Positions 1-38,417 of a stretch of DNA of 38,417 bases are shown here, in pieces (the stretch's first letter is position 1; each line of letters opens with the position of its first letter). The stretch spans positions 1 to 38,417 of the forward strand of contig CAMDDO010000026.1 in assembly GCA_945892755.1 (NCBI GenBank), given 5' to 3'. The notes beneath the pieces are model-generated. The model saw only the letters and a list, made by a program, of their open reading frames with translations. It did not search any database and had not been told where the DNA came from. Made by a program: the position numbers and the translations under genes. The stretch comes from Rhizobium sp. Q54 (GTDB lineage Bacteria > Pseudomonadota > Alphaproteobacteria > UBA828).

Positions 1-499
1 TGGTCAAGTCAAACTCTTTCGTCTCTCGATCTTTGCCGATCACGCACACGCTATCTTTTTCTGAAACGGCCCTTCCGGATATTGAAATCGAGAACTCGCT
101 ACCCGTATCCGGTTCAACTGACGGAATGGAGAGCCGCGCGCGGCGCGCAAAAGCGCAGGGATAAGGCGTGGCGAAAATCCAACGTCAGTTCGACGGCCAG
201 AACTACGGTAGTTCGACGCCCCGAACTACCAAGAGGCGCCGCGACGATCACCGCTACACGAAATTGCCCGAAATCCGCCAAGTCGCACGACCTGGAGGAC
301 GGTTCGAAAGCCCGAACCGCTTCTATATCTAGGGCCGGGGATGGACCGAAGGCGAGCGAGCCGTCGGGCGCGAAGCTAGCCCGAGACGGCGAGCCGACTG
401 ATAGCCGCAAAGCGAAATCAGCCTCGGCGGGTGGTCCTAAAAGCAGCGCTATATCAATGATAGCGGTGCCAGTTAGGCGGAAGATTTAGGAAAACAAAA
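1..499. other. Left-edge region without a recognisable gene
   Basis: No convincing gene is seen here. One open frame could run from a TTG at 82 to a stop at 487-489, but its product is rich in Arg, Ser, Ala and Lys, has no recognisable domain, and an almost equally long frame exists on the opposite strand. The stretch contains a 23-base tandem repeat near 187-231. It ends in a good ribosome binding site for the gene starting at 500. Base composition is somewhat less G+C-rich than the core genes to the right. It may be the edge of an inserted element, which is inference. Confidence 0.5.
187..231. repeat. Two-copy 23-base tandem repeat with internal palindrome
   Basis: Two copies offset by 23 bases each begin AGTTCGACG and carry GAACTAC (200-206 and 223-229). 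Between them GAACTAC-G-GTAGTTC (200-214) forms a perfect inverted repeat with 7-base arms. Function is unknown. It could be a protein binding site or simply a local duplication. Confidence 0.6.
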
Positions 500-1132
500 A
501 TGCGCGGTCGACCGATGCTTTGGGCGAGCGTCGAGGGTACTGAGAGCATCGCCCTTGACGTGAACCAACTATCCCGTGGCGGCTGCCTAGGCCGTCATGG
601 AGCCTCCCGTTGCGGCCGACTGAGTGCCGGCGAGGTTCTGAACGTGGCGTTCGTAGCGAATCACTCAGTGCCGCACGGGATTACCCTGACCCTCAGCGGC
701 ATTGCTGCAACTCACGTCGATGGCGAATTTTCCATAGAGCAGAAAATTCAATTGACGCGGGTTCGGGCGGGGTTCGGCGGATATCGCTGGTACTTCTTGT
801 GCCCGCGCTCCGGTCGGAGGGTGGCGAAGCTCTATTTACCGAACGGCGCGCGCATTTTCGCTTCCCGACAGTCCTACCGAATGATTTATGCATCGCAGCA
901 GGAGGACGCCTTAGGGCGCGCCCAACGAGCCGCGTTGCGCGTCTGGCGCCGCCTCGGAGGCGATCCCCACGATTGGGTCCCCGATGCGGAGCCGCCATTG
1001 AAACCCAAATGGATGCGCTGGAAAACCTACGATCAACTCGTCGAGCGATTGGAACGCGCCGAAGCGCGAAGCGAAGCGACTTGGACGATTGGCGCGATCA
1101 AACTCCTGCGACGTGCCCATCGTTTTGCTTAG
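500..1132 (+). CDS. Hypothetical protein, degenerate zinc-ribbon family
   Basis: A 210-residue protein of unknown function. The ATG at 500 is preceded by AGGA about eight bases upstream, which supports this start. The central part (residues 91-140) resembles, from memory, a family common in alphaproteobacterial accessory regions, with a CPxCGRR motif followed by FACRxC and an xYASQ(R/Q)ED segment. Here the motif reads CPRSGRR (C101, S104) and FASRQS (S122, S125), so three of the four expected zinc ligands are serine. A basic C-terminal helix-rich part (residues 135-210) follows. It lies beside the 3' end of tRNA-Arg, so it may belong to an integrated element. The role is unknown; DNA binding is only a guess. 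Confidence 0.7.
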   Translation: MRGRPMLWASVEGTESIALDVNQLSRGGCLGRHGASRCGRLSAGEVLNVAFVANHSVPHGITLTLSGIAATHVDGEFSIEQKIQLTRVRAGFGGYRWYFLCPRSGRRVAKLYLPNGARIFASRQSYRMIYASQQEDALGRAQRAALRVWRRLGGDPHDWVPDAEPPLKPKWMRWKTYDQLVERLERAEARSEATWTIGAIKLLRRAHRFA

Positions 1133-1242
1133 CCAGGGCAACGTAACTCGGCAGACCCCGCGAAACCGATCCGCGTGGTTGCCATACGGTTGCCAGCCCG
1201 AATTTCGCCTTAGGCGGAGATCGGTTAAGTATTTGATTTAAT

Positions 1243-1319
<77 letters not shown>

Positions 1320-1364
1320 GCTTGTCTGCGCGTGCCGCGTTGGCGCCGGCGCAGGGGCGGCACT

Positions 1365-2384
1365 TTATCGCGGGCGCGCGGAAAGATCGAGCCCTAGCGA
1401 TGAGCCCGCTTCAGGTGGCCCAGCGCCCGCCCCGCTTTGGCCGCGAATCAGTCCAAGGAAAACGTCTTCGAGGTTGCCCTCTTGGGTCGACAGATCGACG
1501 ATTTCGATGCCGGCTTGACGCACCGCCTCCAGCACCTCGGCGATGCCGATCTGGCTTCGCCGATAGCGCAGCGTGAGCCGGCGCGAGCCCGAGAGCGCCG
1601 CCTCGAAACGCGCCAGCGCCGCCGGCACGCCATCGAGATCGTGCGCGGCCACGATCGCAAGCTCCTTCCGGTCGATGCGCCCGAGCAGCGCCGTGGTGTC
1701 CTCGCAAGCGATCAACGCGCCCTGGTGGATGATCGCGATGCGGTCGCACAGCGCCTCGGCCTCTTCAAGGTAGTGCGTGGTCAGCACCACCGTGGTGCCC
1801 TCGGCGTTGAGCCTTCGCATGTAACGCCAAAGCTGCTGGCGCAGCTCGACGTCGACGCCCGCGGTCGGCTCATCCAGCACGACGACCGCCGGCCGATGCA
1901 CCAGCGCCTTGGCCACCATCAGGCGCCGACGCATGCCGCCCGAGAGAGCGCGCGCGTAGGTGTTGGCCTGCGCGCTGAGCCCAACCGCCTCCAATAATTC
2001 CGCCGTGCGGCGCTCTTGTTTCGGCACGCCATAGAGGCCGGCCTGCACCTCAAGCGCCTCGCGCGCCGGGAAGAACGGGTCGAGCACCAGCTCCTGCGGC
2101 ACCACGCCGATCGCGAGCCGCGCGCGCCGCGTGTCGCGCTCCAGATCATGGCCGGCGATCAGCACGCGCCCGGCGCTCTTGCGCGTCAGGCCGGCGAGGA
2201 TGTTGATCAGGGTCGATTTGCCCGCCCCGTTTGGCCCGAGCAGCCCGAAGAACGAGCCTTGCGGCACCACGAGATCGATGCCCTTGAGCGCCTCGACCAG
2301 CGCGCCGGAGCGCGACCGATAGCGCTTGGTCAGGCCTTCGATCACGAGCGCGGCGGGGTGTGCCGGCTGAGGCTCAGCCATCAT
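1365..2384 (-). CDS. ABC transporter ATP-binding protein (YadG-like)
   Basis: A 339-residue ATPase subunit of an ABC-2 type exporter. It shows Walker A GPNGAGKST, the signature ALSGGMRRR, Walker B VVVLDEPTAGVD, and a switch histidine in LTTHYLEEAEAL. After the nucleotide-binding domain (residues about 10-230) comes a C-terminal extension typical of drug or polysaccharide export ATPases. The start at the double ATG (2384) is preferred because the longer frame upstream runs over the divergent zf-CHCC gene; an ATG at 2435 is also possible. No clear ribosome binding site is seen. No permease gene lies next to it, since downstream is the tRNA gene, so the membrane partner must be encoded elsewhere. 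Substrate unknown. Confidence 0.85.
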   Translation of the reverse strand: MMAEPQPAHPAALVIEGLTKRYRSRSGALVEALKGIDLVVPQGSFFGLLGPNGAGKSTLINILAGLTRKSAGRVLIAGHDLERDTRRARLAIGVVPQELVLDPFFPAREALEVQAGLYGVPKQERRTAELLEAVGLSAQANTYARALSGGMRRRLMVAKALVHRPAVVVLDEPTAGVDVELRQQLWRYMRRLNAEGTTVVLTTHYLEEAEALCDRIAIIHQGALIACEDTTALLGRIDRKELAIVAAHDLDGVPAALARFEAALSGSRRLTLRYRRSQIGIAEVLEAVRQAGIEIVDLSTQEGNLEDVFLGLIRGQSGAGAGPPEAGSSLGLDLSARPR

Positions 2385-2471
2385 GGTGGGGTCTTGGGGT
2401 GAGGCGGTTGAATGCGGCGCGGCAATCGGTATCATCGGCGGCCCGCCAGCGTCAATCCGAGGCCGCCCATC

Positions 2472-2651
2472 ATGCAACCGCTCGAGATCATCGAAGTCGA
2501 CACCATGACGGTCGGGTGCGACGGCGGCGGCGGGCCGCTCGGCCACCCGATGGTCTATCTCAATCTCGAGGCCAAGCGCGAGATCGACTGCCCCTATTGC
2601 GGCCGACACTTCGTGCTCAAGACCGGCAAGGCCGCTGCTTCGGAACACTAG
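2472..2651 (+). CDS. zf-CHCC zinc-finger protein (NDUFS6-like)
   Basis: A 59-residue protein beginning MQPLEIIEVD. It has the pattern C...H...C-x2-C, seen as VGCDGGGGPLGHP followed by IDCPYCGR, which matches the zf-CHCC family (bacterial relatives of the complex I accessory subunit NDUFS6). The ATG at 2472 is chosen because family members begin at this point; a longer frame from 2412 gives an unrelated basic leader. The family is small, soluble and zinc-binding, and many alphaproteobacteria carry one copy. A role in respiratory complex I assembly follows from the family and is not shown by the context here. Its 3' end converges on the membrane protein at 2674-3345. Confidence 0.85.
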   Translation: MQPLEIIEVDTMTVGCDGGGGPLGHPMVYLNLEAKREIDCPYCGRHFVLKTGKAAASEH

Positions 2652-2669
2652 GCTGCCCGAACCGGCAGC
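2652..2669. terminator. Candidate bidirectional hairpin between convergent genes
   Basis: GCTGCC (2652-2657) and GGCAGC (2664-2669) form a perfect six-pair stem with a six-base loop, placed exactly between two converging genes. There is no T tract on either side, so termination is only suggested by position. Confidence 0.3.
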
Positions 2670-2673
2670 GCGA

Positions 2674-3345
2674 TCAGGGTCGTCTGATCTTGTCGCCAAT
2701 CGAAGCGATCACCGCCTTCAACACTTCTTCACCGACGCGGTTCATCAAGATGAGCCCGAGGTTGAGCGCCTTGACCTCCGGCGGAATCGAGCTCGGCTGC
2801 TTCAGATCCCTGATCGCCTCGCCGATCTCGCGGGTCTCCTCCGACGGCAGGTTCTGCATAAGCGCCACGCAGTGCGCAGACAGCGCCTCGCTGGCAAGCT
2901 CGAAGTCGACGTTCTTCATCAATGTCGCAACCGCCGAGGCGCGCCGCGCTGCACGGTTGCGATCGACCGCCCGGTCCATCGCTCCGGTGATGACCTGAAC
3001 TACGGCACCCGGCCCGATCTGCACGTCCTTGTCGCCGAACCGAACGGCGAAGAACGAGCTGCGAAAGAACGCTGCGGCGCCGAAGCCGGCAACCAGAACC
3101 TGCCAGAGCGGCGCGAGCGACGCCGAAATCTCAGTCCCAGCGGCGGTGCCAAACGTCCACCCAGACACCTTTATGATGTACAGCGCGACGGTGGACACGC
3201 CGCCATTGGTGAGCAGATAGGCACAGCCCACCCCGGACGTCGCGGCTCGAAACGGAGCGTCGCGGTAGCGCGAGATCAGTTCGGTCAGGCCGACCAGCGC
3301 GCCGAGCCCGAAGGCCCCGAGATAAAGAACGGCGTCCATGGCCAT
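2674..3345 (-). CDS. Hypothetical membrane protein with helical C-terminal domain
   Basis: A 223-residue protein not assigned to a known family. The N-terminal half has about three hydrophobic segments (roughly residues 4-22, 36-60 and 78-98). The C-terminal half (about 115-223) is predicted soluble, helical and charged, with no recognised catalytic motif. The start at 3345 is supported by GGGGA directly upstream, inside the six-base gap after the stop of the winged-helix gene. The two genes are therefore probably co-transcribed and translationally coupled. The pairing of a small DNA-binding protein with a membrane protein suggests a regulated membrane function, which is inference. Confidence 0.7.
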   Translation of the reverse strand: MAMDAVLYLGAFGLGALVGLTELISRYRDAPFRAATSGVGCAYLLTNGGVSTVALYIIKVSGWTFGTAAGTEISASLAPLWQVLVAGFGAAAFFRSSFFAVRFGDKDVQIGPGAVVQVITGAMDRAVDRNRAARRASAVATLMKNVDFELASEALSAHCVALMQNLPSEETREIGEAIRDLKQPSSIPPEVKALNLGLILMNRVGEEVLKAVIASIGDKIRRP

Positions 3346-3351
3346 TCCCCA

Positions 3352-3663
3352 TCAATCCGCCGGGATCGCTTCGCCGGCGGTTGTAAGACGGTAGCGGCGC
3401 GCCTCACCTTCGCCCTCTGCCTTCACAAGCCCGCGATTTTCAAGCCGGCTCAGCGTCTCGTCGAGTTCGTTGAACGCAAGGCGTGCTTCCTGCATTAGCG
3501 TTGGAAACGACTTTGGACCAGAACGCAACAGGGCTAAGACAGCGTCAGCAGGACTCGCAGCCTTCTTCGTCTCGGGCTCGCCGCGGACGGTCCGAAGGAG
3601 TAATGCGACGTTAGCTGCCGACGACGACACTGATGTTTCGCTGTCTTTCGTTTTGGCGCTCAT
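3352..3663 (-). CDS. Small winged-helix DNA-binding protein
   Basis: A 103-residue protein beginning MSAKTKDSET. Residues about 40-100 look like a winged helix: AVLALLRSGPKSFPTLM, a helix with LAFNELDETLSRLENRGL, then a beta wing GLVKAEGEGEARRYRLTTAG. This is the pattern of MarR/PadR-like or replication-initiator-like wings. The N-terminal 35 residues are Ser/Ala/Lys-rich and probably disordered. The ATG at 3663 is preferred over a longer frame because GAGG lies eight bases upstream and the longer leader is unrelated. The downstream membrane protein gene follows after six bases. It may regulate its own operon; no effector-binding domain is visible. Confidence 0.65.
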   Translation of the reverse strand: MSAKTKDSETSVSSSAANVALLLRTVRGEPETKKAASPADAVLALLRSGPKSFPTLMQEARLAFNELDETLSRLENRGLVKAEGEGEARRYRLTTAGEAIPAD

Positions 3664-3755
3664 GGTCGAACCTCGATTACAATCGTGGGGTGCTGATGCG
3701 CCCCAAAAACTTTGCCACGAAGAATTATATCCGGAAACGAAACCAGGAGGACAAA

Positions 3756-4973
3756 TTATCCACGGGCGGCCGTCCCGATCACCCGGCCGCGCCAGGCGAG
3801 CGCGAGCAGGAGCGCCGCGCCCGCGCCGGCCAGCGACATGGCCGAGGCGCTCCAAAAGGCCGCGCTCGGGTCGGTGTCATAAAGCACTCCGGCGAGCAAC
3901 ATGGCGCCGCCCATGATCGCGCCGACCGTGATGCCCGAATAAAGGCTCTGCGCCATGTTGGCGAAGCCCGGCGGCACGGCGCGTGCGATGTAGAGCATGG
4001 CGCCGAGGTGCATCGCGCCGAAATTGGCGGCGTGCAGAAGCTGCGCCGGCACGATCACCCAAAGTTCGGTCGAGGCCCCAAGCGCGGCCCAGCGAACGCA
4101 CCCAAGGACACCCGCGATCATCAGAAGCCGGCTTGCACCCAAGCGTTCGACCAGGCGTCCGCCGAAGGCGAAGAGCAGGATTTCGGTGAGCACCGATTCG
4201 GCCCACAGCACGCCGATCAGCCAATCGGAGTGGCCCGCCGCCTTCCAATGGAGACTGCCGAAACCGAATTGCACAGCGTGCGCGCCATGGATCAGACCGG
4301 CCGCCGCCAACATGAGAAGGAAGGACCGGCTGGTCATCAGCGTACGGAAGCCACCATGACTCGAGGCCGAGCGCGGTGCGTTCAGATGCGGCAGAACCGG
4401 CGTCGAAAGCACCACGAGCGCCATGGTCGCGACAACGAGCCAAAGCACCGTATTGGGCGAGAGCCGGCCATAGAATTCGAGCACGAGGCCCGAAACAAGC
4501 GCGGCGCTGACGAAACTGAGCGAACCCCAGAGCCTGACCCGGCCATAGCCGCGGTGCGCGTCAGTCGCGCGCAACGTGATCGCCTCGACCAGCGGCATGA
4601 TGCCCGAGAGCAGGAAGTAGAAGAGCGAGCTCAGCACGAAGATGGCGGCGTAGGTCTCGACGCCGAACAGGCCGATGGCGGCGACCAGCGCCGTGGCCGC
4701 GCAGCCCATGATGACCGCGCGGCCATTGCGCGTGGCATCGGCCAGTCGCGCGGCGAGCGGGCCGGCGATGGTACGCGCCCAAAGATTGACGCCGAGCAAG
4801 AGGCCGATCTGAGCGGCGTCGAGCCCGCGCCCATCGAGAAACATCGGCCAAAACGGCGCGAGCACGCCGGCGACCAGGAAATAAATGGCATAGAACGCCG
4901 ACAGACGCACGACGAGCGCGCGTGCGACGGGCCCAGGCCCAGACCCAGGCTGGATCAGGCCATCGGCCGGCAT
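3756..4973 (-). CDS. MFS transporter (MFS_1-like, HcaT type)
   Basis: A 405-residue inner-membrane transporter with about twelve hydrophobic helices. It carries features of the MFS_1-like/3-phenylpropionate transporter group: LAPFWPMFLDGRGLD after helix 1, an RTIAGPLAARLAD cytoplasmic loop, GYGRVRLWGSLSF before helix 5, and HSDWLIGVLWAESVLTEI in the second half. Substrate cannot be read from the sequence; aromatic acids or sugars are possible by family. It is divergent from polA with 97 bases between start codons, so this gap should hold two promoters. Length is normal for the family. Confidence 0.85.
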   Translation of the reverse strand: MPADGLIQPGSGPGPVARALVVRLSAFYAIYFLVAGVLAPFWPMFLDGRGLDAAQIGLLLGVNLWARTIAGPLAARLADATRNGRAVIMGCAATALVAAIGLFGVETYAAIFVLSSLFYFLLSGIMPLVEAITLRATDAHRGYGRVRLWGSLSFVSAALVSGLVLEFYGRLSPNTVLWLVVATMALVVLSTPVLPHLNAPRSASSHGGFRTLMTSRSFLLMLAAAGLIHGAHAVQFGFGSLHWKAAGHSDWLIGVLWAESVLTEILLFAFGGRLVERLGASRLLMIAGVLGCVRWAALGASTELWVIVPAQLLHAANFGAMHLGAMLYIARAVPPGFANMAQSLYSGITVGAIMGGAMLLAGVLYDTDPSAAFWSASAMSLAGAGAALLLALAWRGRVIGTAARG

Positions 4974-5070
4974 TGGTTCCTCGGTGGGAGGCGGCGGCGG
5001 AGCGTGGCATAGTGCGTGCGCAAGGCTGGCAATTCACGCCGCCCCGCGCCGCAACCAAATCGATCGGGCC

Positions 5071-7872
5071 ATGACCGAGTCACGCAAGCCTCACATACAG
5101 CGCCATCTTTATCTGATCGATGCCTCGGGCTTCATTTTTCGCGCGTTCCATGCGTTGCCGCCGCTCACACGCAAGGATGGCACGCCGGTCGGCGCCGTGC
5201 TCGGTTTCGTCAACATGCTGATGAGGGTGATGAAGGACAATCATGCCGACGCGGTCGCCGTGGTGTTCGACGCGGCGCGCCTCACCTTCCGAAATGAACT
5301 CTACCCCGACTATAAGGCACATCGACCCGAAACACCGCCCGAACTCGTGCCGCAATTCGCCATTGTGCGCGAGGCGACACGCGCCTTTGGCCTGCCTGCG
5401 ATCGAATTGCCGGGCTTCGAGGCCGACGACGTGATCGCGACCTATACCAAGCTCGGGCGCGAGGCCGGTTACACGGTGACCATCGTCTCGTCGGACAAGG
5501 ATCTGATGCAGCTCGTCGAGGACCATAAGGTAGTGCTCTATGATTTTTTCAAAAATCGCGAGCTCGGCACCAACGAGGTCAAGGAACGCTTCGGCGTGGC
5601 GCCCGACCGCGTGGTCGATGTGCAGGCGTTGGCCGGCGATTCGTCCGACAACGTGCCGGGCGTGCCGGGTATTGGCGTCAAGACCGCGGCCGAACTGATC
5701 AACACCTATGGCGACCTCGATACGGTGCTGGCGCGCGCGGCCGAAATCAAACAGCCCAAGCGGCGCGAGAGCCTGATCGAGAACGCCGACAAAGCGAGGC
5801 TTTCGCGCGAGCTGGTGAGACTGAGGGACGACGCGCCGGTGCCCGCCACGCTCGATGAACTCGCCGCGCGGCCGGCCGATCCGGCCGAGCTTCGCGCCTT
5901 TCTCGAAACGCAGGGCTTCCGCTCGATCCTCTCCCGCCTCGGCATGGCGGAGGGTGGCGAGCCGCAAGCGAGCGCCGTGCGTCCCGCGCCCAAGACCGCG
6001 CCGCCGGCCGCGCGCACGCCCGAACCTTCACCGCGCGGCCATGGCGGCAAGGCGCCGCACTATCAATTGGTGCAATCGCTCGATGCCTTGAAGGATTGGG
6101 TCGCGCGCGCGGAAGCCAAGGGCGTGGTCGCGGTCGACACCGAGACGACGTCGCTCGAGCCCGCGCGCGCGCATTTGGTCGGCGTTTCGCTCGCCATCGA
6201 ACCCGGCGAGGCGTGCTATGTGCCGCTCGGCCATGTGCGCAACGATCTGTTGGGCGGCGAGACGATCGAGCAGATTCCGCTCGAACAGGCGATCGCCTGT
6301 TTGAAACCGATGCTCGAAAACGACGCCGTGCTCAAGATCGGCCATAACATTAAATACGATCGCCGCATCTTCGCGCGCCACGGGATCGATTTAGGCCCGG
6401 TCGATGATTCGATGTTGCTCTCCTTCGTGCTCGAAGGCGGCAGCCACGGCCATGGCATGGACGAGCTCGCCGCGCTCCATCTCGGCCACAAGACGATCAC
6501 GTTCAAGGAGGTTGCCGGCACCGGCAAAAACCAGGTGACGTTCGACAAAGTGCCGCTCGATCGCGCGCGCGACTATGCCGCCGAGGATGCCGAGGTGACG
6601 CTGAGGCTCTATCAATTGCTCAAACCCCGATTGGTCACCGAGAGGCTCTGCACGGTCTATGAGACCATCGAGCGGCCCTTGATCCCGGTGCTCGCGCGCA
6701 TGGAGAGCGCGGGCATCAAGGTCGACCGCGCGGCGCTGGCGCGCCTCTCCGAGGATTTCACGACCCGCATCGCCAAGCTCGAAACCGAAATTCACAAATT
6801 AGCCGGGCGAGGTTTCAATATCGGCTCACCCAAGCAGCTTGGCGAAATCCTGTTCGATGAGATGGGCCTCGAAGGCGGCAAGAAGGGCAAGACCGGCGCC
6901 TATGGCACGGATTCCGACGTGCTCGACGGGCTCGCCGCGCAAGGTCATGATTTGCCCGCGCGCGTGCTCGATTGGCGCCAGCTCTCGAAGCTCAAGAGCA
7001 CCTATACGGACTCGCTTGTCGATTACATCGTGCCCGAGACAGGCCGCGTGCATACGTCATTCGCGATGACCGGGGCCGCGACCGGACGGCTTGCCTCGAG
7101 CGATCCCAATTTGCAAAACATTCCGGTGCGCACCGAGGAGGGCCGCAAGATTCGCGAAGCCTTCGTGGCGGAGAAGGACCATGTGCTGCTCTCGGCCGAT
7201 TATTCGCAAATCGAGCTGCGCATCCTCGCTCATATCGCCAATGTCGATGGGCTGAAGCAGGCGTTCAAGCAGGGCGCCGATATTCACGCGCTGACCGCGA
7301 GCCAGGTGTTTGGCGTGCCGGTCGAGGGCATGGACCCGATGATCCGGCGCAGCGCCAAGGCGATCAATTTCGGCATCATCTACGGCATTTCGCCCTTCGG
7401 TCTGGCGCGCCAGATCGGCGTCGACCAGGCCGCCGCGCGCGCCTATATCGAGGCCTATTTCAAGCGCTATCCGGGCATCCGCGCCTATATGGAGGAGGCC
7501 AAGGAGACCGCGCATCGCCAAGGCTATGTGACGACGCTCTATGGCCGGCGCGTGCATCTCTCCGGCATCAACGACAAGAACCCGGCGATGCGCGGCTTCT
7601 CGGAACGCGCCGCGATCAACGCGCCGATCCAGGGCACGGCGGCCGACGTGATCAAGCGCGCCATGAAGCGCATCGAGCCCGCGCTCGACAAGGCGAAGCT
7701 CAAGGCCCGCATGCTTTTACAGGTCCATGACGAGCTGGTCTTCGAGGTGCCGAAGGAGGAAGCGAAGGAGACCGCCGCGCTGGTCAAGAAGGTGATGGAG
7801 GGCGCGGCCGAACTTTCCGTGCCACTCACCGTCGAGACCGGCATCGGCGAAAATTGGGCCAGCGCGCATTAG
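5071..7872 (+). CDS. polA: DNA polymerase I
   Basis: A 933-residue polymerase for gap filling, primer removal and repair. Three parts are visible: an N-terminal 5'-3' exonuclease (about 15-300, with YLIDASGFIFRAFHALPP and the helix-hairpin-helix GVPGIGVKTAAELI), a 3'-5' proofreading exonuclease (about 330-530) with intact D356 and E358 in VDTET, and the polymerase domain (about 560-933) with motif A DYSQIELRILA (D710), motif B RRSAKAINFGIIYG and motif C VHDE (D887). All catalytic residues appear present. The ATG at 5071 gives the usual N terminus; the open frame extends further upstream without family-like sequence. The segment joining the 5' nuclease and proofreading domains (about 310-330) is Pro/Ala-rich. 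Confidence 0.98.
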   Translation: MTESRKPHIQRHLYLIDASGFIFRAFHALPPLTRKDGTPVGAVLGFVNMLMRVMKDNHADAVAVVFDAARLTFRNELYPDYKAHRPETPPELVPQFAIVREATRAFGLPAIELPGFEADDVIATYTKLGREAGYTVTIVSSDKDLMQLVEDHKVVLYDFFKNRELGTNEVKERFGVAPDRVVDVQALAGDSSDNVPGVPGIGVKTAAELINTYGDLDTVLARAAEIKQPKRRESLIENADKARLSRELVRLRDDAPVPATLDELAARPADPAELRAFLETQGFRSILSRLGMAEGGEPQASAVRPAPKTAPPAARTPEPSPRGHGGKAPHYQLVQSLDALKDWVARAEAKGVVAVDTETTSLEPARAHLVGVSLAIEPGEACYVPLGHVRNDLLGGETIEQIPLEQAIACLKPMLENDAVLKIGHNIKYDRRIFARHGIDLGPVDDSMLLSFVLEGGSHGHGMDELAALHLGHKTITFKEVAGTGKNQVTFDKVPLDRARDYAAEDAEVTLRLYQLLKPRLVTERLCTVYETIERPLIPVLARMESAGIKVDRAALARLSEDFTTRIAKLETEIHKLAGRGFNIGSPKQLGEILFDEMGLEGGKKGKTGAYGTDSDVLDGLAAQGHDLPARVLDWRQLSKLKSTYTDSLVDYIVPETGRVHTSFAMTGAATGRLASSDPNLQNIPVRTEEGRKIREAFVAEKDHVLLSADYSQIELRILAHIANVDGLKQAFKQGADIHALTASQVFGVPVEGMDPMIRRSAKAINFGIIYGISPFGLARQIGVDQAAARAYIEAYFKRYPGIRAYMEEAKETAHRQGYVTTLYGRRVHLSGINDKNPAMRGFSERAAINAPIQGTAADVIKRAMKRIEPALDKAKLKARMLLQVHDELVFEVPKEEAKETAALVKKVMEGAAELSVPLTVETGIGENWASAH

Positions 7873-7903
7873 GCGCGACAGAACCAAGAACGGGGAACGA
7901 TTC

Positions 7904-8839
7904 ATGGCCAAGATCGAGGCCGAGCGACAGGGCGAGCCCGGCTGGTGGCGCGACTTCAAGGGCTATGGCCGCGATCTGCCCGAAGCGCGCTGGCCTGGAG
8001 GCGCGCGCCTCTGCGTCAACCTCAATCTCAATTATGAGGGCGGCGGCGAGCGCAGCGTGCTCGAAGGCGATGGCTGCTCGGAGAACCTACTCACCGATAT
8101 CGGTTTTCCCTCGGTCGAGGGCGCACGCAGCGTGCACGCCGAGGGCGCGTTCGAATATGGCGCGCGCGCCGGCGTCTGGCGGTGTCTGCGCGTGTTCGAA
8201 CGTTTCGATGTCAAGGTCAGCGTGCTTGGCGTGGTACAGGCGCTGCTCCGCAACCCCGAGATCGCGCAGGCGTTCGTCGAGGCCGGGCACGAAATCGTCA
8301 GCCATGGCTGGCGCTGGATCGATTACCAAGCCATGCCCGAGGCCGAGGAACGCGCGCACATCCAGCGCGCGGTGCACGGCATCGAGCGCCTGACCGGCGC
8401 GGCGCCCAAGGGCTGGATGACCGGCCGGCCGGGGCCGAATACGCGGCGCCTCCATGTCGAGGCCGGCGGGTTTCTCTATGACCGCGACGCGCTGAACGAC
8501 GAACTGCCCTATTGGGTTGAGGTTTCGGGCCGGCCACATTTGGTCGTGCCCTATTCCTATGAGACCAATGACAATCGCTTCGACGAAAACCGCGGCTTCA
8601 AGACCGCCGATGATTTTTTCATTTATATGAAGGACGCGTTCGACCTGCTCTATGACGAAGGCGCCGAACGGCCGAAGCTCCTATCGATCGGCCTGCACGA
8701 CCGCATCATCGGCCGCCCGGCGCGCATGGCGGGATTGATTCGCTTTCTCGATTATGCGCGCGCCAAGGACCGCGTCTGGTTCGCGCGCGGCATCGACATC
8801 GCCGAGCACTGGAGGAAAGAGCACCCCTACAAGGGTTGA
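7904..8839 (+). CDS. Polysaccharide deacetylase family protein (PuuE-like)
   Basis: A 311-residue soluble protein of the NodB/carbohydrate esterase 4 superfamily, closest in pattern to PuuE-type proteins that include cofactor-independent allantoinases. Supporting segments are LNLNYEGGGERS near the N terminus, GHEIVSHGWRWIDY as the metal-binding motif, and GWMTGRPGPNTR. The classic TFDDG motif of NodB is absent, as usual in this subgroup. It starts 31 bases after polA; the upstream GGGG is a modest ribosome binding site. No uricase, OHCU decarboxylase or allantoicase gene is nearby, so an allantoinase role is not supported by context; another amide or acetyl substrate is possible. Confidence 0.8.
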   Translation: MAKIEAERQGEPGWWRDFKGYGRDLPEARWPGGARLCVNLNLNYEGGGERSVLEGDGCSENLLTDIGFPSVEGARSVHAEGAFEYGARAGVWRCLRVFERFDVKVSVLGVVQALLRNPEIAQAFVEAGHEIVSHGWRWIDYQAMPEAEERAHIQRAVHGIERLTGAAPKGWMTGRPGPNTRRLHVEAGGFLYDRDALNDELPYWVEVSGRPHLVVPYSYETNDNRFDENRGFKTADDFFIYMKDAFDLLYDEGAERPKLLSIGLHDRIIGRPARMAGLIRFLDYARAKDRVWFARGIDIAEHWRKEHPYKG

Positions 8840-8884
8840 TTGACGGCGGATTTGGACCGAGACAGCTCAATGGGAAACTTGCGC

Positions 8885-8913
8885 TTGACTAGTGGGATAA
8901 ATCCTATTATGTT
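8885..8913 (+). promoter_or_regulatory. Candidate sigma70-type promoter for the lysozyme-like gene
   Basis: TTGACT (8885-8890) is followed after 17 bases by TATGTT (8908-8913). The spacer includes the interrupted palindrome GGATAAATCC (8895-8904), a possible operator. The start codon at 8952 lies about 40 bases downstream of the -10 box. Confidence 0.45.
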
Positions 8914-8951
8914 GCTTCTCGCGCACCTGATCTCGTGTGTGGAGAACACTT

Positions 8952-9599
8952 ATGGATCCAGAGTTCGAGTTTGATCGCGGATTCGAGCATGAAGGCCCGG
9001 GAACAAAGGCTACTGATGTGTTCTTCAGGGTGAAGAACCGGCTTTACAAGAATGAAAAATCGAAAACCTATATGTATCGAGACATCGTGGGAGTGATCAC
9101 GGTCGGTGTCGGCTTTGCCCTAAAAAGCAAGACTGACGCCCAAAGACTCAAATGGTTCGACCGCAAGACCAAGAGGCCTGTCACGAGGGCGGAAGTGGAT
9201 GACGCGTATGACGTAATGAAAAAGCAGCCTTATGGTCGTTCTTTCGCGGCAACCTTCTTTGAGAACAAAACAACAATTCGTATATCCGAAAATATGATCT
9301 ATCCGCAATTCGTGAAACGCCTTTCCGAATTTCGAACTGAACTTCAAAATACGTTTGGTCAAACCGGCCTCAATTCGCTGCCGCCACCCGTGCAGGAGGC
9401 GTTGTTTGACCTAGCCTGGAACACCGGCGGAGATATAGGCACGGGATTTCCAAAATTGACCGCCGCGATAAAAGACCACCTGGATTGGCTCGCTGTGGCG
9501 CGCGAAACGCACCGGGATACCGAATTCGTTGACGAGGATCGAAATGTCGACATACGCAACCTGGTGCTGGAAGCGCTTAAGAATGACCGCCGGCTTTGA
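8952..9599 (+). CDS. T4-lysozyme-like muramidase (GH24 fold), orphan
   Basis: A 215-residue protein. The ATG at 8952 is chosen over a GTG at 8937 because GGAG lies seven bases upstream of it. Residues about 20-190 match the T4 lysozyme plan. A glutamate in KNEKSKTYMYRD is followed nine residues later by the Asp of YRD and six residues after that by the Thr of GVITVGVGF, the same spacing as E11, D20 and T26 of T4 lysozyme. Later VQEALFDLAWNTGG and GFPKLTAAI resemble the second-lobe helices. It would cleave peptidoglycan glycan strands. There is no signal peptide, holin or spanin nearby. The gene is visibly A+T-richer, with many AAA and AAT codons, unlike its neighbours, which suggests transfer. 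Alternatives are a phage remnant or an exported effector. Confidence 0.72.
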   Translation: MDPEFEFDRGFEHEGPGTKATDVFFRVKNRLYKNEKSKTYMYRDIVGVITVGVGFALKSKTDAQRLKWFDRKTKRPVTRAEVDDAYDVMKKQPYGRSFAATFFENKTTIRISENMIYPQFVKRLSEFRTELQNTFGQTGLNSLPPPVQEALFDLAWNTGGDIGTGFPKLTAAIKDHLDWLAVARETHRDTEFVDEDRNVDIRNLVLEALKNDRRL

Positions 9600-9612
9600 C
9601 ACGGCGCTTCTT

Positions 9613-9634
9613 GCCGGAACCGGCCGGCCCTCTT
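9613..9634 (+). terminator. Weak candidate terminator after the lysozyme-like gene
   Basis: GCCGG (9613-9617) can pair with CCGGC (9624-9628), and CCTCTTT follows. The stem is short and alternative pairings exist, so this is tentative. Confidence 0.3.
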
Positions 9635-9685
9635 TGACCAAATGAGGCATTCAAACGCCGGCCTTGAGCGCGAATGCGGCCAGGG

Positions 9686-10444
9686 TCATGGCGGCCGTCG
9701 GGATTCTGGGCTTCCAGGGCCATTATAGCGACACCTCCATTGGCGCCCCTCGCCATTGTCGTAGTCGATGCCCGCGTAGTCGAGATCGCCCATGGTCAGC
9801 GCTTTCGGCGTGGGGGCATGCCAGTCAAGCGCTTCTTGCTGAAGCGCATGGAGGCCGTTCGCCTTAGTAAAAATCAGGCGCCACATATCATCAAAGGCGC
9901 GCTTAGGTTCCGTTGAGCGCAGCCGGATACCACCGAATTGGCCATCGAGTGTGAAATAGCCTTCCCCGGCGTTGAACATGAGGCGGCTGATCGGGCCCCC
10001 CACGGCGCATGGAAAGAACGGCAGATCGTCTATGACCAAATGGCCGGCCACCCGAAGCGTGACCGCGATGCTATAAACATTTCGAAAATTGGACGGCAAC
10101 GGCTCGGGCAGAATAATGAGTTCGACAAGACCAGGGCTCAACCGGCACTCAAAGCGCGTCGGGCGTATGCCAAAGATTGGATCGTCTGAGTCGCCCTCCA
10201 AATTCCCATGCCATTTGGGTACGTAGAGCTCGTATCTCTTTGCCAGTTGCTCATTCGACTCCTCAATAGCCTTGTGGGCAGCCTCGCCCAAAATATTGAG
10301 CTCGCGCACTTCGAGCACGTCAAGCTCGGGCATGCAGAGCACCTGGAAGACGTCGTTCTGAATGTCCGCGCGCGCGGGGCTGGGCGAGGCGAGCGACAGC
10401 ATCGCGAGCAAAGAGAGCGCCAGCGCCCCGAACAGACCTCTCAT
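9686..10444 (-). CDS. Hypothetical secreted protein with four cysteines
   Basis: A 252-residue protein of no recognised family. Residues 1-26 form a clear signal peptide ending ARA before DIQ, so the product is periplasmic or secreted. The mature part has exactly four cysteines (C37, C100, C146, C238), compatible with two disulfides. Its middle section (about 85-180) looks beta-rich; the tail is Pro/Gly/Arg-rich. GGAG upstream of the ATG at 10444 supports the start. It converges on the lysozyme-like gene, with 86 bases between the stops. The two genes form a small islet between conserved metabolic genes. A protective role against the muramidase is conceivable but not shown. Confidence 0.65.
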   Translation of the reverse strand: MRGLFGALALSLLAMLSLASPSPARADIQNDVFQVLCMPELDVLEVRELNILGEAAHKAIEESNEQLAKRYELYVPKWHGNLEGDSDDPIFGIRPTRFECRLSPGLVELIILPEPLPSNFRNVYSIAVTLRVAGHLVIDDLPFFPCAVGGPISRLMFNAGEGYFTLDGQFGGIRLRSTEPKRAFDDMWRLIFTKANGLHALQQEALDWHAPTPKALTMGDLDYAGIDYDNGEGRQWRCRYNGPGSPESRRPP

Positions 10445-10697
10445 CGCGTCGCTCTCCGGCTCGCCCTGACAGCGCTTACATGCGTCGCCGCCATGCTAGC
10501 GCGGCTTCGAACGAGTGGCGAGAGAGCGCCTCAGTTGGCAAAGAATTCTGTGGCCGCCCTTTCCGAGCGCGCACGCAAAGCCTAAGCTCTACCTATTAGG
10601 AGTCCTTGGGCGCCGGTGCGGCGCCGCTTCAGGTCGCCCGGCATTCGAGGCTTAAGGCCCAGGCGCATTGATTGTGCCGCCGCCAAGGGAGGCTGCC
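10445..10697. other. Intergenic region upstream of divergent genes
   Basis: This gap separates the secreted-protein gene (minus) from the CBS-domain gene (plus) and should hold both promoters. No clear promoter boxes could be assigned. The last bases contain AGGGAGG, the ribosome binding site of the CBS gene. Confidence 0.5.
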
Positions 10698-11129
10698 ATG
10701 ATCGTCAGTCAGATCCTCAAGGCAAAAGGAAGCGACGTCGCCACCATCGATCCCAAGGCGAGCCTCGCCGAAGCGGCGACCAAACTGGCCCGCGCCCGCA
10801 TCGGTGCACTCGTGGTCACCGCGCCCGACGGCGACATTCTCGGCATTGTTTCAGAGCGCGACATCGTTCAGGCCATCGCGGTGTCGCGCGCACACGCGCT
10901 CGACCATGCGGTCGAGACCGTGATGACGCGAAACGTAGCGACCTGCACGACGGCTGATTCGCTCGAATCGCTGATGCGCGAGATGACGGCGCGCCGCGTG
11001 CGTCATTTGCCGGTGGCGCGCGATGGCAAACTCGCCGGCATCGTCTCGATCGGCGACGTGGTCAAGCACCGGCTCGATGAGCTCGAGCGCGAGCGCGCCA
11101 TGCTGGTCGATTACGTCGCAAGCGGCTAG
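10698..11129 (+). CDS. CBS-domain protein
   Basis: A 143-residue soluble protein made of two CBS motifs (about residues 7-66 and 73-128) and little else. Marker segments are GALVVTAPDGDILGIVSERDIV and MTRNVATC followed by VRHLPVARDGKLAGIVSIGDVV. Such stand-alone pairs bind adenine nucleotides or related ligands and modulate partner proteins. The ATG at 10698 follows GGGAGG at good spacing; an in-frame ATG 30 bases upstream lacks such a site. The short C-terminal helix (ELERERAMLVDYV) is typical of this widespread alphaproteobacterial type. No partner is evident; the next gene is a glutathione transferase 94 bases on. Confidence 0.9.
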   Translation: MIVSQILKAKGSDVATIDPKASLAEAATKLARARIGALVVTAPDGDILGIVSERDIVQAIAVSRAHALDHAVETVMTRNVATCTTADSLESLMREMTARRVRHLPVARDGKLAGIVSIGDVVKHRLDELERERAMLVDYVASG

Positions 11130-11223
11130 CGCGGCGACCTTGCGCCAAGTCCCGATGATCCGCCTCGATCGTCGAGACTTGCTATAGGATGACGCCTCGT
11201 CCAAGGATCAGACGAGGTAAGGC

Positions 11224-11985
11224 ATGGCATCGTCGGTCGAACTCTTTCAGTTCCGCTTCTCGCCCTACAACGAAAAGGCCCGTTGGGCGCTCGACCTGAA
11301 GCGCGTGCCGCACCGGCGCACCACTCTCCTTCCAGGACCGCACATTCCGAAGGTGCGTGCCATGACCGGGCAGAACGCGACGCCGGTCTTGCGCATCGAC
11401 AATGAGACTGTGTTCGGCTCGACGCGCATCGTGACACGGCTCGACGAACTCGACCCCGCGAATCGTTTGACGCCGGATAACATGGCAGAGCGTGAGACGG
11501 TCAACGCCATCGTGCAGCGCTTCGACGAAGACCTGACGCCGCGCATGCGCCGCGCGGTGCTCGACGCGAATCTGAGCAATCTCGACTATTTCGCGCGCGT
11601 CTTCAGCGGCGACCGACCTGCCTGGCAGCGCTTTTTCTATCGCCTCGCTTTGCCGCTCGCGCGCGGCCTGGTTCGCAAAGGCAATGGCATCACCGGCCCG
11701 GCCGCGGTCGAGGACGGCATCGCCGCCGGCACCGAGGCGTTCGATCTGGTTGCGCGCGCGGCCGCCCAGACCGGCTATCTGGTTGGCGACCGGTTTACCT
11801 TGGCCGATCTCACGGCGGCGTCGAGCCTCGCCTCACTGATCGATCCGCCGCATCCCGACATGGATCGGCCGCTGCCGCGTCCGCCCAAACTCGAGGCATT
11901 GCGCGCGCGCTATCGTGACCATCCGGGCGCCGCCTGGGTACTCGAAATGTACCGCAAGCACCGGCCAGGCACGCGTCTGAGCTGA
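11224..11985 (+). CDS. Glutathione S-transferase family protein
   Basis: A 253-residue cytosolic protein with a thioredoxin-fold N-terminal domain (about 4-80; FRFSPYNEKARWALD at the usual active-site helix and QNATPVLRIDNETVFGSTRI carrying the cis-proline) and an all-helical C-terminal domain (about 100-240) with VGDRFTLADLTAASSLASL. The substrate class cannot be read. GAGGTAAGG before the ATG at 11224 is a good ribosome binding site, although close to the start. It ends 130 bases from the convergent pckA stop, and a long imperfect hairpin lies between them. Confidence 0.88.
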   Translation: MASSVELFQFRFSPYNEKARWALDLKRVPHRRTTLLPGPHIPKVRAMTGQNATPVLRIDNETVFGSTRIVTRLDELDPANRLTPDNMAERETVNAIVQRFDEDLTPRMRRAVLDANLSNLDYFARVFSGDRPAWQRFFYRLALPLARGLVRKGNGITGPAAVEDGIAAGTEAFDLVARAAAQTGYLVGDRFTLADLTAASSLASLIDPPHPDMDRPLPRPPKLEALRARYRDHPGAAWVLEMYRKHRPGTRLS

Positions 11986-12003
11986 GCGACGCGCCGGCCT
12001 AGT

Positions 12004-12049
12004 GGTTCGATCCAGACGCTTGGTTCCCAAGCGCCTGGTGAATCGGACC
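12004..12049. terminator. Long imperfect hairpin between gst and pckA
   Basis: The core is CGCTTGG-TTC-CCAAGCG (12017-12033). Beyond one mismatch the arms continue as CCAG/CTGG, then with a three-base bulge CGAT/ATCG, then GGTT/GACC with a G-T pair. It sits between two converging genes, so a bidirectional terminator is likely. No T tract follows. Confidence 0.5.
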
Positions 12050-12115
12050 ACCGGATCAATGGGCTGGTGGTGCGATTCAGCTAACCGATGGGTAGCATCC
12101 GTTAGCATCGCATCA

Positions 12116-13723
12116 CTAGGCCGCCTTGGGTGCGGCGGCTTTGACCTCGTCGCCGACATGGCCCTCGAACTGCGTGAAGTTCTTGTGGAAGCGGCCGACC
12201 AGATCGCGCGCTTGCGAATCATAGGCACTCTTGTCGCGCCAAGTGCCGCGCGGGTTCAACACCTCGTTCGGCACGCCCGGGCAGGACTGTGGCACGGCGA
12301 GACCGAACAGATTGTCGCGTGACAGCGGCACCCTCTCGAGCTCGCCGTCGAGCGCGGCGCGCAGCAGCGCGCGGGTATAGGCGATGCGCATGCGCTCGCC
12401 AGTGCCGAAGGCACCGCCGGTCCACCCCGTGTTGACCAGCCAGCACGACGCGCCTGTCTGCTCGATGCGCTCGCGCAACATGCGGGCATAGACCGAAGGA
12501 TGACGCGGCATGAACGGCGCGCCGAAGCAGGTCGAGAACGTCGCCTGTGGCTCCTTGCCAAGGCCCTTCTCGGTGCCGGCGACCTTCGCGGTATAGCCCG
12601 TGAGGAAATGATACATCGCCTGCGCAGGCGACAGCTTGGCGATCGGCGGCAGCACGCCGAAGGCGTCGGCCGTCAGCATGATGACGTTCTTGGGGTGCCC
12701 GGCGACGCCGTCAAGCGAGGCGTTCGGGATGAAGGAGAGCGGATAGGCGCCACGCGTGTTCTCGGTCAGGCTCGCGTCGTCAAGATCGAGCTCGCGCGTC
12801 AGCGGGTCCATCATCACGTTTTCGAGCACCGTGCCGAACATGCGCGTGGTGGCGTGAATCTCGGGCTCGGCCTCCCGCGAGAGGCGGATCACCTTGGCGT
12901 AGCAACCGCCTTCGAAATTGAACAAGCCATTGGTGCTCCAGCCATGCTCATCATCGCCGATCAGCATGCGGTGCGGGTCGGCTGAGAGCGTCGTCTTGCC
13001 GGTGCCCGAGAGCCCGAAGAAAATCGCGGAGTCTCCCTTCGGCCCGACATTGACCGAGCAGTGCATCGGCAGGATGGCTTTGGCCGGCAGCAGAAAATTC
13101 AAGATCGTGAAGACCGATTTCTTGCATTCGCCGGCATAGGAGGTGCCGCCGATCAGCACCAGACGCTGGGTGAAATCGACCAGAATGACGGTGGGCGAAT
13201 TGACGCCATCGGTCTTTGGGTCGGCATGGAAGCCGGGTGCCTGCACGATGGTGAATTCCGGCCGGTGCGAGGCGAGCTCGCCCGGCTTGGGCTGGATGAA
13301 CAAATTGCGCGCGAACAGACTGTGCCAGGCGTATTCGCTGATCACGCGCACCGGCAGACGATTGACCGGGTCGGCGCCGCCAAAGCAATCGAGCACGAAG
13401 AGCTCGCGGCTTCTCAGATAGTCGAACAGGCGCGTCTTGATGGCATCGAAACGGGCGCGCTCGATCGGCCGGTTGACATTGCCCCACCAGACCGTCGTTT
13501 CGGTGGTGGCGTCGCACACGATGAATTTGTCGTTGGGCGAGCGACCCGTGTGCGCGCCGGTACGGGCGACCAGCGGGCCGCCAGCCGCGATTTCAGCCTC
13601 GCCGCGCCTGATCGCATGCTCGTAAAGCGCGCTGGGCGAAAGGTTCCAATGCGCCTGCGCGGCCAAGCCGTGGCCAAGCGCTACCGGCCCGTCCTGGCGT
13701 TTGAGGGAAACTGCGTGCTCCAT
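12116..13723 (-). CDS. pckA: Phosphoenolpyruvate carboxykinase (ATP)
   Basis: A 535-residue enzyme converting oxaloacetate and ATP to phosphoenolpyruvate, the entry step of gluconeogenesis. Visible motifs are [14 protein letters not shown] near the N terminus, [13 protein letters not shown], the kinase P-loop GLSGTGKTT (237-245), the metal-binding LIGDDEHGW, and [12 protein letters not shown]. Length is normal for the ATP-dependent family. The ATG at 13723 gives the family N terminus; the frame stays open further upstream without matching sequence. Only a distant AAGG serves as a ribosome binding site. In many alphaproteobacteria pckA lies next to chvI-chvG, and here that pair is about 2.4 kb away beyond two other genes. 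Confidence 0.97.
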
Positions 13724-13809
13724 CGCGTCAGTCAACCTTGTGTCGGGAGTAAGTTGGGCGGCACACGCGGGGATTTGGCCCAGCGCGACGCGGCATCGTG
13801 TCTGGGGCA

Positions 13810-13838
13810 ATACAACACTGCCGCAAGGCCGGATTCAA
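13810..13838 (-). promoter_or_regulatory. Candidate pckA promoter
   Basis: On the minus strand TTGAAT (13838-13833) is followed after 17 bases by TTGTAT (13815-13810). It lies between the stop of the HugZ-like gene and the pckA start, leaving a leader of about 80 bases. Assignment rests on box similarity and spacing only. Confidence 0.4.
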
Positions 13839-13842
13839 GAGT

Positions 13843-14598
13843 TCAGCCGGAATTGGCGGCGGCCGCGCTGCGCGCCTGGGCGGCCAACGCCAGCAGCAAC
13901 GCGCGCGCCTCGGAGGGCGTGCGAATCGGCTGCTCGAAATCGAGCCGCGCGAGCGCCGGCCCGGCCCGGAGATCGAGCCCCTCGGGATCGATTCCACACA
14001 TTCGCCAGCCGGTTTCCGCCCGACCGAGCAGGAACTTGGCATAAAGCTCAAGCGCCTCCACATGATCGTTATTCATGTGCGACACGATCCCGCTCTCCGC
14101 CTCGATCAGAGCGGCGGCCGGGTGCACATCGAACACGAAGGCGCCGGCCTCCAGCCACGAGATCCGACCGAATCCGGCAACCAGATGAGCGCGGCGCGGC
14201 GCGACCCGGACCAGCGAGAAATCCCCGAAATCGGCATAGGCGGCGGCGGCGGGATGGCGCGCGAGAAAGCGGGCGCGCTGGCGCTCGGCTCGCGCCGGCT
14301 GGACCTCGCCGATCAGCGTGACGCGCGCGCCCTCCAGCGGATCGGCCAGGCCGGCCGTGCCGTTGAAAAGGAGCGAGACGCGCGCGTCGGCCGCGATATT
14401 TCGCGTGTGCTCGGCGAGGCCCGAGATCAGCAACAAGGGGGCCGCGTCGTAATCGGCCGCGACGAGCACGAGCGAGGCATAGGGATGTCCCTCGGCGGGG
14501 CTGCCCGGCCGCGCCGCCGACGCCAATGTCGCGATGTCCGCCTGTCGGATCAACCGGCGCACCGTCAGGCCCTGATCGACTGCGCTACCCGAGGTCAC
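13843..14598 (-). CDS. HugZ-like pyridoxamine-phosphate-oxidase-fold protein
   Basis: A 251-residue protein. Residues about 15-150 match the split-barrel flavin-binding fold of pyridoxamine 5'-phosphate oxidase relatives (ADIATLASAA, HPYASLVLVAAD, LLISGLAEHTRNI, VSLLFN). Residues about 165-245 match DUF2470, with ESGIVSHMNNDHVEAL. This architecture occurs in HugZ-type heme-degrading proteins and in many uncharacterised relatives. The GTG at 14598 is chosen because GGAG lies six bases upstream and the domain starts soon after; the open frame continues upstream without family sequence. It is probably co-oriented with, but separately transcribed from, pckA. Heme handling is by family, not shown here. 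Confidence 0.82.
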   Translation of the reverse strand: MTSGSAVDQGLTVRRLIRQADIATLASAARPGSPAEGHPYASLVLVAADYDAAPLLLISGLAEHTRNIAADARVSLLFNGTAGLADPLEGARVTLIGEVQPARAERQRARFLARHPAAAAYADFGDFSLVRVAPRRAHLVAGFGRISWLEAGAFVFDVHPAAALIEAESGIVSHMNNDHVEALELYAKFLLGRAETGWRMCGIDPEGLDLRAGPALARLDFEQPIRTPSEARALLLALAAQARSAAAANSG

Positions 14599-14643
14599 GC
14601 CATACTCCGTACCTGACCCCCGGCCCAGCGGGGCAATCTTCCT

Positions 14644-16053
14644 ATGACCGGTTTTTCGCCCGCCGCCAAGCGCATGCCTGTATCGTCGCGCGCCATGGCC
14701 GCATATTTCCGCCAAGCCGCCGCCGGGCTGGCGCCCCACATGATGCCGACCCTCAAGCTCGCCGTGCCGGTGGTCATCGCGCGTGCCGGGCTGCTGCTCA
14801 TGCTGGCGGTCGATACCGCCATGCTCGGCCACTACGCGACCGACGAGCTTGCGGGCTTCGCCGCGGCGAACGCGGTCCAGATCGTCATGGTGCTGGTCGC
14901 GGTGGGCTTGCTGCAAGGCACCGCGATTCTGACGGCGCAGGCGGCGGGCGCCGGCGATCGGCGCGCCTGCGGCACCTATTTTCGGGCGAGCCTTGTCGTC
15001 GGGCTGATCGTCGGCCTCGTGCTCGGCCTTCTCTGCGTCGCGGGCGGCTGGTTTCTCTCGCTGCTCGGACAGACTCCCGAGGTCGCCGCGCGTGGCCAAG
15101 CGGTCTTCCTGATGTTCGCGTGGAGCTATCCCGCTCTAGGCCTTTGGATGGCCTGTACCTTCTTTCTCGAGGGCTTGAGCCGGCCTTGGCCGGGCATGAT
15201 CGTCTCGCTGGCCGCGGTCGGCGCGAATGCCCTGCTCGATTGGCTGTTCATCTTCGGTGGTCTTGGCCTGGCGCCGATGGGCGCCGAGGGCGCCGCGATC
15301 GCCACATCGATCGTGCGCTATTTGATGCTGTTCGGACTTGCCGGCTATGTGCTTGCGCTCAAGGATCGCCGTGCGCTCGGATTGTTCGAACGCTCCACGG
15401 AAACCGCGGCGGCGGTGCGCAAATTGTTTCGCATCGGTCTGCCGCTTGCGCTTTCGCGCGCACTCGAGGCCGGCGCGTTCTCGGCGCTCACGCTGATCGC
15501 CGGGCTGCTCGGCGTGGTCGCGCTCGCCGGTTATCAAATCACGCTCAACCTGATTTCGCTCATCTTCATGGCGGCGGTTGGGACCTCGACCGCGACCATG
15601 ATTCGGGTCGGCAACGCCGTCGGCCGGCGCGATGCGCTCAATGCCAGCCGAGCGGGCTGGGCGGGCGTCGCCATCATCGCGGCGGCGGTGGGCGTGGCGG
15701 CGATCGCCTGCCTCGCCGTGCCCGGCGCCTTCGCGGCGCTCTATTCCGACGATCAAACGGTGCGCGCTTTGGCCGCTTCGCTCATCTTCGTCGCCGGCTT
15801 TTTTCTGGTCTTTGACGGCGCCCAGATGGTGCTACAGGGTGCCTTGCGCGGCCTTGCCGACATCTGGATCACCTCGATCATCCAGTTCCTGTCGTGGTGG
15901 GCGGTCAGCGTGCCACTCGGCTACGGCCTGGCCCTAACCGCTGGGCTTGGGCCAGACGGCCTGATCTGGGCGATCTTCGCCGGCGCCATGGTATCGTCAA
16001 CCACGCTTAGCCTGCGTTTTCGAGCGCTCACGAGGCGTAGCGCGGCCCGGTAG
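14644..16053 (+). CDS. MATE family efflux transporter
   Basis: A 469-residue inner-membrane protein with about twelve hydrophobic helices in two similar halves, the plan of Na+- or H+-driven multidrug and toxin extrusion (MATE/DinF/NorM) transporters. Typical segments are VDTAMLGHYATDELAGFAAAN, FLEGLSRPWPGMIVSL and the second-half AGYQITLNLISLIFMAAVGTSTATMIRVGNAVGRRD. The start is uncertain: ATGs at 14644, 14674 and 14695 are all possible and none has a good ribosome binding site; the one at 14695 gives the most typical N terminus. It is divergent from the HugZ-like gene. Substrate unknown. Confidence 0.9.
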   Translation: MTGFSPAAKRMPVSSRAMAAYFRQAAAGLAPHMMPTLKLAVPVVIARAGLLLMLAVDTAMLGHYATDELAGFAAANAVQIVMVLVAVGLLQGTAILTAQAAGAGDRRACGTYFRASLVVGLIVGLVLGLLCVAGGWFLSLLGQTPEVAARGQAVFLMFAWSYPALGLWMACTFFLEGLSRPWPGMIVSLAAVGANALLDWLFIFGGLGLAPMGAEGAAIATSIVRYLMLFGLAGYVLALKDRRALGLFERSTETAAAVRKLFRIGLPLALSRALEAGAFSALTLIAGLLGVVALAGYQITLNLISLIFMAAVGTSTATMIRVGNAVGRRDALNASRAGWAGVAIIAAAVGVAAIACLAVPGAFAALYSDDQTVRALAASLIFVAGFFLVFDGAQMVLQGALRGLADIWITSIIQFLSWWAVSVPLGYGLALTAGLGPDGLIWAIFAGAMVSSTTLSLRFRALTRRSAAR

Positions 16054-16161
16054 GACAAGGGCACGGGTGGCAATTCCGTGGCCTAGGCCCTAGACTTCTA
16101 GTTTGACTGTCGGGACAACCGATTGCCGGGCGCCCAGAGGGGCCGCCCGAGAGCGCGTGCC
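16054..16161. promoter_or_regulatory. chvI upstream region with three inverted repeats
   Basis: Upstream of chvI lie three adjacent inverted repeats: GGCCTAGGCC (16080-16089), CTAGACTTCTAG (16090-16101) and TGTCGGGACA (16108-16117). A TTGACT at 16103-16108 could be a -35 box, but no matching -10 box was found. These may be operator sites. Confidence 0.4.
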
Positions 16162-16869
16162 ATGCCACAGACCATTGCCCTGATCGATGACGACCAAAAC
16201 ATTCTGACCTCGGTCTCGATCGCCCTCGAGGCCGAGGGCTTCGCCGTGCGCGCCTCGAGCGATCCGGAAAAAGGGCTCAAGGATCTCTTGGCGAGGCCCC
16301 CCGACGTCGCGGTGATCGATATCAAGATGCCGCGCCTCGACGGGCTCGAATTATTGCGCCAATTGCGCCGCCATAGTCATTTGCCGGTGATCTTCCTGAC
16401 CTCGAAAATCGAGGAGGCCGACCAGATCGAGGGCCTTCGGCTCGGCGCCGACGATTACATCACCAAGCCGTTCTCGGTGCGCCTGCTGATCGAGCGGATC
16501 AAGACGGTGATTCGGCGCAACGCGGAGGCGCGAAGCGTGGCCGAAAGCGGCGCGCCGGCCGCCGAACCGATGATCGTGCGCGGCGAGCTGGTGCTCGACC
16601 CGACACGCCATCTGGTGACGTGGCGCGGCGAGTCGATCGTGCTGACGGTCACCGAATTTCTGTTGCTCAAATCCCTCGCGCTTCGGCCCGGTCACGTCAA
16701 GAGCCGCGACCAATTGATGGACACCGCCTACGACGGCGAAAGTTTCGTCGACGACCGCACGATCGACAGTCACATCAAACGTATCCGCAAGAAGTTCAAG
16801 AGCGTCGACCCGTCGTTCGCGCAGATCGAGACGCTCTATGGCGTTGGGTACCGTTTCGTCCAGCCCTGA
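16162..16869 (+). CDS. chvI: Response regulator, ChvI type
   Basis: A 235-residue OmpR-family transcription regulator. The receiver domain (about 1-120) has the acidic cluster IDDD, phosphoacceptor D53 in VIDIKMP, T80 and K102 (ITKPFS). The winged-helix output domain (about 135-235) ends in [16 protein letters not shown] and YGVGYRF. Sequence details and the pairing with a ChvG-like kinase near pckA identify it as ChvI, which in alphaproteobacteria responds to acid and envelope stress and controls exopolysaccharide, motility and outer membrane genes. The ATG at 16162 gives the usual N terminus. It overlaps the kinase start by 32 bases, implying coupled translation. Confidence 0.93.
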
Positions 16870-18562
16870 GCGCAGTCGCGCCAGTGGCGGGTCGGCCTTG
16901 AGCCGCCTCGGCCTGCGCGGCAAGGGCAGGCTCGGCGCCGACGCCGATGCGATGGCACGGCCCGGCGCGCAACGAATGCGCCGACCCCTCATTTCGCTTA
17001 CCGCGCGCATCCTCGCCATCAACATGCTGGCGCTCGCGATCTTGCTCGGCGGCTTTTTCTATCTCGACCGCTATCAACGCAGCCTGTTCGATCAGAAGCT
17101 CGCGGCCCTCAAGCTCGAAGGCGGCCTGATCGCAACCGCGCTGACAGCGGAAGGCGGCCTCGATGGCGCCGAACGGCACAGCCGGCGCGGCCGGTTCGAT
17201 GCCGAAGCCCTGCTCAGCCGACTCGATCTGCCGCTCGATCAACGCGTGCGCGTGTATGATACGCGCGGTCGCCTTCTGGTCGATTCGCAGCGTCTGCCGG
17301 GCGCGCGGGTGCAAACCACCGAGCTGCCGCCGCCGGCCAATGAGGGCTTCCTCGGCCGCGTCGCGATCGGCATTTATGACTGGATCGTGCGCGACCTGCC
17401 GCCACGCACGCGCATGCCGCGCATCGTCGAGGGCAAAGGCTCGCGCCAGGTGGCGGCCGCGACGGTAGGCCGCGCGCTGACCGGCGAAACCACCAGCCTG
17501 ATCGGCGAGACCGAAGATGGTTCGCTCGCGGTTCTGGTCGCCCTGCCAATCCAGGCCTTGAAGCGGATCGAAGGTGCGCTGCTTATTTCGGCGAACGCCG
17601 ACGACATCGTGGTCAGCGTGCGCGAAATGAGGTTCGCCGTGCTGGAAGCCTTCGGCATCGCGCTGACCATCACCGTTCTGCTGTCGCTCTATCTCGCCAG
17701 CACGATCACGCGTCCGGTGCGCAAGCTCGCCGAGGCGGCCGCGCGGGTGCGCGATGCGCGCGGCGAGAAACCCGAGATCCCGGATTTCAGTCAGCGGCGC
17801 GATGAGATCGGCGGCCTCTCGAGCGCGCTTAGGGACATGACGGACGCGCTTTGGCACCGGCTCGACGCGATCGAACGCTTCGCCGCCGAAGTCGCCCATG
17901 AAATCCGAAACCCCTTGAGTTCGGTCAGAAGCGCTGTCGAAACCGCAATCCGCATCAGCGACGACGCCAAGCGCCGTCAATTGCTCGAGCTCGTGATCGA
18001 CGACGTCAAGCGGCTGGACCGTCTGCTCAGCGAAATCTCGGCGGCGTCGCGCCTCGATTCGGAATTATCGCGCACCGCGCTCGAGCCGGTCGATCTCGCG
18101 AAATCGCTCGCGCTGCACGTCAGCTTCGACAATGAAATGCACGCCGAGGCGAAAGGTCCGGCGCCGCTGCGCCTCGAAGTTCAAGGCGGCGGGCCGTTCT
18201 TGGTCGCCGCGCTCGAAGACCGGCTGACCCAAGTCGTGCAGAACCTGATCAACAATGCGCGATCATTCAGCCCGCCCGGCGCGAGCGTTACGATCAGGTT
18301 GCTGCGCGAGGGCAGCCTCATCCGGTTCGAGGTCGAGGACGAGGGGTCCGGCGTGCCCGAAGCGATGCGCGAGCGGATCTTCGAGCGTTTCTATTCATCG
18401 CGACCCGAGGGCGAAAAATTCGGCACTCATGCCGGCCTCGGCCTCAGCATTTCACGCCAGATCGTCGAGGCCTTTGGCGGCCGGCTGACCTGCCATGGCG
18501 GACGAACCGGACGCGGCGCGCGGTTCGTGGTGAGCCTTGTCGCCGCGCCGGCCGAAACCTAA
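16838..18562 (+). CDS. chvG: Sensor histidine kinase, ChvG/ExoS type
   Basis: A 574-residue membrane kinase. Order of parts: a Ser/Gly/Arg-rich N-terminal tail (1-50), membrane helix 1 (about 55-75), a periplasmic sensor domain (about 80-265), helix 2 (about 268-288), HAMP (about 289-340), a DHp domain with the phosphorylated H354 in [16 protein letters not shown], and an ATPase domain with [20 protein letters not shown] and [13 protein letters not shown]. The pattern around H354 and [19 protein letters not shown] is that of ChvG, the partner of ChvI. The start at 16838 overlaps chvI; an ATG at 16952 is an alternative that would remove the tail. HprK, often found just downstream in related genomes, is absent here. 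Confidence 0.92.
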
Positions 18563-18566
18563 AGGC

Positions 18567-19604
18567 ATGCAGAGGCGATCGGGCGGGACGCGGTTGTTGT
18601 TGACCGCCGCGACCATCGCTTGGCTGGCGATGCCGGCCCATGCCGAAATCGAAGCGGCGGGGGCGCCGTCCCTCGCCCTTCCGGTCGATTGCACGCTCGG
18701 GCAAACCTGCTTCATTCAGTTCTATGTCGACCTCGCGCCCGGCCCGGAGATTCGAGACCATACCTGCGGTCGACTCACTTATGATGGGCACAAGGGCACC
18801 GATTTCCGCCTGCCCGACTATCCGGCGATGCGCGCCGGTGTCGATGTGCTGGCCGCGGCCGATGGCGTCGTGCGCGCGATTCGCGATGGCGAGCTCGAGG
18901 GCGAGGCGGATGGCCGGAGCGTGGAGCATCTCGAAGGCAAGGATGCCGGCAACGCGGTGGTTCTGGTTCATGCCAATGGCTGGGAAACCCAATACAGCCA
19001 TCTGATGCGCGGCAGCGTCGTGGTGCGACCCGGCGAGCGGGTCAAGACCGGACAGGTGCTCGGCAAGATCGGGCTCTCCGGTCGCAGCAATTTTCCGCAT
19101 CTCGATTTCGCCGTGCGACAGGACGGCAAGGTCATCGATCCATTTCTGGGCGCGAAGCCGGACGCGAACTGCGAAAAGCCAAGCGTCTCTCTATGGAACG
19201 AGGCGGCGCGCGGCGTCATGCCATATCGTCCAAGTGGCGTGCTGCTGGCGGGCTTCGCCGCCGTCGAGCCAAACAAGATCGAGGTCCGCAAAGGCGCCGA
19301 ACGCGCGCTCGCGTTCGACGCCGAAGCGCCGCTGATCGTTTTCTATGCCGATGCTTTTGGCATTCTTGAAGGCGATACCGAAGAGCTAGTTATCTTTGCG
19401 CCCGATGGCAGCCTGTTCGCGCGACATCAGAGCGTATTCTCACGCGATGTTCAGCAGCGCTTCCAATATGTCGGGAGAAAGCGGCCGAGCGAGGGCTGGC
19501 GCCTGGGCACCTATCGCGGCGAATACCGTTTGACGCGGAGCATCGACGGGGCGACGCGCATCGTCGCAAGCACGGCGCGCGAAGCCGTGATCAGTGAACG
19601 CTGA
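18567..19604 (+). CDS. M23 family (LytM-like) peptidase, altered zinc site
   Basis: A 345-residue exported protein. Residues 1-26 form a signal peptide ending AHA. The M23 domain (about 60-195) shows the first zinc motif HKGTD (H75, D79), YSHL with H145, and the third motif, usually HxH, as PHLDF (H178, D180), so the last ligand histidine is replaced by Asp through a CAT-to-GAT difference at 19104. Cysteines near C42, C48 and C67 suggest disulfides. A C-terminal beta-rich domain (about 225-345) follows. The ATG at 18567 lies four bases after chvG, so it is probably in the chvIG operon. It may be an active peptidoglycan endopeptidase with an Asp ligand, or a non-catalytic LytM regulator. Confidence 0.85.
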   Translation: MQRRSGGTRLLLTAATIAWLAMPAHAEIEAAGAPSLALPVDCTLGQTCFIQFYVDLAPGPEIRDHTCGRLTYDGHKGTDFRLPDYPAMRAGVDVLAAADGVVRAIRDGELEGEADGRSVEHLEGKDAGNAVVLVHANGWETQYSHLMRGSVVVRPGERVKTGQVLGKIGLSGRSNFPHLDFAVRQDGKVIDPFLGAKPDANCEKPSVSLWNEAARGVMPYRPSGVLLAGFAAVEPNKIEVRKGAERALAFDAEAPLIVFYADAFGILEGDTEELVIFAPDGSLFARHQSVFSRDVQQRFQYVGRKRPSEGWRLGTYRGEYRLTRSIDGATRIVASTAREAVISER

Positions 19605-19812
19605 CCGGGTCGAGGTCGTGCTGGCGCGCGGCGGCAAAGGCCAGGGCGCGGCTGGGCGCGATGCCGAGCATGCGCCCGTCCGCGCCGTGAATGGCGAAGC
19701 CGTCGCTGCCGTCGACCGCACTCGGTTTGATATAGGCCAACGTGGGTGCGCCCAGCGCCCGAAACGCCTCGACGGCCAATGAGGGTTGAATTTCCTTCAT
19801 AACTGCTTTCAT
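19591..19812 (-). CDS. DUF1150 family protein
   Basis: A 73-residue protein of unknown function, recognised as DUF1150 by LGAPTLAYIKP, DGFAIHGADGRMLGIA and the ending ALAFAAARQHDLDPVSVH. In alphaproteobacteria this family is usually encoded directly after a small heat-shock protein gene, as here. Only two bases separate the Hsp20 stop from its ATG, so the two are co-transcribed. An internal ATG at 19800 is an alternative start. Its 3' end overlaps the convergent M23 peptidase gene by 14 bases. Confidence 0.9.
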   Translation of the reverse strand: MKAVMKEIQPSLAVEAFRALGAPTLAYIKPSAVDGSDGFAIHGADGRMLGIAPSRALAFAAARQHDLDPVSVH

Positions 19813-19814
19813 GG

Positions 19815-20363
19815 TCAGGTGCTCCGCTCGCGCGCCGACGCTCCGACAACGCGCCGCGCGGATGCATTTTTCTCGGATCTCTCTGAATTAGCCGGAGGCT
19901 CATGCCGCGCAGGGCCGACGACGCGCGCCCCCTGCGCACCATTCGCGCTCGCTTTCGCGATCGGAATCGTGCGCACCTGTTCCGCCGCCATGGGGCGGGT
20001 GAGATCGACATTGAGCAGACCGTTCTCAAGCGTCGCGCCACCGACTTCGATGCCGTCCGCAAGCAGGAACGTGCGATGGAACTGGCGCGCCGCGATGCCG
20101 CGGTAGAGATAGGTCGCGCCGGAATCGGCCGCTTCAGACTTGACGCTCCGGATGTGGAGTTGGTTGCCCTCGACGGTAACGCTGAGTTCGGTTTCGGCAA
20201 ATCCCGCGACCGCCAGCGTGATACGCATGCGGTTGTCATCGAGCTGCAAGATGTTGTACGGCGGGTAGCCGTCCCCGGCGCTCTTGGCCAGACGATCGAG
20301 CATGCGCTCGAGCTGGTCGAAACCGAGCATGAGCGGACTATTGAACGGCGAAACCCTGGTCAT
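19815..20363 (-). CDS. Small heat-shock protein, Hsp20 family (IbpA-like)
   Basis: A 182-residue cytosolic holdase chaperone. The N-terminal MTRVSPFNSPLMLGFDQLERML and the alpha-crystallin domain (about 35-140), with YNILQLDDNRMRITLAVAGF, GNQLHIRSVK and LENGLLNVDLTRP, match the IbpA group. After the domain comes an unusually long tail (about 145-182) rich in Ala, Arg, Ser and Glu, longer than in IbpA itself, although the common C-terminal IxI-type motif may be RTIPIAK. GAGGAGGGG about eight bases before the ATG is a strong ribosome binding site. A sigma-32-type promoter lies upstream. The gene forms an operon with DUF1150. Confidence 0.92.
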   Translation of the reverse strand: MTRVSPFNSPLMLGFDQLERMLDRLAKSAGDGYPPYNILQLDDNRMRITLAVAGFAETELSVTVEGNQLHIRSVKSEAADSGATYLYRGIAARQFHRTFLLADGIEVGGATLENGLLNVDLTRPMAAEQVRTIPIAKASANGAQGARVVGPARHEPPANSERSEKNASARRVVGASARERST

Positions 20364-20482
20364 CGCGTTCGCCCCTCCTCAATGAGCGGGCCGGGCGGCT
20401 CGCCTCCCCATTCCGGCGGAGGCCCCTGCCACGGGTCACGATCAGCGCCACGCCCGAACAGCGGGCCACGGCGATAGCTTGG

Positions 20483-20510
20483 ATATAAGGACGCCGCGCC
20501 GGCGTTCAAG
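20483..20510 (-). promoter_or_regulatory. Sigma-32 heat-shock promoter of hsp20
   Basis: On the minus strand CTTGAA (20510-20505) and CTTATAT (20489-20483) fit the alphaproteobacterial heat-shock pattern CTTG-N17-CYTATNT exactly, with 17 bases between CTTG and CTTATAT. It starts just after the stop of the PAS gene and leaves a leader of roughly 110 bases before the hsp20 ATG. The leader contains CCTCC that could pair with the GGAGG of the ribosome binding site, so a thermometer-like structure is possible. Confidence 0.75.
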
Positions 20511-20514
20511 GCCT

Positions 20515-20985
20515 TCAGGCGTCAGGCGCGACGCGCTCCAGCCCCTCCAGCGGACGCACGCGATAGCCGACGGTGCCAACCAAGGCGTCGATCCGCTGAT
20601 CATTGCTCGCGACCGGGAGAACGATAAGTCTGAAACACAAAGAATGGCCAAACAACTGCACGCGCTCCTCGCTGCGCCCGACCGGCTTGGCGGCGGCGAC
20701 CGCCGAGTGGCACATATCCATCGCCTCCCCGGCGATGTTGGATGGCAACGCGGCGACGCGCTTTCCCGTGCAGTCCTCGCCCACCACGTCGCAAAGCGCC
20801 GCGCCGAAGCGGCTAAAACGATAGGACGATGGTCCCGGTGTCACGTCGATGACGAAGCTGCGATCCAAGATCTCGGGATCGGCGTCGGCTTCGACCGCGG
20901 CCAAAGACGGCAAATGGCGGCCTTCGCGGGCCTCCAGCCATTTCTTGAAAAGCCGACGCCCCAAGCGCCGCTCGGAAGGCTCCAT
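20515..20985 (-). CDS. PAS_5 domain protein
   Basis: A 156-residue protein whose body matches the PAS_5 family, an alphaproteobacterial group of stand-alone PAS domains: LGRRLFKKWLEAREGRHLPSL at the N terminus, then PSSYRFSRFGAALCDVVGEDCTGKRVAALP and a C-terminal strand pair ending DALVGTVGYR. Some relatives affect motility or cell-cycle processes, but no function can be assigned here. The ATG at 20985 is preferred because it starts at the conserved part; an ATG at 21033 would add 16 basic residues. It is divergent from the peptidoglycan-binding repeat protein and lies just upstream of the hsp20 promoter. Confidence 0.78.
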   Translation of the reverse strand: MEPSERRLGRRLFKKWLEAREGRHLPSLAAVEADADPEILDRSFVIDVTPGPSSYRFSRFGAALCDVVGEDCTGKRVAALPSNIAGEAMDMCHSAVAAAKPVGRSEERVQLFGHSLCFRLIVLPVASNDQRIDALVGTVGYRVRPLEGLERVAPDA

Positions 20986-21203
20986 ACTCGGCCTCGACCG
21001 TGGCTGTCGCCAAGGCCCCGTGAGCGCCAGCACTATGCGCCCAAGCAGGGATAACCGAATTTGTTAACTTGGAAAGATGAAGATAGTCTTGATGTCGTGT
21101 TATTATGCGCCCCCCGCCGCGCCGCAGCAATGATCATCGTCGGATTCGTTTGGCCTTGCGCATCGCATTTGGCCAGGAGCCAAGGCACGAGCAAGGCAAT
21201 GCC

Positions 21204-22913
21204 ATGAACCAGCTCCGCCGAACGATTCGGCCGGCCTTGAGCGGCTTGATCGCGATCGCCTTGAGCCTGTCGGCGGGTCTGGTCGGAGCTTCGGTCGGTG
21301 CCGCCGAGCCCGCCACGCAAATCGCCGCGCTCGGTGGCGACAGCGAAGCCGATGAAGCCGTCATGGGGCGCTACAGCGCCTTGGTTCGAATGATCCAGCT
21401 TCGCCTCGCCGAGCGCGGCCTCTATCCGGGTCAGGTCGATGGCGTGATGTCGCCCGCGACCCAGGACGCCATTCGCGCCTATCAGCGCCTCGCCAATATC
21501 GAGCCTGACGGGCTGCCCTCGACGCCGCTGCTGGCCCGTCTGAATTCGACCGAAGGCGCCGCAAAGGAATTGCTCGACAAGCTCGATACCGCGCGCAAGG
21601 TCCAGATCGAGGAAGCCCGCGCCGCCCTGATTCGAGAGTTTGGGCCCGAATGGGCGATGCGCCGCGCGCAAGGCGCGGCCGCCCCGCGCAGCGGCGACGC
21701 CGAGGCCTGCTTCGAATCCCCTGAGCCGGCCTGCCTGATCTTGCTCGCTCTGGCCAGCGCCGAGCGAATCGAGAAGGACGATCTGCGCGACTGGGCGCTC
21801 AGTCACGTCGTCGAGGCCCAGGCCCGAGCCGGTCTGAGCGCCGATGCGCTCGAGACCGCGCGTAGCATTGGCGACCCCCGATCGGTGATCGCGGCGGTCG
21901 GCGCCATCGCGGTCGCGCTCGCCCGCAGCGGTCAGACCGAGGAAGCCAGCAAGGCGGCGGAGCGTGTGCCGGACCAGACCTTGCGCGACAAGGCGCTGCG
22001 CGCGGTTACCGAGGGGCAGATCACTGGCGGCAACCCGATCGCGGCTGCGGCTACCGCACAGCGCATCGGCGCACCCGCCGAACGGGTGCCGGCGCTGGTC
22101 GCCGCGGCGCGCGGCTTGGCCGCCGCCGGCGAAGCGGCGGCCGCGAACCGACTGCGCGATCAAGCCAGCGCGGCGCTCGCCACGCTCAAGGTCGGCGGCA
22201 TGCACGACTTCGTGACTGGCGAGTTCGCCGTGCTCGAAGCCGAGCTTGGCCGCGCCCAGGAAGGCAAGCGAGTCGCAAGCGGCATCGTCGACAAGACCGA
22301 ACGCACGAGGGCCCTGGCTGAGATTGCCGTGGTTGAAGTGCGCGCCGGCGCCCGCGATGCCGCCCTGGTGACGTTGAGGAGCGCCGAGGCGACCCTGACC
22401 TGTACCGTCGACCGACCCGAGTGCCAGCACGCCCATGCGCGACTCGCGATCGCCGGCGCGGAATTTGGCTTTTACGATGCCAGCATGCGCGTGGTGCAGA
22501 CGTTGCGCGCTGGCTACACGCAATCCTTCGCGCACCGCGAGGTCGCGATCGCCGCCGCGCGCTCAGGTGCCCCCGACGAGGCCGAACGCATCGCGATCTC
22601 GATCCCTCAGCCGCGTATCCGGCTCGAGGCGCTGCTTGGCATCGCCGAGGCCCGGGCCGCCAACGGCGATGAGGCAGGGGCGCGCGGCACCGAAGCCCGT
22701 GCCACGACCCTCGCGCGCACGTTGGAGAACCCGATCGAGCGGACCTTCGCGTTGATCGACCTGGCGCTGATCGCCGCCCGTTCGGATGCCGACGCGGCGA
22801 ACGGCACACTCAAAGAAGCAACCGCGATCGCACGCACGCTCGACGATCCATTCGGTCGCTCCCGTTCGCTGAGCCGGATTGCGACCGCGCTGGCGGTCCT
22901 CCGCGGCGGCTGA
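21204..22913 (+). CDS. Secreted peptidoglycan-binding protein with helical repeats
   Basis: A 569-residue exported protein. Residues 1-34 form a signal peptide. Residues about 57-112 form a PG_binding_1 domain (ALVRMIQLRLAERGLYPG, VDGVMSPATQDAIRAYQ). From about 165 to the end the chain is a run of Ala-rich helical repeats with a recurring pattern of GxxxxA followed by IxDPxxR or similar and AxxxIAxAxAxxG, resembling TPR or HEAT-type solenoids. The architecture suggests a periplasmic scaffold that anchors to the cell wall and binds a partner. The ATG at 21204 is supported by an upstream AAGG and by the signal peptide; the open frame extends 99 bases further. The function is not known. Confidence 0.8.
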   Translation: MNQLRRTIRPALSGLIAIALSLSAGLVGASVGAAEPATQIAALGGDSEADEAVMGRYSALVRMIQLRLAERGLYPGQVDGVMSPATQDAIRAYQRLANIEPDGLPSTPLLARLNSTEGAAKELLDKLDTARKVQIEEARAALIREFGPEWAMRRAQGAAAPRSGDAEACFESPEPACLILLALASAERIEKDDLRDWALSHVVEAQARAGLSADALETARSIGDPRSVIAAVGAIAVALARSGQTEEASKAAERVPDQTLRDKALRAVTEGQITGGNPIAAAATAQRIGAPAERVPALVAAARGLAAAGEAAAANRLRDQASAALATLKVGGMHDFVTGEFAVLEAELGRAQEGKRVASGIVDKTERTRALAEIAVVEVRAGARDAALVTLRSAEATLTCTVDRPECQHAHARLAIAGAEFGFYDASMRVVQTLRAGYTQSFAHREVAIAAARSGAPDEAERIAISIPQPRIRLEALLGIAEARAANGDEAGARGTEARATTLARTLENPIERTFALIDLALIAARSDADAANGTLKEATAIARTLDDPFGRSRSLSRIATALAVLRGG

Positions 22914-22942
22914 ACGCCGCGCGCCTGGACCGGGGCCCCACC

Positions 22943-23869
22943 ATGAACGAGTTGAACGGCGCCGGAGGTCCGCGCCGCCTGAGCAGCGCCCTCGAAGGCG
23001 CGCTCTTGATGGTGTTCAGTTGCGCCTGCTTCGCGGCCATGTCGGCGCTGATCCGCTATCTTTCGGGCAGCATCTCCTCGTTCGAGATCGCGTTTTTCCG
23101 CAATGCGGTCGGCCTGATCGCGATTCTGCCGTGGATGGCGCATCTCGGCTTCGGCCGCCTCAAGACACATCGGCTGAAGCTCTATGTTTCGCGCGGCGCG
23201 CTTGGCGTCGTCGCGATGTGGGTCTGGTATGCCGCGCTCGGCATGATGCCGCTCGCCGAAGCGATCACGCTCAATTTCACGGTCGCGTTTTGGATGATCC
23301 CGGTCGCGATCGTGATGTTGAAGGAGCGCATCGGCCCGAAGCGCTGGGCGGCGACCGCGGTCGGCTTCGCCGGCGTGCTCATCGTACTTCAGCCAGGGGC
23401 CGAAGCCTTTAGCCTCGGCGGCCTGCTCGCGATCGGCTCGGCGTTCCTGTTCGCGGTTTCGATGTGCATCATCAAACTGCTCTCGAAAACCGAGACTCCA
23501 ACCCAGATCGTCTTCTACATGAACCTGATCATGACGCCGCTCTCGCTCGGGCCGGCGATCGTGTTCTGGAGCTTCCCTACCTGGCCCGAGCTCGGCTGGC
23601 TGATCGCGATCGGCCTGATCGCGGTGGCCGGGCATTTTTCGATGGCGCGGGCGTTCTCGCTGGCCGAGGCCAGCGCCCTCGTGCCGCTTGACTTCATGCG
23701 CCTGCCGTTCGCGATCCTGATCGGCTATTTCGCGTTCGGCGAATTCCCGGGCGTTTGGACTTGGGTGGGCGGCGCCATCATCATCGGCAGCGCGCTCTAC
23801 ATCGCGCGCCGCGAGATGCGCGTGCACCAGGCACCGGTCGTGCCGCCAAGCGCTGGCGCGGTGCCCTGA
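22943..23869 (+). CDS. DMT family transporter (EamA)
   Basis: A 308-residue inner-membrane protein with ten hydrophobic helices in two EamA repeats. It has FRNAVGLIAILPW and GVVAMWVWYAALGMMPLAEAITLNF in the first repeat, and LAEASALVPLDFMRLPFAILIGYFAFGE in the second. Substrate is unknown; family members export metabolites or amino acids. It follows the repeat protein after 29 bases and precedes the SDR gene by 60 bases. The start at 22943 gives a normal N terminus, with the first helix after about 20 polar residues. Confidence 0.88.
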   Translation: MNELNGAGGPRRLSSALEGALLMVFSCACFAAMSALIRYLSGSISSFEIAFFRNAVGLIAILPWMAHLGFGRLKTHRLKLYVSRGALGVVAMWVWYAALGMMPLAEAITLNFTVAFWMIPVAIVMLKERIGPKRWAATAVGFAGVLIVLQPGAEAFSLGGLLAIGSAFLFAVSMCIIKLLSKTETPTQIVFYMNLIMTPLSLGPAIVFWSFPTWPELGWLIAIGLIAVAGHFSMARAFSLAEASALVPLDFMRLPFAILIGYFAFGEFPGVWTWVGGAIIIGSALYIARREMRVHQAPVVPPSAGAVP

Positions 23870-23929
23870 CCATTCGCGCGGCGCATCCCTTTCTGCTATA
23901 GAGCGCCGCCAGAACAGGGGGGCGGCGCC

Positions 23930-24694
23930 ATGGAGATCAAGGGACACAGCGCGATCATCACCGGCGGCGGCTCGGGGCTCGGCGCCGCGACCGCGCGCGA
24001 GCTTGCCAAGCTGGGCGCCAAGGTCGGCATCGTCGATCTGAACGCCGACAATGCGCGGAAAATTGCGAGCGAACTCGGCGGCGCGGCGGCGGCGGCCGAC
24101 GTAACCGACGCGGCGAGTCTGGAAGCCGCCTACGATACGCTACGCGAGGCAATCGGTCCGGCGCGTATTTTGATCGCCTGCGCCGGCGTCGCGACCGGCG
24201 CCAAACTGATCGGCAAGGACGGCAAGGCAACCCCGCTCGATGCCTTTCGCCGCACCATCGACATCAATCTGATGGGCACGATCAATGCCATGCGCCTGAC
24301 CGCCGCCGACGCCGCGGCGCTGCCGCCGCTCGAAGACGGCGAGCGCGGTGTGATGATCGGCACGGCCTCGGTCGCGGCGTTCGAAGGCCAGGTCGGCCAA
24401 TGCGCCTATTCGGCCTCCAAGGGCGCCATTGTTTCGATCACGCTCACACTCGCGCGCGAACTGGCGCGCGAAGGGATCCGGGTCAACGCGATCTCGCCGG
24501 GCCTGATGGATACGCCGATGCTGGCCGGCCTACCCGACTCGGTGCGCGAAGCCCTGGTCGCCACCGCGCTCTATCCGAAGCGGCTCGGCAAGCCCGAGGA
24601 ATATGCCTCGCTGGCGCGCCACATCGTCGAGAACCGCTTTCTCAATGGCTCGGTGATTCGCTTCGATGGCGCGCTGCGCATGGCGCCGCGCTGA
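23930..24694 (+). CDS. Short-chain dehydrogenase/reductase
   Basis: A 254-residue NAD(P)-dependent oxidoreductase. The Rossmann motif is TGGGSGLG (11-18), followed by an Asp at 36 (IVDLN) favouring NAD(H). The catalytic set is N113, S147, Y160 and K164 (YSASK). The insert LIGKDGKATPLDAF and the tail NGSVIRFDGALRMAPR are typical of the 3-hydroxyacyl-CoA dehydrogenase type II/HSD17B10-like group, so 3-hydroxyacyl-CoA oxidation is likely. GGGGGG lies shortly before the ATG at 23930, and a GCTATAG motif about 30 bases upstream could be a -10 box. It ends seven bases from the convergent pterin dehydratase. Confidence 0.9.
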   Translation: MEIKGHSAIITGGGSGLGAATARELAKLGAKVGIVDLNADNARKIASELGGAAAAADVTDAASLEAAYDTLREAIGPARILIACAGVATGAKLIGKDGKATPLDAFRRTIDINLMGTINAMRLTAADAAALPPLEDGERGVMIGTASVAAFEGQVGQCAYSASKGAIVSITLTLARELAREGIRVNAISPGLMDTPMLAGLPDSVREALVATALYPKRLGKPEEYASLARHIVENRFLNGSVIRFDGALRMAPR

Positions 24695-24701
24695 GACGAC
24701 G

Positions 24702-25004
24702 TCAGCGATCGCGCTTCGAGGCAATCTCGTCGATCGCGTGGGCCAGCTTGAAGTCGCGCTCGCTCAGGCCGCCGACATCGTGGCTTGCCAGGAGGATCTC
24801 GACTCGGTTGTAGACGTTGAACCATTCGGGGTGGTGGTTCATGCGCTCCGCGATCAAGGCAACCCGGGTCATGAAGCCGAACGCCGCGTTGAAATTCTCG
24901 AAATGATAAGTCTTCCGGATCGCCTCGCGCTCGTCGGCCATCGCCCAACCGTTCAGCTCATGCAGATGATGGTTGATCTCGGGTGTCGAAAGCTTGCCCG
25001 CCAT
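24702..25004 (-). CDS. 4a-hydroxytetrahydrobiopterin dehydratase
   Basis: A 100-residue pterin-4a-carbinolamine dehydratase. The family motif is complete: [21 protein letters not shown] and [13 protein letters not shown]. It recycles the 4a-hydroxy pterin formed by aromatic amino acid hydroxylases, but no phenylalanine hydroxylase gene is in the window, as is common for stand-alone copies. The ATG at 25004 has AAGGA eight bases upstream; the frame stays open upstream without family sequence. It is divergent from the zincin-like gene, with 94 bases between the start codons. Confidence 0.92.
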
Positions 25005-25098
25005 GTCTTGGTCCTTCCCGGCAGAAGCTCGACCCGGCACGGTCCGAGCCTTAGGCTGTGGATCACATATTAGTCGATCGCCTGGAGCCACACCAACC

Positions 25099-25497
25099 AT
25101 GACCAAGCCGAGCGACCGGGCGCCGAGCGCGGCCGAAATCGAGTCGATCGCCGAGCACGCCTACCGGCGCATTCCGGAGCGCTTGCGCAAACTGGTCGAC
25201 GCCGTGGTGATCCGCGTCGAAGAATTTCCCGATGACGAGATCATCGCGGAGATGGAGCTCGACACCGAATACGACCTGCTCGGGCTCTATTCCGGCGTCG
25301 CGCTCGACGAAAAAAGCTATGCCGACGCGCCGCAGAACGTCGACATGATCTTTCTCTACCGCCGCCCGATGCTCGATTATTGGGCCGAGAACGACGACAC
25401 GCTCGAGGCCGTCGTGCGCCATGTGCTGATCCATGAGATCGGCCACCATTTCGGCCTTTCGGACGAAGAGATGGAGCAGATCGAAAACGAGGCATGA
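25099..25497 (+). CDS. Zincin-like metallopeptidase family protein
   Basis: A 132-residue small protein with the zinc-protease motif HEIGH (H112, E113, H116) followed by HFGLSDEEM. The N-terminal part ([28 protein letters not shown]) and length match a family annotated as minimal metallopeptidases of the DUF1025/possible zincin type, widespread in bacteria and of unknown substrate. The third ligand is probably one of the acidic residues after the motif. There is no signal peptide, so it is cytosolic. It is convergent with thpR, with ten bases between them. Confidence 0.87.
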
Positions 25498-25507
25498 AGG
25501 CGCAGGT

Positions 25508-26104
25508 TCAGCCGACGGGGCTTTGGCGCTCGTCCTCGTCGTCCCAATCGAGCTCGAAGTCATAACCACCGCGCAAGGGATAGCTCGCCTCGATCGAATA
25601 GACCGAGCCGTCGCGCGCCAGGCGGCTCGAATAGAGGTGGAACGCTTCGACTTGGAACGGCGGCGCGGCGAACAGGCCATGGCGCGTGAGAAAGGCCTGC
25701 ACCCGCTCGATCGGCGCGTGATGAAGCCGCGCCAGCGTAACATGCGCCGAGAAGTTGCGCGGCTCGGGCGCGAGACCGGCACGCACCAGCGCGTTTTCGA
25801 CCCGCGACTGGAGAAGGCTCAGCACCGGGTTCGGCCGCACGCCGGCCCAGAGCACGCGCGGCGCGCCGCGCGGCGGATAGTGTCCGACGCCGGCCAGCGC
25901 GAGCTCGAACGCGTCGGCCTCGACCTCGCCAAGCGCCTGGACCACGTCTTCGAAGCCCGCGCGATCGATCTCGCCGATGAAGCGAAGCGTCAAATGAAGC
26001 TGGTCGTAATTCACCCAGCGCGCGCCAGGCACGCTATCGCTTAGTTCAAGCAGGGCATCGACGACGTGCTCGGGCAGCGCGATCGCGACGAACAGCCTGA
26101 TCAT
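25508..26104 (-). CDS. thpR: RNA 2',3'-cyclic phosphodiesterase
   Basis: A 198-residue member of the 2H phosphoesterase superfamily. Both catalytic motifs are present: HLTL (H37) and HVTL (H121), with FRFIGE-like sequence after the first. ThpR enzymes hydrolyse 2',3'-cyclic phosphate ends of RNA and join tRNA halves in vitro. The C terminus carries an acidic DWDDEDE tail. Its ATG overlaps the stop codon of the upstream esterase gene by four bases, indicating translational coupling between esterase and ThpR. Confidence 0.92.
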   Translation of the reverse strand: MIRLFVAIALPEHVVDALLELSDSVPGARWVNYDQLHLTLRFIGEIDRAGFEDVVQALGEVEADAFELALAGVGHYPPRGAPRVLWAGVRPNPVLSLLQSRVENALVRAGLAPEPRNFSAHVTLARLHHAPIERVQAFLTRHGLFAAPPFQVEAFHLYSSRLARDGSVYSIEASYPLRGGYDFELDWDDEDERQSPVG

Positions 26105-26760
26105 GATCCCGCCTTCATGGCCTGTTCGACCACGGGGCCGATGCGCCTGACGATCTCGGCGATGCCTTCGGCGGTCGGATGGATGCCGTCCGGTTGGTTC
26201 AATGAGGACCTGGCCCCGACGCCATCGAGGAAGAAGGGATAGAACGGCACGTCGTGCTTGGCCGCGAGGCTTACGAAGACCGTCTCGAACGCGCTCGCAT
26301 AATCGGGCCCAAGATTGGGCGGAACGCGCATGCCGCAGAGCAGCACGGCACTGCCGGACGACTCGACCCGCGCGATGATCTGACTGAGATTCTCTTCCAT
26401 CTGCTCGACCGGCAGACCACGCAAGCCGTCATTGGCGCCGAGCTCGACGATCACCAGGTCGGGCTTGTCGGCAAGCGCCCAATCGAGGCGCGCGAGCCCG
26501 CCCGCGCTGGTATCGCCCGAGACGCCGGCATTGACGACGCGCCAATCGTGCCCGCGCGCGCGCAAGAAGGCTTCGAGCCGCGCGGGAAACGCGGACTCCT
26601 CCGGCAGGCCGAAGCCGGCCGTCAAACTGTCGCCAAGCGCTACGATGGTTCGAGGTTCCGCCAAAGCGGGCCGCGCCCAAAGGCCAAGCCCGATGGCAAT
26701 GAGCAGCAGCGTGAACAGGGGTTTGATAAACCCGCCACGCCACGCCATGTAATGGGCCAT
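26101..26760 (-). CDS. Arylesterase/lysophospholipase, TesA-like (SGNH hydrolase)
   Basis: A 219-residue exported esterase. The N terminus is a hydrophobic signal sequence (about residues 12-34, ending ALA). The SGNH blocks are GDSL (S45), the Gly of AGVSGDTS, GAND (N110) and DGIHP with the catalytic Asp and His. TesA-type enzymes cleave short esters, thioesters and lysophospholipids in the periplasm. Two starts are possible: 26760, whose ATG overlaps that of the divergent ABC gene, or 26748. Neither has a clear ribosome binding site. The tesA/ybbA/ybbP arrangement is conserved widely. Confidence 0.9.
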   Translation of the reverse strand: MAHYMAWRGGFIKPLFTLLLIAIGLGLWARPALAEPRTIVALGDSLTAGFGLPEESAFPARLEAFLRARGHDWRVVNAGVSGDTSAGGLARLDWALADKPDLVIVELGANDGLRGLPVEQMEENLSQIIARVESSGSAVLLCGMRVPPNLGPDYASAFETVFVSLAAKHDVPFYPFFLDGVGARSSLNQPDGIHPTAEGIAEIVRRIGPVVEQAMKAGS

Positions 26761-27433
26761 GTCCGAACCCGTCATCGAACTGACCGGCGTATCGCTGACC
26801 TTGAGCAGTCTCGCCGGGCCTGTGCCGATCCTGCGCGGAATCGATTTCAGCGTAAAGCGCGGCGAGGCGGTCGCCGTGCTCGGGCCATCGGGGGCCGGCA
26901 AATCGACCCTGCTCGCGGTGATCGCCGGGCTCGAACGACCCGATCTGGGCGGGGTCAGGGTCGCAGGCGAAGACCTTTCGCCGCTCGGCGAGGACGGGCT
27001 CGCGCTAGTACGCCGGCGCGCCATTGGCATCGTGTTCCAGTCGTTCCACCTGATCCCGACCATGACCGCGCTCGAAAATGTCGCGGTGCCGCTCGAGCTT
27101 GCCGGCCGACGCGACGCCTTCATTGCGGCGCGCGCGGCGCTCGAGGCGGTCGGGCTCGGTCATCGCCTGCGTCACTTCCCAAGCCAGCTTTCGGGCGGCG
27201 AACAGCAGCGCACGGCGCTCGCGCGCGCCTTCGCGCCCCGCCCGGCCGTGTTGCTTGCCGACGAGCCGACCGGCAATCTCGACCGCGCGACCGGCGGGCA
27301 GATCGTCGATCTCATGTTCGGCCTGCGCCATGACTCGGCGACCACGCTCGTGCTGGTCACGCACGATCCGGCGATCGCAGCGCGCTGCGATCGCATCGTG
27401 CGCATCGCCGAAGGCCGCATCGCCGATGCCTAG
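26759..27433 (+). CDS. ABC transporter ATP-binding protein, YbbA-like
   Basis: A 224-residue ATPase of the LolD/MacB/YbbA group, with Walker A GPSGAGKST, signature LSGGEQQRT, Walker B VLLADEPTGNLD and the H-loop LVTHDP. It pairs with the FtsX-type permease starting three bases after its stop. Such complexes transduce ATP energy to periplasmic events such as lipid or lipoprotein extraction rather than classical import. Its ATG lies in the four bases CATG shared with the divergent esterase start, and no ribosome binding site is visible, suggesting a leaderless transcript or a different start. Confidence 0.92.
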   Translation: MSEPVIELTGVSLTLSSLAGPVPILRGIDFSVKRGEAVAVLGPSGAGKSTLLAVIAGLERPDLGGVRVAGEDLSPLGEDGLALVRRRAIGIVFQSFHLIPTMTALENVAVPLELAGRRDAFIAARAALEAVGLGHRLRHFPSQLSGGEQQRTALARAFAPRPAVLLADEPTGNLDRATGGQIVDLMFGLRHDSATTLVLVTHDPAIAARCDRIVRIAEGRIADA

Positions 27434-27436
27434 GAC

Positions 27437-29959
27437 ATGATCTCTTGGCCACTCATGGCGCGGTTCGCGGCGCGCGAGCTGCGCGGCGGCTTGCGCGGCT
27501 TTCGCGTGTTTCTGTTGTGTCTGATCGTCGGCGTCGGCGCGATTGCGGGCGTCGGTTCGTTGATTGCCTCGATGCAGGCCGCGCTGGTGACCGATTCGCG
27601 CGCGCTCTTGGGTGGCGATCTCGAAATCGAGCTCTACGGGCGTACGCTGAGCGAGCCCGAACGAGCGGCGGCGCAGAGCCTCGGCACGACGCTATCGCAA
27701 ACCGCGACCATGCGCGCGATGGTTCGTCTGGCCGACGAGGCGAGCGACGCGCGTCCGGTCCTGGTTGAGCTCAAGGCCGCCGATTCCGCTTATCCCCTGG
27801 TGGGGACGCTCGATCTCGATCCTGCGATGACAGCGCTTGAGGCGCTTTCGGATCACGGCGCGATCGCCGAAGCTGGGCTGATCGCAAGGCTTGGTGCGAA
27901 GCTAGGCGACACGCTCAAACTAGGCGGCACCACGCTCACTTTGCGCGCCATCCTGCGCCACGAGCCCGATCGCCTGACCGGCGGCATGACGCTTGGGCCG
28001 CGCCTGATCGTGTCGCTCGAGAGCTTGCGGGATAGCGGCCTGGTCCAGATTGGCAGCCAAATCCGCTATCGTTACCGCCTCGCGCTGCCGCCGGGCACCG
28101 AGGCCGCAACGGCGCGTGCGGCGCTTGAGGCGATTTCGCCGAATGCGGGCTGGCGTCTGCGCGACACCAACGACGCGCATCCCGCGCTGTCGCGCCAGCT
28201 TGACCGGCTTGGGCAATTCCTGACCTTGGTCGGGCTTTCGGCCTTGGTGCTGGGCGGCGTGGGCGTCGCGGGCGCGGTGCGCGCCTATCTCGAAGGCCGC
28301 ATCGCGACCATCGCGACGCTCAAATGCGTCGGCGCGACCAACCGGTTCATTCTCGGCGTCTATTTGCTGGAAGTATTGATCCTCGCGCTGATCGGCATTG
28401 TTCTCGGACTCATCGTTGGCACGCTGTTGCCGGTTGCGATCGGCGCATTGCTTGGCGCCGACGCGCCGGTGCCGCTCGCCCTCGGCCTCTACGGCCGCCC
28501 GCTCGGGCTCGCTGCCGGCTTCGGCCTGCTGACGACCTTGGCCTTCGCGCTCTGGCCCTTGGGACGCGCCGCGCGCATCGCGCCTGGTCTTCTCTTTCGC
28601 TCGGTCGTCGCACCGACGCTGCCATCGCCCGGCGGCCTTACCGTCATCGCATGCGCCGGCGCGGCGGCTGGGCTGATCGCGCTCGCCGTTCTGACCGCGC
28701 CCGAGCGCTTGATCGCCTTGTGGTTCGCGCTTGGCGCGGGCGCGGCGCTGCTCGCCTTTCATTTTCTGGGTCGCGCGCTGGGGGCGCTGGCCAAACGGCT
28801 GCGCAGCCCGGCCGTGCCCTGGCTCAGGCTCGGCCTTGCCAATCTCGGGCGGCCCGGTGCGCCGACGCCCGCGGTCGTCACCGCGCTTGGCGGCGCGCTC
28901 GCCGTGCTGCTCGCGATCGCGCTCGTGCATTCCAATCTCGCGCGCCAGCTCAGAGCCGAAGCCGAGCGTCCGCACCCGGCGTTCTTTTTCGTCGACATTC
29001 AGCCCGACCAGCGCGCGCCATTCAAGGCGATGATCGACGCGACCCTGGGCGCGCATGACCTCAAGGACGTGCCGATGATGCGCGGGCGCATCACGCGCGT
29101 CGCGGGGCAGAGAGTCAGCGAGCGCATGATCGCGCCCGAGGCGCGCTGGACCGTGCAAAGCGACATCGGGGTAACCTATGCGGCGACCATGCTCGACAAC
29201 GCCAAGCTTGTCGCCGGTGAATGGTGGCCGGCCGACCACGCGGGCGAGCCGCTCATCTCGTTCGAGACCGATGCCGCGAAGGGCCTCGGCGTTGGCATTG
29301 GCGATACGCTGACGTTGAACCTGCTCGGCCGCGAAGTGACCGGGCGCATTACCAATCTGCGCGATTTCGACTGGATGGATCTGCAGATCAATTTCCTGGT
29401 CGTGTTCTCGCCGGGCGTGCTCGAGGCAGCGCCGCAGACCAGGCTCGCGACCGTGATGGCCGACGACGCAGCGAGCCTCGCGATCGAGCGCCAGATCGCC
29501 TCGGACTTCCCCAATGTGAGCGCGATCCCGGTCAGCGCAATTCTGGACGCGCTGACCGACCTGCTTGGGCGGATCGGTTCGGCGGTGCAGGCCGCCGCCG
29601 CGATCGGCCTATTCGCCGGCCTCGCGGTGCTGGCCGGCGCGGTCGCGGCGGGCGAGCGGACGCGGCGTTATGACGCCGTGGTGCTCAAGGTACTGGGCGC
29701 ACGGCGACGCGAGATCATGCTCGCCTTCCTGGTCGAATATGGCGTGCTGGCCGCGGTGACCGCCCTGATTGCCGCCGCGATCGGCATCGCCGCCGCCTAT
29801 GGCCTGGTCAGCCAAGTGCTGGAGCTCGACTTCACGCCCTCGGTCGGGCCAATTCTTGGGGTCACAGGCGGCGCCATCGCAATCGGCCTCATTTTTGGCT
29901 TCGCCGGCACCTACCGCGCGCTCCGTGCCCGCGCCGCGCCCCTGTTGCGCGAAGCTTGA
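27437..29959 (+). CDS. ABC transporter permease, FtsX domain (YbbP-like)
   Basis: An 840-residue inner-membrane protein. Layout: first helix about 22-45, a large periplasmic domain (about 50-250), an FtsX core with several helices (about 255-385), further helices (about 400-450 and 480-500), a second periplasmic domain (about 515-700), and the C-terminal FtsX core (about 715-835) with YDAVVLKVLGARRREIM. This double-FtsX plan and size match YbbP, the partner of YbbA. By family it likely moves or releases a lipophilic substrate at the outer face of the membrane, near the TesA-type esterase. The gene follows its ATPase directly. Confidence 0.92.
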   Translation: MISWPLMARFAARELRGGLRGFRVFLLCLIVGVGAIAGVGSLIASMQAALVTDSRALLGGDLEIELYGRTLSEPERAAAQSLGTTLSQTATMRAMVRLADEASDARPVLVELKAADSAYPLVGTLDLDPAMTALEALSDHGAIAEAGLIARLGAKLGDTLKLGGTTLTLRAILRHEPDRLTGGMTLGPRLIVSLESLRDSGLVQIGSQIRYRYRLALPPGTEAATARAALEAISPNAGWRLRDTNDAHPALSRQLDRLGQFLTLVGLSALVLGGVGVAGAVRAYLEGRIATIATLKCVGATNRFILGVYLLEVLILALIGIVLGLIVGTLLPVAIGALLGADAPVPLALGLYGRPLGLAAGFGLLTTLAFALWPLGRAARIAPGLLFRSVVAPTLPSPGGLTVIACAGAAAGLIALAVLTAPERLIALWFALGAGAALLAFHFLGRALGALAKRLRSPAVPWLRLGLANLGRPGAPTPAVVTALGGALAVLLAIALVHSNLARQLRAEAERPHPAFFFVDIQPDQRAPFKAMIDATLGAHDLKDVPMMRGRITRVAGQRVSERMIAPEARWTVQSDIGVTYAATMLDNAKLVAGEWWPADHAGEPLISFETDAAKGLGVGIGDTLTLNLLGREVTGRITNLRDFDWMDLQINFLVVFSPGVLEAAPQTRLATVMADDAASLAIERQIASDFPNVSAIPVSAILDALTDLLGRIGSAVQAAAAIGLFAGLAVLAGAVAAGERTRRYDAVVLKVLGARRREIMLAFLVEYGVLAAVTALIAAAIGIAAAYGLVSQVLELDFTPSVGPILGVTGGAIAIGLIFGFAGTYRALRARAAPLLREA

Positions 29960-29987
29960 CGCCCCACTCAAGACCCGAGCGGGGCAG

Positions 29988-30016
29988 TTGAAAATCCGGC
30001 GATTCCTGCCAATATT
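29988..30016 (+). promoter_or_regulatory. Candidate promoter of the Bax-inhibitor-1 gene
   Basis: TTGAAA (29988-29993) and AATATT (30011-30016) are separated by 17 bases in the gap after the permease gene. It leaves a leader of about 35 bases ending in GGGGGAA before the ATG. The local A+T-rich patch supports the reading. Confidence 0.45.
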
Positions 30017-30057
30017 AGAGCTAGCCTAAATCACTGCGGTTTTTGGGGGAATTCACC

Positions 30058-30780
30058 ATGGCGATCGAACTCCGCACCCGGCCCACCGCCGGTACGCTGA
30101 CCCAGGCCCAAATCGACCAGGGCCTGAGGAACTATATGCTCCGGGTCTACAACTACATGGCCTCGGGCCTCGCGCTCACCGGCATCGTCGCCTATGTGGT
30201 GGCGCACACCGGGCTCTATGAAGCGCTGATGACCAGCGGCGCCGGCTTCATCGTCATGCTCGCTCCGCTCGGCATCGTGTTTTTCATGAGCATCAAGCTC
30301 CAAACCATGAAGGCGTCGACCGCCCAGGCACTCTTCTGGGTCTTCTCGGCGCTTATGGGTGCCTCGCTCTCGTACGTCTTCATGCGTTACACCGATGCCA
30401 GCGTCGCGCGCGTCTTCTTCATCACCGCCGGCACGTTCGGGGCGGCTAGCCTCTTCGGCTACACGACCAAACGCGATCTGACCAAGATGGGCTCGTTCCT
30501 CATGATGGGCCTCTTTGGCATCATCATCGCGATGCTCGTCAATATCTTCCTTGGCTCCTCGCTGCTTCACTTCGTGATCTCGGCGATCGGCGTGCTCGTG
30601 TTCACCGGCCTGACCGCGTTCGACACGCAGCGGATCAAGGAAAGCTATGTCGAGACCGACGGACGGGACGCGACGCTCAAGAAGTCGATCTTCGGCGCGC
30701 TTGGCCTCTATCTCAACTTCATCAATCTGTTCGTCATGCTGCTCAGCCTGACGGGCATGATGGGTGGCTCGCGCGAATAG
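30058..30780 (+). CDS. Bax inhibitor-1/YccA family membrane protein
   Basis: A 240-residue inner-membrane protein with seven hydrophobic helices and the family markers LRNYMLRVYNYMASGLALTG, GYTTKRDLTKMGSFLMMGL and GLTAFDTQRIKESY. Bacterial members such as YccA interact with the FtsH protease, and others behave as pH-sensitive calcium leak channels; the role here is by family only. The ATG at 30058 is preceded by GGGGGAA at correct spacing; a TTG 15 bases upstream is not needed. It has its own candidate promoter and a strong terminator, so it is probably a single-gene transcript. Confidence 0.94.
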   Translation: MAIELRTRPTAGTLTQAQIDQGLRNYMLRVYNYMASGLALTGIVAYVVAHTGLYEALMTSGAGFIVMLAPLGIVFFMSIKLQTMKASTAQALFWVFSALMGASLSYVFMRYTDASVARVFFITAGTFGAASLFGYTTKRDLTKMGSFLMMGLFGIIIAMLVNIFLGSSLLHFVISAIGVLVFTGLTAFDTQRIKESYVETDGRDATLKKSIFGALGLYLNFINLFVMLLSLTGMMGGSRE

Positions 30781-30803
30781 CCGGTTTCTTCCGGTCGGTC
30801 ATG

Positions 30804-30838
30804 GCACCCGGCGAGTCGCTCGCCGGGTGCTTTCATTT
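30804..30838 (+). terminator. Rho-independent terminator after the Bax-inhibitor-1 gene
   Basis: GCACCCGGCGAG (30804-30815) and CTCGCCGGGTGC (30819-30830) form a perfect 12-pair stem with a TCG loop, followed by TTTCATTT. It begins 24 bases after the stop codon. Confidence 0.9.
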
Positions 30839-30858
30839 GATGGCGTGAGGTCGGCCGG

Positions 30859-31668
30859 ATGCGCTGGTGGGAGGGCCTGGGCGTTGCCGTGGCGGCCTAT
30901 GGCTCGGTGATCGGCGCGGCGTTCGCCGCCCAGCGTCACTTCATTTATTTCCCCGACGGCACGAGACCAGAGCCCGACCGGCGCGTGCTACCCCATGTCA
31001 CGCCCGTCATGCTCGAGACCGCCGACGGCCTAGCTCTCCTCGCCTGGCATCAAGCGCCGCGCCGGGCGGGGGCTCCGACGCTGGTCTATTTTCATGGCAA
31101 TGCCGGGCATTTGGGGGTGCGCGCCACAAAGCTCGCGCCCTATCTCGAGGCCGGCTATGGCGGACTGCTCACCTCATGGCGCGGCTTTAGCGGCAATCCC
31201 GGAAAGCCAAGCGAGCGCGGCCTCTATGACGATGGCCGAGCGGCGCTCGCGTTCCTCGCGCGCGCCGGCGTTTCACCCGATCGGGTCATCCTCTACGGCG
31301 AATCGCTCGGCACGGGCGTCGCCGTGCAACTGGCGACCGAGACCAAACCCGCCGCGGTCGTGCTTGAAGCGCCCTACACCTCGGTCCCCGACATCGCGGC
31401 GTGGCGCGTGCCGATCGCGCCGGTCAGACCGCTCGTGATCGACCGTTATGATTCGCTCGCCAAGATCGCCTCGGTGCGCGCGCCCTTGCTCGTCGTGCAT
31501 GGCGAATTGGATTCGACCATTCCCGCGCGCTTCGGCAAGCGCCTGTTCGACGCCGCCAACGACCCGAAGCAAGGCGTCTTCATCAAGGGTGCCGGGCACC
31601 TCGACCTCTACGAACACGGTATGGCCGGCATCGTGCTCGACTTCCTCAGGCGCCATGGCCTCGGCTAG
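30859..31668 (+). CDS. Alpha/beta hydrolase (BEM46/ABHD13-like)
   Basis: A 269-residue protein with an N-terminal hydrophobic segment (about 5-25) acting as a membrane anchor or signal. The hydrolase core shows the oxyanion-hole segment VYFHGNAGH, the nucleophile elbow GESLG, the acid in HGELDSTIP, and the His in GAGHLDLYE. This set resembles the BEM46/ABHD13/YfhR group. Substrate unknown, likely an ester or thioester. It starts 20 bases after the terminator tail and ends 31 bases before the cupin gene, with which it may form a unit. Confidence 0.87.
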   Translation: MRWWEGLGVAVAAYGSVIGAAFAAQRHFIYFPDGTRPEPDRRVLPHVTPVMLETADGLALLAWHQAPRRAGAPTLVYFHGNAGHLGVRATKLAPYLEAGYGGLLTSWRGFSGNPGKPSERGLYDDGRAALAFLARAGVSPDRVILYGESLGTGVAVQLATETKPAAVVLEAPYTSVPDIAAWRVPIAPVRPLVIDRYDSLAKIASVRAPLLVVHGELDSTIPARFGKRLFDAANDPKQGVFIKGAGHLDLYEHGMAGIVLDFLRRHGLG

Positions 31669-31699
31669 GATCGCCACGCGCAATTGATCGGAGATCGGG

Positions 31700-31972
31700 A
31701 TGGACACCAAGACATTTGAGGCATTGCTCAAGCAGGACGGCTATGGCGAGATCGAGACCAAGGGCTATCCGCCTGGCCACCGGGCGGCCGAGCACGCGCA
31801 TGACTTTGACGTGCGCGGCCTCGTGCTCGAGGGCGAAATCACGCTCGGCTCGAACGGGGTGGCCGAAAACCTTCGCCCTGGCGATGAGTTCATCATGCCG
31901 GCCGAACAACCGCATACCGAAACGATCGGCCCGGGCGGCGTGCGCTTTCTCTACGGCCGGCGACGCACTTAA
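31700..31972 (+). CDS. Small cupin-domain protein
   Basis: A 90-residue single-domain cupin. The first motif is GHRAAEHAHDFDVRGLVLEGEITL, with the metal-binding His and Glu pattern slightly altered, and the second is LRPGDEFIMPAEQPHTETIG. Such proteins bind a metal and act as small enzymes or binding proteins; the substrate is not known. GGAG lies about 10 bases before the ATG at 31700. Its TAA stop shares bases with the TAA of the convergent korB gene. Confidence 0.85.
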   Translation: MDTKTFEALLKQDGYGEIETKGYPPGHRAAEHAHDFDVRGLVLEGEITLGSNGVAENLRPGDEFIMPAEQPHTETIGPGGVRFLYGRRRT

Positions 31973-33006
31973 GCCTGCGGGCGATCGACCGTCCAGGTGT
32001 GGCCGCGGCGCAGAAGCGCGTTGAGATCGGCCGCCGGCGCCTTGCTCCGCGCGGCCGCGATCTGAGCCTTTACCGCGTGGTCGTAACTTTCGGCCGGGCT
32101 GCAATAGATCACGCCGAGCGCCGCCGGAAAATCGGGTGGCTCCATCGCGGCGAGCATGGTTCCGAGCGTGCGGTTGGTTTCGTCGTGCACAACCAAATCC
32201 GCCTCGCTCACGCCGTTCTCGCCTAGCGTCACGACTTCGAGCTTCATCGACTTGGGGTCGAAGCGCAGGCCCTTCTCCTTGGTCTTGCCGAAACGAAGCG
32301 GCTTGCCGTGTTCGAGGTGAAGCTGGCGATCGGCCGCGACGTCCTTTGCGGTAAAGTCATCGAACACGCCGTCATTGTAGACGATGCAATTCTGGATGAT
32401 CTCGACGAAGGATGCGCCCTTGTGCGCGTGCGCGCGCTTCAACACGTCGGGCACATGCTTTTGCAGCGTATCGATCGTGCGCGCGATGAAATGCGCGCCG
32501 GCGCCGAGCGCAAAGACGAGCGCCGAGACCGGATAGTCGACCGAGCCCATGGGCGTCGAGGGAGAGCGCGTGCCGACGCGCGAGGTCGGCGAGTACTGGC
32601 CCTTAGTCAACCCATAGATTTCGTTGTTGAAGAGCAGGATGTTGAGATCGATGTTGCGGCGAATGGCGTGCAGTGTGTGATTGCCGCCGATCGAGAGCAT
32701 GTCGCCATCGCCGCCGACCACCCAAACATCGAGCGCCGGATTGGCGAGCTTGACGCCGGTTGCGATCGCGGGCGCGCGGCCATGGATGGTGTGGAAGCCG
32801 TAGGTCGCCATGTAATAGGGGAAGCGCGAAGCGCAGCCGATGCCGGAGACGAATACGACCTGATCGGGATCGGTGCCAATATCGGCCAGCGCCTTCCTCA
32901 CGCTCTTGATGATGGCGTAATCACCGCATCCGGGACACCAGCGGATCTCCTGATCCGATTCGAAGCTGTCGGGGGTAAGCGCGCGGGGCGAGACGGTATC
33001 ATTCAT
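31969..33006 (-). CDS. korB: 2-oxoacid:ferredoxin oxidoreductase, beta subunit
   Basis: A 345-residue thiamine-pyrophosphate subunit of a 2-oxoglutarate (or pyruvate):ferredoxin oxidoreductase. Cysteines C24 and C27 (WCPGCG), C58 (GIGC) and C207 (QNC) match the four ligands of the single [4Fe-4S] cluster. The TPP motif runs from GGDGDML to NILLFNNEIYGLTKGQ. The subunit works with the alpha subunit encoded four bases upstream to decarboxylate 2-oxoacids and reduce ferredoxin. The 2-oxoglutarate form is favoured by the two-subunit gamma-alpha plus beta layout, but the substrate is not certain. Its stop overlaps that of the cupin gene. Confidence 0.92.
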   Translation of the reverse strand: MNDTVSPRALTPDSFESDQEIRWCPGCGDYAIIKSVRKALADIGTDPDQVVFVSGIGCASRFPYYMATYGFHTIHGRAPAIATGVKLANPALDVWVVGGDGDMLSIGGNHTLHAIRRNIDLNILLFNNEIYGLTKGQYSPTSRVGTRSPSTPMGSVDYPVSALVFALGAGAHFIARTIDTLQKHVPDVLKRAHAHKGASFVEIIQNCIVYNDGVFDDFTAKDVAADRQLHLEHGKPLRFGKTKEKGLRFDPKSMKLEVVTLGENGVSEADLVVHDETNRTLGTMLAAMEPPDFPAALGVIYCSPAESYDHAVKAQIAAARSKAPAADLNALLRRGHTWTVDRPQA

Positions 33007-33010
33007 CGTC

Positions 33011-34879
33011 TTAATCCAGCTTGCTGCGGATGGCGGCTTCGATCTCGGAGATCGTGAACGGCCGGCCCATCACTTTGTTCAATCCTTCGGCGGGCACGAG
33101 ATATTGATTGCGCAACATGCCCACGAGCTGCCCGGTGTTCATCTCGGGCACGAGAATTTGGTCGAAGCCCTTGAGTAGCTCACCAAGATTGCGCGGCATC
33201 GGCCAGATGTGGCGCAGATGAATGTGCGATACCGCTTTGCCGTCGCGCCGAACGTTCGAGACCGCGCGATAGATCGGTCCATAGGTCGAGCCCCAGCCAA
33301 CCACGGCAAGGCGACCCGTGGTCTCGCCCTGCTCCACGGCTTGTTCGGGAATCGCGTTGGCGACGCCATCGATCTTCGCCTTGCGCGCGTCGGTCATGCG
33401 CTGGTGATTGATCGGGTCGTAGGAAATATTGCCGCTGTTGTAATTCTTCTCGAGGCCGCCAACGCGATGCGCGAGGCCCGGCGTGCCCGGCTTGACCCAG
33501 GGCCGTGCCAATTTCTCATCGCGCACGAAGGGATGGAAGCCCTCGGGGTTGGTACGGAAGCCGACCGGAAACGGCTCATAGCTGCCAACATCGGGTACCA
33601 GCCAAGGCTCGGCCGCGTTCGATATATAGGTGTCCGAGAGCACGATCACGGGCGTCATGAATTGGGTGGCGAGGCGCACCGCCTCGATCGCAACGTCGAA
33701 CGCATCGCCAGGCGAACGCGCCGACAATACAATCAGCGGCGCATCGCCATTGCGGCCATAGACCGCGAGGTTGAGGTCGGATTGCTCCGTCTTGGTCGGC
33801 ATGCCGGTTGAAGGGCCGGCGCGTTGCGTATCGAGCACGATCAAAGGCAGCTCGGTCGTGATCGCGAGGCCGAGCGCCTCGGTCTTGAGCGCGATGCCAG
33901 GCCCTGAGCTTGACGTGATGCCGAGCGCGCCGGCATAGGCCGCGCCGATCGCGGCGCCGATCGCGGCGATTTCGTCCTCGGCTTGGAAGGTCGTGACGCC
34001 AAAAGCCTTGAGCCCGGCCAAGGCATGCAAGACGGCCGAGGCCGGCGTGATCGGATAGGATGAAAAGAACAGGTCGAGCCCGGCCAGCTTGGCGCCGACG
34101 ATCAAGCCATAGGCCAGCGATTCAGTGCCGGTGATCGTGCGGTAGAGGCCGGGCGCAAGCTCGGCGCGGCGCAGCGTGAAGCCGCGTACGCCATCGGGCA
34201 TTTCCGCCGTCTCACCAAAGGCGTGGCCGGCCTTGAGCGCCGCGATATTGGCCTTGGCGATCTCGGGTTCCTTGGAGAATTTCGATTCGATCCATTTGAT
34301 GGTCGGCGCGACGTCGCGGTCGTACATCCAATCGACCAGGCCGAGCGCCCAGAAGTTTTTGGCGCGCAAGCCGTCGCGCTTGTTGACGCCGGAGTCCTTC
34401 ACCGCTTCGAGCGTGTGCTTCGAGACGTCGATAGGGAAAATCCGATGGCGCGTCAACGAGCCGTCTTCGAGCGGGTTGCCCTTGTAGCCCGCTTTCTCGA
34501 AATTCTTGTCGTTGAACGTGCCGACATCGAGGATGACCAGGCCGCCCTGCTTGAGATCGCCGACATTGGTCTTGAGCGCGGCCGGGTTGAACGCGACCAG
34601 CACGTCCGGCGCATCGCCCGAGGTCATGATCACGCGCGAGCCGAAATTGATCTGGAACGCCGACACGCCATAGGTGGTGCCGATGGGCGCCCGAATTTCG
34701 GCCGGGAAGTCGGGGAACGTCTCGAGATCATTGCCGGCCAGCGCCACCGTTTCGGTGAAGCGGCTGCCGGTCAATTGAACACCGTCGCCGGAATCGCCGG
34801 CGAATCGGACAACGACGGAGTCGAGCTCTTGGCGTTCCGCCGGCTCCTGCTTGCGTGCTGCGCTACCATCCATAGCCAT
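33011..34879 (-). CDS. korA: 2-oxoacid:ferredoxin oxidoreductase, fused gamma-alpha subunit
   Basis: A 622-residue fusion. Residues about 20-195 form the gamma domain (RFAGDSGDGVQLTGSRF, DFPAEIRAPIGTTYGVS, VAFNPAAL). Residues about 220-620 form the alpha domain, with SSYPITPASAVLHALAG, TFQAEDEIAAIGAAIGAAYAG, GITSSSGPGIALKTEALG and a C-terminal segment HIWPMPRNLGELLKGF. Together with KorB it cleaves a 2-oxoacid with CoA and reduces ferredoxin. The start is ambiguous: GGAG is 5 bases from a TTG at 34885 and 11 bases from the ATG at 34879; an ATG at 34873 is also present. No ferredoxin or delta subunit gene lies in the operon. Confidence 0.92.
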   Translation of the reverse strand: MAMDGSAARKQEPAERQELDSVVVRFAGDSGDGVQLTGSRFTETVALAGNDLETFPDFPAEIRAPIGTTYGVSAFQINFGSRVIMTSGDAPDVLVAFNPAALKTNVGDLKQGGLVILDVGTFNDKNFEKAGYKGNPLEDGSLTRHRIFPIDVSKHTLEAVKDSGVNKRDGLRAKNFWALGLVDWMYDRDVAPTIKWIESKFSKEPEIAKANIAALKAGHAFGETAEMPDGVRGFTLRRAELAPGLYRTITGTESLAYGLIVGAKLAGLDLFFSSYPITPASAVLHALAGLKAFGVTTFQAEDEIAAIGAAIGAAYAGALGITSSSGPGIALKTEALGLAITTELPLIVLDTQRAGPSTGMPTKTEQSDLNLAVYGRNGDAPLIVLSARSPGDAFDVAIEAVRLATQFMTPVIVLSDTYISNAAEPWLVPDVGSYEPFPVGFRTNPEGFHPFVRDEKLARPWVKPGTPGLAHRVGGLEKNYNSGNISYDPINHQRMTDARKAKIDGVANAIPEQAVEQGETTGRLAVVGWGSTYGPIYRAVSNVRRDGKAVSHIHLRHIWPMPRNLGELLKGFDQILVPEMNTGQLVGMLRNQYLVPAEGLNKVMGRPFTISEIEAAIRSKLD

Positions 34880-34901
34880 AGCCAATCGGGCTCCATGCTG
34901 C

Positions 34902-34940
34902 GGTCACCGCGACGACCCGGCTTGGGCACGGCCGGTGACC
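34902..34940. repeat. Inverted repeat upstream of korA
   Basis: GGTCACCG (34902-34909) and CGGTGACC (34933-34940) form an eight-base perfect inverted repeat separated by 23 bases, about 10 bases upstream of the korA ribosome binding site. It could be an operator or a leader hairpin. Confidence 0.45.
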
Positions 34941-34993
34941 TGTCGTAAACAATAGGAACATCAGACGCCGCCGTCCATGGCAGTGCGGCTGCG

Positions 34994-35010
34994 AAGCCCC
35001 GGCGGGGCTT
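34994..35010 (-). terminator. Hairpin just after the ferredoxin-NADP reductase gene
   Basis: AAGCCCC (34994-35000) and GGGGCTT (35004-35010) form a seven-pair stem with a three-base loop, four bases beyond the stop of the reductase on the minus strand. The following tract is only weakly T-rich. Confidence 0.5.
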
Positions 35011-35014
35011 ATGG

Positions 35015-36340
35015 TTAAGAAGCCGCGGCGCGTGCCTCCTCGAGCACGGCCAGCATGTCGGCGACGCGCGGAAATTTGCGTCGCGGCGCGCCCGGCCGCG
35101 CATTGGCGATTTCGGCGCGCTCGATCGTTTGCCAATCGGCGAAGCTGATCGCGCGGACCTTGCGCTGCCTGAGCAGCGCCTCCAACGCCGGACGCCCAGC
35201 CTTTCCGGTGGGTTTGAGGTCGGCCACCACCTGCTCGGCGCAATGCTCGCCATCCACCTTGTTGGTGCCGATCACGCCGGTCGGCCCGCGCTTGATCCAG
35301 CCAACCGCATAAAGCCCGGGCGCGACCCTGCCGTCGTCGTTCTTGACGACGCCCTGGCGCTCATCGAAGGGCGTGTCCTTGACCGTCGCCGAGCGGTAAC
35401 CGATTGCCGCGACCACCAGACCGCAGGGGATTTCGAAAAACTGGCCGGTGCCAACCGCGTTGCCGCCTTCGACCTTGGTGCGCTCGAAGCGGATGCCTTC
35501 GACCGTGGCGCCGCCCAAGACTTCGACCGGCGCGGCATAGAAGGCGAAATGGATGCGTTTCTTCTTGGCCGGATCGGGCGGCGTTTCAGCAAAGCTGCGG
35601 AGCGAAGCGAGGTTCTTATCCTTCATGCGCCGGTCGCGATCGCTCATCTCGCCCTCGACGGTCGCCGGCAATTGCCCGGCCTCGACCACCGGATTGCAAT
35701 TTTCGAGATGACCCATCTCGCGCAGCTCGACATTGGTGAACTTGGCTTCGATCGGCCCGCGCCGACCGACCATGTAAATATCCGCGACCGGCGAAGCATC
35801 GATCGCGGCGGCGGCGTGGTCGCACAAGTCGAAGCGCGCCATTTCGGCCGGCGTCTTGGCCAGCACGCGCGCGATATCGATCGCGACATTGCCTTGCCCG
35901 ACGATCACCACGCCTTTGGTAGCAAGATTGGGCGCGAGATCGGTGAAATCGGGATGCCCATTATACCAGCCGACAAACGAGGCCGAGCCGATCACGCCCT
36001 GCTTATCATCGCCCGGCACGCCGAGCGGGCGATCGCGCGCCGCGCCGACCGCGAGGACCACCGCGTCGTACATGGTACGCAGCTCATCGAGCGAAAGATG
36101 CAGGCCGACCTCGACATTGCCAAAGAAGCGCACCTGCGGCGAAAGCGCGGTGCGGCTATACGCCTTCATCACGTTCTTGGTGTGCTCGTGATCGGGCGCG
36201 ACGCCATAACGGATCAAACCGAAGGGCGTCGGCAGACGCTCGATGATGTCGATACCGCAATCGGGTGCGGCCGCGATCAACGAGGCTGCGGTATAGAAGG
36301 CCGCGGGTCCAGACCCTATGATCGCGACGGCAAGCCCCAT
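35015..36340 (-). CDS. Ferredoxin-NADP reductase, adrenodoxin-reductase-like (FprA type)
   Basis: A 441-residue flavoenzyme. The FAD motif is IIGSGPAAFYTA at the N terminus, and DIIERLPTPFGLIRYGVAPDH follows. The NADP-binding part has VIVGQGNVAIDIAR, and YMVGRRGP and EAKFTNVELRE are typical of FprA/adrenodoxin reductase. GWIKRGPTGVIGTNK near the C terminus closes the FAD site. It moves electrons between ferredoxin and NADP(H). It sits directly upstream of korA-korB on the same strand, about 130 bases away, so a shared ferredoxin is likely. The ATG at 36340 lies close to the conserved start of the family. Confidence 0.93.
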   Translation of the reverse strand: MGLAVAIIGSGPAAFYTAASLIAAAPDCGIDIIERLPTPFGLIRYGVAPDHEHTKNVMKAYSRTALSPQVRFFGNVEVGLHLSLDELRTMYDAVVLAVGAARDRPLGVPGDDKQGVIGSASFVGWYNGHPDFTDLAPNLATKGVVIVGQGNVAIDIARVLAKTPAEMARFDLCDHAAAAIDASPVADIYMVGRRGPIEAKFTNVELREMGHLENCNPVVEAGQLPATVEGEMSDRDRRMKDKNLASLRSFAETPPDPAKKKRIHFAFYAAPVEVLGGATVEGIRFERTKVEGGNAVGTGQFFEIPCGLVVAAIGYRSATVKDTPFDERQGVVKNDDGRVAPGLYAVGWIKRGPTGVIGTNKVDGEHCAEQVVADLKPTGKAGRPALEALLRQRKVRAISFADWQTIERAEIANARPGAPRRKFPRVADMLAVLEEARAAAS

Positions 36341-36445
36341 GGGCGCGCCCCGATTTGGTTATGACTTTGACCCGACCATTTCGGGCGCGCGGCAGACTAC
36401 CCCAAGCTCGCCGCCACCGAAATGCCGAATCTGCCCCCTTGGCGT

Positions 36446-37042
36446 TCAGAAGGACGGCGTGCCGCCGAACTTGCCTTCGAACACGAAATCGGCCTGTTTT
36501 CGGCGCTCGCGCGGGGCAATTTCGCGGGCTCGGAGCTTCTCATCTTCCAAGGATTCTGGCTTCCCGATATAGCCGAGTGCGATGGCGGTCACCGGCTCAT
36601 GCCCAGCCGGCACGCCATAGACCGATTTGATCCGCTCGATCTCGATCCCGGCCATCTGGTGAGCATAGAGCCCGAGCGTGCCGGCCTGGACTGTCATGTG
36701 CGACGCCGCCTGGCCCACATCATGCCAGGCATGGGGGTTGGGCCGGCCCTTATCGTCGGCCACTTTGGCGATCATCAGCATGAGCACGGGCACCGTCTTG
36801 CACCATGCTTGGTTGAACGGCACGAGGCAGGACATCATCTCGTCGAACGCGGCTTTGTTCGCCTTGGGCGCGACGATGATATGCCAGGGTTGCAAATTCG
36901 AGGCCGAGGGCGCCCAACGCGCCGCCTCGAGAATCGAACGCAAGGCCTCCTTCGGCACCGGCTCGGCCGAAAAAGCGCGCGGGCTCCAACGCCGGCGCAA
37001 GAGATCGTGGATCGGGTAATCGAGGATGGCGGGCTTATCCAT
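36446..37042 (-). CDS. Nitroreductase family protein
   Basis: A 198-residue FMN-dependent oxidoreductase. Markers are RRRWSPRAFSAEPVPKEAL near the N terminus, EAARWAPSASNLQPWHIIV, and HDVGQAASHMTVQAGTLGLYAHQMAG, then GYIGKPE. The family reduces nitro compounds, quinones or flavins with NAD(P)H. The ATG at 37042 has GGGAG about nine bases upstream; the frame extends upstream without family sequence. It lies 105 bases downstream of nothing on its strand and is divergent from the isochorismatase gene, with 111 bases between starts. Substrate not known. Confidence 0.92.
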   Translation of the reverse strand: MDKPAILDYPIHDLLRRRWSPRAFSAEPVPKEALRSILEAARWAPSASNLQPWHIIVAPKANKAAFDEMMSCLVPFNQAWCKTVPVLMLMIAKVADDKGRPNPHAWHDVGQAASHMTVQAGTLGLYAHQMAGIEIERIKSVYGVPAGHEPVTAIALGYIGKPESLEDEKLRAREIAPRERRKQADFVFEGKFGGTPSF

Positions 37043-37153
37043 GGCGGCGGTCTCCCTTTCGCTTGATGCCGTTATCCGGGGCCGCGCGCGGCGAGGCAAG
37101 AGGCTTGCTGGTCGTTGGGCGTTCCGGCACGCTGGTTTCAGGAGGCACCTTCC

Positions 37154-37708
37154 ATGCTGATGGACGCCAAGGCATCCACCCTCGTCGTGATCGATTTGCA
37201 GGAGCGGCTCGCGCCGGCGATTGCGGGCAGCGACGAGGTGTTGCGGCGCGCCGGACAATTGATCGAGGCGGCGCGCACGCTTGATGTTCCCGTCATCGTG
37301 ACCGAGCAATATCCAAAAGGTCTCGGGCCAACCGTGCCGATAATCAAGTCAGCACTGCCCAATGACGCGCTCATTTTGAGCAAGCTCAGCTTCAGTGCCG
37401 GAAAAGACGCCGGATTTTTGGCGGCGTGGGAGAAGCAACGCACCGAGGGTCGTCATCAAGTCGTGCTATGCGGCACCGAAACCCATGTCTGCGTGCTGCA
37501 AACGGCGGCGGATTTGAAGGCGCGTGGCGCCGAGGTGTTTTTGGTCGCCGACGCCGCCGGCTCGCGCACCGACGCCAATAAGGCGGCGGCGTTGCAGCGC
37601 CTGACCGGGATGGGCGTCGCGTGCGTGACCACCGAGATGGTGTTGTTCGAGTGGCTTGAGGTGGCGGGCACGGAGCAATTCAGGACGGTGAGTAAATTGA
37701 TTCGTTAG
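37154..37708 (+). CDS. Isochorismatase-family cysteine hydrolase
   Basis: A 184-residue protein with the family triad D14 (VVIDLQERL), K78 (LSKLSFS) and C113 (GTETHVCVLQTA). The cis-peptide region VLCGTETHVC is intact. It is most like the YcaC/hydrolase group of unknown substrate rather than true isochorismatase. The ATG at 37154 follows AGGAGG at good spacing; an in-frame ATG six bases later is also possible. Its TAG stop overlaps the stop of the convergent formate/nitrite channel gene. Confidence 0.9.
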   Translation: MLMDAKASTLVVIDLQERLAPAIAGSDEVLRRAGQLIEAARTLDVPVIVTEQYPKGLGPTVPIIKSALPNDALILSKLSFSAGKDAGFLAAWEKQRTEGRHQVVLCGTETHVCVLQTAADLKARGAEVFLVADAAGSRTDANKAAALQRLTGMGVACVTTEMVLFEWLEVAGTEQFRTVSKLIR

Positions 37709-38417
37709 CGCTTGCGCAAATAGACCAGCCAATAGACCCCGCCGACCAGCGCGCCGCCACCGATCACGTTGCCGATCACGACAGGCAGCATGTTATGACC
37801 GAAGCGGGCCCAGGAGAGCGTCTGGTAATCCGCCGCGCTCTTGCCGATCGCCTGCCAGAATTCGGGCGGCGCCCAGGCCTGGATCATCAGCCCGATCGGG
37901 ATTGCATACATATTGGCGACCGAGTGCTCGAAGCCGCCGGCCACGAACGCCGCGATCGGGAAAATAATCGCGGCGATGCGATCGGTGGTTGAGCGTGCGC
38001 TATAGCAGAGCCAGCAGGCGAGGCAGACCAGCACATTGCACAACACCCCGAGCGCCAGCGCCTGGCCGAAGCCGAGCGCGCCCTTGGCGTTGGCTTGACC
38101 AAGGGCGGCCATGCCGACCGCGCCATCGCCGAACTGATATTGGCCGGAGGCAAAAACCAATCCGGCGGTCGCCATGCCACCAACCAGATTACCGGCGAAC
38201 ACCACCGTCCAATTGCGCAGCAATGAGGCTGTCGAAACTTTGCGCCCGGCCCAGGCGAGCACGATCAGCGCGTTGCCGGTGAACAGCTCGGCGCCGCCGA
38301 CGATGACCAAGATGAGCCCGAGCGAGAATACGAGGCCGGAGAGCAGCCGCGTCACGCCGAACGGCATCGCGCCGTCCGCACCGGCCGAAACCACGGTCGC
38401 GAACATACTGCCGAAGC
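37705..38417 (-). CDS. Formate/nitrite transporter family protein, partial at window edge
   Basis: At least 237 residues of a FocA/NirC family channel, an inner-membrane pentamer that passes small anions. Visible are VIVGGAELFTGNAL, NWTVVFAGNLVGG, LGVLCNVLVCLACW, GFEHSVANMYAIPIG and GNVIGGGALVGGVYWLVYLR, which match helices 2-6. The reading frame stays open through the window edge, and an ATG at 38406 lies within what should be the first helix region, so the N terminus is outside the window. Substrate (formate, nitrite or another anion) cannot be decided. Convergent with the isochorismatase-family gene. Confidence 0.92.
   Translation of the reverse strand, partial: FGSMFATVVSAGADGAMPFGVTRLLSGLVFSLGLILVIVGGAELFTGNALIVLAWAGRKVSTASLLRNWTVVFAGNLVGGMATAGLVFASGQYQFGDGAVGMAALGQANAKGALGFGQALALGVLCNVLVCLACWLCYSARSTTDRIAAIIFPIAAFVAGGFEHSVANMYAIPIGLMIQAWAPPEFWQAIGKSAADYQTLSWARFGHNMLPVVIGNVIGGGALVGGVYWLVYLRKR

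Follow-up and report, generated by a model that had tools for sequence, protein, structure and literature searches.

An M23 peptidase with a putative carboxylate third metal ligand, encoded beside chvG in a family of Alphaproteobacteria

The question raised by the locus studied here is what an M23 peptidase becomes when the last histidine of its metal site is replaced by aspartate. In the published scheme for this family, the metal is held by both residues of the HxxxD motif and by the last residue of HxH, and the remaining two His handle the water (PMC9662197, PMC5053510). LytM domains are commonly classed as active or degenerate according to whether HxxxD and HxH are complete (PMC8416486). 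We analyzed a stretch of 38,417 nucleotides from Rhizobium sp. Q54 (contig CAMDDO010000026.1; hereafter, the window), in which one M23 protein, read against the published ligand scheme, carries Asp at a ligand position. The relevant features, all on the plus strand, are as follows:

16162-16869, plus strand: chvI-like response regulator gene with OmpR-type domains; start codon uncertain
16838-18562, plus strand: chvG-like sensor histidine kinase gene (Pfam Sensor_TM1, Stimulus_sens_1, HAMP, HisKA, HATPase_c); start codon uncertain
18567-19604, plus strand: gene for an M23 (LytM-type) peptidase of 345 aa whose presumed third metal ligand is Asp
18567-18644, plus strand: probable N-terminal signal peptide, residues 1-26, with an Arg pair, a hydrophobic run and AHA-E, judged by eye
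18789-18803, plus strand: HxxxD motif with presumed metal ligands H75 and D79, in YDGHKGTDF
18945-18947, plus strand: A127, a position with Cys in 152 of 197 aligned rows
18996-19001, plus strand: S144 and presumed catalytic H145, in YSHL; position 144 is Cys in 153 of 197 rows
19098-19106, plus strand: HLD in FPHLDF, with H178 (presumed catalytic) and D180 replacing the third ligand His
19230-19601, plus strand: C-terminal Ig-like beta-sandwich domain, residues 222-345

Translation of the gene bears out two points of a preliminary description of this DNA: the third motif reads HLD, with HxxxD and the catalytic His intact, and the gene follows chvG after four bases, the chvG stop ending at 18562 and the ATG lying at 18567. 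The protein matches Pfam Peptidase_M23 (PF01551) with 71.7 bits against a gathering cut-off of 28.7, and it carries the HxxxD of the canonical M23 zinc peptidase signature together with H178-L-D180 in place of HxH. As judged by homology, it is a member of M23 outside the canonical signature. The AlphaFold model has a mean pLDDT of 90.5 (about 50 in the signal-peptide stretch), and its residues from about 30 to 215 match M23 chains including DipM, ShyA and Csd3 with Z up to 16.5 (DipM: Z 16.5, rmsd 4.7, 139 aligned; Csd3: Z 16.3, rmsd 2.0, 123 aligned). The window protein thus has in common with the M23 family (LytM, lysostaphin, ShyA, MepM, Csd3, Pgp3) the fold, HxxxD and both presumed catalytic His, but differs in its putative Asp third ligand and in a C-terminal Ig-like domain of ~125 residues. 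That domain has no Pfam match in the window protein; when 45 of its members were compared with Pfam, nine families matched one member each, with a best E of 0.028. Its structural matches, at Z of about 9, are to domains of RbmA, GbpA, GH2 and Wzt, that is, to a common sandwich.

How position 180 varies among homologs carries most of the argument. A profile built from 51 sequences, with a threshold of E up to 1e-40, found matches in 82 of 385 genomes of the class and 43 of 398 of the phylum, two samples that overlap; the first set of relatives, the best 80 of 524, favours close and rhodobacterial relatives. Loci were included as alignment rows if they scored >150 bits against the profile (214 of 238 pass), which, with the window added and 18 duplicates removed, left 197 distinct rows. 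Position 180 is His in 167 of these, Glu in 12, Asp in 10, Tyr in three, Gln in two, and Ser, Ala or a gap in one each. In the 187 rows that keep H75, D79, H145 and H178, it is His in 165, Asp in 10, Glu in 10 and Gln in two. All four other residues are kept in 20 of the 22 Asp or Glu rows (the exceptions being L160, which has D75, and L116, whose row does not cover 75 and 79), versus none of the five Tyr, Ser or Ala rows (L208, L196, L222, L225 and L223), each of which has lost at least one other residue, in L196 H75 alone. The 10 rows outside the 187 are these five together with L209 (N75 with H180), L160 and the incomplete L116, L237 and L177. Across this alignment, an otherwise intact site appears to accept only His, a carboxylate or Gln, other replacements accompanying further loss, and it is because intact sites are limited in this way that we argue, first and foremost, that the Asp and Glu sites may still bind metal. 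Gln stands at the third ligand, with the four other residues intact, in L101 and L218; L218 groups with the Glu row L216 on a branch that is not starred, and would fit a path from His through Gln to Glu. In L160 (genome G049), D75, D79 and E180 possibly form an all-carboxylate site.

The comparison of homologs points toward a functional variant, not a dead enzyme, and the window protein is probably an M23 endopeptidase that has a predicted carboxylate third ligand and is active or, at a minimum, binds metal. We read D180 as a putative carboxylate metal ligand in a site under selection, and not as the mark of an activator of the EnvC/NlpD type. The protein would be exported to the periplasm and act there as a peptidoglycan endopeptidase, its metal held by H75, D79 and D180 instead of a third-ligand His, the attacking water oriented by H145 and H178, and enzyme or substrate positioned by the Ig-like domain. 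The zincins (Glu-, Met- and Asp-zincins) offer a parallel, their third zinc ligand being described as variously Glu, His or Asp (PMC3890501). They differ in having an HExxH motif and belong to another clan, so that the likeness is one of analogy, not kinship. Two published observations count against metal binding: Csd2, which combines Glu in place of the first His with a Lys change, is described as metal-free (PMC5053510), and substituted LytM domains in crystals are described as lacking zinc (PMC8416486). Our searches of the open-licence PMC literature turned up no M23 protein with Asp or Glu at the third ligand that had been described, solved or assayed, which does not imply that none is in print.

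The carboxylates do not trace to one event. A careful tree of 70 rows, with seven trait columns removed, comprised 21 Asp or Glu rows, 19 chosen neighbours and 30 random rows; short or broken rows (L116, L237, L177, L221 and L236) were omitted from all trees, and L222, L225 and L223 from this one also. Asp or Glu versus the rest requires 11 changes on this tree, and a single clade for all 21 rows is rejected (p-AU 3.5e-6). On starred branches, the Glu row L137 falls with its His relative L139, and the Glu row L147 with L149 and L150. However, the Asp rows plus L004 as one lineage give p 0.35, and because a single origin of Asp is thereby not rejected, we claim repeated origin for Asp and Glu jointly only. 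Deep branching in these trees is poorly resolved, so they do not set a count of events.

Selection on these genes was gauged from dN/dS (NG86), which is 0.16-0.40 among four Azospirillum Asp genes (6 pairs), 0.22-0.23 among three Glu genes (3 pairs) and 0.32 between the window gene and L003, where dS is 1.2 and near saturation; two His-type trios (6 pairs) give 0.10-0.19. Asp and Glu genes thus appear constrained, somewhat more weakly than the sampled His genes, and purifying selection by itself is no demonstration of catalysis. A pseudogene was considered and rejected, given an uninterrupted frame and the purifying selection seen in those relatives that were tested.

A second difference lies near the site. 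Positions 127 and 144 (18945-18947 and 18996-18998) are both Cys in most relatives, possibly forming a disulfide beside the catalytic His. All 10 Asp rows have A127 and S144, with Cys at neither position, and the pair is missing from 16 of the 22 Asp or Glu rows. We do not claim a functional link between the carboxylates and loss of the pair, because six Glu rows keep both Cys; a test of independent pairs had only four pairs on starred branches and was without power.

The strongest competing explanation, which we consider unlikely though not negligibly so, is that the protein is a catalytically dead regulator of the LytM type that uses its groove to activate an amidase or some other hydrolase, with D180 a step in the loss of the metal site. 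Many M23 proteins have turned into regulators (PMC9662197, PMC8416486), and the zinc-free crystals of substituted LytM domains (PMC8416486) fit this explanation also. The degenerate LytM factors EnvC and NlpD/DipM have their fold in common with the window protein, but EnvC and NlpD are described as losing at least two of the signature residues (PMC8416486), of which the window protein keeps four of five. More specifically, NlpD has NxxxD and (K/X)xH, and EnvC keeps no signature residue, so that the window pattern fits neither the NlpD (NxxxD, KxH) nor the EnvC consensus given in that source (PMC8416486). Loss of several signature residues, by which proteins of the EnvC/NlpD type may be known, is not seen here. 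Of the two outcomes offered by the preliminary description for an Asp ligand, retained activity is the one favoured by the 20 Asp or Glu rows with the other four residues in place, and a LytM-like regulator is disfavoured.

The complement of cell-wall genes in the window's genome (G000; 3.27 Mb, completeness 100) speaks to both readings. It encodes three M23 proteins including the window protein, and the other two, the DipM/NlpD-like L239 (HAYQY at the five positions) and the EnvC-like L240 (ASGQY), have thoroughly degenerate sites. Thus, two degenerate M23 proteins are already present, which argues against the window protein being a further regulator, although the one Amidase_3 protein in G000 is a possible partner for it. 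By sequence, the window protein is the only M23 protein found in G000 with a near-complete site; the assembly consists of 117 contigs, and a gene may have been missed by it. Besides Amidase_3, the peptidoglycan genes include one M15_2 (MepK type), and searches of G000 for NlpC/P60 and S13 gave no match; among the families searched, recognised murein endopeptidases are few. In five relatives from the same GTDB family (G002, G007, G010, G014 and G018), a canonical M23 protein occurs in addition to the Asp or Glu protein (L274, L275, L278, L281 and L284). The Asp or Glu protein need not be the working endopeptidase there, a point in favor of the regulator.

Other M23 proteins provide a baseline, which is not a random one. 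We took 70 M23 domains from other alphaproteobacterial proteins (30 top loci and 40 hand-picked among the matches listed), passing over the window's own subfamily. The five positions read HDHHH in 44 domains, HDHHD in four and HDHHY in one, with further losses in 21. The HDHHY domain, L300, combines Tyr at the third ligand with all four remaining residues in place, which means that keeping those four is no proof of a metal site. A group with the motif HLDW and the four other residues intact (L277, L279, L282, L285, L297, L302, L304 and L305) consists of four baseline domains of the 70, from four other families, and four members in relatives of the window's family. Its members have the same H, D, H, H and D as the window protein but belong to a different subfamily. 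The nearest PDB sequence to L302, 2hsi, has His at the third ligand, so the replacement in this group is apparently a parallel one.

If the site is active, the metal might be another: with a ligand set of H75, D79 and D180, that is, one His and two carboxylates, manganese, iron or cobalt could be preferred over zinc. We regard this as improbable. Carriers of the exchange include Azospirillum and Quisquiliibacterium as well as marine bins, and so do not point to a single metal-poor niche. Some M23 enzymes do use Co(II), and LytU is described as gaining activity with it (PMC9662197), but the Asp-zincins are described as zinc enzymes (PMC3890501). The weakest explanation, which puts D180 down to faulty sequencing or assembly or to a neutral private change, has next to no probability: codon 180 is GAT (19104-19106), a single base from CAT for His, but Asp or Glu stands there in five other assemblies of the family, which excludes an error at 19104, and the exchange recurs beyond the family.

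These copies come from a search of 21 genomes of the window's GTDB family, seven of which have the gene. Six copies are full length, with Asp in the window, G002, G007, G010 and G018 and Glu in G014, encoded by GAT, GAC or GAG; the copy in G003 (L010) is a fragment that ends before the HLD motif, at a contig end. The alignment proposed in the preliminary description to see whether Asp is conserved therefore returns a carboxylate in every copy from the family that reaches the position, and the outcome that would have undone its reading, HLH in all close relatives together with an error at 19104, did not materialize, since none of the five other full-length copies has His.

The chromosomal setting is equally constant within the family. 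chvG adjoins the M23 gene in all seven gene-bearing genomes (the window, G002, G007, G010, G014, G018 and G003), the two genes overlapping or lying up to a few tens of bases apart according to which start codon is taken (four in the window, seven in L003). No chvG match >50 bits was found beside the other 79 full-length loci of the first set, in a search that covered 88 full-length loci of that set plus L010, with flanks mostly up to 6 kb and some much shorter. Upstream, chvI is present in the window, as it is in L032, L033 and L034, the three relatives with longer flanks. The best NCBIfam match of the chvG-like protein is ChvG of Caulobacter, at 390.5 bits, below the equivalog cut-off of 740. 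For its partner, no ChvI-specific model is among the best 25 matches listed, and the name chvI is used because of the chvG neighbour.

In many alphaproteobacteria, hprK adjoins chvG; the window's family has the M23 gene there, and a match to Hpr_kinase_C in G000 lies on another contig (G000:C1:54897-55118, L328). A convergent Hsp20 gene (19815-20363, minus strand in the window) lies downstream of the M23 gene both here and in several relatives from the family. Hsp20 also stands beside three His-type relatives (L049, L077 and L009) with no chvG nearby, so its pairing with the M23 gene may predate that with chvG.

Adjacency to chvG in 7/7 family genomes makes control of the M23 gene by ChvGI plausible. 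A scan of 16000-19850 was uninformative, with three promoter-like sites (0.4 expected), each of them on the minus strand, and five sites resembling terminators (3.0 expected). In Agrobacterium, cell-wall stress is reported to activate ChvG-ChvI, and endopeptidase transcripts to rise when ChvG-ChvI is activated (PMC9731437). On this model, the M23 gene would be co-transcribed with chvG, and its product would help to remodel or repair the cell wall once ChvGI senses wall stress. A broader and more speculative proposal, which we hold to be rather doubtful as a whole, is that the metal site of M23 has evolved much as that of the zincins did, lineages having repeatedly switched from two His and one carboxylate to one His and two carboxylates while staying catalytic, and that in this family the chvIG locus took in the switched enzyme, perhaps along with a shift in metal or pH preference suiting wall repair under stress.

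Should carboxylate third ligands prove functional, some LytM proteins now called "degenerate" are misassigned, and the natural exchange of His for Asp or Glu gives a ready-made set of variants with which to test how peptidoglycan hydrolases choose their metal. For the organisms themselves, the conserved chvIG-M23 arrangement would give a candidate effector of the envelope-stress system in one family of Alphaproteobacteria.
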